Shown in pieces: positions 1 through 64,000 of a stretch of 64,000 bases of DNA. The notes below the pieces were generated by a model, which was not told where the DNA came from, searched no databases, and saw nothing but the letters and a program-made list of their open reading frames with translations. Each line of letters starts with the position of its first letter. Position 1 is the stretch's first letter. The stretch comes from Microlunatus sagamiharensis. GTDB lineage: Bacteria; Actinomycetota; Actinomycetes; Propionibacteriales; Propionibacteriaceae. The DNA lies in NCBI RefSeq assembly GCF_900105785.1, contig NZ_LT629799.1:4278001-4342000 (forward strand), given 5' to 3'. The position numbers and the translations under genes are program-made.

Positions 1-1
1 G

Positions 2-370
2 GCGCAGCGGGTCGTCGTCGACGAGATCACCGCGGTCATGTCGCTGCTCGAGGGCCACGCGGACGTCGTCATGGACAGCGTCGGGCCCGAGGTCGTGCCG
101 AGCGTCGCGCAGATCCGGGAGAAGTTCGACGTCCGCCGCCAGGGTCAGGGGGCCGACAAGATCGTGCGTCGCCTCCTCGGGCTCGACGCCAAGATGCGCC
201 AGTACCGCGACGGTGCGGCCTTCTGCCGCCACGTCCTCGACGAGGTGGGCATGGCCGGGCTCAACCGGGTCTGGACCTCGCCCGACACCCTCCCGAGCCG
301 CGCCGAGATCGCCAACCCGCAGCTCTGGGTCATCCGCAACCACCCCGAGCCCGCGGCGCCGCAGGGCTGA
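2..370 (+). CDS. DUF2342-type zinc-dependent metalloprotease-like protein, 3' part
   Basis: The reading frame is open from the window edge, so the N-terminus and its start lie outside. The visible 122 residues carry the [12 protein letters not shown] stretch, followed by a helical tail ending in [14 protein letters not shown] recognise this as the C-terminal part of the actinobacterial DUF2342 family, annotated as zinc-dependent metalloprotease or F420-biosynthesis-associated protein. This family commonly sits directly upstream of tilS, as here, with only 2 bases between the stop and the GTG of tilS, so the two are probably cotranscribed. The main HExxH motif, if present, would be upstream and is not visible. 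The family's biochemical role is not established. Confidence 0.75.
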
Positions 371-372
371 GC

Positions 373-1332
373 GTGGCCCGTCGGGCGCTCGGGCCGGCCA
401 CCTTGGCCGTCGCGCAGGCCGCCGAGGCCGCGCTGGGCCCGGAGGACCGCAGCCTGCTCGTCGCCTGCTCCGGTGGCGCGGACTCGCTCGCCCTCGCCGC
501 CGGCACGGCTCACGTGGCGCGGCGCTCCGGGCGGGCGTACGCGGCCGTCGTCGTCGACCACGGGCTGCAGGACGGTTCGGCCGAGGTCGCGCAGGCGGCG
601 GCGGAGGTGCTCGAGGGGCTGGGGCTCGCGGTGAGCGTCGTGGCCGTCGACGTCACCGACGCCGGGTCGGGCCCCGAAGCCGCGGCCCGCGAGGCCCGGT
701 ACGCGGCGCTGCGACGCGAGGCGACCGCCCGCGACGCGACCCTCCTGCTGGGCCACACCCGCGACGACCAGGCGGAGTCCGTGCTGCTCGGGCTGGCCCG
801 CGGGTCCGGGGCTCGTTCGTTGAGCGGGATGGCGGTCCGCGCCGACGGTCTCGTCCGCCCGTTGCTCGGGCTGCCCCGCGCGACGACCGAGGCGTGCTGC
901 GCCGAGCTCGGGCTGACGCCCTGGAGCGACCCGCACAACGCCGACCCCGCGTACGCCCGGGTCCGAGCCCGTTCGCGGGTGCTGCCCGTCCTCGAGGCCG
1001 AGCTCGGGCCGGGCGTGGCCGAGGCGCTGGCCCGCAGCGCCGACCTGCTGCGTTCCGACGCCGACCTGCTCGACGCGCTCGCCATGACGGCCGGCCAGGA
1101 CGTCGCCACGGGGGAGAGCGCGCTGGACTGCGTACGCCTCGCAGCCCTGCCGGACGCGCTGCGCTCCCGGGTCCTGCTCGCGTGGCTCCGTGAGCTCGGC
1201 GCCCACGACCTCACCGCGCGGCACGTGGCTGCCGTCGACGCCCTGGTCACGGCCTGGCGTGGTCAGGGCACGGTCGACCTGCCCGGGGTCCGTGTCGTCC
1301 GCGCCGACGGCCTGCTCAGAGGACCGACCTGA
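373..1332 (+). CDS. tilS: tRNA(Ile)-lysidine synthase TilS
   Basis: TilS uses ATP to attach lysine to the wobble C34 of the AUA-reading tRNA(Ile), switching its identity from Met to Ile. The PP-loop motif SGGADS is at residues 33-38, followed by VVDHGLQ and [12 protein letters not shown], all typical of the N-terminal ATP-pyrophosphatase domain. At 319 aa it is the short actinobacterial form without the long C-terminal extension of E. coli TilS. The GTG start at 373 follows the upstream stop by 2 bases. Its 3' end overlaps the convergent vapC by 17 bp. In related genomes hpt follows directly; here vapBC separates them. Confidence 0.93.
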
Positions 1333-1714
1333 CGTCGGTGTGCGTGAAGTCGTCGCCGACGAAGAGCAGGGGCTCCCGGCGGACCGACGCGAGGGCGTAG
1401 GAGAAGCAGTCCCCGTAGTTCAGACGGGCTGGGTGGCCGCTGCCCCTCCCGTAGTCGCGGTACGCCTGACGAGCCACGCGCGCCTGCTCGGTGTCGAACG
1501 GGACGACCTCGACCTCGAGCCGGTGGAGCGCCTCGTCGAGGTTGCGCGAGAGAGCGGGGTCGCGGCGGCCGTCGATCACCACCCCCAGCTCGACGAGCGT
1601 GGGCGCCGAGAGGCGCGGACGGCCGTCTGCGTGGTCGAGGATCGCGTCGTAGAGCCGATCAGCCCCGGGCTCGTCGAGGAGGATGGCGACGAGCGCGGAG
1701 GTGTCGACGATCAC
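1316..1714 (-). CDS. vapC: PIN-domain toxin, VapC family
   Basis: A 132-residue PIN-domain protein. VapC toxins are Mg-dependent ribonucleases that cleave tRNA or rRNA. The acidic residues expected in the active site are visible: D4 in MIVDTSAL, E in TLVELGV, D in [11 protein letters not shown] and D in FVGDDF near the C-terminus. The GTG start overlaps the stop of the upstream antitoxin gene (GTGA), the usual translational coupling of vapBC. The pair sits convergent to tilS and divergent from hpt, and looks like an accessory insertion in an otherwise conserved gene order. The target RNA cannot be inferred. Confidence 0.9.
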
Positions 1715-1962
1715 CTGGGCAGACCGTTCTCGTCGTAGAGGTCGTCGTCGGTGAGCAGGGGTGGACCAGGCTTCCGCATCTGGACGCGGATCTCCGCGAG
1801 GATGGCGTCCACGCTGCGCCGTCGCGCCTCCTTGTCGTCGTCGAGACTCGCCAGCAGCTGCTCGATCGCCCGCTCCACGACGCTGGTCTGGCTCAGCCCC
1901 GTGCGCTCGGCGGCCTGGCGCACGAGGTCGTGCACGTGCTCGTTCTTGATGTTCAGGCTCAC
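1711..1962 (-). CDS. vapB: VapB-type antitoxin
   Basis: An 83-residue protein starting MSLNIKNEHVHDLVRQAA. It has the ribbon-helix-helix-like N-terminus of actinobacterial VapB antitoxins (Rv0623/PSK-type), which bind DNA and neutralise the partner toxin through an acidic C-terminal tail (here [15 protein letters not shown]). I chose the GTG at 1962 rather than longer upstream starts because homologues begin at SLNIKN and because a TAGACT hexamer lies 7 nt upstream, fitting leaderless initiation. Three TCTACCC repeats just upstream are candidate operator half-sites for autoregulation. Confidence 0.85.
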   Translation of the reverse strand: MSLNIKNEHVHDLVRQAAERTGLSQTSVVERAIEQLLASLDDDKEARRRSVDAILAEIRVQMRKPGPPLLTDDDLYDENGLPR

Positions 1963-1969
1963 GTCCACC

Positions 1970-1975
1970 AGTCTA
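1970..1975 (-). promoter_or_regulatory. Leaderless-type -10 box of vapBC
   Basis: TAGACT on the minus strand, 7 nt upstream of the GTG of vapB. This fits the TANNNT actinobacterial -10 with transcription starting at or next to the start codon. It overlaps the first TCTACCC repeat, so a repressor bound there would block it. Confidence 0.5.
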
Positions 1976-1999
1976 CCCAGCGCTTCTACCCTTCTACCC
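1972..1999. repeat. Three TCTACCC direct repeats (candidate vapBC operator)
   Basis: TCTACCC occurs at 1972-1978, 1985-1991 and 1993-1999; the last two are tandem TTCTACCC octamers. They lie between the vapB start and the divergent hpt. VapB proteins usually bind repeats in their own promoter, so these are plausible autoregulatory sites. That role is inferred. Confidence 0.45.
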
Positions 2000-2032
2000 T
2001 CGCGGGCGTTCGGGGCTCGGGCGCGGCTGTGG

Positions 2033-2038
2033 CAGGCT
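2033..2038 (+). promoter_or_regulatory. Leaderless-type -10 box of hpt
   Basis: CAGGCT ends 6 nt before the GTG at 2045. It matches the spacing of the TANNNT boxes elsewhere in this window, but the first base is C, so it is weaker. Confidence 0.35.
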
Positions 2039-2044
2039 GACGCC

Positions 2045-2596
2045 GTGGACGCCCCAGACCTCGGAAACGACCTCGAGCGCGTGCTCTTCACCCCCGAGGA
2101 GGTGCAGGCGAGGATCGACGAGCTGGCCGCCCAGGTCGACCGCGACTACGCGGGCAAGGACGTGCTCCTGGTGGGCGTCCTGAACGGCGCGGTCATGATC
2201 ATGGCCGACCTCTCCCGGGCGCTCTCGGTGCACTGCCGGATGGACTGGATGGCCATCTCCTCGTACGGCTCGGGCACCAAGTCCTCGGGCGTCGTGCGGA
2301 TCCTCAAGGACCTCAGCACCGACATCGCCGGCATGGACGTCCTGGTCGTCGAGGACATCGTCGACACGGGTCTGACGCTGTCCTACCTGATCAGCAACCT
2401 GCGCTCGCGCGGCCCCGCGAGCCTCGAGGTGCTCACCGCCTTCCGCAAGCCGGAGGCGCTCAAGATGCCCGTCGAGGTCAAGTACGTGGGCTTCGACATC
2501 CCGAGCGAGTTCGTCGTCGGCTACGGCCTCGACTACGACCAGCACTACCGCAACCTCAAGGGCGTGGCCACGCTGGCGCCCCACGTCTACAGCTGA
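2045..2596 (+). CDS. hpt: Hypoxanthine phosphoribosyltransferase
   Basis: Salvages hypoxanthine and guanine to IMP and GMP using PRPP. The PRPP-binding loop VLVVEDIVDTGLTL is visible mid-protein, along with the LLVGVLNGAVMIMADL segment and the C-terminal PSEFVVGYGLDYDQHYRNL block typical of bacterial Hpt. The protein is 183 aa, normal for the family. I placed the start at GTG 2045 (VDAPDLGNDLERVLFTPEEV); a longer in-frame reading would run through vapB on the other strand and adds no conserved sequence. It precedes ftsH, as in most actinobacteria. Confidence 0.94.
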   Translation: MDAPDLGNDLERVLFTPEEVQARIDELAAQVDRDYAGKDVLLVGVLNGAVMIMADLSRALSVHCRMDWMAISSYGSGTKSSGVVRILKDLSTDIAGMDVLVVEDIVDTGLTLSYLISNLRSRGPASLEVLTAFRKPEALKMPVEVKYVGFDIPSEFVVGYGLDYDQHYRNLKGVATLAPHVYS

Positions 2597-2722
2597 GACG
2601 CGGTCCGTCGGCCGCGACAGGGCTCGTGCGGGGCGGGGTGCGCTTTGCCGGGCACCGGTAGCCTGGGCCTCTGAGGGCGTACGTCTGCGGGCGTGCGCTG
2701 CTCCCGACTCTCTAGGCAGGTC

Positions 2723-4879
2723 ATGAACCTCAAGCGCATCTTCCGCGGTCCACTCATCTGGATCGTGCTCGCCGTGGTGGCGGTCGGGCTGCTGATCGAC
2801 TTCAGCACGCGGCTCACCGGCGGCTACAAGGAGGTGCCGACCTCGCAGGTCGTCGCCGTCATCAACGGCAACCAGCCGCTGTCCGAGGTCACGCTGCGCG
2901 ACCGCGAGCAGACCATCCAGGTGGTCACCAAGGCCGAGGGCGGCCAGGCCGAGCAGCGCCTCGAGGCCGCGTGGGTCGGCAACCAGAGCGACGAGCTCGT
3001 CGACCGCCTCAACCAGCGCGTCACCGACAAGACCCTCGACAGCTGGGTCGGCGAGAACCCGCAGCCGAGCTTCTTCTCCAACCTGCTGGCGACGCTGATC
3101 CCGTTCATCCTCATCGCGGTCGTCTTCTTCTTCCTGCTCAACTCGGTGCAGGGCGGCGGCAGCCGGGTCATGCAGTTCGGCAAGTCCAAGGCCAAGGTCG
3201 CCAACAAGGACACGCCCAAGACCACGTTCGCCGACGTCGCGGGCGCCGACGAGGCGGTCGAGGAGCTCCAGGAGATCAAGGAGTTCCTCGCCGAGCCGGC
3301 GAAGTTCCAGGCCGTCGGGGCCAAGATCCCCAAGGGCGTCCTGCTCTACGGCCAGCCCGGCACCGGCAAGACGCTGCTCGCGCGCGCCGTCGCCGGCGAA
3401 GCGGGCGTGCCGTTCTTCTCGATCTCCGGCTCCGACTTCGTCGAGATGTTCGTCGGTGTGGGTGCGAGCCGTGTGCGCGACCTCTTCGAGCAGGCCAAGG
3501 AGAACGCCCCGGCCATCGTCTTCATCGACGAGATCGACGCCGTCGGCCGCCACCGCGGTGCCGGCATGGGCGGCGGGCACGACGAGCGCGAGCAGACCCT
3601 GAACCAGCTGCTGGTGGAGATGGACGGCTTCGACGTCCGCGGCGGGGTCATCCTCATCGCCGCGACGAACCGTCCCGACGTCCTCGACCCGGCGCTGCTG
3701 CGCCCGGGCCGCTTCGACCGCCAGATCCCCGTGGAGAACCCGGACCTCAAGGGCCGCCTCCAGATCCTCAAGGTCCACGCGCAGGGCAAGCCGGTCAGCC
3801 CCGACGTCGACCTCGAGTCGGTCGCCCGTCGTACGCCGGGCTTCACCGGTGCCGACCTGGCCAACGTCCTCAACGAGGCCGCGCTGCTCACGGCACGCTC
3901 CAACAGCACGGTCATCACCGACGCGTTCATGGACGAGGCGATCGACCGCGTCATCGCCGGCCCGCAGAAGCGCAGCCGCCTGATGAACGAGAAGGAGAAG
4001 CTGGTCACGGCGTACCACGAGGGCGGTCACGCCCTGGTCGCCGCGGCGCTCCCCGGCACCGACCCGGTGCAGAAGATCACGATCCTCCCGCGTGGCCGTG
4101 CGCTCGGCTACACCATGGTGCTGCCGGAGAACGACAAGTACTCCAACACGCGCGCCGAGCTGCTCGACCAGCTCGCGTACATGATGGGCGGCCGTGCGGC
4201 CGAGGAGCTCGTCTTCCACGACCCCACCACCGGCGCCAGCAACGACATCGAGAAGGCCACGAACGTGGCCCGCGCGATGGTCACGCAGTACGGCATGACC
4301 GAGCGCCTGGGGGCGATCAAGCTCGGCTCGGGCGACTCCGAGCCGTTCCTCGGGCGTGACTACGGCCAGGGCCGCGACTACTCCGAAGAGATCGCGGCGG
4401 TCGTCGACGAGGAGGTCTCGCGCCTCATCAGCAACGCCCACCAGGAGGCGTTCGACATCCTCACGGCCAACCGTGACGTGCTCGACGACCTGGTCCGCGC
4501 GCTGTTCGAGCACGAGACGCTCGACCGGGCCGCCGTCGCCGGCATCTTCCAGAACCTGCGCCTGTGGCCGAAGCGTCCGGCCTGGACGGGTTCGGACACC
4601 CGCGTGCCGTCCGAGCTCCCGCCGGTCAACCCGCCGGCGCGGATCGTGCCGCCGGTCGGCCAGCCCAGCCTCAACGGCTCGAACGGGCACGGCTCGAACG
4701 GTCACGGCTCCAACGGCTACGGCCCCGGCGCCAACGGCAACGGGCACGGCCAGGGCGGCGAGGGCGTCCCCGCCGGCGGCGCCCCGGTGCCTCCCGGCCA
4801 GTCGCCCGTCCCGCCGCAGCTCCCGCAGGGCCCGGCCGGCGGCGGCACGCTGCCGCCGCGCGGTCCCGACTTCCGCTGA
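2723..4879 (+). CDS. ftsH: ATP-dependent zinc metalloprotease FtsH
   Basis: Membrane-anchored AAA+ protease that degrades misfolded and regulatory membrane and cytosolic proteins. From ATG 2723 ([10 protein letters not shown]) the protein is 718 aa: TM1 at about 11-27, an extracytoplasmic segment, TM2 at about 120-143, Walker A GQPGTGKT near 210 (Gln replaces the more usual second Pro), Walker B VFIDEID near 264, the second-region-of-homology arginines, and the zinc site HEGGH at 432-436 (usually HEAGH) with the third ligand Asp near 508. The last ~100 residues are low complexity, with GSNGHG repeats and a Pro/Gly-rich tail, as in other actinobacterial FtsH. A perfect hairpin follows the stop. 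Confidence 0.95.
4676..4752 (+). repeat. GSNGHG-type repeats in the FtsH tail
   Basis: Short tandem repeats of an 18-bp unit encode GSNGHG-GSNGHG-GSNGYG followed by degenerate GNGHGQGG. They lie in the cytoplasmic C-terminal extension of FtsH, which is variable between species. No function is inferred. Confidence 0.6.
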
Positions 4880-4912
4880 GCCGGGTCCCACCCGCACCGC
4901 CCGTACGCACGA

Positions 4913-4942
4913 CGCGGCCGCACCCCTCGGGGTGCGGCCGCG
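4913..4942. terminator. Hairpin terminator between convergent ftsH and pcs-like gene
   Basis: Perfect 14-bp inverted repeat (CGCGGCCGCACCCC at 4913-4926, complement at 4929-4942) with a 2-nt loop, 33 bases after the ftsH stop. There is no U-tract, which is common for actinobacterial terminators. It could serve both convergent genes. Confidence 0.75.
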
Positions 4943-4969
4943 TTCGTCGTTCCCAGGGACTCACCCTGC

Positions 4970-5034
4970 CCGCCGAGCGGTAGGTTGCCGCGCCTTTCGA
5001 CGCCCCAGGAGCGCCGCAACCTACCGCTCGGCGG
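4970..5034. repeat. Perfect 19-bp inverted repeat with 27-bp spacer
   Basis: CCGCCGAGCGGTAGGTTGC at 4970-4988 is repeated in inverted orientation at 5016-5034. It lies between the ftsH terminator and the end of the downstream convergent gene. It may be a second terminator or a dispersed intergenic repeat. Confidence 0.7.
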
Positions 5035-5075
5035 ACGGTTGCAGGCTCCCCACCCGGTCGGGCGGAGCGCCGGGG

Positions 5076-5831
5076 TCAGGCCGCGGCGGAGCGTACGCGC
5101 CGGAAGCGCTCGACCGACGTGAGCAGGACGCTCGCCACCAGGTAGTAGCCGAGGTAGGCCAGCGACAGCGCGAGCGCGAGCGGGTACGGTCGTGGCTCGG
5201 TGGCGAGCACGACGGCGTACAGGACGAGCCACATGCCCGCCAGGCTGAGGTTCAGGACGCGCTGCTTGGGCGTGCGCGAGGGGTAGAGGTACTTCACCGG
5301 CACGAAGACGAGCACCGCGCAGACCACGAGGATCGCCGTCGTCACCGCCGGGCCCAGCCCGAGGACCACGACGTAGAAGGCGACGACGTTCCAGTAGCTG
5401 GGGAAGCCGAGGAAGTAGTGGTCCTCGGTCTTGGCGTCGGTGCGGCAGAACTGGATGCAGGAGGCCAGCAGCGGCAGGGCCGCGACGACCAGGCCCCAGG
5501 CACCCGCCGGCAGGTGGCCGCTGGTGAGCAGCAGCACGACCGGGACGAAGACGTAGGTGAGGTAGTCGACGATGTCGTCGAGCCGCGCTCCGTCGAAGCC
5601 GGGGATGGTCGTCGAGACCTTGAGCCAGCGGGCCAGCATCCCGTCGGTGCCGTCGATGACCATCGCGGCGAGCAGGATCCACAGCGCCGTGCGGACCTCA
5701 CCGCTGAAGGCGGCGACGGTCGCCAGCAGGGCCAGCACCGCACCGCACGCGGTGTAGACGTGCAGCGCCCAGCCCGCGGCCTTCCAGCCCCGTGACGTCC
5801 GTACGCCCGTCGACCTGCCGTGTCGTGCCAC
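5076..5831 (-). CDS. CDP-alcohol phosphatidyltransferase, phosphatidylcholine synthase-like
   Basis: About 251 aa from a GTG at 5831 (start uncertain). The CDP-alcohol phosphotransferase motif appears as [13 protein letters not shown], then [21 protein letters not shown]. The FDGA-LDDIVD form and the following Val/Leu-rich segments resemble Pcs, which condenses CDP-diacylglycerol with choline to make phosphatidylcholine at the membrane. About seven hydrophobic segments are visible, including [19 protein letters not shown] near the N-terminus and [20 protein letters not shown] near the end. It is divergent from folE and interrupts the usual ftsH-folE adjacency. Substrate assignment rests on motif resemblance only. 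Confidence 0.72.
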
Positions 5832-5939
5832 CCAGCCACCCCTGCTCGTCCGCTCGATCCGGTGCCGCGGAGCGTGCCACACCCGTGGCGCAGCCGAGGC
5901 CGACGCCTCATCCTCTCGCGGCTCGGCGAGGATGGGGGC

Positions 5940-6569
5940 GTGAGCAGCCTGGACACACCCGAGTTCGACCGCGAGGTGGACGAGACCCCGCCCGACGAGC
6001 GGCCCGGCGTGGACGAGCCCCGCGTCGCGGCGGCGGTGCGCGAGATCCTCGCGGCCATCGGCGAGGACCCCGAGCGCGACGGCCTGCTCAAGACCCCCGA
6101 GCGGGTCGCGCGGGCGTACGCCGAGATGTTCGCGGGGCTGCGGCAGGACCCGCAGGACGTTCTGGCCACGACCTTCGACCTCGGTCACGACGAGCTCGTC
6201 CTGGTCAAGGACATCGAGGTCTGGAGCTGCTGCGAGCACCACCTCGTGCCGTTCACCGGCGTCGCCCACATCGGCTACCTGCCCAACCTCGACGGCCGCA
6301 TCACCGGCCTGTCCAAGCTCGCCCGCCTCGTCGACGTCTACGCCAAGCGCCCGCAGGTCCAGGAGCGCATGACGACCCAGATCGCCGACGCCCTCGAGCG
6401 CTACCTCAAGCCCCGCGGCGTCATCGTCGTCGTCGAGTGCGAGCACCTCTGCATGACCATGCGCGGCGTCCGCAAGCCCGGCTCCAAGACCGTCACGAGC
6501 GCCGTCCGAGGCCACCTGAGGACCAGCGCCACCACTCGGGCCGAGGCCATGCACCTCATCAGGTCGTAG
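5940..6569 (+). CDS. folE: GTP cyclohydrolase I FolE
   Basis: First enzyme of tetrahydrofolate synthesis, converting GTP to dihydroneopterin triphosphate. Zinc ligands are visible in [11 protein letters not shown] and [13 protein letters not shown]; the conserved [24 protein letters not shown] and TSAVRG segments are intact. From GTG 5940 ([15 protein letters not shown]) the protein is 209 aa, typical. A GAGGAT hexamer 6 nt upstream hints at leaderless initiation. It is separated from folP by a minus-strand peptidase gene, so it is probably transcribed alone rather than with folP-folB-folK. Confidence 0.95.
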
Positions 6570-6864
6570 AACTGCCCGTGATCCCACCAGGCTCCGAGCG
6601 CGAGCCACCCAGGGATGAGCCGACCGCACCACTGGGTCAGCGCCGACGAAGCGAGCCGGAGGTCGAGGCCGAGGGGCAGAGGACGCGACGGTGAAGGGGG
6701 TCTCGGCGGGCGCGGCGCCGGACGTGGATGGGTCTGGCGGGAGCCCGGGCGCGACCGCGTACGACGGCGAGCGTGAATCACGCGCCCGGGCGGATGGTTG
6801 TCCGGCGCAGCGCCTGCCGAGGCCCCCGGCGCCGAACTGAACCGAGAAGAAGCCGAACGACGAC
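6570..6864. other. 295-bp gap without a recognisable gene
   Basis: Between the folE stop and the stop of the convergent peptidase gene. I see no conserved coding sequence, RNA gene or strong hairpin. Confidence 0.5.
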
Positions 6865-7962
6865 CTACGTGACCGACTTCGTCGACGCCGTCCAGGTGTT
6901 GCAGTCGGAGAAGTCCCCGGAGTCGAGGCCGCGCTCGAGCCAACCGAACTGCGCCTTGGACGTTCCATGGTCCGGCTTGCGGTCGTCCGGGGGGTCCTCG
7001 TCGCCGGTGTAGCTGTGCCACGACTTGAGCTCGGCGCGGTCCTTCGCACTCACGTCGAGGTCCTTGCGGACCACGTGGAGGAACACGCCCTCGAAGCACT
7101 GGGCCTGCAGCTCGAGGCGCCGGCTGAGGACGAGGCCCTGCTTGTCCGACGCCTCCTTGTACTCCCCGGAGTAGCCGTAGAGCATCCCGGTCGTCGCCTG
7201 CAGGTGGTGGCCGAACTCGTGGGCGACGAGGCCGACGTAGCCGAGCCGGGCGAACGTGTACGCCTCGCGGCCGTCGTCGACGGTGTCGGGCCAGTAGATG
7301 GTGCGCGTGGTGGAGCAGTAGTAGGCGGGGGAGCCGTACTGGCCGAAGTCACCGCAGGGGCTCTCGACGCGCTTGTGGTACGTCTTCACCTTGGGCTCGA
7401 CGAGGGTGAAGCCTCGCGCGGCGAGCGGCGCGGAGAAGACCTTGGTGAGGCAGCCGACCACGTCGGTCAGGTAGCCCTGCAGCTTCTTGTCGGGCAGCGG
7501 CGGCTTGGGCCGGCGCACCTCGAGGTCGCAGGCCACCGAGACCGAGCCGAGGTCGACCTTGTAGAGGGTGTTGGTCCGCAGGCTCCGGTCCGGGCCCGGC
7601 GGCGTGGTCGGCAGGTCGGACGCCGTCGGCAGCGGGTCGGCCGGTGCGGCGGTCGGTGCGGTGGTGCCCGGGGCGGGGGTGACCGGCGCGGGCGTCGGGG
7701 TCGGGCTGGTGCTGACGGGTGCCTGCGTACCAGGGGCGGGCGCGGGGCGCGCGCTGGAGGCCGTCGCGCTCGGGGTGGCCAGGGGCACGGCGCGTCCGCT
7801 CGTGCGGACCGTCAGCACGACGGTCGTCGCCACCACGCCGGTCAGGACCAGGGCCGTGACCAGCCCCAGGACCATCGGCCAGCGGCGCGGGCGGACCTCC
7901 TCCGCCGCCCGGCGGGGCCCTCGTCCGGGGTCGCCCCAGGGGTCGTCGGAGGGCGGCGGCAC
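6865..7962 (-). CDS. YpfJ-like putative neutral zinc metallopeptidase, membrane-anchored
   Basis: 365 aa from GTG 7962. Order of parts: a short basic cytoplasmic N-terminus, one TM helix at about 30-53 (PMVLGLVTALVLTGVVATTV), a ~70-residue Pro/Thr/Ser/Ala linker, then an extracytoplasmic peptidase domain with the HEFGHH motif and the downstream glutamate region RRLELQAQCFEGVF. This matches the PF04228 family, whose substrates are unknown. Several cysteines (ACDLE, GCLTK, SPCGDFG, YYCST, AQCFE, SDCNTW) suggest disulfides outside the membrane. The gene sits in reverse orientation between folE and folP. Function is predicted from the family only. Confidence 0.82.
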   Translation of the reverse strand: MPPPSDDPWGDPGRGPRRAAEEVRPRRWPMVLGLVTALVLTGVVATTVVLTVRTSGRAVPLATPSATASSARPAPAPGTQAPVSTSPTPTPAPVTPAPGTTAPTAAPADPLPTASDLPTTPPGPDRSLRTNTLYKVDLGSVSVACDLEVRRPKPPLPDKKLQGYLTDVVGCLTKVFSAPLAARGFTLVEPKVKTYHKRVESPCGDFGQYGSPAYYCSTTRTIYWPDTVDDGREAYTFARLGYVGLVAHEFGHHLQATTGMLYGYSGEYKEASDKQGLVLSRRLELQAQCFEGVFLHVVRKDLDVSAKDRAELKSWHSYTGDEDPPDDRKPDHGTSKAQFGWLERGLDSGDFSDCNTWTASTKSVT

Positions 7963-8013
7963 CGCACGAGCATAGACATCCGGGCGCCTCGAGGGCCTGC
8001 CCGCGACGCGCCC

Positions 8014-8019
8014 TAGGGT
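8014..8019 (+). promoter_or_regulatory. Leaderless-type -10 box of folP
   Basis: TAGGGT ends 6 nt before the ATG at 8026, so transcription would start at or next to the A of the start codon. No Shine-Dalgarno is visible. It would drive folP-folB-folK and possibly the DUF3180 gene. Confidence 0.6.
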
Positions 8020-8025
8020 TGCGGG

Positions 8026-8895
8026 ATGGACTTCCCGGTGGTGGCCGGCCTGCCCGCCCCGGGTCGCACCCTGGTCATGGGCGTGGTCAACGTCACCCCC
8101 GACTCCTTCTCCGACGGCGGCACCTGGTTCGCGCCCGACGCCGCCCTCGCGCACGGCCTCGCGCTGGTCGCCGAGGGGGCCGACGTGGTCGACGTCGGCG
8201 GCGAGTCGACCCGTCCGGGGGCGGTCCGCCCGAGCCCGGAGGAGGAGCTGCGCCGGGTCCTGCCCACGGTGGAGGGGCTGGTCGCGGCCGGCGCCTGCGT
8301 GAGCGTCGACACCATGCGCGCCGAGGTCGCGGAGGCGGCCGTCGGCGCGGGCGCACGGCTGGTCAACGACGTCTCGGGTGGCCGGGCCGACCCCGCGATG
8401 CTGGCCACGGTCGGGCGGCTCGGGGTGGCGTACGTCTGCATGCACTGGCGCGGGCACGCGCGGACGATGCAGGGCCGGGCCGTGTACGACGACGTGGTGG
8501 CCGACGTGGCCCGCGAGCTGGGGGAGCAGGCGGCGCTGGCCCGGGCGGCGGGCGTGGCCGAGGACGCGCTGGTGCTCGACGCCGGCTTCGGCTTCGCCAA
8601 GACCGGCGCGCACAACTGGCAGCTGCTCGACCGCTTCGACGAGCTGGCCGCGCTCGGTGCGCCCCAGCTCGTGGGGGTGTCGCGCAAGTCCTTCCTCGGC
8701 AGCCTCCTGGCCGCGCCGGACGACCGGCCGCGCGAGCCGCAGGGCCGGGACGAGGCGACGGTCGCGATCACCGCGCTGCTGGCCGCGCGGGGCGTCTGGG
8801 GCGTCCGGGTGCACGCGGTCCGGGCCAACCGGGACGCGGTCGAGGTCGTCGCGCGGCTGTCCGCTGAGCGGGGGTCGTCCGGGGCGGTCGGCTAG
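8026..8895 (+). CDS. folP: Dihydropteroate synthase FolP
   Basis: Joins 6-hydroxymethyl-dihydropterin pyrophosphate to p-aminobenzoate; the target of sulfonamides. Conserved blocks are in order: MGVVNVTPDSFSDGG near the N-terminus, VVDVGGESTRPGA, VSVDTMRAEV, LVNDVSGG, LDAGFGFAKT and GVSRKSFLG. The protein is 289 aa, normal length. The ATG lacks a Shine-Dalgarno but has a TAGGGT box 6 nt upstream. folB follows after 25 bases with a strong ribosome binding site. Confidence 0.96.
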   Translation: MDFPVVAGLPAPGRTLVMGVVNVTPDSFSDGGTWFAPDAALAHGLALVAEGADVVDVGGESTRPGAVRPSPEEELRRVLPTVEGLVAAGACVSVDTMRAEVAEAAVGAGARLVNDVSGGRADPAMLATVGRLGVAYVCMHWRGHARTMQGRAVYDDVVADVARELGEQAALARAAGVAEDALVLDAGFGFAKTGAHNWQLLDRFDELAALGAPQLVGVSRKSFLGSLLAAPDDRPREPQGRDEATVAITALLAARGVWGVRVHAVRANRDAVEVVARLSAERGSSGAVG

Positions 8896-8920
8896 GGTCG
8901 ACCCCACCTGAGGAGGTGGG

Positions 8921-9388
8921 ATGACGAGTGCCGCGAACGACCTGGAGCCGACGGCCGACTGGCCGGCGTCCGACCTGTCCACCCCCCGGGGCCCCTCCGG
9001 CGACGGGCCTCCGAGCTCGCTCGCCCCGCGGGACCGCGTCGTCCTGACCGGGCTCCGCGCCCGCGGGCGCCACGGCGTCTACGACTTCGAGCGCGAGCAG
9101 GGCCAGGACTTCGTCGTCGACGTCGTCCTCTCCCTCGACCTCGCGCCGGCGTCCACGACCGACGACCTGCGCGGGACCGTCGACTACGGCGTCCTCGCCG
9201 AGGCCGTCGTCGCCGACGTCGAGGGTGAGCCGCTGAACCTCATCGAGGCCCTCGCCGAGCGCGTCGCCCGGACGTGCCTGCGCCAGCCCGGCGTCGACGA
9301 GGTCGAGGTGACCGTCCACAAGCCCCAGGCCCCGATCTCCGTCGCCTTCGCCGACGTGGCCGTCACGCTGAGAAGGAGCCGTGCATGA
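8921..9388 (+). CDS. folB: Dihydroneopterin aldolase FolB
   Basis: Cleaves dihydroneopterin to 6-hydroxymethyl-dihydropterin and glycolaldehyde. The core starts at RVVLTGLRARGRHGVYDFEREQGQDFVVDV and includes TVDYGVLAEAV, NLIEALAERVA and VTVHKPQAPI. The 155-aa protein carries about 38 extra N-terminal residues (Pro/Ser/Asp rich) before the domain, more than the usual ~120 aa. The ATG at 8921 has a near-perfect AGGAGG site 6-7 nt upstream, so I keep the long form. Its stop overlaps the folK ATG. Confidence 0.93.
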   Translation: MTSAANDLEPTADWPASDLSTPRGPSGDGPPSSLAPRDRVVLTGLRARGRHGVYDFEREQGQDFVVDVVLSLDLAPASTTDDLRGTVDYGVLAEAVVADVEGEPLNLIEALAERVARTCLRQPGVDEVEVTVHKPQAPISVAFADVAVTLRRSRA

Positions 9389-9939
9389 CCAGCCCGAACC
9401 CCCACGCGATCGACACCGACACGCTGAGCGGGATGAAGCCGCTGCGCAAGGTCGTCTACTCCCTCGGGTCCAACCTCGGCGACCGGCTGGGCAACCTGCA
9501 GGGCGCGGTCGACGCGCTCCGCGACACCCCCGACGTGATCGTCGTCGACGTCTCCCCGGTCTACGAGACGCTGGCCGTGGGCGGCCCCGACGACAGCCCG
9601 GACTTCCTCAACCTCGTCGTCGTCGCCGAGACGACGCTCGACCCCCGCACGCTGCTCGAGCGGGCGCAGGCGATCGAGGACGCGTACGGGCGCGAGCGCA
9701 CCGGCCACTGGGCCCCGCGCACGCTCGACGTCGACCTGATCATGGTCGGCTCTGCGGTCGTCGACAGCGAGGACCTGCGCCTGCCGCACCCGCTCGCGCA
9801 GGAGCGCGGCTTCGTCGTCATCCCCTGGGTCGCGGTCGACCCCTTGGGCGAGGTGCCCGGGCAGGGCCCCCTCGCCGTGCTCGCCGAGCAGGTCGACGCG
9901 TCGGGCATCACCCGCCGCGACGACCTGTCGATCGACTGA
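9385..9939 (+). CDS. folK: 6-hydroxymethyl-7,8-dihydropterin pyrophosphokinase FolK
   Basis: Transfers pyrophosphate from ATP to hydroxymethyl-dihydropterin, making the FolP substrate. The family blocks are visible: VVYSLGSNLGDRLGNLQGAVD, SPVYET, DDSPDFLNLVV, RTGHWAPRTLDVDLIMVG and LPHPLAQERGFVVIPW. The ATG at 9385 overlaps the folB stop (ATGA), giving 184 aa with a ~20-residue N-terminal lead. Part of the folP-folB-folK operon. Confidence 0.95.
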   Translation: MTSPNPHAIDTDTLSGMKPLRKVVYSLGSNLGDRLGNLQGAVDALRDTPDVIVVDVSPVYETLAVGGPDDSPDFLNLVVVAETTLDPRTLLERAQAIEDAYGRERTGHWAPRTLDVDLIMVGSAVVDSEDLRLPHPLAQERGFVVIPWVAVDPLGEVPGQGPLAVLAEQVDASGITRRDDLSID

Positions 9940-9967
9940 CCCCGGCGAACTCCCCGAGCACGCGCCC

Positions 9968-10471
9968 ATGAGCGAGGCCCCCAGCGGCAACCAGGTCACC
10001 AGCACGCCCCGGCGCGCGCTGGTCGTCGCCGCGCTGTTCGGCGGACTGGCCGGCTGGCTCCTCGCCGTCACCACGGCCGCGCTCGACCTGGTGCCGCCCT
10101 CGATCCCGTGGTCGGCCCCGGTCGGGCTGATCGTCGTCGGCGCGCTCGTCGGTGCCCTCGCCCGGAGCACGCACCAGCAGATCCAGGTGCGCCGGGAGCG
10201 GATGGAGCCTTCTCGCGCCGTGGCCTTCCTCGTGCTCGGCAAGGCGTCGGCGCTCGGCGGGGCGCTGGTGGCCGGCGGCTACCTCGGCTACGCCCTGTCC
10301 TTCGTCGCCAGCCTCGACGCCGAGGGCCCGCGGGAGCGCGTCGTCCGGTCCTTCGTGGCGATCGTCGGCGGCATCGGCCTCATGGTCGCCGGGCTGCTGC
10401 TCGAACGGGCCTGCCGGGTGCCCCAGGACGACGACGAGGAGCGCGGGACGCGCCGTCCCGAGGAGCTCTGA
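9968..10471 (+). CDS. DUF3180 family membrane protein
   Basis: 167 aa with four predicted TM helices: ALVVAALFGGLAGWLLAVTT (about 17-36), WSAPVGLIVVGALVGALA (about 48-65), AVAFLVLGKASALGGALVAGGYLGYALSFV (about 84-113) and AIVGGIGLMVAGLLL (about 131-145), with a charged C-terminal tail. This matches DUF3180, found next to folK across actinobacteria (the Rv3605c position). It follows folK by 28 bases and is likely cotranscribed. Its role is unknown; the conserved position next to folate genes is the only functional hint. Confidence 0.82.
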   Translation: MSEAPSGNQVTSTPRRALVVAALFGGLAGWLLAVTTAALDLVPPSIPWSAPVGLIVVGALVGALARSTHQQIQVRRERMEPSRAVAFLVLGKASALGGALVAGGYLGYALSFVASLDAEGPRERVVRSFVAIVGGIGLMVAGLLLERACRVPQDDDEERGTRRPEEL

Positions 10472-10536
10472 GCACCGGGCGGGGCGGTTCCGCACCGGCC
10501 CACGCGTGTCTCTCAGGTCCCGGGCCCGAACCGATC

Positions 10537-10542
10537 TAGGGT
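10537..10542 (+). promoter_or_regulatory. Leaderless-type -10 box of the 10550 gene
   Basis: TAGGGT ends 7 nt before the ATG at 10550; no Shine-Dalgarno is visible between them. Confidence 0.55.
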
Positions 10543-10549
10543 CCTCTCC

Positions 10550-11224
10550 ATGACCGCCGCCGCGACCACCGCCGCACGTCCGGGCCGGGCCTCCCGGCGC
10601 CAGCCCGTCGACCGGTTGCACCGGGCGACGCAGGCCGTCCTCGTCGGCGGCAGCGTCCTCGCGCTGGCCGCCGCGGCCGGCCCGCTCTGGCTGGTCCGCG
10701 TCGGCCTGGTCGTCGCGGTCCTCACGACGGTCGTCTCGGTCGCGCTGGCCTGGCGCGAGCTCGCCTCCGCACGCCGGTTGCACGCGCAGCGCCTCCTGGT
10801 CGTCGACAAGCGCCACGGCGAGACCCTGCGCACCGAGCGGACGCGCAACGCCGCGGTCGTCGACGCCCTCAACGAGCGGGTCAGCAGCGCCGGGATGGTC
10901 GTCGCCGGGCAGCGCTCGGTCATCGCCCAGCTGCGTGGCGAGGTCGGCGTCCTCACGACCGAGCGCGACGGTCTGGCCGAGCAGGTGGCGGAGCGCGACG
11001 GGCTGATCGGGCTGTTCCGCGCGAGCCTGCGCGAGCAGGAGGCCGCGCTGGTCGAGGCCCGCGAGTCCGAGCGCGCCGGCGCCGATGTCCACCACCTGCC
11101 CCGCCGCTCGCGCCCGGCCGACGCCGTCGAGGACGCCGTCGCCCCCGAGCCGGTTCTCGACCCGCAGATGGTCGAGCTCGCCATGGTCCTCCCGAACTAC
11201 GAAGGCTCCCGCCGCGCGGTGTGA
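10550..11224 (+). CDS. Membrane protein with coiled coil, function unknown
   Basis: 224 aa. Two adjacent hydrophobic segments (AVLVGGSVLALAAAAGPLWL and VGLVVAVLTTVVSVALAW, about 24-62) form a hairpin. A long charged helical region follows (about 63-175), with LNERVSS, LRGEVGVLTTERDGLAEQVAERDGL and SLREQEAALVEARE, a likely coiled coil. A short tail ends in LDPQMVELAMVLPNYEGSRRAV. I do not recognise a named family. It sits downstream of the folate operon with its own TAGGGT box and convergent to the NuoD-like gene. It may be a scaffold or cell-envelope protein, but that is speculation. Confidence 0.6.
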   Translation: MTAAATTAARPGRASRRQPVDRLHRATQAVLVGGSVLALAAAAGPLWLVRVGLVVAVLTTVVSVALAWRELASARRLHAQRLLVVDKRHGETLRTERTRNAAVVDALNERVSSAGMVVAGQRSVIAQLRGEVGVLTTERDGLAEQVAERDGLIGLFRASLREQEAALVEARESERAGADVHHLPRRSRPADAVEDAVAPEPVLDPQMVELAMVLPNYEGSRRAV

Positions 11225-11258
11225 TCTGAGCGACCGGACCGGCGACTCCCGCCCCTGA

Positions 11259-12425
11259 TCATTTGTCGATGTCGCCGACGACGTAGCCGATCGAGGCCAG
11301 GGTCGCCTCGAGGGCGTCGACGTGGACGCCGCGCAGCAGCGGCTCGAGGACGGAGACGTGGTTGAACGAGGGCGTGCGCAGCTTGAGCCGCCAGGGCGTC
11401 TTCTCCCCGCGGGAGACGAGGAAGACGCCGGACACCCCGAGCGGCGCCTCGGTCGCCACGTAGGCCTCGCCCTCGGGCAGCCGCACGACCTTGCCCAGCC
11501 GCACCGCGACGTCGCCGGGCGTGACGCGCAGCCGCTCGACGCACGCGGCGACCAGGTCGGCCGACACCCGCAGCTCGTGCACCAGCGTCGCGAGCCGGGC
11601 GTGCGCGTCGCCCGCCCGCCCCGCCGGGGGGCGCAGCAGGTCGGCCAGCTCCCCGTACGCGAGATAGGGCCGCTGGCGGCGCAGGTCGACGTCGAGGCCC
11701 CCGGCCCGGGCGGCCGGGCCGGTCACGCCGTACGCCTCCACGACCTCGCGCCCGAGCACGGCGACCCCGTCGGTCAGCTCCCGCAGCGGCCCGGAGCCGA
11801 GCTGCTCTTCGAGCCGGTCGGCGCTCGCGCGCACGTCCGCGAGCACGGCCGCCTCGGCGTCGAGCCAGGCGTCGTCGGCGTCGGCGGCCAGGCCGCCGAC
11901 CCGGTTGACCATGGGGTGCACCCGGTTGCCGGTGAGGCGCTGCAGCTGCGTGCGCAGCGACTCGCGCAGCGCCGACGGCGGGGCGGAGCCGAGCCGGGTG
12001 GGGACCCAGCCCAGGAACCCCAGGTGGCTGAGCACCCGGGTGTGCTCGGCGAGGAGCGTGCGCATCCAGACGGCGCGCGGCGGGACCTCGAGGCCCAGCA
12101 TCTGCTCGCAGGTCAGCGCGACGGTCAGCTCCGCGGCGAAGGGCGCCTGCCAGTCGTGCCGGTCGGCCAGCACCAGGACCTGGCGGTAGTCGCGGACCTC
12201 GAAGAGCTTCTCCACCCCGCGGTGCAGCGCCCCGACCACCACCGTGGCCTCCGTGACGCGGTCGTCCTCGAGCCAGAGCCGCAGCTCGACGAGCCCGGTG
12301 CCGCTGGGGTGCTCGGGCCCGAGGTCCAGCAGCAGCGTGCCGGCCGGCGGTCCCTCCGGCCCCGGGACGACGGGCAGCACGCCCGGCCCGAGGGCGCCGA
12401 CGAGCACGCGCAGGGGGGTGGGCAC
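11259..12425 (-). CDS. NuoD-like protein (complex I 49-kDa subunit paralogue) with altered quinone site
   Basis: 388 aa, collinear with NuoD/NDUFS2. The segments HPSGTGLVELRLWLEDD, VVVGALHRGVEKLFEVRDY, DRHDWQAPFAAELTVALTCEQMLGLEVPPRA and GVSGVFLVSRGEKTPWRLKLRTPSFNH align with the family. By my alignment the quinone-contacting His59 and Tyr108 (bovine numbering) are Thr43 and Trp92 here, and the Asp160 region is not conserved. The arginine of LHRG (R69, equivalent to bovine Arg85) is kept. So this is a paralogue and not a normal complex I subunit; no other nuo gene is nearby. GTG start 25 bases after a MidA-like methyltransferase gene, so probably one operon. Confidence 0.8.
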   Translation of the reverse strand: MPTPLRVLVGALGPGVLPVVPGPEGPPAGTLLLDLGPEHPSGTGLVELRLWLEDDRVTEATVVVGALHRGVEKLFEVRDYRQVLVLADRHDWQAPFAAELTVALTCEQMLGLEVPPRAVWMRTLLAEHTRVLSHLGFLGWVPTRLGSAPPSALRESLRTQLQRLTGNRVHPMVNRVGGLAADADDAWLDAEAAVLADVRASADRLEEQLGSGPLRELTDGVAVLGREVVEAYGVTGPAARAGGLDVDLRRQRPYLAYGELADLLRPPAGRAGDAHARLATLVHELRVSADLVAACVERLRVTPGDVAVRLGKVVRLPEGEAYVATEAPLGVSGVFLVSRGEKTPWRLKLRTPSFNHVSVLEPLLRGVHVDALEATLASIGYVVGDIDK

Positions 12426-12450
12426 CCGCCCAAGGCTAGAGCGCCTCGGC

Positions 12451-13482
12451 CTAGGTCCTCCGACCCTGGAGGAGCCACCACAGCCCGCCCCAGCGTCGGG
12501 GGTCGGTGAGCGCGGCCCGCTCGGAGCGCCGCACGAGCGCGGCGAGCGGGTCGCCGGTCGCCGTGCCCGCCTCGTCGGGCAGGAGGTCCAGCTGCTCGGA
12601 CTGGCGTCGCAGCAGGACCGTCGCCGCGCCCTGGGTCTCTCCCGCCGCGGCGAGGGCGTCCACGGCGACGCCGGCGGTCAGGTTCACGGAACCGTCCGGC
12701 ACGGGTCGGCGCTGGCGCCCGTGGGCGTACGCGACCAGGCTCCCGCCGGCGGGCCGCTCGGACCGGCGGTGGCCGTAGTCGACGGCCAGGGCCCGGCCCC
12801 CGGGTGCCGCGAGGGCCGCGGTCACGAGGTGCGCCCAGGCCGCGTCACGGGCGCGCCCGACCTCCGCCCGGTCGCCGTGGACGGGGTCGACGTCCCACCA
12901 GCGCTCGAGCCAGGCCGCGTCCTCGCCCGTCGCGGCGTGGCCCGGCCGCTCGTCGCCGTCCGCGTCCACCTCGACCTCGCGCCAGCCGTCGGGCGCGCGC
13001 TCGACCACGGGCACCGGCAGGTCGTCGAGCCACTCGTGGGCGACGAGCAGGGGACGCTCGCCCGGTGCGTACCAGCGCCCCGGACCGCCGCCGCGCCAGC
13101 GCCCGGCGTCGACGTCCCAGTGGTCGACGGACCAGCCGACCCGCGGGTCCAGGCCGGGCGGGGGCTCGCGCCGGTCGACCCCGACCAGGGCCACGCCGGG
13201 CAGCAGGTCCACCAGCGCCGCCAGCAGCGAACCGTCACCGGCCCCGACGTCGACCACGACCGTGACGCCCGCGGGGGCGAGGGCGGCGACCGCCCGCGCC
13301 ACCAGCGTCCCGGCGCCCACCCCGGTCGAGAAGTGGTCCCGGGGTCGCTCGCGGGTCCAGAAGCCGGCGTCTCCGTACGCGGCCTCCTCCCACGCCTCGC
13401 GCCAGGGGCGCCACCCCGGCCCGGCCGCCGGCGTCCGTGCCGCGCCCGCGCGGGGACCGGGTTCGGTGCCGTGAGCGATCAT
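12451..13482 (-). CDS. SAM-dependent methyltransferase, MidA/NDUFAF7 (COG1565) family
   Basis: 343 aa from ATG 13482. Visible features are the DHFSTGVGAGTLVARAV segment (family F.T...VG block), the SAM-binding motif VVVDVGAGDGSLLAAL, VGVDRREPP, and LLVAHEWLDDLPVPVVE, which corresponds to the conserved NE.LDA/P block of this family. NDUFAF7 symmetrically dimethylates Arg85 of the complex I NDUFS2/NuoD subunit. The next gene downstream encodes a NuoD-like protein that retains that arginine, so enzyme and substrate may be encoded together (inference). The start codon overlaps, on the other strand, the first possible start of nadB. Confidence 0.8.
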   Translation of the reverse strand: MIAHGTEPGPRAGAARTPAAGPGWRPWREAWEEAAYGDAGFWTRERPRDHFSTGVGAGTLVARAVAALAPAGVTVVVDVGAGDGSLLAALVDLLPGVALVGVDRREPPPGLDPRVGWSVDHWDVDAGRWRGGGPGRWYAPGERPLLVAHEWLDDLPVPVVERAPDGWREVEVDADGDERPGHAATGEDAAWLERWWDVDPVHGDRAEVGRARDAAWAHLVTAALAAPGGRALAVDYGHRRSERPAGGSLVAYAHGRQRRPVPDGSVNLTAGVAVDALAAAGETQGAATVLLRRQSEQLDLLPDEAGTATGDPLAALVRRSERAALTDPRRWGGLWWLLQGRRT

Positions 13483-13489
13483 GGGCACC

Positions 13490-15259
13490 ATGCTGCCGAC
13501 GACGGCCGGGCACGAGGACGCGCCCGCCGAGAGGACCCCGTCCACCGCCGTCGAGGCGCCGCTGCCGCGGCTCGAGGGCGGACCGCTCCCGACCCTGCCG
13601 CGCCGCCTCGCCGCCGAACCACCCGGCTGGGTCCGCGAGGTCGACGTCGTGGTCGTCGGCTCCGGCGTCGCTGGCCTCACCGCGGCGCTCGAGTGCCGCG
13701 AGCGGCTCGGCCCCGACAGCCTGGTCATGGTCGTCACCAAGGACGTCGTGGCCGCCGGCTCGACCCGCTGGGCGCAGGGCGGCATCGCGTCGGTCCAGGC
13801 CGAGGGCGACACGGTCGACGAGCACGTCACGGACACGCTCGTCGCCGGGGCCGGCCTGTGCGAGCCCGCCGCCGTCGACGTCCTGGTGCGCGAGGGGCCC
13901 GACGAGGTCGCGACGCTGGTCGAGCGGGGCACGCAGTTCGACCTCGACGCCGCCGGGCGCCTCGCGCTGACGCGGGAGGGTGGCCACCACCGCAACCGCA
14001 TCGCGCACGCCGGCGGTGATGCGACCGGCGCGGAGATCGAGCGGGCCCTGGTCGCCACGGTGACCTCCGACCCGGGCATCGAGATCGTCGAGCAGGCGCT
14101 CGTGCTGGACCTGCTGCCCGCGCGCACGGACGACGGCCGGCCCGCCGTCGCCGGCGTCACGCTGCACGTCCTCGGCGAGGGCACCCGCCAGGGCGTCGGC
14201 GCGGTGCGCGCCCGCGCGACGGTGCTGGCGACCGGCGGCATCGGCCAGATCTACGCCGTCACCACCAACCCACCGGTCTCGACCGGCGACGGGGTGGCGG
14301 CAGCGCTCCGGGCCGGCGCGCGGCTGCGCGACGTGGAGTTCATCCAGTTCCACCCGACCGTGCTCTTCCTCGGCACGGGCGCCCGGGGCCAGCTGCCGCT
14401 GGTCAGCGAGGCCGTCCGCGGCGAGGGCGGCCTGCTCGTGAACTCCGCCGGCGAGCGCTTCATGGTCGGCCAGCACGAGCTCGCCGAGCTCGCGCCCCGC
14501 GACGTCGTCGCCAAGGGGATCATGAAGGAGATGGCCCGGGAGGGCACCGACCACGTGTACGTCGACGGGCGGGCGCTCGGCGAGGAGACGTGGCGCGTCC
14601 GCTTCCCGACGATCCTGCACAGCTGCCGCCAGGCCGGCATCGACCCGACGACCGACCTGATCCCGGTCGCGCCCGCGGCCCACTACTTCTGCGGCGGCGT
14701 CGAGACCGACCTGGACGGCGCGACGAACCTCGACGGGCTCTACGCCTGCGGCGAGGTCGCCTCCTCCGGCGTCCACGGCGCCAACCGGCTCGCCTCGAAC
14801 TCCCTGCTCGAGGGACTCGTGTTCGCGGTCCGCATCGCCGAGGCCATCGGCCGCGACCTGCCGCCGCAGCGCGAGCCGCTCGAGGTCGTCAGCGAGGGCC
14901 CGGACGCCTGGCTCGTCGACCCCGCGGTCGTGCCGGCCCTGCAGCGCACCATGAGCCGCGACTGCGGCGGCCTGCGCGGCGGCGCCGGTCTCGACCGCGC
15001 GGCGGACCAGCTCGAGCGGCTGGCCGGGCGGCGCAGCGAGCAGCCGGGTCTGGCCGCGTGGGAGGCGACGAACCTGCTCTGCGTGGCCACCGCCGTGCTC
15101 GGCTCCGCGCGGGTGCGCGAGGAGTCCCGGGGCGCGCACTGGCGTGATGACTTCGGCGAGCGCCGCGAGGAGTGGCAGCGCCACCTCGTGGTGCGCCTCG
15201 GCGAGGACGGGTTGGAGCACGAGCTGACCGAGGTCGGCGCGGAGGAGAGGGTGGCATGA
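13490..15259 (+). CDS. nadB: L-aspartate oxidase NadB
   Basis: FAD enzyme oxidising L-aspartate to iminoaspartate, the first step of de novo NAD synthesis. The dinucleotide motif VVVVGSGVAGLTAALE is near residue 55, after a Pro/Ala-rich ~50-residue N-terminal extension. Other blocks are GSTRWAQGGIASV, REGGHHRNRIAHAGGDATG, EFIQFHPTVLF, AAHYFCGGVETDLDGATNLDGLYACGEVASSGVHGANRLASNSLLEGLVF. I chose ATG 13490 (589 aa). An in-frame ATG at 13481 would add three residues but would overlap the divergent methyltransferase start. The stop overlaps nadC by ATGA. Confidence 0.94.
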   Translation: MLPTTAGHEDAPAERTPSTAVEAPLPRLEGGPLPTLPRRLAAEPPGWVREVDVVVVGSGVAGLTAALECRERLGPDSLVMVVTKDVVAAGSTRWAQGGIASVQAEGDTVDEHVTDTLVAGAGLCEPAAVDVLVREGPDEVATLVERGTQFDLDAAGRLALTREGGHHRNRIAHAGGDATGAEIERALVATVTSDPGIEIVEQALVLDLLPARTDDGRPAVAGVTLHVLGEGTRQGVGAVRARATVLATGGIGQIYAVTTNPPVSTGDGVAAALRAGARLRDVEFIQFHPTVLFLGTGARGQLPLVSEAVRGEGGLLVNSAGERFMVGQHELAELAPRDVVAKGIMKEMAREGTDHVYVDGRALGEETWRVRFPTILHSCRQAGIDPTTDLIPVAPAAHYFCGGVETDLDGATNLDGLYACGEVASSGVHGANRLASNSLLEGLVFAVRIAEAIGRDLPPQREPLEVVSEGPDAWLVDPAVVPALQRTMSRDCGGLRGGAGLDRAADQLERLAGRRSEQPGLAAWEATNLLCVATAVLGSARVREESRGAHWRDDFGERREEWQRHLVVRLGEDGLEHELTEVGAEERVA

Positions 15260-16191
15260 CGGGCATCAGGGACCTGGCGCAGGCCGAGGCGTACGTCGCG
15301 GGGGCGGGGCTGGACGTGGCCGCGCTCGCGGTGGTCGTGGCCGAGGCGCTCGGGGAGGACCTCGGCGGGCGCGGCGTGCTGCCGCCCGGGACGGGGGAGG
15401 GTGTCGACGTCACCTCGGTCGCCACCATCGACGCCGACGCGGTCGCCACCGGGGCGTTCGTCGTGCGGCGTCCGGGCGTGGTGGCCGGGCTGCCGGTGGC
15501 CGCGTACGTGCTGGCCGTCGTCCTGCAGGGCGCGGAGCCGGCCGGCGACGGCTGGACGGTCGAGGTGCTCGCGACCGACGGCGACGCGGTCGAGGTCGGC
15601 GACGTGCTCGTCCGCGTGCAGGGCAGCACGCGGGCGCTGCTGACCGCCGAGCGGGTCGCGCTCAACCTGCTGACCCTCACCTCCGGGGTGGCGACGGCCA
15701 CGCGGGCCTGGGTCGACGCGCTCGAGGGGACCGGGACGCGGGTGCGGGACACGCGCAAGACCACGCCCGGCCTGCGGATGCTCGAGAAGTACGCGGTCCG
15801 CGTCGGCGGAGGGGTCAACCACCGCATGTCGCTCGCCGACGCCGCCCTGGTCAAGGACAACCACGTGCTCGCCGCGGGCGGGGTCGTGCCGGCGTACGAG
15901 CGGGTGCGGGCGATGTTCCCACAGCTGTGGATCCAGGTCGAGGTGACCACCGCCGAGCAGGCCCACGCCGTGGTCGGCGCGGGCTGCACCGACGTGCTGC
16001 TCGACAACATGAGCCTGGCGGCCATGAGCGAGATCGTGACCGCGCTGAAGGGGCGCGCGGAATTCGAGGCGAGTGGCGGGCTCACATTGGCCAGCGCTGT
16101 TTCTGTGGCCCGTACCGGTGTGGACTTCATCGCGGTCGGCGCGATCACGCATTCCGCGCCCATTCTCGATATCGCGATGGATCTCGTGTGA
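15256..16191 (+). CDS. nadC: Nicotinate-nucleotide pyrophosphorylase (quinolinate phosphoribosyltransferase) NadC
   Basis: Converts quinolinate and PRPP to nicotinate mononucleotide. Conserved segments: LTAERVALNLLTLTSGVATAT, VRDTRKTTPGLRMLEKYAVRVGGGVNHRMSL, ALVKDNHV, IQVEVTT, VLLDNMS, EASGGLTL and VDFIAVGAITHSAP. 311 aa from ATG 15256, overlapping the nadB stop. The last ~45 codons and the following leader use noticeably more A/T-ending codons (GAA TTC, ACA TTG, TCT, ATT) than the rest of the gene, a local composition change that continues to lsr2. nadA is not in the window. Confidence 0.95.
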   Translation: MTGIRDLAQAEAYVAGAGLDVAALAVVVAEALGEDLGGRGVLPPGTGEGVDVTSVATIDADAVATGAFVVRRPGVVAGLPVAAYVLAVVLQGAEPAGDGWTVEVLATDGDAVEVGDVLVRVQGSTRALLTAERVALNLLTLTSGVATATRAWVDALEGTGTRVRDTRKTTPGLRMLEKYAVRVGGGVNHRMSLADAALVKDNHVLAAGGVVPAYERVRAMFPQLWIQVEVTTAEQAHAVVGAGCTDVLLDNMSLAAMSEIVTALKGRAEFEASGGLTLASAVSVARTGVDFIAVGAITHSAPILDIAMDLV

Positions 16192-16193
16192 AT

Positions 16194-16245
16194 TCCTGGG
16201 GGTGCCTCCTGCGCTATCGTCTTCGCGTCAGGAAACCCCCCAGGA
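16194..16245. repeat. Inverted repeat bracketing the lsr2 promoter region
   Basis: TCCTGGGGG at 16194-16202 pairs with CCCCCAGGA at 16237-16245, one extra G/C pair being offset. Between the arms is TATCGT (16215-16220), a possible -10 for lsr2. The RNA form could act as the nadC terminator or as a structured lsr2 leader. The roles are inferred. Confidence 0.4.
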
Positions 16246-16256
16246 AAGGAAAGTAG

Positions 16257-16604
16257 ATGGCACAGCGGGTGGAGTACATCCTCGAGGACGACCTCGACGG
16301 CGGCAAGGCCGACGAAACGGTGCAATTCGGTCTGGACGGCGTGGAGTACGAGATCGACCTCTCCACCGAGAACTACGAAAAGCTGCGCGACGCGCTCGCT
16401 CCCTGGGTCGGCGTGGCCCGCCGCACCGGTGGACGCCGCAAGCGCAACGTCGGCTCGGCCCCCGCCCCGCGGGCTGCGGCCGCCGAGGGCGCCTCCAACA
16501 CCAGCGACATCCGCGCCTGGGCGCAGGAGAACGGCTACGAGGTCTCCTCGCGCGGCCGCGTCTCCGCCGAGGTCCGCGAGGCCTACGAGAAGGCGCACGG
16601 CTGA
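16257..16604 (+). CDS. lsr2: Lsr2 nucleoid-associated protein
   Basis: Actinobacterial H-NS-like protein that bridges AT-rich DNA and silences acquired genes. The 115-aa protein has the N-terminal dimerisation domain (MAQRVEYILEDDLDGG, TVQFGLDGVEYEIDLST) and a C-terminal DNA-binding domain (SDIRAWAQENGYEVSSRGRVSAEVREAYEKAHG) with the RGR minor-groove hook. A ribosome binding site (AGGAAAGGAAAG) precedes the ATG. The gene's position before clpC is the same as in mycobacteria. Confidence 0.96.
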   Translation: MAQRVEYILEDDLDGGKADETVQFGLDGVEYEIDLSTENYEKLRDALAPWVGVARRTGGRRKRNVGSAPAPRAAAAEGASNTSDIRAWAQENGYEVSSRGRVSAEVREAYEKAHG

Positions 16605-16915
16605 GCCTGCGCGACCTCCACGCCGGTGGAGATCCAGCGACGGTTGCGCCCTGGGCGAACGCCCCTCGCCCGGGGCGCGCACCGCGCCGGTCCGGCTCCG
16701 ATGACCGACATCCGCTTGTCGCAGGCGGAATCGGAGCCCCTCGTCACAGCGTTGTCATGTGCACGGAACGCCGGATGGCTCCCCCTGGGGGCCGGAGCGT
16801 GGTTCGCGAGATCCGGGACCACCTGCGGCGGCTGCCCTCCCGACTAGCATGAGTGGTGCTGGAGTGCAGCCGTGAGAGCGGCGTCCGCACCGCAAGAGCG
16901 AGGAGCACCGTAAGC
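16605..16915. other. 311-bp lsr2-clpC intergenic region
   Basis: No gene seen. It holds an interrupted hairpin (GGCTCCGAT at 16694-16702 with ATCGGAGCC at 16730-16738, nested CCGC/GCGG) that could terminate lsr2. A possible -10 TAGCAT at 16845-16850 for clpC would leave a ~60-nt leader. GTTGCGCCCTGGGCGAAC at 16643-16660 is a loose ClgR-like dyad. Confidence 0.4.
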
Positions 16916-19467
<2,552 letters not shown>

Positions 19468-19488
19468 GCCACCCCTGATCGACCAGCC

Positions 19489-19521
19489 GAGGCCCGGCAC
19501 CGCGACGCGGTGCCGGGCCTC
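19489..19521 (+). terminator. clpC terminator hairpin
   Basis: Perfect 15-bp stem (GAGGCCCGGCACCGC at 19489-19503 with 19507-19521) and a 3-nt loop, 21 bases after the clpC stop. Confidence 0.8.
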
Positions 19522-19536
19522 GCTGCGTCCGCAGCA

Positions 19537-19697
19537 ACGCTCCCTGAGCCTGTCGAAGGGTGGAGCACGCTCCCTGAGCCTGTCGAAGGGCCCCGAAGGG
19601 GTTGGCGTTCTCCGTCGTGCCCACCACGGCCGGGTCGCGTGCCTTCATTCGAGGAACGCTGACCTCTTCGAGGCCCTTCGACAGGCTCAGGGAGCGT
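19537..19697. repeat. Three copies of a 24-bp dispersed repeat
   Basis: A 24-bp sequence containing CCCTGAGCCTGTCGAAGGG occurs at 19537-19560 and 19567-19590 in direct orientation and at 19674-19697 inverted. Copies are identical over 24 bases. This core is a known kind of intergenic REP-like repeat in high-GC bacteria (from memory). The inverted pair could form a long stem spanning the region between clpC and the hydrolase gene. Confidence 0.85.
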
Positions 19698-19716
19698 CCT
19701 GCAGATCGTTCGCGCC

Positions 19717-20691
19717 TCAGCGGTCGTCGCTCGTGCCCTCGGCCCGTTCGGCGGCCTGCGCCTGCTCGGTCTTGCCGCGCGCGATGGTCTCGTCGTCGTC
19801 GGTGAGGACGCCGGCCAGCTCGGTGACGCGCCCCCTGGTCGCGGCCAGCCCGACCCCCTCGTGGCCGTCGGAACCGTCGACGACCTCCTCCGGCACGCGG
19901 TGCACGTGGTCGTCCTCCGGCAGCCGGCCGCGCACGTGGGCGACGCAGAGCCGGGCGACCTCCTCGGCGTTGCGGTGCATGACCGAGTGCGCCGCGCCGG
20001 GGATGCGCCACGAGGTGCCGCGCGGGAGGAGGCGGGTCACCTCCTGCGTCCAGGACAGCGGGACGAGGCGGTCCTCCTCGCCGGAGAGGACGAGCGTGCG
20101 GGCACCGATCCGGGGCAGCGCGTCCTCGATCCGGAACCGCAGCACGGCGGGCAGGATGCGGAAGATCCAGCGCGCTCCCGACAGCGCGTACGCGTAGAGG
20201 GCGAGCGCGACGACGCGCGGCGGCTCGTGCAGGCAGGACTGGGCGAAGCGCAGCAGCACGCGCCAGGATCGGCGCTCCCGGGCGTTGACGACGGGAGAGA
20301 TCAGCACGACGTCGGACACCTCGCGCGTGGCTGCGAGCGCCGCGACGATCTGCGTCCCCATGGAGTGCCCGACCAGGACGGGGTCCTCGAGCCCGAGCCG
20401 GTCGACCACGTCTCCCACGAGCTCGGCGTACTGGACGACCGTCATCGGGCGACCGGGGTGCGGCACCCCGCCGAACCCGGGCAGGTCGAGCGCGATCACG
20501 GGACCGAACTCGTTCAGCCGCAGCGCGAGCCGCTCGAAGTAGTTCGAGGTGACGCCGATCCCGGGCACCAGGACGAAGGCGCGCGCACCCTCGGCGCCGG
20601 CGGTGCTGACGCGGGCGTACAGGTCGCCCGACCAGACCCGCTCGACGCTGACGTCGCTGCGGCTGCCTCGCGCCGCCGTCGTGCGAGCCAC
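19717..20691 (-). CDS. Alpha/beta hydrolase
   Basis: 324 aa with an intact alpha/beta-hydrolase signature: oxyanion region LVPGIGVTSNYF, nucleophile elbow VLVGHSMGTQIV, acid LSGEEDRLVP, and catalytic His in IPGAAHSVMH. After the fold (about residue 260) is a charged ~60-residue tail rich in Asp/Glu/Arg. The GTG start lies 3 bases from the CCTAGG target duplication of the IS481-type element, so the native upstream region has been displaced and no ribosome binding site is visible. Substrate is unknown. The gene may depend on transcription from the element or be silent. Confidence 0.78.
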   Translation of the reverse strand: MARTTAARGSRSDVSVERVWSGDLYARVSTAGAEGARAFVLVPGIGVTSNYFERLALRLNEFGPVIALDLPGFGGVPHPGRPMTVVQYAELVGDVVDRLGLEDPVLVGHSMGTQIVAALAATREVSDVVLISPVVNARERRSWRVLLRFAQSCLHEPPRVVALALYAYALSGARWIFRILPAVLRFRIEDALPRIGARTLVLSGEEDRLVPLSWTQEVTRLLPRGTSWRIPGAAHSVMHRNAEEVARLCVAHVRGRLPEDDHVHRVPEEVVDGSDGHEGVGLAATRGRVTELAGVLTDDDETIARGKTEQAQAAERAEGTSDDR

Positions 20692-20694
20692 GGG

Positions 20695-21794
20695 CCTAGG
20701 TGTACCCGGTCATGAGGTTGGTGACAGTCGCGCGAGTGGGGTGAGTCCATCGAGTGCGGAGTGGGCTCGTTCAGTGTTGTAGTGCTCGACCCAGGGAGCA
20801 AGCGCTGCAGCGCGGGCGGCGTTCGACGTCCAAACCTGTCGGTAGGCCCACTCTGAGGCAAGGGTGCGGTTGTAGCGCTCCGCCTTGCCGTTCTGCCAGG
20901 GGCAGTGCGGCTTGATGAACTTCTGGGCGATTCCGTGCTCGGCGCAGACCGTGACGAGGGAGTAGCGGTAGGCGAAGGCGTTGTCGGTCATCAGCCGCTC
21001 GACTCGGTCGACTCCTCGCTCGGCTAAGTAGGCCAGCGCGCGCTCGAGGAACGCCGCGCACGTCACGCCTTTCTCATCGGTAAGTACTTCGGAGTAGGCG
21101 AGCCGGGAGTGGTCATCGACGACCGAGTGGACGTAGTCGTAGCCGATCAGGGCCCGCTTGTGCTTGTCGCTGTTGGTCGCGAGGCGCCCGTGGGCGCGCC
21201 AGCCGCCGCCGGCGGGGATCCGGCCGATCTTCTTGACGTCCATGTGGACGAGCTCGCCCGGGGCGTCCTTCTCGTAGCGGACGGCGGTGGTCTTCGACGC
21301 GCGGATCACCTCGCCGGTGACCGGGTCCAGCACGGCCAGCCTGGGCAGCTGGTGACGGACCAGGACCCGCGACACCGTCCGGGCGCAGACCGGGTGCCGA
21401 GCGGCGATCCACGCCGGCCCGCGGCGGTACTCGACCCGGTCGGTCGTGATCGCCTCCTCGACCACGGCCGGGGTCTGGCCGGGGCTGTGGTGCGGGCGCG
21501 AAGACCGATCGAGCAGCCCTGCGTCGCCCTCGGCCCGCCAGCGGCGGACCCAGCGATAGGCGCACTGGCGCGAGATCCCCATCGCCTTCGCGGCGTGGGC
21601 GACGGGCCAGTGCTGGACGACGACGCGTTCGATCAGCAGCAGCCGACCATGACGATTGAGCCGGGCGTTAGCGTGAGCCACCTGAGGGCCTCCGAGCGGT
21701 AGAAGACGACACATCTCCCACCGCACTCGGAGGTCCTCTTCACGTCAAGCACTCGAACCGAGTGTCACCAACGTCCTGGCCCAGTACACCTAGG
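20695..21794. mobile_element. IS481-family insertion sequence with CCTAGG target duplication
   Basis: The element spans 20701-21788 (1088 bp). Its ends begin TGTAC on both strands and the outer 30 bases match at 24 positions, including a shared GTTGGTGACA block. CCTAGG flanks both ends (20695-20700 and 21789-21794). IS481-type elements are known to target NCTAGN and duplicate it, which fits. It encodes one transposase on the minus strand. Intact ends, intact transposase and perfect duplication suggest recent insertion. Confidence 0.92.
20710..21681 (-). CDS. IS481-family transposase
   Basis: DDE transposase of 323 aa from the GTG at 21681 (VAHANARLNRHGRLLL, where homologues begin); an ATG at 21726 would add 15 residues. 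N-terminal helix-turn-helix region AAKAMGISRQCAYRWVRRWRAEGDAGLLDRSSRPH, then the rve catalytic core: first Asp in VHMDVKKIG, second in LMTDNAFAYR, and Glu in PWQNGKAERYNRTL. The frame is intact and fills the element. Confidence 0.93.
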   Translation of the reverse strand: MAHANARLNRHGRLLLIERVVVQHWPVAHAAKAMGISRQCAYRWVRRWRAEGDAGLLDRSSRPHHSPGQTPAVVEEAITTDRVEYRRGPAWIAARHPVCARTVSRVLVRHQLPRLAVLDPVTGEVIRASKTTAVRYEKDAPGELVHMDVKKIGRIPAGGGWRAHGRLATNSDKHKRALIGYDYVHSVVDDHSRLAYSEVLTDEKGVTCAAFLERALAYLAERGVDRVERLMTDNAFAYRYSLVTVCAEHGIAQKFIKPHCPWQNGKAERYNRTLASEWAYRQVWTSNAARAAALAPWVEHYNTERAHSALDGLTPLARLSPTS

Positions 21795-21843
21795 CCCCGT
21801 CTCTCGATCCCGACGGGCGCTGACACGGCCCCGCATCCCGACC

Positions 21844-21871
21844 GGCTGCGCCGGCCTCGCTCGGCGCAGCC
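21844..21871. terminator. 10-bp stem-loop downstream of the aldo/keto reductase
   Basis: GGCTGCGCCG (21844-21853) and CGGCGCAGCC (21862-21871) with an 8-nt loop, about 80 bases past the reductase stop. A possible terminator or repeat relic. The surrounding 157 bp after the IS shows no gene. Confidence 0.4.
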
Positions 21872-21951
21872 CGCTGCGCGCTCGCTCCTCCGGCTTGCCG
21901 GACCGGGCGCGGATGCCACGCCAACGCCTGCCGGGAATCGAGGGACACGGC

Positions 21952-22851
21952 CTAGTGCCCGAACGTGTCCGAGTCGGTGACGCCCTCGTCGCCCCGGTCG
22001 AGGCCGGCGATCGCCGCCAGGTCGTCGTCGTCCAACGCGAAGTCGAAGACGGCGAGGTTGTCGGCCAGGTGCACCGGGTTCGTCGACTTGGGGATCGGCA
22101 CCAGGCCCAGCTGCACGTGCCAGCGCAGGATCACCTGCGTCGGGGTCTTGTCGTAGCGCTCGCCGATGGCGACCAGGGCCTCCTCGCCGCGCAGCTCGGC
22201 GCTGCTGGCGCCGATCGGGCTCCACGACTCGGTGGCGGTGCCGTACTCGTCGTTCGCGGCCCGGACGTCGGGCCGGGTCGTGTACGGGCTCAGCTGGACC
22301 TGGTTGACGTCGAGCAGGATCCCGGTCTCGTCGACGACCCGCCTCAGGTGGGCCGGCTTGAAGTTGGAGACCCCGATCGCGTGCAGGACCCCCTCCTCGC
22401 GGAGGGCCTCGAGCCCGCGGACCGCGTCGACGTAGCGGTCCTGGTCCGGGTTGGGCCAGTGCACGAGGAGCAGGTCGAGGTAGTCGGTGCCGAGGCGCTC
22501 CAGGCTGGCCTCGCACGCCTTCCGGACGCCGTCGACGCTGTGCCACTCGCGGTTGAGCTTGCTGGTCAGGAAGATCTCCGAGCGGTCGACGCCCGAGACG
22601 CGGATCCCCTCGCCGACGCCCTCCTCGTTGCGGTAGTTCTCCGCGGTGTCGATCAGCCGGTAGCCCGCGGCGAGCGCGTCCGCGACCTGGCGCACGACGG
22701 CTTCACCGGTCACGGGCGACGTGCCGAGTCCGAGCACCGGGATCTCCGCGCCGTGCACGAGCTTGCGGCGCGGGGCGTGCGGCGCCGGCGCGGTGGTGAG
22801 GGCCTCGCCGCGGCCGGGGTCGGGGCGGACGTCGTCGGGAGTCAGGGACAC
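21952..22851 (-). CDS. Aldo/keto reductase
   Basis: NADPH-dependent carbonyl reductase of the AKR fold, 299 aa. The catalytic tetrad is visible: D68 and Y73 in LIDTAENYRNEE, K98 in FLTSKLN, H131 in LLVHWPNPD. C-terminal cofactor-binding residues are in IPKSTNPVHLADNLAVFDF. I chose GTG 22851 because a TAGGTT hexamer lies 7 nt upstream; a longer in-frame version would run into the mutY 3' end. Physiological substrate unknown; the 2,5-diketogluconate reductase-like subgroup is the nearest resemblance. Confidence 0.88.
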   Translation of the reverse strand: MSLTPDDVRPDPGRGEALTTAPAPHAPRRKLVHGAEIPVLGLGTSPVTGEAVVRQVADALAAGYRLIDTAENYRNEEGVGEGIRVSGVDRSEIFLTSKLNREWHSVDGVRKACEASLERLGTDYLDLLLVHWPNPDQDRYVDAVRGLEALREEGVLHAIGVSNFKPAHLRRVVDETGILLDVNQVQLSPYTTRPDVRAANDEYGTATESWSPIGASSAELRGEEALVAIGERYDKTPTQVILRWHVQLGLVPIPKSTNPVHLADNLAVFDFALDDDDLAAIAGLDRGDEGVTDSDTFGH

Positions 22852-22858
22852 GGCTCCC

Positions 22859-22864
22859 AACCTA
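22859..22864 (-). promoter_or_regulatory. Leaderless-type -10 box of the aldo/keto reductase
   Basis: TAGGTT on the minus strand, 7 nt before GTG 22851, overlapping the last codon of mutY. Confidence 0.45.
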
Positions 22865-23800
22865 CGGCGCGGACGTCCCAGCACCCCGACCGCCCGGGAG
22901 CGCCCAGCGGACCTCGTCCCCGCCGTCCTCGGGAGCGGGCCCCACGACCAGCCCGTCGGCCACGAGCGAGGCCAGCGCCCGCTCGCGCTGCACCGGCTCC
23001 GGCCAGGCCGCCTCGAGCTCCTCCGGGCCGACGGGGGAGTCGCTGCTGCGCAGCACGGCCAGGAGCGCCCCGCGGCACTGCCGGTCGGTGCCCTCGTACG
23101 TCTGTCCCCGCCGCGGCGGTCCTGACCACTCCGGGTAGCCGGCCCGGCGCCAGGCGCAGCGTTCCGGCACCGGGCAGCCCTCGCAGCGGGGTCGCCGGGC
23201 GGTGCACACGACGGCGCCGAGCTCCATCGACGCGACGGCCCAGCGGGCCGCCACGGCGGGTTCGTCGGGCAGGTAGGCCTCGGCGACCGCCGTCTCGGCC
23301 CTCGTGGGACTCGTGCCGGGGTAGGCCTCGCCGATCGCGACGCGACCGATCACCCGGCGGACGTTGGTGTCGAGCACGACCGCACGCCGCCCGAAGGCGA
23401 AGCTGGCGACGGCGGCCGCGGTGTACGAGCCGACGCCGGGCAGGCTGCGCAGGTCGTCGAGGTCGGCGGGCACCTCGCCGCCGAAGCGTTCGGCGATCGC
23501 GACCGCCGCCCCGTGCAGCCGCAGGGCGCGGCGCGGGTAGCCGAGCCGGCCCCAGGCGCGGACGGCCTCACCCGACGGGGAGTCCGCGAGGGCCGCCGGG
23601 GTCGGCCAGCGCTCGAGCCAGCGCGCCCAGGGCTCCCGCACGCGCTCGACCGGCGTCTGCTGGAGCATGAACTCGCTCACGAGGACGGCCCACGGGGTGG
23701 CGCCCGGCCGCCGCCACGGCAGGTCGCGGGCGTTCTCGTCGTACCAGCGGGTGACGGCCCTCACCGTCTCCGCCTCGCCCCGACGCGCCTCGCGCTCCAA
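22862..23800 (-). CDS. mutY: A/G-specific adenine glycosylase MutY
   Basis: Removes adenine mispaired with 8-oxoguanine. Features by residue from the TTG at 23800: E43 in SEFMLQQTPVERV, helix-hairpin-helix LPGVGSYTAAAV at about 120-131, catalytic D144 in VLDTNVRRV, and the 4Fe-4S ligands C199, C206, C209, C215 (Cx6Cx2Cx5C). At 312 aa it lacks a full NUDIX-like 8-oxoG recognition domain; the tail resembles a winged helix. The GTG at 23764 is an alternative start (300 aa). The gene is in the disA-radA-lsr2 neighbourhood, as in mycobacteria. Confidence 0.92.
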   Translation of the reverse strand: MEREARRGEAETVRAVTRWYDENARDLPWRRPGATPWAVLVSEFMLQQTPVERVREPWARWLERWPTPAALADSPSGEAVRAWGRLGYPRRALRLHGAAVAIAERFGGEVPADLDDLRSLPGVGSYTAAAVASFAFGRRAVVLDTNVRRVIGRVAIGEAYPGTSPTRAETAVAEAYLPDEPAVAARWAVASMELGAVVCTARRPRCEGCPVPERCAWRRAGYPEWSGPPRRGQTYEGTDRQCRGALLAVLRSSDSPVGPEELEAAWPEPVQRERALASLVADGLVVGPAPEDGGDEVRWALPGGRGAGTSAP

Positions 23801-23921
23801 CCGCCGCTCTCCTCGCTCTCTCGCAGGACGAGGGTGTCCTCCGACGCGCCGCGTCCGGCCACCGGCGCCAGCCGCTGACCCTCACCCTACGAACAGCCGG
23901 CGACCGGCCCTCCGGCGCAGC

Positions 23922-23982
23922 GACCAGTGGTCACCCGTGGTCGCTGCGTACGGCGTGTCGCGACGACAGCTGACCACTGGTC
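23922..23982. promoter_or_regulatory. Inverted pair of GACCASTGGTC operator-like sites
   Basis: GACCAGTGGTCA (23922-23933) and TGACCACTGGTC (23971-23982) are exact reverse complements, each itself an odd palindrome ACCA-S-TGGT, about 49 bp apart. They lie between the divergent mutY and the 24090 gene. They look like a dimeric repressor's sites; the regulator is unknown. Confidence 0.4.
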
Positions 23983-24077
23983 AGCGGGGAGGGGCGAGAA
24001 GGAGGGGCGAGGGGCGAGGGTGGGCGGAACCCCGAGGGTGCCCGGCGAGCCTGACCGCCGAGGTCGTGACCCGTCCT

Positions 24078-24083
24078 TAACCT
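24078..24083 (+). promoter_or_regulatory. Leaderless-type -10 box of the 24090 gene
   Basis: TAACCT ends 6 nt before the ATG at 24090. Confidence 0.5.
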
Positions 24084-24089
24084 CGGGCC

Positions 24090-24929
24090 ATGAGCAGCGT
24101 CCTGCACCCGGTCGGGCCCGAGCCGCGGGAGCGCTACTGGGTGCGGCGGCTGGCCGTGCTCGTGGCGGCCGTCGTGGCGATCGTCATCGTGATCGCCCTG
24201 GTGGGCAACGCGATGAGCGCCGGGTCGGCGGTCCAGGCCGAGCCGGCCCCGCCGAGCGTCCCCGAGCCGACCCTGCCGCCCGTCACGGCCTCGGCCAGCC
24301 CGTCCCCGAGCGCGAGCTCGAGCGCCTCGGCGAGCCCGACCCCGTTCGCCGCCACCGCGAGCGCGCTGGCCTCGGGGTCGCCCACCGCGGGGAGCACGGT
24401 CACGCCGGACCCCGGCCAGACGGCCAAGGCCGAGCGGTCCACGCCGCCCACGTCCACCGAGAAGAAGAAGGCGGAGCAGCAGGCGGCCGAGAAGAAGGCG
24501 GAGGCGAAGAAGGCCGCGTCGAAGAAGAAGGCCGCGCCCGTGCTGGCCTCCTGCCCGGCCGACGACGTGCGCTCGACGCTCACCGGCCCCCGCACGGTGA
24601 AGGCCAAGAAGTCGGCGACCTTCGAGCTGTCGCTGATCAACGGCTCCGGCAAGGCCTGCTACGTCAAGGTCACCAGCGGCAACTTCCGGTTGACCATCGT
24701 CTCCGGCTCCGACCGCATCTGGTCCTCGGAGGACTGCCCGAAGAGCGTGCCCGCCACCAGCCGCAAGCTGGCGGCCGAGAAGTCGGTCGACTGGACGATG
24801 AAGTGGGACGGCTCGCGCTCCGGCGACGGCTGCACGAAGCGCCCGGAGGCGCCGAAGCCGGGCTACTACGTCGCCATCGCGAACTTCGACGACGCCCGCG
24901 AGGTCCGCTGGCGGGTCATCCTCACCTAG
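24090..24929 (+). CDS. Membrane-anchored extracytoplasmic protein of unknown function
   Basis: 279 aa. A short N-terminus is followed by one TM helix (LAVLVAAVVAIVIVIALVG, about 21-39), a Pro/Ser/Thr/Ala-rich linker (about 48-115), a Lys/Ala/Glu-rich helical stretch (EKKKAEQQAAEKKAEAKKAA, about 125-150) and a globular C-terminal domain of ~125 residues. That domain has four Cys (ASCPADD, ACYVK, EDCPK, DGCTK), probably two disulfides, and a beta-rich pattern resembling DUF4232-like folds. I do not recognise a named family. The gene is divergent from mutY and convergent with disA. Confidence 0.65.
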   Translation: MSSVLHPVGPEPRERYWVRRLAVLVAAVVAIVIVIALVGNAMSAGSAVQAEPAPPSVPEPTLPPVTASASPSPSASSSASASPTPFAATASALASGSPTAGSTVTPDPGQTAKAERSTPPTSTEKKKAEQQAAEKKAEAKKAASKKKAAPVLASCPADDVRSTLTGPRTVKAKKSATFELSLINGSGKACYVKVTSGNFRLTIVSGSDRIWSSEDCPKSVPATSRKLAAEKSVDWTMKWDGSRSGDGCTKRPEAPKPGYYVAIANFDDAREVRWRVILT

Positions 24930-24950
24930 GGTCGAGGAGCGGCGTCGGGC

Positions 24951-26027
24951 TCAGTCGAGCCGGTCGCTGTACGCGGCGTCGGCCAGGCGGAGCAGCCCGT
25001 CGCGGATGACGCGGGCGCGGCTCTCCCCGACGCCGTCGACGTCCTGCAGCTCGGCGATGCTCGCCCCGAAGAGGGCCTGCAGGTTGCCGAAGTGCTCGAT
25101 GAGCCGCACGCCCAGCGCCGCCGGCAGCCGGCCGATCTGCGCGACCTGGCGGAAGCCGCGGCTGACCACGCGCCCGTCGAGGTTGACCACCGGACCGAAG
25201 CCCATCGCCCGGGCCACCGCGGCCGGCTCGACCAGCTGGGCCGTGCTGAGCCGGCGCAGGTGCTGCAGGGAGAAGTCGGCGTCGTCGTGGGCGCGGTAGT
25301 CGCGCTCGAGCAGCTCGGGCAGCCGGGCGAAGTCGACGGCCAGCTCCGACAGCTGCAGGGTCAGCAGGCGGCCGTCGGACCCGAGCTCGTGGACGTAGCT
25401 CTCGATCTCCTCCTCGAGGCGCCGGACCATCTCCAGGCGCTGCGCGACCAGGGCCACGTCGCGCACGGTGACGGCGTCCTGCACCTCGAGCGACGACAGC
25501 CGGGCGATCACCTCGGTCAGTCGCCCGCGGTAGCGCTCGAGGGTCTGCAGGGCCTGCTCGGCCCGCGACAGGATCTGCGCGGAGTGCTCGACCAGGTGGC
25601 GCTCGTCGCCGAGGAAGAGCGAGATCGTCGCCATCGACGACGAGACCGAGACGACGGGCAGGCCGGCCTGGCGGGCCACGCGCTCGGCCGTCCGGTGCCG
25701 CGTGCCGGTCTCCGACGTCTCCACCGACCGGTCGGGCATGAGGTGGACGCCGGCTCGGACGATCCGTGTGCGGTCCTCGCTGAGCACGATGGCGCCGTCC
25801 ATCTTGGCCAGCTCGCGCAGGGCCGTGGCGCTGAAGGCGACGTCGAGGGCGAAGCCGCCGGTCGAGATCTCGTCGATCACGTCGTTGTCGCCGAGCACGA
25901 CGAGCGCACCCGTACGGCCCCGCAGGATCCGCTCCAGGCCGTCACGCATCGGCGTCCCGGGGGCCAGCGCGCGCAGCTCGTCGAGCATCGTGAAGCGCGG
26001 GCCCTCGTCGCCCTCGGTGCCCCCCAT
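24951..26027 (-). CDS. disA: DNA integrity scanning diadenylate cyclase DisA
   Basis: Synthesises c-di-AMP from two ATP and scans DNA for branched structures. The DAC domain carries DGA at residues 77-79 and RHR at 110-112 (ETGTRHRTAER). A helical spine follows, and the C-terminal helix-hairpin-helix domain is visible as FGNLQALFGASIAELQDVDGVGESRARVIRDGL. 358 aa, full length. It lies directly downstream of radA on the same strand, an arrangement conserved across Gram-positives; RadA is known to modulate DisA. Confidence 0.95.
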   Translation of the reverse strand: MGGTEGDEGPRFTMLDELRALAPGTPMRDGLERILRGRTGALVVLGDNDVIDEISTGGFALDVAFSATALRELAKMDGAIVLSEDRTRIVRAGVHLMPDRSVETSETGTRHRTAERVARQAGLPVVSVSSSMATISLFLGDERHLVEHSAQILSRAEQALQTLERYRGRLTEVIARLSSLEVQDAVTVRDVALVAQRLEMVRRLEEEIESYVHELGSDGRLLTLQLSELAVDFARLPELLERDYRAHDDADFSLQHLRRLSTAQLVEPAAVARAMGFGPVVNLDGRVVSRGFRQVAQIGRLPAALGVRLIEHFGNLQALFGASIAELQDVDGVGESRARVIRDGLLRLADAAYSDRLD

Positions 26028-26099
26028 GGCGTGCTCCCGATCCTCGCGTCGACCGCTCTCCGGCCGATCGCGGGCGATCCTAACCCTGTCGTGCGACGG

Positions 26100-27503
26100 T
26101 CAGCGCTCTCCGAGGCCGGCCGCGGCCAGGGCGTGGGCGAGCGTCGGGACGGCGTGGACGCGCATCCCCGACCGGTCGCTCGTAGCGATCCTCCGCGCGT
26201 CGACCAGCCGCCGACCGGCCGCCGGCGCCTCGGTCGGCACCAGGGCGTCGGTGAACCCCAGCCGCGCCGCCTCCGCCAGCCGGCGCTCCGTCCCGGGCAC
26301 CCGACGCAGCTCGCCGGCGAGGCCGACCTCGCCGATCGCGATGGTGCGCGGGCCGAGCGTGGCGTTCGTCGCGGCCGACGCCACGGCCACCGCGATGGCC
26401 AGGTCGGCCGACGGGTCGGTGACCCGCGCCCCGCCCACCGTCGAGGCGTAGACGTCGCGCCGTCCGACCGGTACGCGGCAGCGCCGCTCGAGCACGGCGA
26501 GCACCATCGAGACCCGGCCGCTGTCGAGCCCGCTGACCGTGCGCCGCGGGCTCGGCAGCTCGGTCGGCGCGACGAGGGCCTGCAGCTCGGCGAGCAGCGG
26601 GCGGCGGCCCTCCATCGTCACCGTCACGCAGGTGCCGGGCACGGGCTCGGCGTGCACGGAGGTGAACAGCCCGCTCGGGTCGGTCACCTCGACGATGCCG
26701 GTCTCGGCCATCTCGAAGCAGCCGACCTCGTCGGCGGGGCCGAAGCGGTTCTTGGTCGCGCGGACCATCCGGAAGCCGGAGTGCCGGTCGCCCTCGAAGG
26801 CGAGCACCACGTCGACGAGGTGCTCGAGCAGTCGCGGGCCGGCGATCGCCCCGTCCTTGGTCACGTGGCCCACGATGACCACGGCCATGCCGCGCCGCTT
26901 GGCCACCCGGACGAGCGCGCCGGTCACCTCGCGCACCTGGGTCGGGCCGCCCGGCGAGCCCTCCGCCTCCGCGGTGCCGACGGTCTGCACGGAGTCGACG
27001 ACGAGCAACGACGGCTCGACCTCCTCGATGTGGCCGAGGATCGTGCCGAGGTCGGTCTCGGCGGCCAGGTAGAGCTCGTCGGCCAGCGCGTCGGTGCGTC
27101 CAGCCCGCAGCCGCACCTGCGCCGCGGACTCCTCGCCCGAGACGTAGAGCGTGCGGCGCCCGGCCTTGGCCCAGCGGGCGGCGACCTCGAGCAGGAGCGT
27201 GGACTTCCCGACGCCGGGCTCGCCGGCCAGCAGCACCACGGCGCCCGGCACGAGCCCGTCGCCGAGCACGCGGTCGAGCTCGCCGACCCCGGTCAGCGTC
27301 CGCGCGGCCAGGTCGGGGTCGACCCGGGCGATGGGCACGGCCTTCGCGCTGGGCGCCTGGGACCGGATTTGCGCCAGCTTGGGCGCGCCCGCCTCGACGA
27401 CGCTGCCCCAGGTCTGGCACTCCCCGCACCGGCCCTGCCAGCGCACGGTCGTCCAGCCGCACTCGGTGCAGTGGAACCCGGGCCTGCTCGCAGTCTTCGG
27501 CAC
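26100..27503 (-). CDS. radA: DNA repair protein RadA
   Basis: RecA-like branch-migration ATPase. N-terminal zinc finger C12-C15-C26-C29 (CTECGWTT, RCGECQTWG), Walker A GEPGVGKST, the RadA-specific KNRFG motif, and a C-terminal Lon-like domain (TVGGARVTDPSADLAIAVAVASA, IGEVGLAGELRRV). 467 aa from a GTG at 27503, 3 bases after the stop of the aminotransferase gene, which lies upstream on the same strand. Likely cotranscribed with disA. Confidence 0.95.
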   Translation of the reverse strand: MPKTASRPGFHCTECGWTTVRWQGRCGECQTWGSVVEAGAPKLAQIRSQAPSAKAVPIARVDPDLAARTLTGVGELDRVLGDGLVPGAVVLLAGEPGVGKSTLLLEVAARWAKAGRRTLYVSGEESAAQVRLRAGRTDALADELYLAAETDLGTILGHIEEVEPSLLVVDSVQTVGTAEAEGSPGGPTQVREVTGALVRVAKRRGMAVVIVGHVTKDGAIAGPRLLEHLVDVVLAFEGDRHSGFRMVRATKNRFGPADEVGCFEMAETGIVEVTDPSGLFTSVHAEPVPGTCVTVTMEGRRPLLAELQALVAPTELPSPRRTVSGLDSGRVSMVLAVLERRCRVPVGRRDVYASTVGGARVTDPSADLAIAVAVASAATNATLGPRTIAIGEVGLAGELRRVPGTERRLAEAARLGFTDALVPTEAPAAGRRLVDARRIATSDRSGMRVHAVPTLAHALAAAGLGER

Positions 27504-27506
27504 GGC

Positions 27507-28622
27507 TCAGACGGTAGGCGGGGGCTCTGACAGTTCCGTCCCGGCGCGCCCGAGCCGCGCGGCGACCTCGAGCACCCGGGCGTTGGCCTCGGTCTCGCCG
27601 ACGGTGATCCGGACGCCGTCGCCGGGCTGGCCCGAGACGTACGGGCGCACGACGAGCCCGGCGTCGGCGAACGTCTCCGCGACCGCAGTGGTCCCCGGGC
27701 CGGCGGGCAGCCAGACGAAGTTGCCCTGCGCGTCGGGCACGTCGAGACCGCGCTCGCGCAGCCCGGCCACCAGCGCGTCGCGCCGCTCGACGAGCTCGGC
27801 GACCCGTGCGAGCAGCGCGTCCTCCTGCTCCAGCGAGGCCAGGACGGCGGCCTGCGCGGGCAGCGACACCCCGAAGGGCAGCGCCACCGAACGCACCGCC
27901 TGGGCCAGGCGTGGCTCCGCGACGCAGTAGCCGACGCGGAAGCCGGCGAGCCCGTACGCCTTGGAGAACGTCCGCAGGACCACGACGTTGTCGCGCCCCT
28001 CGGCCACCTCGAGCCCACGCACGGCGGCCGGGTCGGTGACGAACTCGACGTACGCCTCGTCGACGACGACCAGCACGTCGTCGGGCACCGCGTCGACGAA
28101 CCGCAGCACCTCGTCGTGGCGCAGCGCCGGACCGGTCGGGTTGTTCGGGCTGCAGAGGAGGACGGCGCGGGTGCGCGGGCCGACCGCGGCGAGCATCGCG
28201 TCGAGGTCGTGCTCGGCCCCGGGCCCGAGGGGCACGCCGACCCAGCGGGCGCCGGTCAGCAGCACCGAGATCGGGTACGCCTCGAAGCTGCGCCAGGCGT
28301 GCACGACCTCGTCGTCGGGCCCGCAGACGGCCTGCAGCAGGTGGTAGAGCACGCCCACCGAACCGGTGCCGAGGGCCAGCCGGTCGGGCGTCACGCCGAG
28401 ACGGGCGGCGAGGGCCTCCGCGACGCGGGTGTTGGCGATGTCGGGGTAGCGGTTCATCGCGCGGCTCGCCTCGGCGACCGCGTCGAGCACCTCGGGCAGC
28501 GGGGCGAAGGGGTTCTCGTTGCTCGAGAGCTTGTACGTGACCAGGTCACCCCGCTCGGGGGCGGGACGGCCGGCGACGTACGCGGGCAGCGCGGACACGG
28601 CGGGGCGCAGCGGGACGGGCAT
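27507..28622 (-). CDS. HisC-like aminotransferase (histidinol-phosphate / aromatic aminotransferase)
   Basis: PLP fold-type I aminotransferase, 371 aa. Conserved elements: KLSSNENPFAPLP near the N-terminus, LCSPNNPTGP, VVVDEAYVEF, the PLP lysine K221 in TFSKAYGLAGFRVGY, and the arginine region VRITVGE. It matches the HisC/Pat family. Because it is not in a his operon, it is as likely the HisC2/Pat-type aromatic or phenylalanine aminotransferase as a histidine enzyme. A GAAGGA ribosome binding site precedes the ATG. Confidence 0.85.
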   Translation of the reverse strand: MPVPLRPAVSALPAYVAGRPAPERGDLVTYKLSSNENPFAPLPEVLDAVAEASRAMNRYPDIANTRVAEALAARLGVTPDRLALGTGSVGVLYHLLQAVCGPDDEVVHAWRSFEAYPISVLLTGARWVGVPLGPGAEHDLDAMLAAVGPRTRAVLLCSPNNPTGPALRHDEVLRFVDAVPDDVLVVVDEAYVEFVTDPAAVRGLEVAEGRDNVVVLRTFSKAYGLAGFRVGYCVAEPRLAQAVRSVALPFGVSLPAQAAVLASLEQEDALLARVAELVERRDALVAGLRERGLDVPDAQGNFVWLPAGPGTTAVAETFADAGLVVRPYVSGQPGDGVRITVGETEANARVLEVAARLGRAGTELSEPPPTV

Positions 28623-28665
28623 GGGTCCTTCGTTCGACCGGGGCAGCAGGACGGGGTCTGGCGAC

Positions 28666-29316
28666 CTACAGGCGCACGAGGCCGTTCGGCGTCGCGAAGA
28701 CCGCGGCGACGATGCCGGGCTGGCCGTTGGGCGCGACCCACTCGATGTCGAGGTGGTCGAGCACCAGGTTGGCCTTGCCGCCCAGCCACTCGTCCACGCG
28801 GTCGTGGTCGCCGGCGATCTCGAGCTTGGACAGGGCGATGTCCCCGCCGCCCGCCGATGGGTGCGAGGCGGGGTCGCTCAGCCACTGGACGAAGAAGGGC
28901 AGCTGCGGGTCGCTCTGCAGGCCCTTGACCCCGAGCTGGCGCCAGCGGAGCTGGTGGTTGTCGGGGGTGAACCGGCTGCCGTCGACCGCGGTGCGCCCGA
29001 GCCGCTGCTCGAAGGGCGCCACGTCGCTCACGGACACGACCCAGCCGAGCCAGCCGCCGCCGTCCTCGGAGCGGGCGCGGACGGCCTGGCCGAAGGGCGC
29101 CTTCTCCGCGGCCGGGTGGTCGAGGACCTCGACCACCTCGAGGTACTGCCCGCCGGCCAGCGGGAGGATCCGGTTCTGGGTGCCGAACCGCGGGTGGAAG
29201 CCCCCGTCGACGAAGCGGGCCCCGAGCTGCCCCCCGAGCCGCCGGGTCGTCTCGTCGAGGCCCTCGGGCCCCGCGGCGAAGGCGAGGTGGTCCAGCTGCA
29301 TCGTGGTCCCCTGCAT
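28666..29316 (-). CDS. VOC superfamily (glyoxalase-like) protein
   Basis: 216 aa of the PF13468-type glyoxalase-like fold: MQLDHLAFAAGPEGLDE at the start, PRFGTQNRILPLAGGQYLEVVEVLDHP, and a second half with HQLRWRQLGVKGL and LDHLDIEWVAPNGQPGIVAAVF. Metal-ligand-like residues are the His of LDHLAF and the Glu of YLEVVEV. The ATG at 29316 overlaps the upstream stop (TGATG); an ATG at 29301 with AGGGGA before it is an alternative. Substrate unknown. Confidence 0.8.
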   Translation of the reverse strand: MQGTTMQLDHLAFAAGPEGLDETTRRLGGQLGARFVDGGFHPRFGTQNRILPLAGGQYLEVVEVLDHPAAEKAPFGQAVRARSEDGGGWLGWVVSVSDVAPFEQRLGRTAVDGSRFTPDNHQLRWRQLGVKGLQSDPQLPFFVQWLSDPASHPSAGGGDIALSKLEIAGDHDRVDEWLGGKANLVLDHLDIEWVAPNGQPGIVAAVFATPNGLVRL

Positions 29317-30116
29317 CAGCCCATCCTGACCCGGGATGAGCCACGGGTGGGCACCGGGTCCGCGGGATGGGCCAGCAGCCGGCCCCTCCGCGTCTCGAAC
29401 TCCTCGCACAGCCCGACCAGCACCGCGTACGCCCGCTCGCCCATCAGCGCGCGCAGCTCGTCGGCGTTGGTGGCGTAGACGGGGGCGTCGGCGACGTGGG
29501 CCTCGGTGTTCGACGAGCAGTACCAGTCCAGGTCGTGCCCGCCCGGGCCCCAGCCCTCGCGGCCGTACTCGCCGATGCTCACCTCGAGGTAGGTCGTGTC
29601 GTCGGTCCGCGTCACGGTCCGGTACTGGCGCCGCTGCGGCAGCTGCCAGCACACGTCGGGCTTGGTCTCGGTGATCGGCACGTCGACCTCGAGGGCCATC
29701 CGGTGCAGGGCGCAGCCAGAGCCGCCCGGGAAGCTCGGACGGTTCAGGAAGACGCAGGCGCCGTCGTGGACGCGGGTCTTGCGGGCGGGCTCGGTGCCCT
29801 CGGGCAGGTCGGTCACGTCCTCCAGCTCGACCCACCCGGCGCGCAGGCCGACGTCACGGTGCTGCCACTGCTCGGGCGTCAGCGAACCCACCGCCTCGGC
29901 CACCCGCTGCTCGTCCTCGTCGTCGGCGAAGTGCGCCCCGAGGGTGCAGCAGCCGTCGTCGGGCCGGTCGGCGTAGATGCCGGGGCAGCCGCGGCCGAAG
30001 ATGCAGGTCCAGCGCGAGGTCAGCCACGTGAGGTCGCAGCGGAACACCTGGTCCGGGTCGTCGGGGTCGGTGAACTCCGTCCACGCCCGCGGAAATCCGA
30101 CGCTCACCTCGGGCAT
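29316..30116 (-). CDS. Cysteine-cluster protein, conserved actinobacterial family (Rv0495c-like)
   Basis: 266 aa with about ten Cys, many grouped: [69 protein letters not shown] and WYCSSN. This resembles the YkgJ/DUF3109 type of putative metal- or Fe-S-binding protein and, from memory, the Rv0495c family, which also lies near the Rv0498 sugar isomerase-like gene, as here. No experimentally defined role is known to me. It is divergent from the isomerase with 22 bases between start codons, and its own -10 box TACGCT lies 6 nt upstream. Confidence 0.7.
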
Positions 30117-30122
30117 CGGACC

Positions 30123-30132
30123 AGCGTAGTCT
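30123..30132. promoter_or_regulatory. Overlapping divergent leaderless -10 boxes
   Basis: AGCGTAGTCT contains TAGTCT on plus (30127-30132), 6 nt before GTG 30139, and TACGCT on minus (30123-30128), 6 nt before ATG 30116. The two hexamers share TA at 30127-30128. Confidence 0.6.
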
Positions 30133-30138
30133 CGCAGG

Positions 30139-31005
30139 GTGACGGACCCGAGCCCTCGTGAGGCGCAGTCGTCCCCCGCACTCCCGAAGGTGGCGCTGTC
30201 GACCTCCTCGGTCTACCCGGAGGGCACGTCCAGCGGCTTCGAGCTGGCCCGCAAGCTGGGCTACGACGGCGTCGAGCTGATGGTCGGCATCGACGCGGTC
30301 GCCGCCGACATCGACGCGGTGGAGAAGCTGCGCGACTACCACGGCGTGCCGGTGCTCGCCGTGCACGCGCCCTGCCTGCTGATCAGCCAGCGGGTGTGGG
30401 GGACCGACCCGTGGGCCAAGCTCGACCGCTCCGCCGAGGCCGCCATCCGCCTCGGGGCGGACGTCGTCGTCGTGCACCCGCCGTTCCGCTGGCAGGCCGA
30501 GTACGCCCGCGGCTTCGTGGCCGGCATCGAGCGGCTCAACGCCGAGTACGACGTCACCTTCTGCGTCGAGAACATGTACCCGTGGCGCACGCCGGGCCGT
30601 GAGGTCAAGGCGTACGTGCCCGGCTGGGACCCGACCGAGCTGGCGTACGAGCACCTGACGCTCGACTTCTCCCACGCCTCGACGGCCCAGCAGCAGTCGA
30701 TCGACCTGGCCAAGTCGTGGGGCTCCCGCCTGCAGCACATCCACCTCACCGACGGCACGGGCTCCCGCAAGGACGAGCACCTGATGCCGGGCTTCGGCGA
30801 CCAGCGCGCGGGCGAGACGCTCACCTGGGTCGCGGAGAACGGCTTCGACGGCCACGTCGTGCTCGAGGTCAACTCGCGCAAGAGCGGTTCGCGGGCCAAG
30901 CGCGAGGACGACCTGCGCCAGGCGCTCGACTTCACCCGCGAGCACCTGGCTGCGGCCACGCGGAGCTTCGCCGTCGACGGGACCGGGACCGCGCAGGAGC
31001 GGTGA
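30139..31005 (+). CDS. Sugar phosphate isomerase/epimerase family TIM-barrel protein (Rv0498-like)
   Basis: 288 aa, AP-endonuclease-2-type TIM barrel. Visible strand and metal-site blocks are [82 protein letters not shown] and HVVLEVNSR. The His, Glu and Asp residues expected for divalent metal binding are present (HAP, HPP, VEN, DFSH, HIHL, EVN). Substrate unknown. In mycobacteria the homologue is near proC, as here. GTG start with a leaderless-type promoter. Confidence 0.82.
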
Positions 31006-31665
31006 CTAGGCGCTGACGCGCTCCAGGAACGGAGCCGCGGCCTCCACGAGCGCCGCCGGGTCACGGGCGACCCAGCCCTCCTTGGCGCCGGGCACGACCA
31101 GCAGCTCGGAGCCGGGCAGCACGGCGGCCAGCCGGCGGCTGGGCCCGCGGTTGATGGCGTCGCGCTCGCCGAGCACGACCACGGCCGGCACCTCGACGCG
31201 GCCCGCGAAGGGCGTCCAGTCCACCGTGCGGACCTGGTCGAGCAGCTCGAGCACCCGGCGCTGCGGCCCGTGGAGCTGCTGCACCCGGCCGACCGACAGC
31301 AGCCCGTACGCGGCGTCGGCGAGCCCGCGGCGCTGGCGGTCCACCGCCCGGCTGGCCGTGGTCAGGACGAGGGCGGCGACGCGGTCGGGGTGGTTCGCGG
31401 CGACGTGCAGGGCGACCATCGCGCCGTAGCCGCTCCCGCAGAGGACCGCTCGAGCGGCACCCGCGCTGTCCAGGGCCTCGAGCACGCTCAACCCGGGCGA
31501 CTCGAGGACGACGAGCCCGGGCGCGGGGGAGAGGTCGGGGAGCAGGGCCGTGCGGCCACGCCCCGTCCAGGCCTGCTGCCACGACTCGTCGCTGCCGCCG
31601 GCCGAGGTGGCGGGGCGCAGCACGACGGCGGGGGCGGTGGTGGTCACGTGATCATCCTCGCCCAC
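31006..31665 (-). CDS. Alpha/beta hydrolase-fold protein lacking catalytic residues
   Basis: 219 aa with the alpha/beta-hydrolase pattern, but the nucleophile elbow reads LCGSGYGAMVAL: by alignment the Ser of GxSxG is Gly. The C-terminal His motif (usually PGAGH) reads VVPGAKEGWV. The acid loop VLGERDAINR remains. So the catalytic triad appears lost and the protein may be non-enzymatic. The GTG at 31665 immediately follows the stop of the CPBP gene; GTG 31647 is an alternative start. Likely cotranscribed with that gene. Confidence 0.7.
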   Translation of the reverse strand: MGEDDHVTTTAPAVVLRPATSAGGSDESWQQAWTGRGRTALLPDLSPAPGLVVLESPGLSVLEALDSAGAARAVLCGSGYGAMVALHVAANHPDRVAALVLTTASRAVDRQRRGLADAAYGLLSVGRVQQLHGPQRRVLELLDQVRTVDWTPFAGRVEVPAVVVLGERDAINRGPSRRLAAVLPGSELLVVPGAKEGWVARDPAALVEAAAPFLERVSA

Positions 31666-32493
31666 TCAGAGCCAGCTCACGCGTGGCGCGATCACCGCGT
31701 AGCCGACGAAGGCGGCGACGTCGAGCAGGGTGTGGGCGACGACGAGCGGCGTCACGCGTCGCCAGCGCAGGAACACGAGCACGAAGACCACGCCCATGAT
31801 CAGGTTTCCGACGAAGCCGCCGTAGCCCTGGTAGAGGTGGTACGAGCCGCGCACGACCGCGCTGAAGGCGATCACCGCCGGCATCGCCCAGCCGAGCTGG
31901 CGCAGGCGGACGACGAGGTAGCCGACCATGATCACCTCCTCGAGCGCCGCGTTCTGCGCCGCGGAGAGGACGAGGACCGGGATGGTCCACCAGTGGTCGC
32001 CGAGGCCGGAGGCCTGGACGTCGGTGTTGAAGCCGAGCGCCCGCGCGCCGAGGTAGAGCCCGAGCCCGGGGATCCCGATGCACGCCGCGATGACGACCCC
32101 ACCGAGCAGGTCGATCCGCGGGCGCGGCGGGACCAGGCCGACCAGGCGGCCGGCGGGGGCGTTCGTCGCGTTGAGCAGGTAGAGGGCGAGCAGCACCGGG
32201 ACCATCGCGAAGCCGATGCCGACGAGCTGGTAGCCGAGGTCGAGCCAGGGCCGGTCCGGCGTGGCGGAGGAGTTGAGCGTCGAGGTCTGCGCCGCCAGCG
32301 GCACCCCTCGCGTCTCCCGCTCGACGATCGAGAGGATCGAGTAGACCGCCGAGCGCCCGAGCGACAGACCGAGCACGAGGAAGATCTCGAAGCCGTAGCG
32401 GCTGCGCGCCACGTCCGGCAGGGCCGGCGGGTGCAGGACCAGCCCGGACCACCCGGAGGGACCGACCAGCCGCTCGCGCAACGCCATCGCCAC
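31666..32493 (-). CDS. CPBP family intramembrane metalloprotease
   Basis: 275 aa, about seven hydrophobic segments. The ABI/CPBP motifs are visible: E185-E186 in NAALEEVIMVGYL, the R-x3-H-type motif VVRGSYHLYQG, and the third-motif His in VVAHTLLDVAAF. Family members cleave prenylated or other membrane proteins (Rce1 type) or process peptides. GTG start at 32493 with CAGGAT 6 nt upstream. Substrate unknown; the following degenerate hydrolase gene is probably in the same transcript. Confidence 0.87.
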   Translation of the reverse strand: MAMALRERLVGPSGWSGLVLHPPALPDVARSRYGFEIFLVLGLSLGRSAVYSILSIVERETRGVPLAAQTSTLNSSATPDRPWLDLGYQLVGIGFAMVPVLLALYLLNATNAPAGRLVGLVPPRPRIDLLGGVVIAACIGIPGLGLYLGARALGFNTDVQASGLGDHWWTIPVLVLSAAQNAALEEVIMVGYLVVRLRQLGWAMPAVIAFSAVVRGSYHLYQGYGGFVGNLIMGVVFVLVFLRWRRVTPLVVAHTLLDVAAFVGYAVIAPRVSWL

Positions 32494-32619
32494 GGGCCCA
32501 TCCTGCCCGGCCGGCCGAGGAGCGGGCCCGGTGCCGCGGATCGGGGGCGTCCGCGCGCGTGACGGACTCGCGCCTCACCCGCACCCTGGAAGGACGTCGG
32601 GCTGGTGTAAGGGAGCACC

Positions 32620-33675
<1,056 letters not shown>

Positions 33676-33676
33676 C

Positions 33677-34531
33677 GTGACGGTGCACGGGACCGACCGG
33701 CGGCCGCCCCGACGCCTCGCCCTCCTGGGGGCCGGCGTCATGGGCGAGACCGTCCTGTCCGGTCTCGTGCGCGCGGGCTGGGACCCGGCCACGATCGTCG
33801 CCACCGACCGCCGTCCCGAGCGGGTGGCCGAGCTCGAGGCCGCGTACGGCATCACGATGTCCTCGAACGTCGACGCGGTCGCCGGCGCGGAGACGGTCCT
33901 GCTGGTCGTCAAGCCGCAGGACATGACCAGCCTGCTGGGCGAGATCGCGCCCGCGCTGGACGCGACCACCCTCGTCGTCTCGATGGCGGCCGGCGTGGAC
34001 ACCGCGACCCTCGAGGCCGGCCTGCCCGCCGGCCAGCCCGTGGTCCGCGTCATGCCGAACACCCCGGCGCAGGTCGACGAGGGCATGGCCGCCGTCGCGG
34101 CCGGTTCGTCAGCGACGGACGACCACCTCGAGCGGGTCCGCGACATCCTCACGGCCACCGGGCGGGTGGCGGTCGTGCCCGAGCGCTACCTCGACGCGGT
34201 GACCGCGATCTCCGGCTCGGGACCGGCGTACCTCTTCTTCGTCGTCGAGGCGATGATCGAGGCCGGGGTCCACCTCGGCCTGCCGCGCGACACCAGCACC
34301 GAGCTCGTCGTCCAGACGATGCTGGGCTCGGCCAAGCTGCTGCGCGAGAGCGGCGAGCACCCGGCGATCCTGCGCGAGCGCGTGACCTCGCCCGGCGGCA
34401 CCACCGCCGCGGCGCTGCGCGAGCTCGAGGACCACAAGGTCCGCGCGGCCTTCCTGAGCGCGATGGAGGCCGCCCGGGACCGCAGCCGCGACCTGGCCGC
34501 GGCCGCGCGCGAGCAGCGTACGGGCGCATGA
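33677..34531 (+). CDS. proC: Pyrroline-5-carboxylate reductase ProC
   Basis: Last step of proline synthesis. N-terminal nucleotide site LALLGAGVMGETVLSGLVRAG, VVKPQDM, VVSMAAGVDTATLE, VVRVMPNTPAQVDEGM, ISGSGPAYLFFVVEAM and the C-terminal LRERVTSPGGTTAAALRELE. 284 aa from a GTG 2 bases after asd. Its end overlaps the acuC-like ATG by ATGA, so asd-proC-acuC looks like one transcript. Confidence 0.95.
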   Translation: MTVHGTDRRPPRRLALLGAGVMGETVLSGLVRAGWDPATIVATDRRPERVAELEAAYGITMSSNVDAVAGAETVLLVVKPQDMTSLLGEIAPALDATTLVVSMAAGVDTATLEAGLPAGQPVVRVMPNTPAQVDEGMAAVAAGSSATDDHLERVRDILTATGRVAVVPERYLDAVTAISGSGPAYLFFVVEAMIEAGVHLGLPRDTSTELVVQTMLGSAKLLRESGEHPAILRERVTSPGGTTAAALRELEDHKVRAAFLSAMEAARDRSRDLAAAAREQRTGA

Positions 34532-35691
34532 GCCCGGCGACCGACGGCGGCAGGCCGGTCCTCGTCTACTCCGAGGCGCTGACCGGCTACGACTTCGGCA
34601 AGGACCACGCGATGTCGCCGGGGCGCGTCCGGGACGCGGTGACGCTCGCCCGTTCGCTCGGCGTGCTGGAGCACCTCGAGGTCGTGGCGCCCCCGCCCGC
34701 GGACGACACCCTGCTCGAGACGGTGCACACCCCCGGCTACATCGAGGCGGTGCGGCGCGGCGAGCCCGACGAGAGCCACGGGCTCGGCACCAGCGACAAC
34801 CCGGTCTTCCCCGGGATGCACGAGGTCTCCTCGCAGGTCGTCACCGCGAGCGTCGAGGCGGCGCGGCAGGTCTGGGAGGGTCACGCGCTGCGCGCGTCGA
34901 ACATCGCCGGCGGCCTGCACCACGCCATGCCGGACCGCACGAGCGGCTTCTGCGTCTACAACGACGTCGCCGTCGCGATCCGGTGGCTGCTCGACCACGG
35001 GGTCGAGCGCGTGGCGTACGTCGACGTCGACGTCCACCACGGCGACGGCGTCCAGACCGTCTTCTACGACGACCCGCGCGTGATGACGGTGAGCCTCCAC
35101 GAGACGCCCGCGTGCCTGTTCCCCGGCACCGGCTTCCCGACCGAGACCGGCGGGCCCGGTGCGCTGGGCACCGCCGTGAACGTCGCCCTGCCGCCCGGCA
35201 CCGGCGACTCCGGCTGGCTGCGCGCCTTCGACGCGATCGTGCCGCAGGTGCTCGCCGCCCACCGTCCCCAGGTGCTGGTCACGCAGCACGGCTGCGACTC
35301 CCACGCCCACGACCCGCTCGCCGACCTGGACCTGAGCGTCGACGGCCAGCGAGCCTCCTACCTCGCCCTCGCCGCCCTCGCCGACGAGCTCTGCGAGGGT
35401 CGCTGGGTGTCCACGGGCGGTGGTGGGTACGCCGTCCTGCACATCGTGCCGCGCGCATGGACGCATCTGCTCGCCATCGTCGGCGGCGAGCCGCTCGACC
35501 CCGAGACCCCGACGCCGCAGGCCTTCCGCGACCTCGTCGGGGAGTACGCGCCCCTGACCATGGGCGACGGCGTGGAGGTGTCGTTCCGGCACTTCGATGA
35601 TGGCTTCTCGCCCGACAGCCGCCTCGACCAGGCGATCATGGCCACCCGCCGCGCGGTCTTCCCCGAGCTGGGCCTCGACCCCGGGTTCTGA
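34528..35691 (+). CDS. AcuC-like histone deacetylase-family protein
   Basis: 387 aa, arginase/deacetylase fold. Zinc-dependent deacetylase motifs are visible: ASNIAGGLHHAMPDRTSGFCVYNDVAVAI, VAYVDVDVHHGDGVQTVFY, LVTQHGCDSHAHDPLADLDLS and STGGGGYAVLHIVPRAW. AcuC proteins deacetylate lysines, classically of acetyl-CoA synthetase. No acs or acuA gene is in the window, so the target here is unknown. The ATG overlaps the proC stop. Confidence 0.88.
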   Translation: MSPATDGGRPVLVYSEALTGYDFGKDHAMSPGRVRDAVTLARSLGVLEHLEVVAPPPADDTLLETVHTPGYIEAVRRGEPDESHGLGTSDNPVFPGMHEVSSQVVTASVEAARQVWEGHALRASNIAGGLHHAMPDRTSGFCVYNDVAVAIRWLLDHGVERVAYVDVDVHHGDGVQTVFYDDPRVMTVSLHETPACLFPGTGFPTETGGPGALGTAVNVALPPGTGDSGWLRAFDAIVPQVLAAHRPQVLVTQHGCDSHAHDPLADLDLSVDGQRASYLALAALADELCEGRWVSTGGGGYAVLHIVPRAWTHLLAIVGGEPLDPETPTPQAFRDLVGEYAPLTMGDGVEVSFRHFDDGFSPDSRLDQAIMATRRAVFPELGLDPGF

Positions 35692-36048
35692 TTCTTCCTC
35701 CTCGCGCCCGCCTCCGCCCTACGACCCGGTCTTCCTCCTCGCTCGTCAGCAGTCGTCGCTGCCGCTGCCGCGGCTCTGCAGCTGACTCGTTCGTCGTCCA
35801 GACCGGGCCGGGCTACGGCTGCCCGACGCTCGGAGGGGCGGCGTCCGTCCAGACGCTGCTTGCACTCGCGGGGGTTCATTGACCGGCCAAGACAACCGTC
35901 AAGTCGAGGTCAAGCACCGGCCCGGCGTGTCGGGGGATTTCCTGTGAAGTACCTGTACCAAGCGCCCCGATTACCACTACTCTCACACCAGTGCTCGCGT
36001 GACGCCGGAGGGGAAGCCCGGCGCCGACGGCACAGAAACGAGCGCGAG
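35692..36048. other. 357-bp intergenic region upstream of the BldC-like gene
   Basis: No convincing gene. It is less GC-rich than its surroundings and holds a GTCAAG direct repeat (GTCAAGTCGAGGTCAAG near 35898-35914). A TACTCT hexamer near 35979 could be a -10 for the downstream regulator with a ~60-nt leader. Probably promoter DNA. Confidence 0.35.
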
Positions 36049-36276
36049 ATGGTGGACCCGAGCCCCGGTGGCGTCAGGCCGATCGGCGGCAACCTGTCGA
36101 ACGTCAACTTCCTCACCGTCGCCGAGGTGGCGGCCGTGATGCGGGTGTCGAAGATGAGCGTCTACCGCCTCATCCACGCCGGTGAGCTCGAGGCCGTGCG
36201 CTTCGGCCGCAGCTTCCGGGTGACGGAGAAGGCGGTCGACGCCTACCTCAAGGGCTCCTACTACGAGACCGGCTAG
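36049..36276 (+). CDS. BldC-like helix-turn-helix protein (Rv0500A-type)
   Basis: 75 aa. A MerR/excisionase-type winged helix-turn-helix: FLTVAEVAAVMRVSKMSVYRLIHAGELEAVRFGRSFRVTEKAVDAYLKGSYYETG. This is the small BldC/Rv0500A family found directly after proC in mycobacteria. In Streptomyces BldC binds direct repeats and controls development; here the targets are unknown. I chose the ATG at 36049 (MVDPSPGGVRPIGG) to match homologue length. An 8-bp hairpin follows the stop. Confidence 0.87.
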   Translation: MVDPSPGGVRPIGGNLSNVNFLTVAEVAAVMRVSKMSVYRLIHAGELEAVRFGRSFRVTEKAVDAYLKGSYYETG

Positions 36277-36278
36277 GC

Positions 36279-36298
36279 CCCGGGCCCGCAGGCCCGGG
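36279..36298. terminator. Hairpin between convergent BldC-like and PepSY genes
   Basis: CCCGGGCC (36279-36286) and GGCCCGGG (36291-36298) with a 4-nt loop, right after the regulator's stop. Confidence 0.6.
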
Positions 36299-36310
36299 AC
36301 CTGACGGCGG

Positions 36311-37816
36311 TCAGGCCGCCCGGACGCCGAACCAGCGGCTGAGCGCGGGCACCCGGCGCAGGAGCAGCCGGTCGGCGAGCAGCACGAGCACCAGGCTCGC
36401 GCCGAACAGCGGCAGGAAGACCCCGAGCGCGACGAGTGCGACCACGAGCAGCGGCGTCGTGCGCAGCGGCATCCGGGCGCGGGGTGCGCCGAGCGTGCCG
36501 TCCTTCGGTCGCCGGCGCCACCACATCAGCGGCCCGGACACGCACACGAAGAGCACGAGCAGGCACATCGCCGCCGAGCCGATCATGTTGGCCGAGCCGA
36601 GGCTGCGGCCCTCGTGCAGCGCGATGCCCTGGGCGACGACCTTGGCCAGGGCGGGGTAGTCGGCGTAGCCGTACGTCGACACCACCTCCCCTCCGAACCG
36701 CCCGACGTGCACCGTGCGCTCGGCCGTCGGGTCGTGGAAGGCGTAACCGATCACCGAGAAGACCCCGTCGTCGGTCTCGGGCAGCGCGATCGTCAGCGGT
36801 CGCGCCAGCCCCTCGCGGGCGGCGACGAGGACGGCCGTGTCGACGTTGGCCACCGAGCGCTCGTCGTCCTCGCTCCCCGTATCCGACCCAGCGCCCGAGG
36901 TCGGCCGCTCCGTGCCGCCGAGGGCCCACGGCACGTCGCGGGCGTGGCTGTGCGGCAGCGACTCGTCGAGCGTGGAGGTCGGGCTGGACACCGCGCCGTG
37001 GTCCTCCGACCAGAAGGACGTGCCGCCGCGGCTGGCCAGCTGCTGGGCCTGCGCGCCCCACACGCCCGTCCACGGCAGGCCGCTGACCAGCATCCCGAGC
37101 AGGGCGACGCCGACGACGGCCCCACCGACCGCGTGCCGCTGGCGCAGCGTGGCGTCGCGCAGCCGCACGCCCCCACCCGGCGTCCCGGCCGCCGCCCGGG
37201 CGTGGCGCAGCACGCGCCGCCGCGCGGTCCAGCCGCGGACGAACAGGTAGTAGCCGGTCAGGGCCATGACGATCGCCCAGCACGTCGCGACCTCGATGAC
37301 GACGTCGCCGACCGTGCCCGACATCAGGTTCGCGTGGAGCCGGACGGCGGTGCCGCTCAGCGTCGAGTCGGGGTTGAGCGCACCCAGCACCCGGGCGTCG
37401 TACGGGTCGACGAAGACGTCGCGGGTGCTCTCGTCGGGCATGGCCAGGCTGAACCGCGTCGAGGAGTACGGGTCGCCCGGCTCGGTGACCGACACCAGCG
37501 TCGCGCCGGCCAGCGACGGGTCGGTGGCGATGCGGTCGACCACCTGCTGCTGCTGGACCGCGTACGGCATGAGGAAGCCGTCCGCGGCGGGCTCGACGCG
37601 CATCAGGTCGGCGTGCAGGAGGGGTTCGACCTGGAAGCGGAAGAGGTAGATCAGCCCGGTCACGGCCAGGACGGCGAGCACGGGCAGGACGAGGAAGCCG
37701 GCGTAGAAGTGCCAGCGCCAGAACGGGGCGAACCAGGAGGTGCGCCGGGGACGGTCGGGGACGGACGCGGCGCCGGGCGCGGGGGCGCGCTCGAGCGTCG
37801 GGGCAGGACTGGTCAT
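36311..37816 (-). CDS. PepSY-associated transmembrane protein
   Basis: 501 aa with four main TM segments: HFYAGFLVLPVLAVLAVTGLIYLF (about 36-59), VVIEVATCWAIVMALTGYYLFV (about 171-192), AVGGAVVGVALLGMLVSGLPW (about 230-250), and MIGSAAMCLLVLFVCVSGPLMWW (about 408-430), plus a hydrophobic C-terminus. The WHFYAGF-LVLPVLAVLAVTGLIY start is typical of PepSY_TM (PF03929) proteins, often linked to iron or copper uptake or flavin-type reductases. Conserved His residues (WHFYAG, LHANLM, LHEGRS) could bind heme or metal. Last gene of the minus-strand block. Confidence 0.82.
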   Translation of the reverse strand: MTSPAPTLERAPAPGAASVPDRPRRTSWFAPFWRWHFYAGFLVLPVLAVLAVTGLIYLFRFQVEPLLHADLMRVEPAADGFLMPYAVQQQQVVDRIATDPSLAGATLVSVTEPGDPYSSTRFSLAMPDESTRDVFVDPYDARVLGALNPDSTLSGTAVRLHANLMSGTVGDVVIEVATCWAIVMALTGYYLFVRGWTARRRVLRHARAAAGTPGGGVRLRDATLRQRHAVGGAVVGVALLGMLVSGLPWTGVWGAQAQQLASRGGTSFWSEDHGAVSSPTSTLDESLPHSHARDVPWALGGTERPTSGAGSDTGSEDDERSVANVDTAVLVAAREGLARPLTIALPETDDGVFSVIGYAFHDPTAERTVHVGRFGGEVVSTYGYADYPALAKVVAQGIALHEGRSLGSANMIGSAAMCLLVLFVCVSGPLMWWRRRPKDGTLGAPRARMPLRTTPLLVVALVALGVFLPLFGASLVLVLLADRLLLRRVPALSRWFGVRAA

Positions 37817-37919
37817 CAGACCTCACGAGGACGAGGGGGCGGCGCCGGACCCGTACGCGGGTCGGCGCTGGCCGGAGGGGTGGTGCAGGACGGTCGCGCG
37901 GGCCGGCCAGGAGGCACCC

Positions 37920-38567
37920 CTAGCCGGCGACGACCGCCGGTGGTCCTCGGGGTCCGGCGACGAGCCAGACGGGTGACAGGCAGCGCAGCAGGGCGGGTGC
38001 CGGCGGCACCGTCGCCGGGGCGGCACGGCGTACGCGGACGGCGCAGCGCAGGCCGGCGGCGACCGCGACGGACTCGGCCGCGCGCCACAGCCAGGCCTCG
38101 CCGCGCGCCAGCAGCCAGGCGGTGGCCAGGGTGGCGACGACGTGCGCGACCCACATGAGCCAACCCGGACCGGGCATGTCCATGGCCGGTCCGGAGGTGG
38201 CGGCCTGCAGGGCCTCGGGGGTGAGTCCGGGCGCGTGCAGCGGCCCCACGTGGTGCGCGGGCGCGGCGAGGTGGACGTGGGTGGCGCTGGAGGCGACGGT
38301 GAAGATCGTGTGCAGCAGCACCTGCTCCCCGGCGAGCAGCAGGGCCAGCACGCCGAAGCCGCAACGACGAGCGGTCAGCAGCGTGGCCACGAGGCCGAGC
38401 ACCACCGCGGCGACGAACAGCACCCCGGGTCCCGGCAGCGAACCGCCACCGACCAGGTGCGCGCCGGCGGCCAGCAGCAGCGAACCCCCGCCCAGCGCGC
38501 CGGCCCGGGCCAGGCGCACGCGCCCGCCCGCCGGGCCCACCACGCGCGCGCTCACCCGGAACAGCAT
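37920..38567 (-). CDS. Membrane protein with His/Met-rich loop
   Basis: 215 aa with about five hydrophobic segments (including ALGGGSLLLAAGAHLVGGG, VLFVAAVVLGLVATLLTA, FGVLALLLAGEQVLLHTIFTVA, WLMWVAHVVATLATAWLLA). Between TM segments is a loop rich in His and Met (THVHLAAPAHHVGPLHAPG, AMDMPGPG), suggestive of copper or other metal binding outside the membrane. I do not recognise a named family. It lies between the PepSY gene and the beta-galactosidase gene, 19 bases after the latter's stop. A metal-handling role with the PepSY protein is inferred. Confidence 0.6.
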   Translation of the reverse strand: MLFRVSARVVGPAGGRVRLARAGALGGGSLLLAAGAHLVGGGSLPGPGVLFVAAVVLGLVATLLTARRCGFGVLALLLAGEQVLLHTIFTVASSATHVHLAAPAHHVGPLHAPGLTPEALQAATSGPAMDMPGPGWLMWVAHVVATLATAWLLARGEAWLWRAAESVAVAAGLRCAVRVRRAAPATVPPAPALLRCLSPVWLVAGPRGPPAVVAG

Positions 38568-38586
38568 AGGGAGCGCGGGCGGACGC

Positions 38587-41787
<3,201 letters not shown>

Positions 41788-41793
41788 TCACCC

Positions 41794-41895
41794 GTGGGTT
41801 CGGTCATCAAGAAGCGGCGCAAGCGCATGGCGAAGAAGAAGCACCGCAAGCTCCTCAAGAAGACGCGCATCCAGCGTCGTCGCGCGGGCAAGTAG
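41794..41895 (+). CDS. Small ribosomal protein bS22 (AURKAIP1/COX24-type, 33 aa)
   Basis: A 33-residue, very basic protein: [31 protein letters not shown]. It is essentially the Rv0500B-type protein, shown in mycobacterial ribosome structures as bS22. GTG start at 41794 with GAGAGGG about 7 nt upstream. A TAGGCT at 41704-41709 could be the -10, leaving a ~78-nt leader. In mycobacteria it follows the BldC-like gene directly; here the lacZ block separates them. It is immediately followed by a tandem repeat array. Confidence 0.9.
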
Positions 41896-41919
41896 CCAGC
41901 AGCACCAGCCTGCCGTGAC

Positions 41920-42242
41920 GGGTTTCGCGAGCGCTAGCGAGTGGAACCCCGCGGGGGGTGTGGGGGGTCGTCCCCCCTCCTGGAAGGGTTTCGCGAGCGC
42001 GAGCGAGTGGAACCCCGCGGGGGGTGTGGGGGGTCGTCCCCCCTCCTGGAAGGGTTTCGCGAGCGCGAGCGAGTGGAACCCCGCGGGGGGTGTGGGGGGT
42101 CGTCCCCCCTCCTGGAAGGGTTTCGCGAGCGCGAGCGAGTGGAACCCCGCGGGGGGTGTGGGGGGTCGTCCCCCCTCCTGGAAGGGTTTCGCGAGCGCGA
42201 GCGAGTGGAACCCCGCGGGGGTGTGGGGGGTCGTCCCCCCTC
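41920..42242. repeat. 66-bp tandem repeat array, about 4.9 copies
   Basis: Units start at 41920, 41986, 42052, 42118 and 42184. Copies 2-4 are identical. Copy 1 differs by a base (GCTAGCG for GCGAGCG), and copy 5 lacks one G and its last 6 bases. Each unit contains GGGGGGTCGTCCCCCC, able to form a hairpin with a short loop, and GCGAGCGCGAGCGAG. The array ends exactly before the ATG of the epimerase gene. Because 66 is divisible by 3 all frames stay open, but no coding function is evident. Confidence 0.95.
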
Positions 42243-43283
42243 ATGAGTCAGTCCCGTACGGTCCTGGTCACGGGGGCTTCCCGTGACCTGGCCGCGCGTT
42301 TCGCCCGCTCCCTCGCCGCGGACCCGGCCTTCGAGGTCGTCGGGGTCGACCTGACCCCGCCGCGCCACGACCTGGGGCGGGCCTCCTTCGTCCGCGCGGA
42401 CATCCGCAGCCCGGCCGTCGGCCGGCTCGTGGAGGCGCGCGCCGTCGACACGGTCGTGCACCTGGCCGTCGTCGCGGCGCCCGCCGGCCGCTCCTCGCGC
42501 GAGCTGGCGAAGGAGATCAACGTCATCGGGACGTTGCAGCTGCTGGCGGCCTGCCAGCGCGCCACGACGTTCCGCAAGCTCGTGGTCCAGAGCTCGGTGT
42601 CGGTCTACGGCGCCTCGCCACGCGACCCCGCCTCGTTCACCGAGGACGACACGGCGCGCGTGTCGCCGCGCACCGGCTTCGGCAAGGACACGATCGAGAT
42701 CGAGTCCTACGTCCGCGGCTTCGCCCGGCGTCGGCCCGACGCCGTCGTCACGACCCTGCGGATGGCCGCGCTGATGGGCGCCGGCGTCCACAGCCGCATC
42801 GCCCGCTACCTCGCGCTGCCCGTGGTGCCGCGCGTGCTGGGCTTCGACGCCCGGCTCCAGTTCCTCCACCCCGACGACGCGGTCGCCGCGCTCGAGCACG
42901 CGGTGCGCGACGACGTGCCCGGCACGTTCAACGTCGCCGCCCCCGACGTCGTCACCCTCGGCCAGGCGCTGCGGCGGATGGGTCGTCCTACCGTCGGGGT
43001 CCCGCGGGGGAGCGCGCCGCTCGTGGCGTCGCTGTTCCGGTCCTGGCGCGCCGCCGACTTCTCCTCCGACCAGATCGACGCCCTGACCTACGGTCGGGTC
43101 ATGGACACGTCGCGGTTCGAGGCGACCGGCTTCGCGCCCACCCGCTCCAGCGCGGACGCGCTCGCGGAGTTCGTCGCGTCGTCGAGCCCCGGCCTGCTGG
43201 CCGCCGACCGGGTCGAGGGCGCGCTGGCCACCGTCGCCCGCGTCGCCCGCCGGGTCGAGGACCGGGCGGACGAGCGTGCCTGA
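42243..43283 (+). CDS. NAD-dependent epimerase/dehydratase-like SDR protein (Rv0501/GalE2-like)
   Basis: 346 aa extended SDR fold: RTVLVTGASRDLAARFARSLAAD, VVGVDLTPP, FVRADIRS, DTVVHLAVVAAPAG, NVIGTLQLLAACQ, VVQSSVSVYG, TTLRMAALMG and FLHPDDAVAALEHAV. The glycine motif is GASRDLA rather than GxxGxxG, and the usual YxxxK reads TGFGKD, so classical epimerase chemistry is doubtful. Position before the acyltransferase matches Rv0501-Rv0502. The ATG at 42243 has no Shine-Dalgarno; the preceding bases are the C-rich end of the tandem array. A longer in-frame start within the array is possible but unlikely. Confidence 0.83.
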   Translation: MSQSRTVLVTGASRDLAARFARSLAADPAFEVVGVDLTPPRHDLGRASFVRADIRSPAVGRLVEARAVDTVVHLAVVAAPAGRSSRELAKEINVIGTLQLLAACQRATTFRKLVVQSSVSVYGASPRDPASFTEDDTARVSPRTGFGKDTIEIESYVRGFARRRPDAVVTTLRMAALMGAGVHSRIARYLALPVVPRVLGFDARLQFLHPDDAVAALEHAVRDDVPGTFNVAAPDVVTLGQALRRMGRPTVGVPRGSAPLVASLFRSWRAADFSSDQIDALTYGRVMDTSRFEATGFAPTRSSADALAEFVASSSPGLLAADRVEGALATVARVARRVEDRADERA

Positions 43284-44232
43284 CGCGGAGGTCGTGCGGC
43301 TCGACGACCGGGCCGACCGGCGTCGCGGCGGCGAGGAGCCCCCGGCCGATGCCCCGACGCGGCGCGGGCTCGCGGCGCGCCTGCTCGCCGCCCTCGGGCT
43401 CGACCCGACCGCGGACAGCGACGCGCTGGCCGCCTTCCTGCGCGGCCGTCTGGAGGGCGACTACCCGGTCGACGAGTTCGGCTTCGACGTCGAGCTGACC
43501 GAGCAGGTCTTCCTGCCGCTGCTGCGCCCGCTCGTCCGGTCGTGGTTCCGCGTGGAGCTGCGCGGCGCGGAGAACCTGCCGACCGACGGACCGGCGCTGC
43601 TGGTGTCCAACCACGCCGGCGCGCTGCCGCTCGACGGGATGGTGCTGCACAGCGTCGTCTTCGACGCGATCGGGCGGCACCCCCGCATGCTCGGTGCCGA
43701 CCTGATCTTCTCCACGCCGTTCTCCGCCGACCTCGCGCGCAAGACCGGGACCACGCTGGCCTGCCCCGAGGACGCCGAGCGGCTGCTGCGGGCGGGGGAG
43801 CTGGTCTCGGTGTTCCCCGAGGGCTTCAAGGGGCTCGGCAAGCGCTACGCCGACCGCTACAAGCTGCAGCGCTTCGGCCGCGGCGGCTTCGTGTCGACCG
43901 CTGTCCGCGCCTCGGTGCCGATCATCCCGGTCTCGGTCGTCGGTTCGGAGGAGATCTACCCGCTGCTCGGGCGGCTCCCGACGCTGGCCCGCGCGCTCGG
44001 CTGGCCGTACTTCCCCCTCACGCCGACGTTCCCGTGGCTCGGGCCGCTCGGGATGGTGCCGCTGCCCAGCAAGTGGGTGATCGAGGTCGGCGAGGCGATC
44101 GCCACCGACGAGCTGCCGCCCGGCGCCGCCGACGACCCGATGGTCGTCTTCGACGTCACCGACCAGGTCCGCGAGACCATCCAGCAGACCCTCTACGCGC
44201 TGCTGATGCAGCGCCGCGGCACCTTCTTCTGA
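43276..44232 (+). CDS. Lysophospholipid acyltransferase family protein (Rv0502-like)
   Basis: 318 aa. PlsC-type motifs: LLVSNHAGALPLDGM (NHx4D variant), LIFSTPFSADLARKTGTT, SVFPEGFKGLGKRYADRY (EG block), and VPIIPVSVVGSEEIYPLL. Probably acylates a lysophospholipid or glycolipid at the membrane. GTG start at 43276 overlaps the epimerase end by 8 bases. The N-terminal ~80 residues are charged and variable. Acceptor not known. Confidence 0.87.
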   Translation: MPDAEVVRLDDRADRRRGGEEPPADAPTRRGLAARLLAALGLDPTADSDALAAFLRGRLEGDYPVDEFGFDVELTEQVFLPLLRPLVRSWFRVELRGAENLPTDGPALLVSNHAGALPLDGMVLHSVVFDAIGRHPRMLGADLIFSTPFSADLARKTGTTLACPEDAERLLRAGELVSVFPEGFKGLGKRYADRYKLQRFGRGGFVSTAVRASVPIIPVSVVGSEEIYPLLGRLPTLARALGWPYFPLTPTFPWLGPLGMVPLPSKWVIEVGEAIATDELPPGAADDPMVVFDVTDQVRETIQQTLYALLMQRRGTFF

Positions 44233-44250
44233 GCGCGGCGGTCCCCTGAC

Positions 44251-44613
44251 GTGTACGGCCCCCTCGCCCTCCTCGTGCTGGCCGTCGCCGTGTTCTCGGC
44301 CGGCGTCGTCCGGCACCGGGTCCGCGGTGCCGGTGCCGCACCTCCGGGTCCGGGCGGCCTCGACCTGGACCAGCTGCAGGGCTTCGTCTTCGTCGGCGCC
44401 GCCACGCTCGTGCTCCTGGCCGCCGGCGTCCTCGTCCTCGGCCTGGCCGGTCGTGGGGGCCAGGCCGAGGCCGCCGGCGTGCTGGGCCTGATCGCGTACC
44501 TGCTCTACCTGCTCATCGCCGTCGGGCTCATCCGGCGCACCGCCCGCCGTGCGGCGCGACGGGCGCAGCCGTGGGAGCCGCCGCCCGCCTGGTCCGAGCA
44601 GGACGCCGGCTAG
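44251..44613 (+). CDS. Small hypothetical membrane protein
   Basis: 120 aa with three hydrophobic segments: LALLVLAVAVFSAGVV (about 5-20), GFVFVGAATLVLLAAGVLVLGLAG (about 44-67) and AAGVLGLIAYLLYLLIAVGLI (about 74-94), ending in a basic and Pro/Trp-rich tail. No family recognised. GTG start 18 bases after the acyltransferase stop, so probably in the same transcript. Confidence 0.6.
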   Translation: MYGPLALLVLAVAVFSAGVVRHRVRGAGAAPPGPGGLDLDQLQGFVFVGAATLVLLAAGVLVLGLAGRGGQAEAAGVLGLIAYLLYLLIAVGLIRRTARRAARRAQPWEPPPAWSEQDAG

Positions 44614-44640
44614 GGACGGCGAGGGCCGTGCGTCCGGTGG

Positions 44641-45519
44641 TCAGCCGCGACGCACGCGCCGGGTCACGGCCACGCCGGTCGCGACCGCGCCCGCCACCGC
44701 ACCGGTGACCCCGGCCCCGAGGAGGCCGAGCCGCGCCGCGCGCCGGCCGGTGCGGAAGTCGCGGACCTGCCAGTCCTGCTCCTCGGCGTGCGCCGCGAGG
44801 CGGCGGTCCGGGTTGATCGCGCAGGCGTGCCCGACGATCGAGAGCATCGGCAGGTCGTTGTAGGAGTCGGAGTAGGCGAAGCTGCGACCCAGGTCGAGCC
44901 CGTGCTCGGCGACGAGGTCGCGGACGGCGTCGGCCTTGGCCGGCCCGTGCAGCATGTCGCCGACCAGGCGCCCGGTGTAGACGCCCTCGACGTGCTCGGC
45001 GATCGTGCCCAGCGCCCCGGTCAGACCGAGACGGGCGGCGATGATGCCCGCCATCTCCACCGGGGCCGCGGTCACCAGCCAGACCTGCTGGCCCGCGTCG
45101 AGATGCAGCTGGGCGATCGCCCGAGTGCCCGCCCAGATCCGCCGGGCCACGAACTCCTCGTAGACCTCCTCGCTGACCTGGGTGATCTCGGCGACGGTGT
45201 GGCCCTCGATGAAGGCGAGCATCGTCTCGCGCGCGTCGGCGACGTGGGCCGCGCTCTCCTTGCCGGCCAGGCGGAAGTAGGTCTGGAACCACAGCGCCTT
45301 GGCGATGGTCCGGGCGTCGAAGAAGCCGCGGCGGTAGAGGCCGCGCGCGAAGTGGAAGATCGACGCGCCCTGGACGATCGTGTTGTCCAGGTCGAAGAAG
45401 GCGGCGGCGCGCGGGTCGGGCTCGATCGGGGCCTGCGCGCGGACGACGCGCTCCACGTGCACCGCCCCGGCGCCGTGCGGCAGCGCCTCGGTCGGCACCT
45501 CCCGCTCCGCTGCGTCCAC
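44641..45519 (-). CDS. HAD-IB family hydrolase, SerB1-like (Rv0505c-type)
   Basis: 292 aa. HAD motif I FFDLDNTIVQGASIFHFARG (DxDxT), motif II in WLVTAAPVEMAG, then VGDMLHGPAKADAVRDL and motif III/IV FAYSDSYNDLPMLSIVGHACAINPDRRL. A single TM-like segment (LGLLGAGVTGAVAGAVATGVAV) is near the C-terminus. Called phosphoserine phosphatase SerB1 in mycobacteria, but this subfamily includes phospholipid-related phosphatases, so the substrate is open. GTG start with TAGGCT 6 nt upstream. Confidence 0.87.
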   Translation of the reverse strand: MDAAEREVPTEALPHGAGAVHVERVVRAQAPIEPDPRAAAFFDLDNTIVQGASIFHFARGLYRRGFFDARTIAKALWFQTYFRLAGKESAAHVADARETMLAFIEGHTVAEITQVSEEVYEEFVARRIWAGTRAIAQLHLDAGQQVWLVTAAPVEMAGIIAARLGLTGALGTIAEHVEGVYTGRLVGDMLHGPAKADAVRDLVAEHGLDLGRSFAYSDSYNDLPMLSIVGHACAINPDRRLAAHAEEQDWQVRDFRTGRRAARLGLLGAGVTGAVAGAVATGVAVTRRVRRG

Positions 45520-45525
45520 GGCGTC

Positions 45526-45531
45526 AGCCTA
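45526..45531 (-). promoter_or_regulatory. Leaderless-type -10 box of the SerB1-like gene
   Basis: TAGGCT on the minus strand, ending 6 nt before GTG 45519. Confidence 0.5.
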
Positions 45532-45543
45532 GGGGCGCTGCGC

Positions 45544-45591
45544 GGCAGCGGCGGGAGGCGGCAGCGGTGGGAGACGGCAGCGGTGGGAGAC
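45544..45591. repeat. 16-bp tandem repeat, three copies
   Basis: GGCAGCGGYGGGAGRC units at 45544-45559, 45560-45575 and 45576-45591; the last two are identical, the first differs at two positions. A partial fourth follows. They sit between the divergent SerB1-like and glutaredoxin-like genes. Confidence 0.7.
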
Positions 45592-45625
45592 GGCACCGGT
45601 GCCCCCTGGTGGGACACTGCACGGC

Positions 45626-45910
45626 GTGGAGCCCGCCGACGCCGTCCGCCCGCCCCGTGTCCGGCTGCTGACCCGGGCCGGCTGCCACCTCTGCGAGGAG
45701 GCGCGCCTCGTCGTCGCCCAGGTCTGCGCCGAGACGGGGGAGGCGTACGAGGAGGTCGACCTCGACGCCGCGGCGGCGGCCGACCCGGCCCTCCTGCGCC
45801 GCTACACCGACGAGGTCCCCGTCACCTTCGTCGACGGCGCCCAGCACGACTACTGGCGCGTGGACCCCGCCCGGCTCCGCGCCGCGCTCGGACGTCGCGC
45901 ACGTCACTAG
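45626..45910 (+). CDS. Glutaredoxin-like (DUF836) protein
   Basis: 94 aa thioredoxin-fold protein with the active-site pair C20-C23 (RLLTRAGCHLCEEARL), the cis-proline VPVTFVDG and a short C-terminal helix. It matches the Rv0508 position upstream of hemA. Probably a thiol-disulfide protein; in a mycothiol organism the electron donor could be mycothiol or mycoredoxin systems, which is inference. GTG start chosen at 45626; an upstream in-frame start adds only low-complexity residues. Confidence 0.82.
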   Translation: MEPADAVRPPRVRLLTRAGCHLCEEARLVVAQVCAETGEAYEEVDLDAAAAADPALLRRYTDEVPVTFVDGAQHDYWRVDPARLRAALGRRARH

Positions 45911-45930
45911 GGCGGGACGGTGCGGCTGCG

Positions 45931-45936
45931 TAAGGT
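45931..45936 (+). promoter_or_regulatory. Leaderless-type -10 box of rex
   Basis: TAAGGT ends 6 nt before GTG 45943. No clear Rex operator dyad is visible in the short upstream gap. Confidence 0.55.
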
Positions 45937-45942
45937 GGATCG

Positions 45943-46623
45943 GTGATCTCGGGCCTGCTGCCGGGTCCCGGCACCGGGACCAAGCCGGCGCGCGGCGTCC
46001 CCCAGGCGACCGTCGCGCGGCTGCCCGTCTACCACGAGGCGCTCGGGCGGCTCTTCGCCGGGCACGTCGAGGTGGTCAGCAGCACCGCCCTGGCCGAGGC
46101 GGCGGGCGTGAGCCCCTCGCAGCTCCGCAAGGACCTGTCCTGCCTCGGGACGTACGGCACGCGCGGCGTCGGCTACGACGTCGCCCGCCTGCAGCGCCAG
46201 ATCGCGACCCACATCGGCGCCGCCTCGGAGTGGCCCGTCGTCATCGTCGGCGTCGGACACCTCGGCACGGCGCTGGCCAACTACGCCGGCTTCGCGGCGC
46301 GCGGGTTCACCCTCGTCGCGCTGGTCGACCCGGCGCCCGCGCGGATCGGCACGTCCATCCAGGGCATCACCGTCTCCGCGCTCACCGACCTCGAAGAGGT
46401 CGTCCGCAACACGGGTGCGGTGATCGCGGTCGTCGCCACGCCCGCGGACGCCGCCCAGGAAGTCACCGACCGGCTGGTGCATCAAGGAGTGACGAGCATC
46501 CTCAACTTCGCGTCCACCCCGCTGGTGGTGCCTGAAGGAGTCAACGTGCGCAAGGTGGACCTGGGCCAGGAGCTCGCGATCCTCGCCTTCCACGAGCAGC
46601 GCAAGGTCGAGGAGGTCTCGTGA
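45943..46623 (+). CDS. rex: Redox-sensing transcriptional repressor Rex
   Basis: 226 aa NADH/NAD sensor. N-terminal winged helix (ARLPVYHEALGRLFAGHVEVVSSTALAEAAGVSPSQLRKDLSCLGTYGTRGVGYDVARL) and Rossmann domain VVIVGVGHLGTALANYAGFAARGF, with VALVDPAPARIG and a C-terminal swap helix. Rex releases DNA when NADH is high and typically controls its own rex-hem operon. The end overlaps the hemA GTG by 4 bases, so rex and hemA are translationally coupled. Confidence 0.95.
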   Translation: MISGLLPGPGTGTKPARGVPQATVARLPVYHEALGRLFAGHVEVVSSTALAEAAGVSPSQLRKDLSCLGTYGTRGVGYDVARLQRQIATHIGAASEWPVVIVGVGHLGTALANYAGFAARGFTLVALVDPAPARIGTSIQGITVSALTDLEEVVRNTGAVIAVVATPADAAQEVTDRLVHQGVTSILNFASTPLVVPEGVNVRKVDLGQELAILAFHEQRKVEEVS

Positions 46624-47891
46624 GCGTCCTCGCGGTGAGCGTGTCGCACCGGTCGACGTCCATGGCGCGGCTGGCCGCGCTGGCGCTCGACCCCGCGACC
46701 GCCGGCAAGCTCGCGCAGACCCTCGTGGGCAGCGAGCACATCGACGAGGCCGTGGTCCTGTCGACCTGCAACCGCACCGAGCTGTGGGCGTCGGTGTCGC
46801 GGTTCCACGGCGGCCTCGACGACGCCGTCCTCGCGCTGTCCGACCTGGCCGGTGAGCCGGTCGAGGACCTGCGCGCGATGGCCCGTGTCTTCTTCGACGA
46901 GGGCGCCGTCGCGCACGCCTTCTCGGTCGCCTCGGGGCTCGACTCGGTCGTGATGGGCGAGGGCCAGATCCTCGGCCAGGTGCGCGGCGCGCTGGCCCTC
47001 TCCCAGGAGCAGGGCACCGTCGGCACCGTGCTGAACGCGCTGTTCCAGCAGGCGATCCGGGTCGGCAAGCGCGTCCAGACCGAGACCGGCGTCGCCGGGG
47101 CGGGACGCTCGCTCGTCACCGCGGCGTACGACCTGCTGGTCGAGGCCCAGGGCCCGCTCGACGACCGGCGCGTCCTGGTCGTCGGCGCCGGCGCCATGGC
47201 CGGGCTCGCCGCGCGCACCGCGGCGGCCGCCGGCGCGCGGGTGACGTGCGTGAACCGCACCTTCGAGCGCGCGCAGCGCCTGGCCGAGGTCGTGGGCGGG
47301 CGCGCCGAGCCCCTGACCCGGCTGTCGGCCGCGCTCGCCGAGACCGACGTCGTCGTCACCTGCACGGGTGCCCGTTCGCTGCACCTGGACTCGGCCGACC
47401 TCGCCGGCACCCCGGTGACCGCCGCCGTCGACCTCGCGCTCCCCGCGGACATCTCCGCCGACGTGACGTCGCTGGGCATCCTGCTGGTCAACCTCGACCT
47501 GCTCGTGGCCACCCGGTCGGAGACCTCGACTCCCGAGGTCGAGGCCGCCCGCGCGCTGGTGCGCTCCGAGGTCGGCGACTTCCTGGGTGCCCGTCGCGCG
47601 GCGGCGGTCGCACCGACGGTCGTGGCCCTGCGGTCGATGGCCTCGCAGGTCGTCGCCGCGGAGATGAAGCGCCTCGACGCGCGCGTCCCGGGCCTCGACG
47701 ACCACGAGCGCGAGGAGGTGGGCCGGACCATGCGGCGCATCGCCGACAAGCTGCTGCACCAGCCGACCGTGCGGGTCAAGGAGCTCTCCGCCGACCCCGA
47801 CGCGCTCGACTACGCCGCTGCGCTGCGCGAGCTGTTCGCGCTCGACCCCCAGGCCGTGGCGGCGGTCATGTCTCCCGAGACGAACGCCTAG
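46620..47891 (+). CDS. hemA: Glutamyl-tRNA reductase HemA
   Basis: Reduces glutamyl-tRNA(Glu) to glutamate-1-semialdehyde, the first committed step of C5 heme synthesis. Catalytic C50 in VVLSTCNRTELW, VSHRSTS near the N-terminus, VASGLDSVVMGEGQILGQVR, NADPH site VLVVGAGAMAGLAARTAAA, and a C-terminal dimerisation helix. 423 aa, GTG start overlapping rex. Confidence 0.96.
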   Translation: MSVLAVSVSHRSTSMARLAALALDPATAGKLAQTLVGSEHIDEAVVLSTCNRTELWASVSRFHGGLDDAVLALSDLAGEPVEDLRAMARVFFDEGAVAHAFSVASGLDSVVMGEGQILGQVRGALALSQEQGTVGTVLNALFQQAIRVGKRVQTETGVAGAGRSLVTAAYDLLVEAQGPLDDRRVLVVGAGAMAGLAARTAAAAGARVTCVNRTFERAQRLAEVVGGRAEPLTRLSAALAETDVVVTCTGARSLHLDSADLAGTPVTAAVDLALPADISADVTSLGILLVNLDLLVATRSETSTPEVEAARALVRSEVGDFLGARRAAAVAPTVVALRSMASQVVAAEMKRLDARVPGLDDHEREEVGRTMRRIADKLLHQPTVRVKELSADPDALDYAAALRELFALDPQAVAAVMSPETNA

Positions 47892-47924
47892 CACGCCCGG
47901 CGAGCGGGCAGGATGAGGCCCCTC

Positions 47925-49007
47925 ATGACCGACCCGTCGCCGACCGACGAGCCCGCCGGGCTCGGGGCCCCCGCGCTCCGCCTCGGCGCGCGGACCTCGC
48001 CGCTGGCCCGGGCGCAGGTGGACCTGGTGGCCGCGCTGCTCGCCGGCGACGGGACGCGCTCGTCCTTCGTCGGCGTCACCACCACCGGCGACGTCGACCC
48101 CCGGCTGCTGACCGAGATCGGTGGGACCGGGGTCTTCGCCAACGCGGTGCGCGACGCGCTGCGGACGGGCAAGATCGACTGCGCGGTGCACTCGCTCAAG
48201 GACCTGCCGACGGCGCCCGAACCTGATCTTGAGGTGATCAGCGTCCCGGCCCGCGAGGACGTGCGCGACGTGATCGTCGGCTCCACCCTCGCCGACCTGC
48301 CCGACGGGGCCCGCGTCGGCACCGGGGCACCGCGCCGGGCGATGCAGCTCCTCGCGTGGGCGGAGGAGCACGGCCGCCACCTCGAGGTCGTGCCCGTGCG
48401 GGGCAACGTCGACACCCGGATCGAGCTCGCCCGTGGCGGTGGCCTGGACGCCGTGGTCCTGGCCGGCGCCGGCCTGCGCCGGCTCGGGCACCTGCCTCCT
48501 GGGAACGGTCCTTTGTCGGGATCTGACAAAGGAGACACCGTTGTCAGAGGACTGCCCGCCGAGGTCCTCGGCGAGGACGTGATGCTGCCGGCCCCCGGTC
48601 AGGGCGCGCTGGGGCTCGAGGTGCACCGGGCGGCACCCGCCGCCGTACGCTCCGCCGTCCTGCTCCTCGACGACCCGGTCGCCCACGCCGAGGTGCGGGC
48701 GGAGCGGGCCTTCCTCGCGACGCTCGAGGCGGGGTGCACGGCACCGGTGGGGGTCCGTGCGCGGGTCACGGGTCGCCGTGGTAACGCCCTCGATTTGACT
48801 ATGCGGGCGGTTGTTGAGAGAACGTTGCTGGACACGTTGTCAGTAACGACCAAAAGCCCACCTCCGGTGCGCAGCGACGTCTCCGGGTCGACGACCGACC
48901 CGGCGCAGTTCGGTGCAGACCTGGCGAGGTCGGTGCTCGCACTGCTGTCCGACGAGGGCCGGCGCCGCGCCGGTCCTGCGCCGGCCCGACACGATGGAGC
49001 CACGTGA
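47925..49007 (+). CDS. hemC: Porphobilinogen deaminase HemC
   Basis: Assembles hydroxymethylbilane from four porphobilinogens. Motifs: LGARTSPLARAQVDLV, GGTGVFANAVRDALRTGKIDCAVHSLKDLPT, GTGAPRRAMQL, RGNVDTRI, MLPAPGQGALGLEV and the dipyrromethane Cys in LEAGCTAPVG. From ATG 47925 (360 aa, GAGG 7 nt upstream; ATG 47913 is an alternative). Two segments, about 48505-48545 and 48780-48865, are AT-richer than the gene, carry a hairpin (CCTTTGTC/GACAAAGG) and encode residues absent from typical HemC (GNGPLSGSDKGDTV; LLDTLSVTTKSPPP). Confidence 0.94.
   Translation: MTDPSPTDEPAGLGAPALRLGARTSPLARAQVDLVAALLAGDGTRSSFVGVTTTGDVDPRLLTEIGGTGVFANAVRDALRTGKIDCAVHSLKDLPTAPEPDLEVISVPAREDVRDVIVGSTLADLPDGARVGTGAPRRAMQLLAWAEEHGRHLEVVPVRGNVDTRIELARGGGLDAVVLAGAGLRRLGHLPPGNGPLSGSDKGDTVVRGLPAEVLGEDVMLPAPGQGALGLEVHRAAPAAVRSAVLLLDDPVAHAEVRAERAFLATLEAGCTAPVGVRARVTGRRGNALDLTMRAVVERTLLDTLSVTTKSPPPVRSDVSGSTTDPAQFGADLARSVLALLSDEGRRRAGPAPARHDGAT
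48510..48532. repeat. 8-bp inverted repeat inside hemC
   Basis: CCTTTGTC (48510-48517) and GACAAAGG (48525-48532) with a 7-nt loop, within an AT-richer insertion-like segment of the coding sequence. Confidence 0.55.
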
Positions 49008-50650
49008 GCACAACGTCCGTCCCCACATCCAGCGACTCCGCCTCGAGCTCGTCCAGCACCCGTGGTCGGGTGATCTTCGTCGGTGCTGGCCCGGGCGATC
49101 CTGATCTTCTGACCCTCGGGGCCATCGCCGCCCTCGCCGACGCGAGCGCGGTGATCTTGGACGACGAGCGGCAGCGCGAGATCCTCGGCCACCCGGCGAT
49201 CACCCTCGGCGAGGACGCCTCCGTCACGGCGCTCGGCTTCACCGACGGGCAGAAGCCGCTCACGCCGTCGGCCCGGGCGCGCGTGGTGATCAAGCAGGCC
49301 GCCGGGGGCGGCCGCGTGGTGCGTCTGGTCAACGGCGACCCCTTCTGGGACAACGCGGTGGCCGACGAGGCCGCCGCCTGCGTGCGCGGCGGCATCGACT
49401 TCGAGGTCGTGCCCGGGGTGTCGAGCCTGACCGCGGTCCCGGAGTATGCGGGCATCGACCTCGTCCACGCCGGCGGGGTGCAGTTCGCGTCGATGACCGA
49501 CGGCCGCTTCACCAAGGTCGGCACCGCCCCCTGGGGCAACGCCGCGACCGTCGTGGTCAGCACGCTGGTGCAGCACCTCCAGGGCCTGGTCGACGCCGCG
49601 CTGGCCGCGGGCCGTCCGGCCGACGACCACGTCGTGCTGACGCTGCACGGCGGGAGCACCAACCAGGTGACGGTTCCCTGCCGGCTCGACGAGGTCGTCG
49701 TCGCCGTCTCCGCGACCGAGGCCCCGGGCGCCGACCCGGTCCACGTGATCATGGGCGTCGCCGCCGAGCAGCGCGGCGAGCTCAGCTGGTACGAGACCAA
49801 GCCGCTCTTCGGCTGGCGCGTCCTCGTGCCCCGCACCAAGGACCAGGCCGCACCGATGGTCGCGCGGCTGCGCACCTACGGCGCGCACAGCGAGGAGGTG
49901 CCGACCATCTCGGTCGAGCCGCCCCGCAGCCCGCTGCAGATGGACAAGGCCATCCGCGGCCTCGTCGAGGGCCGCTACGAGTGGATCGCCTTCACCTCGG
50001 TGAACGCCGTCAAGGCCGTGCGCGAGAAGTTCGAGGAGTACGGCCTCGACGCCCGGGCCTTCTCCGGGCTCAAGGTCGCCGTCGTCGGTGACGTCACCGC
50101 GGCCGCGCTGCGGGCGTGGGGCATCGAGCCCGACCTGGTGCCGGCCGGGGAGCAGTCCGCCGCCGGCCTGGCCGACGAGTTCCCCCCGTACGACGAGGTG
50201 CTCGACCCGATCAACCGGGTCTTCCTGCCGCGCGCCGACATCGCCACCGAGACCCTCGCGGCCGGGCTCGTCGAGCTCGGCTGGGAGGTCGAGGACGTCA
50301 CCGCGTATCGCACCGTGCGTGCCGCCCCGCCGCCCGCCGAGGTCCGCGAGGCGATCAAGACCGGCAAGTTCGACGCGGTCGTCTTCACGTCGTCCTCGAC
50401 GGTGCGCAACCTCGTCGGCATCGCCGGCAAGCCGCATCCCGGGACGATCATCGCCGCGATCGGCCCGGCCACGCAGAAGACCTGCGAGGAGCACGGCCTC
50501 CGCGTCGACGTCGTCGCCGGCAAGCCGTCGGTCGTCGCCCTGGCGGACGCGCTGGCCTCCTTCGCCGCGGACCGTCGCGACGCGATGGTCGCCGCGGGCG
50601 AGGTCGTCCAGCGCCCGTCGCAGCGCAAGGCGCCGAGCCGCCGGGTCTAG
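49004..50650 (+). CDS. hemD: HemD fused to a CobA/SUMT-like methyltransferase domain
   Basis: 548 aa. A Ser/Thr-rich ~20-residue start, then a tetrapyrrole-methylase fold (VIFVGAGPGDPDLLTLGAIAAL, VVRLVNGDPFWDNAV, VVPGVSSLTAVPEYAGIDL), then from about residue 268 a uroporphyrinogen-III synthase domain (WRVLVPRTKDQAAPMVARLRTYGA, WIAFTSVNAVKAV, VVGDVTAAALRAWG, VVFTSSSTVRNLVG). The methylase part lacks the usual YDRLV and KGGDPF blocks, so its SUMT activity is doubtful. This fused form is standard in actinobacteria (Rv0511). GTG start overlaps hemC. Confidence 0.92.
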   Translation: MSTTSVPTSSDSASSSSSTRGRVIFVGAGPGDPDLLTLGAIAALADASAVILDDERQREILGHPAITLGEDASVTALGFTDGQKPLTPSARARVVIKQAAGGGRVVRLVNGDPFWDNAVADEAAACVRGGIDFEVVPGVSSLTAVPEYAGIDLVHAGGVQFASMTDGRFTKVGTAPWGNAATVVVSTLVQHLQGLVDAALAAGRPADDHVVLTLHGGSTNQVTVPCRLDEVVVAVSATEAPGADPVHVIMGVAAEQRGELSWYETKPLFGWRVLVPRTKDQAAPMVARLRTYGAHSEEVPTISVEPPRSPLQMDKAIRGLVEGRYEWIAFTSVNAVKAVREKFEEYGLDARAFSGLKVAVVGDVTAAALRAWGIEPDLVPAGEQSAAGLADEFPPYDEVLDPINRVFLPRADIATETLAAGLVELGWEVEDVTAYRTVRAAPPPAEVREAIKTGKFDAVVFTSSSTVRNLVGIAGKPHPGTIIAAIGPATQKTCEEHGLRVDVVAGKPSVVALADALASFAADRRDAMVAAGEVVQRPSQRKAPSRRV

Positions 50651-50662
50651 CAGCCGTCTCGC

Positions 50663-50700
50663 GCAGCAGGGCCGGTCGGGTCTCCGACCGGCCCTGCTGC
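50663..50700 (+). terminator. Terminator after hemD
   Basis: Perfect 17-bp stem (50663-50679 with 50684-50700) and a GTCT loop, 12 bases after the hemD stop. It also lies downstream of the convergent lactonase gene. Confidence 0.85.
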
Positions 50701-50731
50701 ACGTGTCGACGGCTTGAGCGGCGGACTGCCC

Positions 50732-51526
50732 TCAGCGGCGCCACTCCGGCGGGGCCGGGCTGATGATCGGGTCGAGCGCGAGGTCGGTGAAGCTCAGCCC
50801 CGGGTTGTCGCGGGTCGTGCCCGTGAAGCCGACCTGGAAGTCGACGAGGTACTCGACCTCGTTGTCCGCCGTGATGCGGAACGGCTGGTCGTGCCCGGGG
50901 TAGATCGCGTCGGACATGTCGACGAGCTTGCCGACCGAGCGGTTCGCCATCTCCTCGTCCCAGAAGACGAGGGCGTTGCGCCGCTGCTGCGCGACCAGCG
51001 CGTTCTGGATCGAGTCGCCGGTCACCACCGCGAGGCCGTCGGCCGTCGACACCGCCGCGGCGACGGTCCCTGCCGAGTGCCCGGGCGCCTCGACGACCCC
51101 GACGCCCGGCGCGAGCTCGTCGCCCTCGCGGACGTGGCGGATGTCGTACTGGTCGAGCATCGCCTTGGTCCACGCCGGCGTCGCGTGGTCGCCCGGGTGC
51201 GGGTTCGAGATGTAGTTGAGCTCCTCGGGGTGGGCGTAGACCACCGCGTTGTCGAAGTACTGGATGCACTGCACGTGGTCCCAGTGGGCGTGGGTCAGCA
51301 GCAGCACGTCCACGTCGGAGGCGGTGAGGCCGCGCGCCGCGAGCTCGCGGCGCAGCGCCACGCCGCGACCGAAGTGCCCGGTGTCGACGACGATCCGGGT
51401 GAGTCCGCCCTTGCCGTCCGGCACCTCGATGAGGTTGACGCCGCAGAAGGCGATGTCGCCCTGGTCGGTCTCCACGTGCAGGCCGTGCAGCAGGGTGTCG
51501 ATCGTGGGTCGGGCGGGCTCGGTCAT
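50732..51526 (-). CDS. Metallo-beta-lactamase-fold hydrolase, N-acyl homoserine lactonase-like
   Basis: 264 aa. Metal motif HAHWDH at 79-84 (LLLTHAHWDHVQ), further ligands in EAPGHSAGTV, VVTGDSI and IYPGHDQPF. The arrangement resembles AiiA-type N-acyl homoserine lactonases and related MBL hydrolases. It is divergent from an MFS transporter, so the pair may take up and hydrolyse a lactone or ester substrate; that is inference. GAGGAGG ribosome binding site about 10 nt before the ATG. Confidence 0.8.
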   Translation of the reverse strand: MTEPARPTIDTLLHGLHVETDQGDIAFCGVNLIEVPDGKGGLTRIVVDTGHFGRGVALRRELAARGLTASDVDVLLLTHAHWDHVQCIQYFDNAVVYAHPEELNYISNPHPGDHATPAWTKAMLDQYDIRHVREGDELAPGVGVVEAPGHSAGTVAAAVSTADGLAVVTGDSIQNALVAQQRRNALVFWDEEMANRSVGKLVDMSDAIYPGHDQPFRITADNEVEYLVDFQVGFTGTTRDNPGLSFTDLALDPIISPAPPEWRR

Positions 51527-51550
51527 GGCGCTGGTTCCTCCTCGAGGGTG

Positions 51551-51608
51551 CCGGGGACGGCCGGTGCGACCGTCCCCGGTTCATAGCCGGACGATCGGTG
51601 ACGTTACC
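51551..51608. promoter_or_regulatory. Divergent promoter region with two dyads
   Basis: CCGGGGACGG/CCGTCCCCGG (51551-51560, 51570-51579) and the near-palindrome GGTGACGTTACC (51597-51608) lie between the lactonase and MFS starts. Either could be an operator for a shared regulator. No regulator gene is adjacent. Confidence 0.4.
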
Positions 51609-51676
51609 GTTCCGTGATATTCCAGGCCGCACCCGGGTCGTCCATCAGGGGTGCGACCGACGGCCGAGAGGACCTC

Positions 51677-53083
51677 ATGACCACCCCAGACGCCCAGCTC
51701 CTGCGCGGCCGGCGCCGCCCCGGCGGGCTCGGAGGCCGCTTCCGGCGGATCGGCTCGCGCTGGTCGTGGACGGCCATGCTGTGGCTCTGGCTGCTCTACG
51801 GCATGAACGCCAACATGCGCAGCTGGATCCAGACCGTGCAGCCGGCGATCGTGGAGGAGTTCGGCGTCGGGCCGACGACGATCGGGTGGTTCTCCGGGGG
51901 GCTGACGATCCTGCTGGGTGTCGCGGCCCTGCCCATCTCGGCGTGGTCGGACAAGGGCGGGCACGGGTGGGAGCGCAAGTTCCGCCACCTTCCGGTCGTC
52001 GCGGTCTACCTCGCCTTCTCGGTGCTCACGGGTGTGCACGCGCTGACCGTGGGGCTCCTGGCCGTCTTCCTGCTGCAGGCGGTCAAGAACCTGGCCAGCG
52101 GCGGCGGCGAGGCCATCGAGGTGACCGCGGTCGCGGAGTGGTGGCCGCTCGAGCGGCGTGGGTTCGCGCAGGGGCTGCACCACACGGCCTTCCCCTGGGG
52201 CACCCTGATCGGCGGCCTCGGCGTCGCGGGAGTCTACTCGCTGTTCGGCTCCGAGAACTGGCGCGTCGTCTGGCTCACCCTGCCGCTGCTGGCGATCCCG
52301 ATCTTCGCCCTCTACTGGCGCTTCGCCACGCAGGAGAACTACGACCGCTTCGTCGCCGACACCCGCGCTCGGGGGCTGACGCCGCCGCTCGGGCAGCAGA
52401 GCGCCGACGTCCCCGCGGCGCCGGGCGCCGTCGGCCGGGCGCTGCGCAACCCCAACGTCGTGATCCCCTCGCTCTCGGCCGGGCTGGCCAACGTGGGCTA
52501 CATGGGGCTGAGCTTTTGGCTCCCGCTCTACCTCGCCTTCGTCGCCGACTACCCGCTCGCCCAGGTGGCCGCGCTCAGCGTGGTCTTCACCATCACCGGC
52601 GGCGTCGGCCAGATCGTCTGGGGCTTCGTCTCCGACCGCTTCGGGCGCAAGTACACCCTCGTCTTCCTCTTCCTCTGGCTGGCCGTCAGCTTCTCGCTCT
52701 TCCGCTTCGTCGGGTCGGGGCTGGCCGCGCTGATCGTCATCCAGCTGATCACCGGCGTGGCGATCAACGGCGTCTACCCGGTGCTGTACGCGATCACCTC
52801 CGACTCCTCCGAGCCCGGCTCCATCGCCATCGGCAACGGCCTGAACATGGCCGGCATGCTCGTCGGCGGCTTCGGGGCGATCGTCATGGGGCAGCTGATC
52901 CAGCTCGGCGGCGGCTACCAGGAGGTCCGCGGCTTCAACCTCGGGCTGAACTTCATCGCCGGCGTCAGCCTCCTGACCGCCGTGCTGATCCTGCTCTTCA
53001 CCCGCGAGACGATCGGGCGGATGTACGCCCACGACCGCGCGCTCGTGTCCCGCGAGCGGTGCCTGCGGGGCGTGCGGCGCTGA
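51677..53083 (+). CDS. MFS transporter
   Basis: 468 aa with about 12 TM helices. Typical features: loop motif WSDKGGHGWERKF after TM2-3 and WGFVSDRFGRKYTLV after TM8, and the paired 6-TM organisation with a central cytoplasmic loop (about 215-255). The HHTAFPWGTLIGG segment resembles organic-acid and sugar-acid permeases. I chose ATG 51677 (MTTPDAQLL), preceded by GAGAGGAC; upstream codons look non-coding. Substrate unknown; pairing with the divergent lactonase suggests a lactone or carboxylate. Confidence 0.85.
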   Translation: MTTPDAQLLRGRRRPGGLGGRFRRIGSRWSWTAMLWLWLLYGMNANMRSWIQTVQPAIVEEFGVGPTTIGWFSGGLTILLGVAALPISAWSDKGGHGWERKFRHLPVVAVYLAFSVLTGVHALTVGLLAVFLLQAVKNLASGGGEAIEVTAVAEWWPLERRGFAQGLHHTAFPWGTLIGGLGVAGVYSLFGSENWRVVWLTLPLLAIPIFALYWRFATQENYDRFVADTRARGLTPPLGQQSADVPAAPGAVGRALRNPNVVIPSLSAGLANVGYMGLSFWLPLYLAFVADYPLAQVAALSVVFTITGGVGQIVWGFVSDRFGRKYTLVFLFLWLAVSFSLFRFVGSGLAALIVIQLITGVAINGVYPVLYAITSDSSEPGSIAIGNGLNMAGMLVGGFGAIVMGQLIQLGGGYQEVRGFNLGLNFIAGVSLLTAVLILLFTRETIGRMYAHDRALVSRERCLRGVRR

Positions 53084-53099
53084 CGGGCCCTGGCGAGCC

Positions 53100-53116
53100 C
53101 TGACGGACGCCGTCAG
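53100..53116. terminator. Small hairpin between convergent MFS and VOC genes
   Basis: CTGACGG (53100-53106) and CCGTCAG (53110-53116) with a 3-nt loop; it overlaps the VOC stop codon. Confidence 0.4.
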
Positions 53117-53523
53117 CGGATGAGGCAGAAGGGGTGCCCGGCGGGGTCGAGGTAGACGCGGAAGCCGCCGTCCGTCGTGGGCTGGTGCGGGTGCCGGGTC
53201 GCGCCGAGTTCGAGCACGCGGGGCTCGGCGGCGTCGATGTCGCCGACGGAGAAGTCGAGGTGCAGCTGCTGCGGGTGCGCGCCGCCGGGCCAGGTGGGCG
53301 GGACGTAGTCGTCGATGCGCTGGAAGGCGATGGTGGTCTGCCCGCCCGGGTTGTCGGCGCCGAGGGCGCCGCGGGGCGGGACGAGGTCCACCCAGCCCTC
53401 CTCGTTCTCCGCGCGGACCGACCAGCCGAGCAGGTCGGCGTAGAAGCGGCCGAGCGTCTCGGGGTCGGCGCAGTCGACGATCACCAGGTCGAAGAGGGGA
53501 GCGTGGGCGACGGGCGTGGTCAT
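53113..53523 (-). CDS. VOC family (glyoxalase/bleomycin-resistance-like) protein
   Basis: 136 aa. One VOC repeat pair: APLFDLVIVDCADPETLGRFYADLLGWSV and HLDFSVGDIDAAEPRVLELGATR...FRVYLDPAGHPFCLI. Metal-type residues are His in HLDF and the C-terminal DPAGHPF block. ATG 53523 with CATCGT 6 nt upstream suggests leaderless initiation. Substrate unknown. Confidence 0.83.
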   Translation of the reverse strand: MTTPVAHAPLFDLVIVDCADPETLGRFYADLLGWSVRAENEEGWVDLVPPRGALGADNPGGQTTIAFQRIDDYVPPTWPGGAHPQQLHLDFSVGDIDAAEPRVLELGATRHPHQPTTDGGFRVYLDPAGHPFCLIR

Positions 53524-53576
53524 GGGCCCACGATGCCGCAGCGTGGTCACGGGCGACAGGGCCAAGGGGGTTGTGC

Positions 53577-53595
53577 TTAGGTTAGGCAACCCTTA
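53577..53595 (+). promoter_or_regulatory. DtxR/IdeR-type iron box
   Basis: TTAGGTTAGGCAACCCTTA matches the 19-bp consensus TTAGGTTAGGCTAACCTAA at 16 of 19 positions. It lies 16 bases upstream of the ATG at 53612, with AAGGAGAG between. It predicts Fe-dependent repression of the downstream gene. Confidence 0.8.
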
Positions 53596-53611
53596 GTGAC
53601 GAAGGAGAGCC

Positions 53612-54637
53612 ATGGAACGGCGACGCTTCCTGACCGCGCTGGGACTGGCGGCCACCACCGCCGGTCTGGCGGCCTGCACCCGGGGAGGTGCCCCCGGGGC
53701 CGACGCCGCTCCGGCCGCGGGCGGGTCGACGGCTCCGTGGCAGGTGCGGCACCGCTACGGGACGACGACGCTGGCCGCGCCGCCACAGCGCGTCGTCACG
53801 CTCGGGCAGACCGACCACGACGCGGCCATCGCGCTCGGGGTGGTCCCCGTGGCGGTCGGCGGGTTCACGGGCGGCTCGTACACCCCCTTCCGCCCGTGGA
53901 ACAGCGCCGGCCTGGCCGAGAAGCCCCCGGTGCTGGACATGATGGAGATCCCCTTCGAGCGCGTCGCCGCACAGGCGCCGGACCTGATCCTGGCGGTGAT
54001 GAGCGGGGTGACGAAGGAGGACCACGCGAAGCTGGCGGCCATCGCGCCGACGGTCGCCCAGCCGGTCGACGGCGAGGACTGGGCGGTCCCGTACGCGCCG
54101 CACACCGACCTGATCGGCCGGGCCCTCGGGAGGCAGGCCGACGCCGAGCGGCTCGTGGCCGAGCTCGACAGCGCGTTCGCCGACGTCCGCGCCCGCAACG
54201 CGGTGCTGGCCGGCAGGACGGCGATCTGCGCCGAGCTCAACGGCGGCGCCTACTACGTCCTCGGTCCGGCCGCGCCCCGCACGCAGTTCCTCACCGACGT
54301 CGGGCTCACGCTCGCCCCCACGCTCGCCGCGCTCGCGGGGAAGGGCTACAACGCCGAGCTGAGCAGGGAGCGGCTCGACCTGCTGGACGACGTCGACGTG
54401 GTGGTGTGGAGCACCGACGTCGCCGACCGCGGCACCCTGCTGGAGGACCCGCTGGTCGAGGCGCTGGCGAGCACCTCGGAGGGGCGCTACGTGCTCGCGC
54501 TGAACGGGGGCGACGACGACCTGCTCTACTCCATGGACTGGGGCAGCATCCTGAGCAACCGGTGGGCGATCGACCAGGCGCTCCCACGCATCCTGCGGGC
54601 CGCCGACGGCGACCCGGCGACCGACCCGAACGACTGA
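53612..54637 (+). CDS. Iron-siderophore ABC transporter substrate-binding lipoprotein
   Basis: 341 aa. N-terminus MERRRFLTALGLAATTAGLAAC: twin-arginine-like start and lipobox LAAC with C22. It continues with the periplasmic-binding fold of the FepB/FhuD type (PQRVVTLGQTDHDAAIALGVVPVAVGG, PDLILAVMSGVTKEDHAKLAAIAPTVA, VWSTDVADRG, SILSNRWAIDQALP). With the iron box upstream, it is most likely for ferric-siderophore binding. No permease or ATPase gene is adjacent, so partners must be encoded elsewhere. Confidence 0.88.
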   Translation: MERRRFLTALGLAATTAGLAACTRGGAPGADAAPAAGGSTAPWQVRHRYGTTTLAAPPQRVVTLGQTDHDAAIALGVVPVAVGGFTGGSYTPFRPWNSAGLAEKPPVLDMMEIPFERVAAQAPDLILAVMSGVTKEDHAKLAAIAPTVAQPVDGEDWAVPYAPHTDLIGRALGRQADAERLVAELDSAFADVRARNAVLAGRTAICAELNGGAYYVLGPAAPRTQFLTDVGLTLAPTLAALAGKGYNAELSRERLDLLDDVDVVVWSTDVADRGTLLEDPLVEALASTSEGRYVLALNGGDDDLLYSMDWGSILSNRWAIDQALPRILRAADGDPATDPND

Positions 54638-54703
54638 CGCGTAGGCGTGACCACGCCCGGTCGGGCGCCCGTCGTGGCCCCGGATGCGAACCCCACCGTG
54701 AGG

Positions 54704-54725
54704 TTTTCCACAAGCCTGTGGACAG
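54704..54725. promoter_or_regulatory. Pair of inverted DnaA-box-like sites upstream of hemB
   Basis: TTTTCCACA (54704-54712) and, inverted, CTGTCCACA (54717-54725) with a 4-bp spacer. Each differs from TTATCCACA by one or two bases. Alternatively a simple stem. Confidence 0.3.
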
Positions 54726-54756
54726 TCTCGGCGCGGTGTCGGCGCTGGTCGGCGGC

Positions 54757-54762
54757 TAGATT
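54757..54762 (+). promoter_or_regulatory. Leaderless-type -10 box of hemB
   Basis: TAGATT ends 6 nt before GTG 54769. Confidence 0.55.
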
Positions 54763-54768
54763 GGGTGG

Positions 54769-55758
54769 GTGCCGCAGATGTCGCTCCGCCAGCGCCCCCG
54801 CCGGCTGCGCACGTCGCCGGCGATGCGTTCCATGGTCGCCGAGACCAGCGTCGAACCACGCCGCCTCGTGCTCCCGGTCTTCGTCGCCGAGGGTCTGAGC
54901 GAACCCCGACCGATCAGCTCGATGCCCGGCGTCGTCCAGCACACGCTCGACACGCTGCGCAAGACCGCGGTCGAGGCCGCGCAGGCCGGTCTGGCCGGGG
55001 TGATGCTCTTCGGCATCCCCGAGCACAAGGACGCGCGGGGCTCCGGCGCCGTCGACGAGCACGGGATCCTGACCGAGGCCGTCCGCGCCGTCCACGAGGA
55101 GGTCGGCGACGACTGCCTCGTGATGACCGACGTCTGCCTCGACGAGTTCACCGACCACGGCCACTGCGGCGTGCTGACGCCGTCGGGCCGGGTGGACAAC
55201 GACGCGACGGTGGAGATCTACGCCGAGATGGCCGGGCTGCACGCCGACGCGGGAGCCCACGTCGTCGCCCCCAGCGGGATGATGGACGGCCAGGTCGGCG
55301 CCATCCGCGACGCCCTCGAGGCCGCCGGCCACCAGGAGACGGCGATCCTCGCGTACGCGGCGAAGTACACCTCTGCGTTCTACGGCCCCTTCCGCGAGGC
55401 CGTCGCGTCGTCGCTCACCGGTGACCGCAAGACCTACCAGCAGGACGGCGCCAACCTGCGCGAGGCGCTGCACGAGGTCGCGCTCGACCTCGCCGAGGGC
55501 GCCGACATCGTCATGGTCAAGCCGGCGCTGGCCTACCTCGACGTCATCCGCGCCGTGCGCGAGGCCGTCGACGTGCCGGTCGCGGCGTACAACATCTCGG
55601 GGGAGTACGCGATGGTCGAGGCCGCCGCCGCCAACGGCTGGATCGACCGCGACCGCGCGGTCGCCGAGACCCTGACCTCGATCCGCCGCGCGGGCGCCGA
55701 CGTCGTCCTCACCTACTGGGCGCTGGAGTGGGCGCGGCGCTGGGGGACCGGCCGGTGA
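54769..55758 (+). CDS. hemB: Delta-aminolevulinic acid dehydratase (porphobilinogen synthase) HemB
   Basis: Condenses two ALA to porphobilinogen. 329 aa. Metal-site region [14 protein letters not shown] (a Cys replaced by Asp, the Mg-type pattern), active-site lysines in [16 protein letters not shown] and [10 protein letters not shown] (K251), and [13 protein letters not shown] at the start. GTG 54769 with a leaderless-type box. The end overlaps the hemL start by GTGA. Confidence 0.95.
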
Positions 55759-57086
55759 CCGCGACGCAGCCCGGCACGGCCCTCGACTCCGCCTCCGTCG
55801 CCGCCTTCGCCCGCGCGCAGGAGGTCATCCCCGGCGGCGTCAACTCGCCGGTCCGCGCCTTCCGCTCGGTCGGCGGCACCCCTCGCTTCATTGCCCGGGC
55901 CAAGGGCCCCTACCTCTACGACGTCGACGGCAACGAGCTCGTCGACCTCATCTGCTCGTGGGGCCCGATGCTGCTGGGCCACGCGCACCCCGAGGTCCTC
56001 GACGCGGTCATGAGCGCGGCGCAGCACGGCACCTCGTACGGCGCCCCGACCGAGGCCGAGGTCGACCTCGCCGCGGCGATCATCGACCGCACCCCGGTCG
56101 AGATGGTGCGCCTGGTCAGCAGCGGCACGGAGGCGACCATGTCGGTGCTGCGGCTCGCCCGTGGCATCACCGGCCGCGACAAGATCGTCAAGTTCGCCGG
56201 CTGCTACCACGGCCACGTCGACTCCCTGCTCGTCTCCGCGGGCTCCGGGGTCGCGACGCTGGCCATCCCCGGGTCGCCGGGCGTCACCGAGGCGACGACC
56301 GCCGACACGATCGTCTGCGAGTACAACGACCGAGCCGCGGTGCGCGAGGCGTTCGCGACGTACGGCGACCAGATCGCCTGCCTGATCACCGAGGCGGCCG
56401 CCGGCAACATGGGCGTCGTGCCGCCCGGCGTCGAGGACGGGGCCGGCTTCAACACCTTCCTCGCCGAGATCTGCCGCGAGCACGGCGCGCTGTTCATCAG
56501 CGACGAGGTGATGACCGGCTTCCGGGTCACCGCGTCGGGCCAGTTCGGTCTCGACGGCGTCGTGCCCGACCTGATGACCTTCGGCAAGGTGATGGGCGGC
56601 GGCTTCCCGGCCGCGGCGTTCGGCGGCCGCGCCGAGCTCATGCACAGCCTCGCGCCGGTCGGCGGCGTCTACCAGGCCGGCACCCTCTCGGGGAACCCGG
56701 TGGCCAGCGCGGCCGGCGCCACGACGCTGCGGCTCGCCACCCCCGAGGTGTACGCCCACGTCGACCGTGCGGCGGCGCTCCTGCAGCGCGAGGTCGCCGA
56801 CGCGCTCGGCAAGGTCGGTGTGCCGCACGTCATCCAGACCGTCGGGAACATGTTCAGCGTGTTCTTCGTGGGGGAGGACGTGGAGGCCGTCCCCGACTAC
56901 GCCACCGCGTCGACGCAGGTCACGGCGCGCTACGCGGCGTTCTTCCACTCCATGCTCGACGCGGGCGTCTACCTGCCGCCGAGCGCGTACGAGTCGTGGT
57001 TCCTGTCCAGCGCCCACGACGACCGCGCGCTCGACCGCGTCGTCAGCGCGCTCCCGGCCGCGGCGGCCGCCGCAGCGGAGGTGTGA
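55755..57086 (+). CDS. hemL: Glutamate-1-semialdehyde 2,1-aminomutase HemL
   Basis: PLP enzyme making 5-aminolevulinate. 443 aa from GTG 55755 (overlaps hemB stop). [62 protein letters not shown], and PLP lysine K278 in [18 protein letters not shown]. Together hemA, hemL, hemB, hemC and hemD in this window give the C5 route from glutamyl-tRNA to uroporphyrinogen III. Confidence 0.95.
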
Positions 57087-57087
57087 G

Positions 57088-57762
57088 ATGGCCCCCGAGC
57101 CCGAGGTCCAGGTCAGCGGCCGGCGCACCGTCGTGCACCTGGTGCGCCACGGCGAGGTCTACAACCCGGTCGGCCTGATCTACGGCCGCCTGCCCGACTA
57201 CCACCTCTCCGAGACCGGTCGAGCGATGGCCGGCCTGGTCGCCGAGCACCTGCGCGGGCGCGACATCGTGCACCTGCGCTGCTCCCCGCTCGAGCGCGCG
57301 CAGGAGACGATGGAGCCGATCGCCGAGGTCGTCGGGCAGCCCGTGACGACCGACGGCCGGGTCATCGAGGCCGACAACTACCTCGAGGGCGTCAAGGTGA
57401 GCCTGATGGGCACCCTCAGGCGCCCGCAGAGCTGGTGGCTGTTCCGCAACGCGCTGCGCCCGACCTGGGGCGAGCCCTACCGCGAGATCGTCGCCCGCAT
57501 GCGGCTGGCGATCCGCGACGCCGAGCAGGAGGCGAGCGGCCACGAGGCCGTGATCGTGTCCCACCAGCTGCCGATCTGGATGGCGCGCTGCGACGCGGAG
57601 GGCCGCCGCCTGGCGCACGACCCGCGCCGCCGCGAGTGCCGCCTGGCCAGCGTCACCTCCCTCACGCTGCTCGACGGCCGCGTCGTCGCCGTCGACTACG
57701 CCGAGCCCGCGGCCGAGCTCTATGCCGGGCCGTCGCCGAAGAAGTTCGTCGCCGGTGCCTAG
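57088..57762 (+). CDS. Histidine phosphatase family protein (Rv0525-like)
   Basis: 224 aa of the phosphoglycerate-mutase-like superfamily. Catalytic RHG in VVHLVRHGEVYNPVG, second arginine block LRCSPLERAQETMEPI, and second His in AVIVSHQLPIW. ATG 57088 is one base after the hemL stop. The position between hemL and ccd/res genes is the same as Rv0525. Substrate not known. Confidence 0.87.
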   Translation: MAPEPEVQVSGRRTVVHLVRHGEVYNPVGLIYGRLPDYHLSETGRAMAGLVAEHLRGRDIVHLRCSPLERAQETMEPIAEVVGQPVTTDGRVIEADNYLEGVKVSLMGTLRRPQSWWLFRNALRPTWGEPYREIVARMRLAIRDAEQEASGHEAVIVSHQLPIWMARCDAEGRRLAHDPRRRECRLASVTSLTLLDGRVVAVDYAEPAAELYAGPSPKKFVAGA

Positions 57763-58354
57763 GACCCGCCTCTCCCGGACCTTCGCCGCCGCGGCGCTGT
57801 CCGCGACGGTGCTGCTCGCCGGCTGCTCGGCGACCGGGGCCGACGAGCCCGTCCGGGGCGCCGACCAGCAGGGCTACGTCGGCGGGGGCGGCGCGCTCAC
57901 CCGCATCGACCCCGACAAACGCACCGAGGTGCCGACGCTGAGCGGGCCGGAGCTGGGCAAGGACGGGGCGACGGTCTCGACCGCGAGCTACGCCGGGAAG
58001 GTGCTCGTGCTCAACGTCTGGGGCTCCTGGTGCGCTCCGTGCCGCGCGGAGGCCAAGGACCTCCAGGCGGCCAGCGAGGCGACCAAGGCGGACGCGCAGT
58101 TCGTCGGCCTGAACGTCCGCGACCCCGCACCGGCGGCCCCGGAGGCCTTCCTGCGCGCGCAGGGCATCACCTACCCGAGCATCTTCGACCCCTCGGGCCA
58201 GACGCTCCTCCAGCTCAGCGGGCAGGTCCCGCCGCAGGCCATCCCGACGACCCTGGTGCTCGACCGGCAGGGGCGGGTGGCGATCCGCGCCCTCGGCCAG
58301 GTGTCGGAGGCGACGCTGACCGAGATGGTCGCGCAGGTCGCGGCCGGTCGATGA
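57755..58354 (+). CDS. TlpA/ResA-like thiol-disulfide lipoprotein
   Basis: 199 aa. Signal peptide with lipobox LLAGC (C24), then a thioredoxin-like domain with active site WCAPC (C93, C96) and the cis-Pro motif IPTTLVLDRQG. Reduces apocytochrome c or related thiols outside the membrane for cytochrome c maturation (System II). GTG 57755 overlaps the preceding gene by 8 bases; the stop overlaps ccdA by ATGA. Confidence 0.9.
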   Translation: MPRTRLSRTFAAAALSATVLLAGCSATGADEPVRGADQQGYVGGGGALTRIDPDKRTEVPTLSGPELGKDGATVSTASYAGKVLVLNVWGSWCAPCRAEAKDLQAASEATKADAQFVGLNVRDPAPAAPEAFLRAQGITYPSIFDPSGQTLLQLSGQVPPQAIPTTLVLDRQGRVAIRALGQVSEATLTEMVAQVAAGR

Positions 58355-59115
58355 CCCCGCTCGACGTCTCCACCTGGGCGCAGCAGGCCGTCGGCGGCTC
58401 GATGCTCCTGGCGCTGCCCGTGGCCCTGGCCGCCGGGCTCGTCTCGTTCTTCTCCCCGTGCGTGGTGCCGCTGCTGCCGGGCTACCTCTCGTACGCGACC
58501 GGGCTCGGCGCGGCCGAGGTCGTCGAGGGCACCCGCCGGCGCGGGCGGATGCTCGCGGGGACGTCGCTCTTCGTGCTCGGCATCGCCGCCGTCTTCGTCG
58601 TCACCGGGGCGATCGTCGGCAGCGCGGGCGTGCTGCTGCTGAGCCACGCCGAGGTGATCAGCCGCGTGCTCGGTGTGGTGATCATCGCGCTCGGGCTGAT
58701 GTTCGCCGGCGTGCTGCCGCTGGGCCGCCGCGAGGTGCGCATCCACCGGCTGCCCGCCGTCGGGGTGGCCGCCGCGCCGCTGCTCGGGATCGTCTTCGCC
58801 CTGGGCTGGACCCCGTGCATCGGCCCGACGCTGGCCGTCGTCTACAGCCTCGCGCTGAACGAGGGCACCGCCGGCCGCGGTGCGCTGCTCGCCTTCGTCT
58901 TCGCCCTCGGCCTGGGTGTGCCCTTCGTGGTCGCCGGGCTGGTCTACACCCGCATGGCCCGCGCGGTCGGCTTCCTGCGCCGTCACCAGACCGCCCTGCT
59001 GCGGACCGGGGGCATCCTGATGGTGGTGGTCGGCCTGCTGCTCGTCACCGGCCTGTGGACCACCCTGACCGCCGAGCTGCGGCAGTCCTTCGCGACCTTC
59101 ACCCCCGCCATCTGA
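58351..59115 (+). CDS. ccdA: Cytochrome c biogenesis protein CcdA
   Basis: 254 aa, six TM helices, transferring reducing power across the membrane to the TlpA/ResA protein. The two redox Cys are in FFSPCVVPLLPGYLSYATG and LGWTPCIGPTLA. ATG overlaps the previous stop. resB follows after 28 bases. Confidence 0.93.
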   Translation: MTPLDVSTWAQQAVGGSMLLALPVALAAGLVSFFSPCVVPLLPGYLSYATGLGAAEVVEGTRRRGRMLAGTSLFVLGIAAVFVVTGAIVGSAGVLLLSHAEVISRVLGVVIIALGLMFAGVLPLGRREVRIHRLPAVGVAAAPLLGIVFALGWTPCIGPTLAVVYSLALNEGTAGRGALLAFVFALGLGVPFVVAGLVYTRMARAVGFLRRHQTALLRTGGILMVVVGLLLVTGLWTTLTAELRQSFATFTPAI

Positions 59116-59143
59116 TGACCGTGACCCCGACAGAGCTGGACCG

Positions 59144-60859
59144 ATGACCGACACGCAGACCCGTCCGGCGGGCCACGCCGACAACCCGGAGGAGCCCCGC
59201 CCCGAGCGGGCGGGCCCCGACCTGCCCCGGCTCGGGCTGCGGGGCACGCTCCGCTTCCTGTGGGCCCAGCTCACCTCCATGCGCACGGCGCTGGTGCTGC
59301 TCTTCGCCCTCGCCGTGGCCGCGATCCCGGGTTCGCTGATCCCGCAGCGCCACATCTCGCCGATCCGGGTCGACGACTTCATCGCGCAGCACCCGACGCT
59401 CGGTCCGCTCTACGACAAGGTCGGGCTCTTCTCGGTCTACAGCTCGCCGTGGTTCTCCGCGGTCTACCTGCTGCTCTTCGTCTCCCTGGTCGGCTGCATC
59501 GTGCCCCGGGTCGGCGTCTACTTCCGCGCGCTGCGCGCCGAGCCGCCGCGCACCCCCAGGAACCTGCGTCGCCTCCCCGCGTACGCGACCGCCGAGGTGA
59601 GCGCCGCCGAGGCGGGCGACGTGCTCGAGCGGGCCGTCACCGAGCTGCGGCGGCAGCGCTACCGGGTCCGCGTCGTCGAGGGGCCGGGCGGCGCCTCGGT
59701 CGCCGCCGAGCGCGGCTACCTGCGCGAGGCGGGCAACCTCGTCTTCCACGTCAGCCTGCTGCTCCTGCTGCTCGGCGTCGGCGTAGGCGCGCTGTGGGGC
59801 TACCGCGGCAGCAGCGTCGTGGTCGTCGGCCAGGGCTTCTCCAACAGCGTCACGCAGTACGACGACCTGACCGCTGGCGGATGGTTCAAGGCGTCGAGCC
59901 TCGAGCCGTTCAACGTCGTGGTCAAGGACTTCCAGGTCGCCTTCGAGACCGGCCCGGTGCAGACCGGCGCCGCGCGGCTCTTCCGGGCCGACGTCGCGGT
60001 CACCGACAAGCCGGGCGACCCGGTGCGCTCGGAGGTGCTCGAGGTCAACCACCCGCTGCACGTCGACGGCTCCACGGTGCACCTGATCGGGCACGGCTAC
60101 GCGCCCGTGGTCACGGTCAAGGACGGCAAGGGCGACGTGGCCTTCTCCGGCCCCGTCGTCTTCCTGCCCCAGGACGGCAACTTCACCTCGGCCGGCGTCG
60201 TCAAGGTGCCCGACGCCCGGCCGGAGCGCCTGGCCTTCCAGGGCTTCTTCCTGCCGAGCGCGGTGGTCGACGCGCAGGGCCCGCGCTCGGTCTTCCCCGA
60301 CGCGTACGACCCGCAGATGTTCCTCAACGTCTGGTCCGGGCCGCCCGCCGTCGAGACGGGCAAGCCCGAGAACGTCTACTCCCTCGACACCGCCGGGCTG
60401 ACCCAGCTGCGCAACGAGAAGGGCGACATCGTCCGGCTGCGCCTCTCCCCGGGCCAGGGCACCGACCTGCCGGACGGGATGGGGTCGATCACCTTCGACG
60501 GCTGGAACCGGTGGGTCAAGCTGCAGGTCGGCGACACCCCGGGCGCCCCGGTGGCGCTCGCCGCCGTCGGCTTCGCGGTGGCGGGGCTCTGCCTGTCGCT
60601 GTTCGTCCGGCCGCGTCGCGTCTGGGTGAGGGTCTCCGGCGGAACCATCACCGCCGCCGGAGCCGGGCCCGACGGCGGTCCCGAGGACGCGACCGGCACC
60701 GAGGGGCCCGAGGACGACGGACCTAGAGTGATCGAGGTCGGCGGTCTCGACCGGGCGGACGCCCGGGGTGGGCTGACCGACGACGTGGACGACCTGGCGG
60801 CGACGCTCGCCGGGGCGCCCGAGGTGAAAGCACGAGAGAAGAGCGGGGCCCGTTCATGA
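59144..60859 (+). CDS. resB: Cytochrome c biogenesis protein ResB
   Basis: 571 aa. N-terminal LRFLWAQLTSMRTALVLLFALAVAAIPGSLIPQ TM block, VYSSPWFSAVYLLLFVSLVGCIVPR, LVFHVSLLLLLLGVGVGALW, a large extracytoplasmic domain with NHPLHVDGSTVHLIGHGYAP, and a last TM (ALAAVGFAVAGLCLSLFVRPRRVWV). With ResC/CcsA it forms the System II heme-delivery and ligation complex. The ~65-residue acidic C-terminal tail is an extra. Ends in ATGA overlap with ccsB. Confidence 0.93.
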   Translation: MTDTQTRPAGHADNPEEPRPERAGPDLPRLGLRGTLRFLWAQLTSMRTALVLLFALAVAAIPGSLIPQRHISPIRVDDFIAQHPTLGPLYDKVGLFSVYSSPWFSAVYLLLFVSLVGCIVPRVGVYFRALRAEPPRTPRNLRRLPAYATAEVSAAEAGDVLERAVTELRRQRYRVRVVEGPGGASVAAERGYLREAGNLVFHVSLLLLLLGVGVGALWGYRGSSVVVVGQGFSNSVTQYDDLTAGGWFKASSLEPFNVVVKDFQVAFETGPVQTGAARLFRADVAVTDKPGDPVRSEVLEVNHPLHVDGSTVHLIGHGYAPVVTVKDGKGDVAFSGPVVFLPQDGNFTSAGVVKVPDARPERLAFQGFFLPSAVVDAQGPRSVFPDAYDPQMFLNVWSGPPAVETGKPENVYSLDTAGLTQLRNEKGDIVRLRLSPGQGTDLPDGMGSITFDGWNRWVKLQVGDTPGAPVALAAVGFAVAGLCLSLFVRPRRVWVRVSGGTITAAGAGPDGGPEDATGTEGPEDDGPRVIEVGGLDRADARGGLTDDVDDLAATLAGAPEVKAREKSGARS

Positions 60860-61836
60860 ACTACGCCTACTACTCCAGCGTGGCGCTGGTGAGCTCGGTC
60901 GTGGTGTACCTGCTCGCCTTCTTCGCGCACACCGCCGAGTGGGCCTCGGCCCGCCGCGTGGGCGCGAGCGAGGCGGTGGAGGAGCGCGAGCTCGTCACCG
61001 CCGGCGCCGGTGGCTCGTCCGGCGCGTCGGAGACCGTCGTCAGCCGCGAGGCGCTGACCCGGGAGATCGAGGGCGAGCTGGCCGACCGGCGCGTCGAGCA
61101 GTTCGGGCGGATCGGCGTCATGCTGACCGTCTTCGGCTTCTGCCTCAGCGTCATCGGCGTCGTCGGCCGCGGCCTGGCCGCTGGCCGCGGCCCCTGGGGC
61201 AACATGTACGAGTTCACGATCACCGCCATGGTGGCCGTCGTGGCCGCGTACCTGATCATGGTCTGGAAGGCCGACCTGCGCTGGCTCGGCCTCCCGGTCA
61301 CGCTGCTGGCGACCGTCGGCAACGGGCTCGCCGTCACCGTCTTCTTCGTCGCCGTCGCGCCCCTGGTGCCCGCGCTGCACTCGGTCTGGTTCCTCATCCA
61401 CATCAGCGCCGCGGTGATCAGCGGTGCCGCCTTCAACGTCGGCGGGCTGCTGTCGATCCTCTACATCCTCAAGAAGCGCGCCGAGGACCGTGGCACGGTC
61501 GGCGGCTACCTCGCCCGGATCCCGGGCTCGCGCCGCATCGACCTGCTCACCTACCGCTTCCACGCGTTCGCCTTCCCGCTGTGGACGTTCACGGTGGCGG
61601 CCGGGGCGATCTGGGCCGAGTACGCCTGGGGTCGCTACTGGGGCTGGGACCCCAAGGAGACCTGGGCGCTCGTGACCTGGGTCATCTACGCGTGCTACCT
61701 GCACGCCCGCTCGACCGCCGGCTGGCGCGGCAACAAGGCCGCGGTCATCGCGATCATCGGGATGGCGTCCTTCTGGTTCAACTTCATCGGCGTCAACCTG
61801 CTGGTCTCGGGCCTGCACTCCTACGCCGGCGTCTGA
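60856..61836 (+). CDS. ccsB: Cytochrome c biogenesis protein CcsB/ResC (CcsA-type)
   Basis: 326 aa, about eight TM helices. The tryptophan-rich heme-handling motif is visible as WGRYWGWDPKETWALVTW, with conserved His in VWFLIHISAAVIS, FHAFAFPLWT and SGLHSYAGV. It binds and presents heme to apocytochrome c with ResB. Last gene of the hemB-to-ccsB run, followed by a hairpin. Confidence 0.93.
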   Translation: MNYAYYSSVALVSSVVVYLLAFFAHTAEWASARRVGASEAVEERELVTAGAGGSSGASETVVSREALTREIEGELADRRVEQFGRIGVMLTVFGFCLSVIGVVGRGLAAGRGPWGNMYEFTITAMVAVVAAYLIMVWKADLRWLGLPVTLLATVGNGLAVTVFFVAVAPLVPALHSVWFLIHISAAVISGAAFNVGGLLSILYILKKRAEDRGTVGGYLARIPGSRRIDLLTYRFHAFAFPLWTFTVAAGAIWAEYAWGRYWGWDPKETWALVTWVIYACYLHARSTAGWRGNKAAVIAIIGMASFWFNFIGVNLLVSGLHSYAGV

Positions 61837-61870
61837 GAGACCCTGCGCCGGGCCTCTACGGCGACTGCAC

Positions 61871-61921
61871 GAACCGCCAAGGGACGACGCCATCTGATCC
61901 GGCGTCGTCCCTCAGCGGTTC
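61871..61921. terminator. Terminator between ccsB and the rhodanese gene
   Basis: Two-part stem: outer GAACCGC/GCGGTTC (61871-61877, 61915-61921) and inner GGGACGACGCC/GGCGTCGTCCC (61881-61891, 61901-61911) with a 9-nt loop. It can serve both convergent genes. Confidence 0.8.
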
Positions 61922-61944
61922 GTCTGCGTTCGGGCCAGGGCGCG

Positions 61945-62343
61945 CTAGGCGCCCAGCTCGTCGCGCCAGGCGGCCCAGCCGCCCGCCACGTCGGTGGCGC
62001 GGTGGATGCCCAGGTCCTGCAGGGCGGCGGCGGCCAGGCTCGAGGTGAACCCCTCCTGGCAGAGCACGACGACCTCGAGGTCGTACGACGCGATCGGCAG
62101 GGCCGCGTCGCTCTGCGGGTCGAGGCGCCACTCGAGCACGTTCCGCTCGATCACGAGGACGTCGTCGGGCCCGCCCTGCACGGCGCGCTGCGCGGCCGGA
62201 CGGATGTCGACGACGACCGCACCGGCCGCACGGGCTGCGACGGCCTGCGCCGGGGTCAGCCGGTCGAGGCGGGAGCGGGCGTCCTCCAGCACGTCGGCGA
62301 TGCTGCGGCGCCGGGCCAGGGGAGGGGCGGCGAGCGCGGTCAC
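61945..62343 (-). CDS. Rhodanese-domain sulfurtransferase
   Basis: 132 aa. A short helical lead, then a rhodanese domain: ARAAGAVVVDIRPAAQR, VLVIERNVLEWRLDP, active-site loop VVVLCQEGFTSSLAAAALQDLG (C95) and VAGGWAAWRDELGA. Transfers sulfane sulfur. GTG start overlaps the cysteine dioxygenase stop (GTGA), so the two are coupled: CDO removes cysteine, rhodanese may handle released sulfur. Confidence 0.88.
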   Translation of the reverse strand: MTALAAPPLARRRSIADVLEDARSRLDRLTPAQAVAARAAGAVVVDIRPAAQRAVQGGPDDVLVIERNVLEWRLDPQSDAALPIASYDLEVVVLCQEGFTSSLAAAALQDLGIHRATDVAGGWAAWRDELGA

Positions 62344-62813
62344 CAGGCCACCCCCGCCAGGCGCGACTCGACCAGGTCGAGGCGGTCGCCCTCGCGGACG
62401 TAGCCGTTCATCCGGGTGAGCGCCGGCGCGTACACGTGGATGCTCACCGCCGGCTCCAGGCCGGTGTTGGTGACCTTGTGGATGTGGCGGGTGCCGAAGG
62501 GGCGCAGCGCGCCGGTGCCCAGCGAGCGGGTCTGCGCCACGACCGCCGAACCGTCCGGCTGCAGCCGGGCGTGCTCCTCGGTGAGGGCTCCGCGGACGAC
62601 GACGAACGCGCCCGCGCTGCCGCCGTGGTCGTGCCAGTCGGTGCCCTGGCCGGGCACCCAGGTCAGCAGCCAGGCCTCGTGCTCGGGGGTGAGGGCGAGC
62701 CGGGCGTAGAAGCGGGAGACGGGGTCGTAGTCGACCAGCGGCTCCCAGAGGTGGGTGGCCTCGCCCAGGCGGGTCGCGGTGGCGGCGAGGTCGGCGAGAT
62801 GGCGTGCAGGCAT
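62340..62813 (-). CDS. Cysteine dioxygenase family protein
   Basis: 157 aa cupin. Iron ligands H61 and H63 in DWHDHGGSAGAF, and a third His in the TRHIHKVTN block (about 110-112). It oxidises cysteine to cysteine sulfinate. I chose the ATG at 62813 (MPARHLADL); a longer in-frame start would lie within the leader region. A short leader peptide gene ends 87 bases upstream, suggesting control by cysteine supply. Confidence 0.88.
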   Translation of the reverse strand: MPARHLADLAATATRLGEATHLWEPLVDYDPVSRFYARLALTPEHEAWLLTWVPGQGTDWHDHGGSAGAFVVVRGALTEEHARLQPDGSAVVAQTRSLGTGALRPFGTRHIHKVTNTGLEPAVSIHVYAPALTRMNGYVREGDRLDLVESRLAGVAW

Positions 62814-62900
62814 GGTGGGACGGTTCCTGTCGGGGCTGAGGACTGCAAGAGCGGAGGAGACCGAGGGGCGGCGTGGTCGCCGAGCCCTCACGAGGTGCGC

Positions 62901-62981
62901 CTAGAGGCGCGTGGTCATTCGACACACCGAGCTCGCCGTGCGGCGCAGGTCGACGTGTCGGCGCTGGTGCAGCGTCCTCAT
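62901..62981 (-). CDS. 26-aa regulatory leader peptide upstream of cysteine dioxygenase
   Basis: ATG at 62981, 27 codons including TAG at 62901-62903. The peptide contains RRHVDLRR and SSVCR. That is the pattern of the short actinobacterial leader peptides (RRxHVDL...C) annotated upstream of sulfur-metabolism genes, from memory. A perfect AGGAGG lies 10 nt upstream of the ATG. The single Cys near the C-terminus would let ribosome stalling report cysteinyl-tRNA supply. The mechanism is inferred; I do not see a clear terminator/antiterminator pair. Confidence 0.72.
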   Translation of the reverse strand: MRTLHQRRHVDLRRTASSVCRMTTRL

Positions 62982-63079
62982 CAGGATGTGTCCTCCTATT
63001 CCCGGGCACCACAGTAGGGAACATCGGGTTCGTGCGCACCCGGCGGTCCGGACCGTGAGACCGCTCTGCGTCGGCCTGG

Positions 63080-63085
63080 CAGACT
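63080..63085 (+). promoter_or_regulatory. Leaderless-type -10 box of mtr
   Basis: CAGACT ends 6 nt before GTG 63092. Spacing matches the other boxes, but the first base is C. Confidence 0.35.
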
Positions 63086-63091
63086 GGTCGC

Positions 63092-64000
63092 GTGCGACAC
63101 TTCGACCTCTGCGTCATCGGCAGCGGCTCCGGCAACTCCGTGATCGACGACGCGATGGACGGCTGGTCGGTGGCCATGGTCGAGGCCGGGACCTTCGGCG
63201 GGACCTGCCTCAACGTCGGCTGCATCCCCACCAAGATGTACGTCTACCCGGCCGACCTCGCCGCCTCGCCGCAGCAGGCCAAGGAGCTCGGCGTCGACCT
63301 CGAGCTCGTCGACGTGCGCTGGCCCGACATCCGGGACCGGATCTTCGGTCGCATCGACCCGATCTCCTCCGGCGGGCGCGACTGGCGGGCCGGCCGGCCG
63401 AACGTGACCCTCTACGAGCAGCGCGGCCGCTTCGTCGGCGACCACGAGCTCCTGCTGGAGGCCCGCGACGGGCACCCGGAGACGACGATCACCGCCGACC
63501 GCTTCGTGCTGGCCAACGGCAGCCGCGCGGTCGTCCCGCCCTTCCCGGGGATCGACGCCGTGCCGTACGAGACGTCGGACACCGTCATGCGCCTCGACGC
63601 TCTCCCGCGCTCGATGGTGATCGTCGGGGGCGGCTACATCGCCGCGGAGTTCGCGCACGTCTTCTCCTCCTACGGCGTGCAGGTGACGATCGTCGGCCGC
63701 TCCCCGCAGCTGCTCTCCCGCGAGGACGCGCAGGTCTCCGAGCGCTTCACCGAGCTGCTGGGCCGCCGGGTCGACGTCCGCACGAGCACCGAGGTGCAGC
63801 GCGTCGACCGGCGTCCCTCGGGTGACGGCGTGGTCGTCACCGCCCGGACCAAGGAGGGCGTCGAGTCCACCATCGAGGCCGACGTGCTCCTCGTCGCGAC
63901 CGGGCGGACGCCGAACGCCGACACGCTCGACCTGGACCGGACGGGCGTGGAGGTGGACGACGACGGCCGCGTGGTCGTCGACTCCCGGCAGCGGACCGGG
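63092..64000 (+). CDS. mtr: Mycothione reductase, N-terminal part (runs off the window)
   Basis: Open to the window end, 303 residues visible. FAD site FDLCVIGSGSGNSVIDD at the N-terminus, redox-active C39 and C44 in GGTCLNVGCIPTKMYVYPADLA, NADPH site MVIVGGGYIAAEFAHVFSSYGVQVTIVGRSP, and LLVATGRTPNADTLDLDRTGVEVDDDGR. The YVYPADLA segment after the CxxxxC motif separates Mtr from other disulfide reductases. It reduces mycothiol disulfide with NADPH. GTG start chosen for leaderless-type spacing and family N-terminus. Divergent from the leader peptide/CDO operon. Confidence 0.92.
   Translation, partial: MRHFDLCVIGSGSGNSVIDDAMDGWSVAMVEAGTFGGTCLNVGCIPTKMYVYPADLAASPQQAKELGVDLELVDVRWPDIRDRIFGRIDPISSGGRDWRAGRPNVTLYEQRGRFVGDHELLLEARDGHPETTITADRFVLANGSRAVVPPFPGIDAVPYETSDTVMRLDALPRSMVIVGGGYIAAEFAHVFSSYGVQVTIVGRSPQLLSREDAQVSERFTELLGRRVDVRTSTEVQRVDRRPSGDGVVVTARTKEGVESTIEADVLLVATGRTPNADTLDLDRTGVEVDDDGRVVVDSRQRTG

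Follow-up and report, generated by a model that had tools for sequence, protein, structure and literature searches.

A 26-codon open reading frame (ORF) directly upstream of a cysteine dioxygenase (CDO)–rhodanese operon in Microlunatus sagamiharensis belongs to the putative leader peptide family NF042934. We propose, at roughly even odds, that it is a translated cis-acting element that would control the operon through the decoding of a single UGU codon and switch it on when cysteine is scarce. Across the family, this codon is nearly invariant and stands at a conserved distance behind a conserved peptide core, and members of the family are found repeatedly in front of CDO genes.

Results

The leader and its operon

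In the window (the whole 64,000-nucleotide stretch of DNA that we analysed), the following features make up the locus:

61945..62343, minus strand: single-domain rhodanese gene, 132 aa, GTG start (PF00581, E 3.6e-8), overlapping the CDO gene by 4 nt
62340..62813, minus strand: cysteine dioxygenase family gene, 157 aa, ATG at 62813 (PF05995, E 2.1e-18)
62814..62900, minus strand: leader-to-CDO spacer, 87 nt, C-rich (41 C and 22 G of 87), a candidate Rho-loading stretch
62901..62981, minus strand: leader ORF MRTLHQRRHVDLRRTASSVCRMTTRL, 26 codons, ATG at 62981 and TAG ending at 62901, a member of NF042934
62920..62960, minus strand: possible 11-bp hairpin within the leader ORF (arms 62960–62950 and 62930–62920), which includes the UGU codon
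62922..62924, minus strand: core cysteine codon TGT, residue 20, followed by CGA; the sole Cys codon of the leader and the proposed sensing codon
62946..62963, minus strand: RRHVDL codons, part of the family core R-x-[HA]-V-D-L-x-R, conserved with synonymous codon variation
62992..62997, minus strand: AGGAGG, ribosome-binding site of the leader, read from the sequence
62999..63021, no strand assigned: operator-like inverted repeat TTCCCTA-N11-GGGAA, ending directly before the leader AGGAGG
63092..64000, plus strand: divergent mycothione-reductase-like gene that runs off the window; its best NCBIfam matches are mycothione reductase models

The original prediction had placed a 26-codon ORF with an AGGAGG site 87 nt 5′ of the CDO ATG, and these coordinates are correct. 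The range that it gave for the locus, 62340–62981, spans the CDO gene and the leader but excludes the rhodanese gene, which reaches to 61945. The scores of the divergent gene lie under the cut-offs of the mycothione reductase models, probably because only 302 of its residues fall inside the window. A sigma-70 promoter scan of 61900–63100 found nothing; a possible −10 element, TACTGT, was seen by eye only within the palindrome at 62999..63021.

The CDO protein looks like an Arg-type enzyme, predicted from alignment to be a true cysteine dioxygenase. Its YAR aligns with the YGR of 3EQE, and it has HDH and SxHxY motifs; these hold what we take to be the metal-binding and substrate-binding residues. 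The closest solved sequences are 8QFL–8QFR, which are named 'Cysteine dioxygenase' and which we presume to be ergothioneine-degrading. The window CDO has Arg where these have Ser, and we therefore dropped the idea that it is an ergothioneine dioxygenase.

The leader belongs to a known family

The leader scored 35.2 bits against NCBIfam NF042934 ("cis_reg_atten, putative leader peptide"; cut-off 27), with residues 3–20 aligned to positions 2–19 of the 19-position profile, which bears out its earlier identification as an actinobacterial sulfur-gene leader peptide. It is a short ORF on the same strand as, and directly 5′ of, a sulfur-metabolism gene, 87 nt before CDO–rhodanese. In the 4.4-Mb genome it was the only match over the cut-off and the second-best match reached 15.6 bits, among the 150 of 184 first-look candidates that were scored. 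A search of the same genome with the RRHVDL DNA pattern at 2 mismatches was too unspecific to use (182 + 204 matches versus 105 + 95 for the reversed pattern). Against the Cys-rich models Ms4527A (NF042936) and Ms5788A (NF042933), the leader scored 19.2 and 15.4 bits, far under their cut-off of 45. Unlike leaders of the Ms4527A and Ms5788A type, it has one Cys codon and no run of Cys codons, has a Shine–Dalgarno site, and precedes CDO rather than a cysteine-synthesis gene.

Comparison with Microlunatus flavus, the nearest named relative (CDO protein 93% identical), showed that the leader ORF is 95.1% identical (77/81), versus 90% for the CDO gene, 66% for the spacer and 70% for the 100 nt upstream. 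Only two amino acids of the leader differ, at codons +4 and +10 counted from the conserved H/A, and both positions vary in the family. The spacer is 87 nt in the window and 70 nt in M. flavus, a difference that is not divisible by 3 and so argues against an alternative in-frame GTG start at 62891. The leader ORF is thus a real feature, more than a chance ORF, and a member of a known leader family.

One cysteine codon is nearly always UGU

We collected 155 leaders: 60 loci from leader searches, 80 further places picked from the best matches and spread over genera, among which weak members are under-sampled, and 15 leaders beside CDO genes. Three of the 80 places (L170, L181 and L218) fall outside the motif regular expression and were added by hand. 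Together these leaders gave 141 distinct cores, which we compared from codon −3 to codon +12.

The Cys codon 11 codons past the conserved H/A was TGT in 139 of the 141 distinct cores. It was TGT in all 60 first-fetched loci, in 66/66 distinct cores once CDO-linked leaders were added, and in 75/77 further places that fit the motif expression; 53 of 55 labelled genera had only TGT, in a count that omits nine named loci. The exceptions are L198, which has TGC, and L224, which has one extra codon in the spacing and TGC as its Cys codon. Elsewhere in the same peptides TGC prevailed over TGT by 139 to 41 (Fisher p 1e-51 against the core, indicative only because the counts come from related sequences and relatedness is ignored). 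At position +4, Cys codons were TGC in 52 cases and TGT in 3, and the long ORFs of the window have 125 TGC and 1 TGT. The window leader fits this rule, which we derived from the present comparison rather than from a database: its single Cys codon is TGT and occupies the near-invariant Cys position of the family, so that the earlier claim about the placement of this codon holds.

The constraint extends to the next base, which was C in 102, T in 36, A in 3 and G in 0 of the 141 cores; by comparison, 34 of 70 TGT codons sampled from genomes have G as the next base. The amino acid encoded by the following codon varies (mainly R, P, C, L, stop and Q), and the core Cys lies 0–7 codons before the stop in 131/141 cores. 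Since NF042934 is an amino-acid profile that ends at the core Cys, the search exerted no selection on the third base of this codon or on the codon that follows.

The near-invariance of UGU suggests that sensing takes place while a single UGU codon is being decoded. tRNA-Cys reads UGU through G–U wobble, and some tRNAs are known to read a codon more weakly when a pyrimidine follows it on the 3′ side. A wobble-read UGU-Y that follows a conserved nascent stretch at constant spacing therefore has the look of a step adjusted to slow down when the supply of charged tRNA-Cys falls.

A few leaders were inspected by eye for frameshifting at the UGU; the +1 frame of the window leader stops two codons on.

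The RRHVDL core as a probable nascent-chain element

R(−2) and D(+2) are present in 141/141 distinct cores and R(+5) in 138/141. The anchor expression demands the D, yet none of the 155 collected leaders lacks it. The codons for these residues vary, with five Arg codons used at R(−2) and GAC (104) or GAT (37) for the Asp. How the RRHVDL part acts had been left unclear in the original prediction, and the comparison supplies a partial answer: key residues and their spacing to the UGU are kept, with synonymous changes in the Arg and Asp codons, which is what one would expect of a nascent-chain element. We suggest that the RRxVDLxR nascent chain probably helps the sensing at the UGU.

RNA structure and the spacer

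A different explanation of the codon rule is that UGU is kept for a reason at the RNA level, either pairing or a UGUY motif bound by a protein or RNase, rather than for slow decoding. The reach of the constraint into the first base of the next codon, whatever amino acid that codon encodes, would fit such a role. So would the 11-bp hairpin at 62920..62960 that holds the UGU in the window and in M. flavus (z −2.1 and −3.0), in which three of the four base differences between the two fall with pairing kept, as judged by eye. However, leader ORFs show no structure family-wide (mean z +0.27 over 66 cores), which rules out a family-wide leader hairpin and leaves that of the window and M. flavus as a local one. 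Replacing UGU by UGC would on average make these 66 cores fold 1.0 kcal/mol better, and minimum-free-energy folds leave roughly half of the UGU bases unpaired. We consider an RNA-level reason the least probable of the explanations weighed here.

Known RNA elements were not detected. Rfam gave no match in the window at gathering thresholds and none at E up to 5 in 62780–63095, and there were 0 terminator-like sites in 61900–63100, as against the intrinsic terminator of a classical transcription attenuator. Sequestration of the CDO Shine–Dalgarno site by the leader is likewise unsupported: across 17 loci, mean accessibility of the start site was 0.47 with the real leader and 0.50 with shuffled leaders (p 0.24). 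With the leader removed, as in a stalled state, accessibility rose to 0.58 versus 0.47 when free (p 0.001; shuffled 0.50), an increase explained by the removal of any upstream RNA.

The spacer between leader and gene is 40–112 nt long across loci where it is measurable. In the 50 nt after the leader stop, C-minus-G was 0.186 for CDO leaders (n = 13, omitting L065, L116 and L118, where the frame overlaps CDO) and 0.156 for other leaders (n = 125, including L170 and L181), versus 0.033 in control upstream stretches (n = 260, which may contain some leader spacers). The window spacer, with a skew of 0.18 over its first 50 nt, is unexceptional by itself, as 12% of controls reach this value. As a group, the C-rich spacers are compatible with a step involving Rho.

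Most classified targets are sulfur-acquisition genes

In a class-wide sample, 199 of 296 genomes had NF042934 matches at E up to 0.001, 177 of them over the cut-off, and 14 control genomes had none. The ORFs downstream of 137 of the 141 distinct leaders fell into 30 similarity groups, and representatives of 18 of these were tested by Pfam; the choice of downstream ORF was automatic in GC-rich DNA, and some starts are wrong. Among the targets were CDO_I, rhodanese, nitrite/sulfite reductase, DUF4395, an SDF symporter, an NMT1-type binding protein, PAPS reductase, APS kinase, TauD, TauE, sulfatase, ThiS, CbiX and two BPD_transp_1 permeases, and, less obviously tied to sulfur, POR, SBP_bac_5 and GST_C_2. 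Most classified targets, within the 18 of 30 groups scanned, are sulfur-acquisition genes.

The CDO group comprises 17 leaders, 13 found through CDO searches, two (L021 and L141) when the window's own genome and its order were searched for leaders, and two (L170 and L181; family f20, genus g23) through the class search. The CDO of L170 matches PF05995 at E 1.2e-52, and that of L181 groups with it by BLAST. At two of three Terrabacter/Terracoccus loci (L074 and L077, not L073), there is an overlap between the CDO gene behind the leader and the start of a gene for a luciferase-like monooxygenase. The L074 monooxygenase gene and the gene after it score over the cut-off of TIGR03860 (NtaA/DmoA family), while the monooxygenase genes of L077 were recognised by eye only. 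We take both to be of a type known from organosulfur use.

The association with CDO recurs

Seven genomes of the window's genus were examined. All five with a CDO match (E up to 1e-10) have an over-cut-off leader directly upstream of it, and none of these genomes yielded a further leader match at E up to 0.01; the two without CDO also lack the leader. These tallies come from searches of 196 genomes of the order, repeated more fully for the genus, in which part of the first-look candidates were scored (for example, 150/205 in G429).

By a hidden Markov model (HMM) built here, 10 of 35 named CDO loci carry a leader ahead of the gene (four of Propionibacteriaceae type, three of Terrabacter/Terracoccus and three of Virgisporangium). 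Six of these ten peptides, from a motif scan, had trained the HMM; L074 and the three Virgisporangium peptides had not. Of 30 CDO loci examined within the order, from CDO matches in 90 of the 196 genomes, eight had a leader: one is the window itself, one (L098) is identical to M. flavus (L062) over the compared stretch, and one (L102) is weak at 8.4 bits. On a tree of 66 CDOs, 19 of them with a leader, the state must have changed 7 times or more, and well-supported branches require 5 of these changes; some branches are long and placements vary. The association thus recurs, also in other actinobacterial families. A leader was undetected in 25/35 named loci and 22/30 order loci, and L066, inside a leader-bearing CDO clade, is without one, which argues against a necessary link between leader and CDO.

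A palindrome upstream of the leader

The palindrome directly upstream of the leader AGGAGG may be an operator at which a DNA-binding regulator also acts. Within the 320 nt preceding CDO, the pattern [TC]CCCTA-N11-GGG[AT] had 8 matches, one palindrome being counted on both strands, spread over 7 of 64 loci; elsewhere in the same loci there were 0 matches in 269,198 bp. The window is one of the seven and holds a single copy. Control could be transcriptional first and foremost, with the leader a minor second layer or a relic. Three of the seven loci (L081, L086 and L110) carry the palindrome without a leader, and another of the exact sites in the genome lies ahead of a gene resembling alkanesulfonate monooxygenase (410 bits, under the cut-off of 518). 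Against this, conservation of the leader ORF (95%) far exceeds that of its flanks (66–70%), so that it is not a relic. The strict palindrome is absent from 57 of the 64 loci, and the 4 exact TCCCTA-N11-GGGA sites in the genome are few in comparison with 2 for a reversed-pattern control. Primary control at the palindrome is accordingly improbable in our judgement, though we rate it above an RNA-level role of the UGU.

A model for sensing, and its sign

In the model that we favour, the speed of decoding of a single codon, the UGU at residue 20, would control the operon. A shortage of charged tRNA-Cys would make a ribosome translating the leader in M. sagamiharensis wait at this codon, and the RRHVDLxR stretch, by then in the exit tunnel, would make the pause productive. 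The paused ribosome would either keep Rho off the C-rich spacer or open the CDO start region. If this leader works as most of its family probably does, pausing would switch the operon on, and the CDO-family enzyme would then serve the salvage of sulfur from thiols rather than the disposal of excess cysteine.

The opposite sign had been expected in the original prediction, on the ground that CDO destroys cysteine. TnaC offers a precedent: it senses free tryptophan through its nascent chain and is a leader peptide before a catabolic operon, with a C-rich region after the leader stop. The window leader resembles it in preceding a catabolic gene and in the C-rich stretch after its stop, and differs in that here the codon itself is constrained. 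On such a scheme, the RRHVDL…C chain would arrest at high cysteine, or expression would benefit from complete translation of the leader, and the operon would dispose of excess cysteine. That CDO consumes cysteine, and is of the Arg type by alignment, agrees with this, as do a peptide core and spacing conserved as in arrest peptides, a Cys codon close to the leader stop beside spacers that are C-rich as a group, and the one leader match per genome that precedes CDO in this genus. A Rho mechanism 'similar to tna' was moreover proposed earlier for mycobacterial cys leaders, in part of a 2005 survey (PMC1262725).

The sequence does not fix the sign, and the claim that abundant cysteine induces CDO finds no support in the comparison. 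The same element stands mostly before sulfur-acquisition genes, where induction by abundance makes little sense and induction by starvation is the sensible logic; the near-invariance of UGU over UGC points to decoding rather than to a finished peptide; and the two operons with monooxygenase genes after CDO (L074 and L077) count toward induction by starvation. Induction by shortage is for us somewhat ahead, and induction by abundance is unlikely, while the remaining probability falls to a minor or different role of the leader. Some observations pull against the model. Lack of cysteine should not induce an enzyme that burns it; POR, SBP_bac_5 and GST targets are not obviously sulfur genes; no conserved RNA structure joins leader and gene; and the upstream palindrome offers the operon a separate regulatory route.

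Discussion

Several leader systems for cysteine have been described. Short ORFs with contiguous Cys codons in Mycobacterium smegmatis are attenuators that depend on cysteine availability (PMC9031893, PMC13236596), as reported in excerpts of papers citing Canestrari et al. 2020, and for six M. tuberculosis ORFs a regulatory role that responds to cysteine is predicted, according to the sections available of PMC9094748. Going by those same excerpts, the M. smegmatis attenuators resemble the window leader in being short upstream Cys ORFs before cysteine genes with a response that depends on cysteine; they are leaderless and have contiguous Cys codons, whereas the window leader has one Cys codon and AGGAGG. 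A 2005 survey of actinobacterial cys/cbs leaders (PMC1262725), of which we draw on extracts, described a similar arrangement of a short Cys-containing ORF with no terminator hairpin, and its predicted set includes Propionibacterium acnes. It differs in describing runs of Cys codons before cys/cbs operons; CDO is unnamed in these extracts. The survey suggested termination by Rho for the mycobacterial cys leaders, called this a weak prediction and, in the same extracts, described the mode of regulation as unknown. The upstream ORF uORFC-8-2 before cysS in Rhodobacterales is alike in having Cys codons that sense the charging of tRNA-Cys, as far as the portion of PMC8632094 available goes. There, stems, an intrinsic terminator and tandem Cys codons with UGC dominant are described, in contrast to the UGU of the window family, for which no terminator was found. 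Among eight leader peptides of Streptomyces lividans, none was assigned to cysteine in the excerpt of PMC8079986.

In the literature that we searched, the string RRHVDL occurred only in a hepatitis C context, and the combination of cysteine dioxygenase, leader peptide and actinobacter- retrieved only a review of genetic code expansion. Neither the UGU rule nor CDO as a leader target was found among the matches listed, which come mostly from outside subscription journals and are available in part. As far as we have seen, both CDO as a target and the near-invariant UGU-Y codon of the NF042934 family are new.

For the family as a whole, we tentatively suggest, with less confidence than for the window leader, a hybrid sensor used across Actinomycetes, in which a nascent-chain element sits exactly 11 codons, counted from its H/A, before a dedicated, slowly decoded UGU-pyrimidine. 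One codon decoded by wobble would then report on cysteine supply, in place of a series of Cys codons. Such a sensor would have been recruited repeatedly before CDO, either driving the salvage of sulfur from thiols when cysteine is limiting or with its sign inverted. The experimental work cited above, as far as its accounts reach, concerns mycobacterial leaders with contiguous Cys codons. The UGU rule offers a way into this widespread actinobacterial leader family, in which a single synonymous base, UGU to UGC, probes cysteine sensing. CDO as a target sharpens a puzzle, namely that a cysteine-degrading enzyme is coupled to a sensor whose usual place is ahead of sulfur-acquisition genes. Its solution would reveal either a role for a thiol dioxygenase in salvage or an attenuator whose sign has been inverted.

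A palindrome and a possible hairpin at the leader–CDO locus

Upstream of the leader peptide ORF and the cysteine dioxygenase (CDO) gene lies an operator-like palindrome, and the leader ORF itself contains a possible hairpin that spans its core Cys codon (UGU) in both the window and Microlunatus flavus, the nearest named relative.

62999-63021, palindrome TTCCCTA-N11-GGGAA
62920-62960, 11-bp hairpin within the leader ORF

The two leaders differ at four bases; as judged by eye, three of these positions fall inside the hairpin and keep its pairing. Sites resembling the palindrome also occur 5' of CDO in other families, with the leader present or absent, and further copies were found elsewhere in the window's own genome (positions on C1).

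L236, C1:3722771, palindrome copy
L237, C1:4272993, palindrome copy
L238, C1:4275040, palindrome copy

Neighbours of these copies include an alkanesulfonate-monooxygenase-like gene and genes that by eye resemble sulfotransferases; two of the latter were checked against NCBIfam and neither matched. The L237 and L238 sites seem to have counterparts in another searched genome (G323), where the neighbouring genes are alike.

Leader arrangements at other loci

At two CDO loci of order family f2 (L116 and L118), the leader ORF overlaps the start of CDO by 44 nt in a different frame, with the AGGAG of CDO ~40-45 nt past the leader UGU codon, an arrangement that provides a natural construct for testing leader–CDO coupling. 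At a third (L065), the leader frame has no stop before CDO and stays open into it, possibly encoding a leader–CDO fusion protein or else reflecting a frame error in the metagenome-assembled genome. Leaders also precede genes for SDF-family (dicarboxylate-type) symporters (L143-L147, L182, L222 and others), which may be cystine importers controlled by cysteine.
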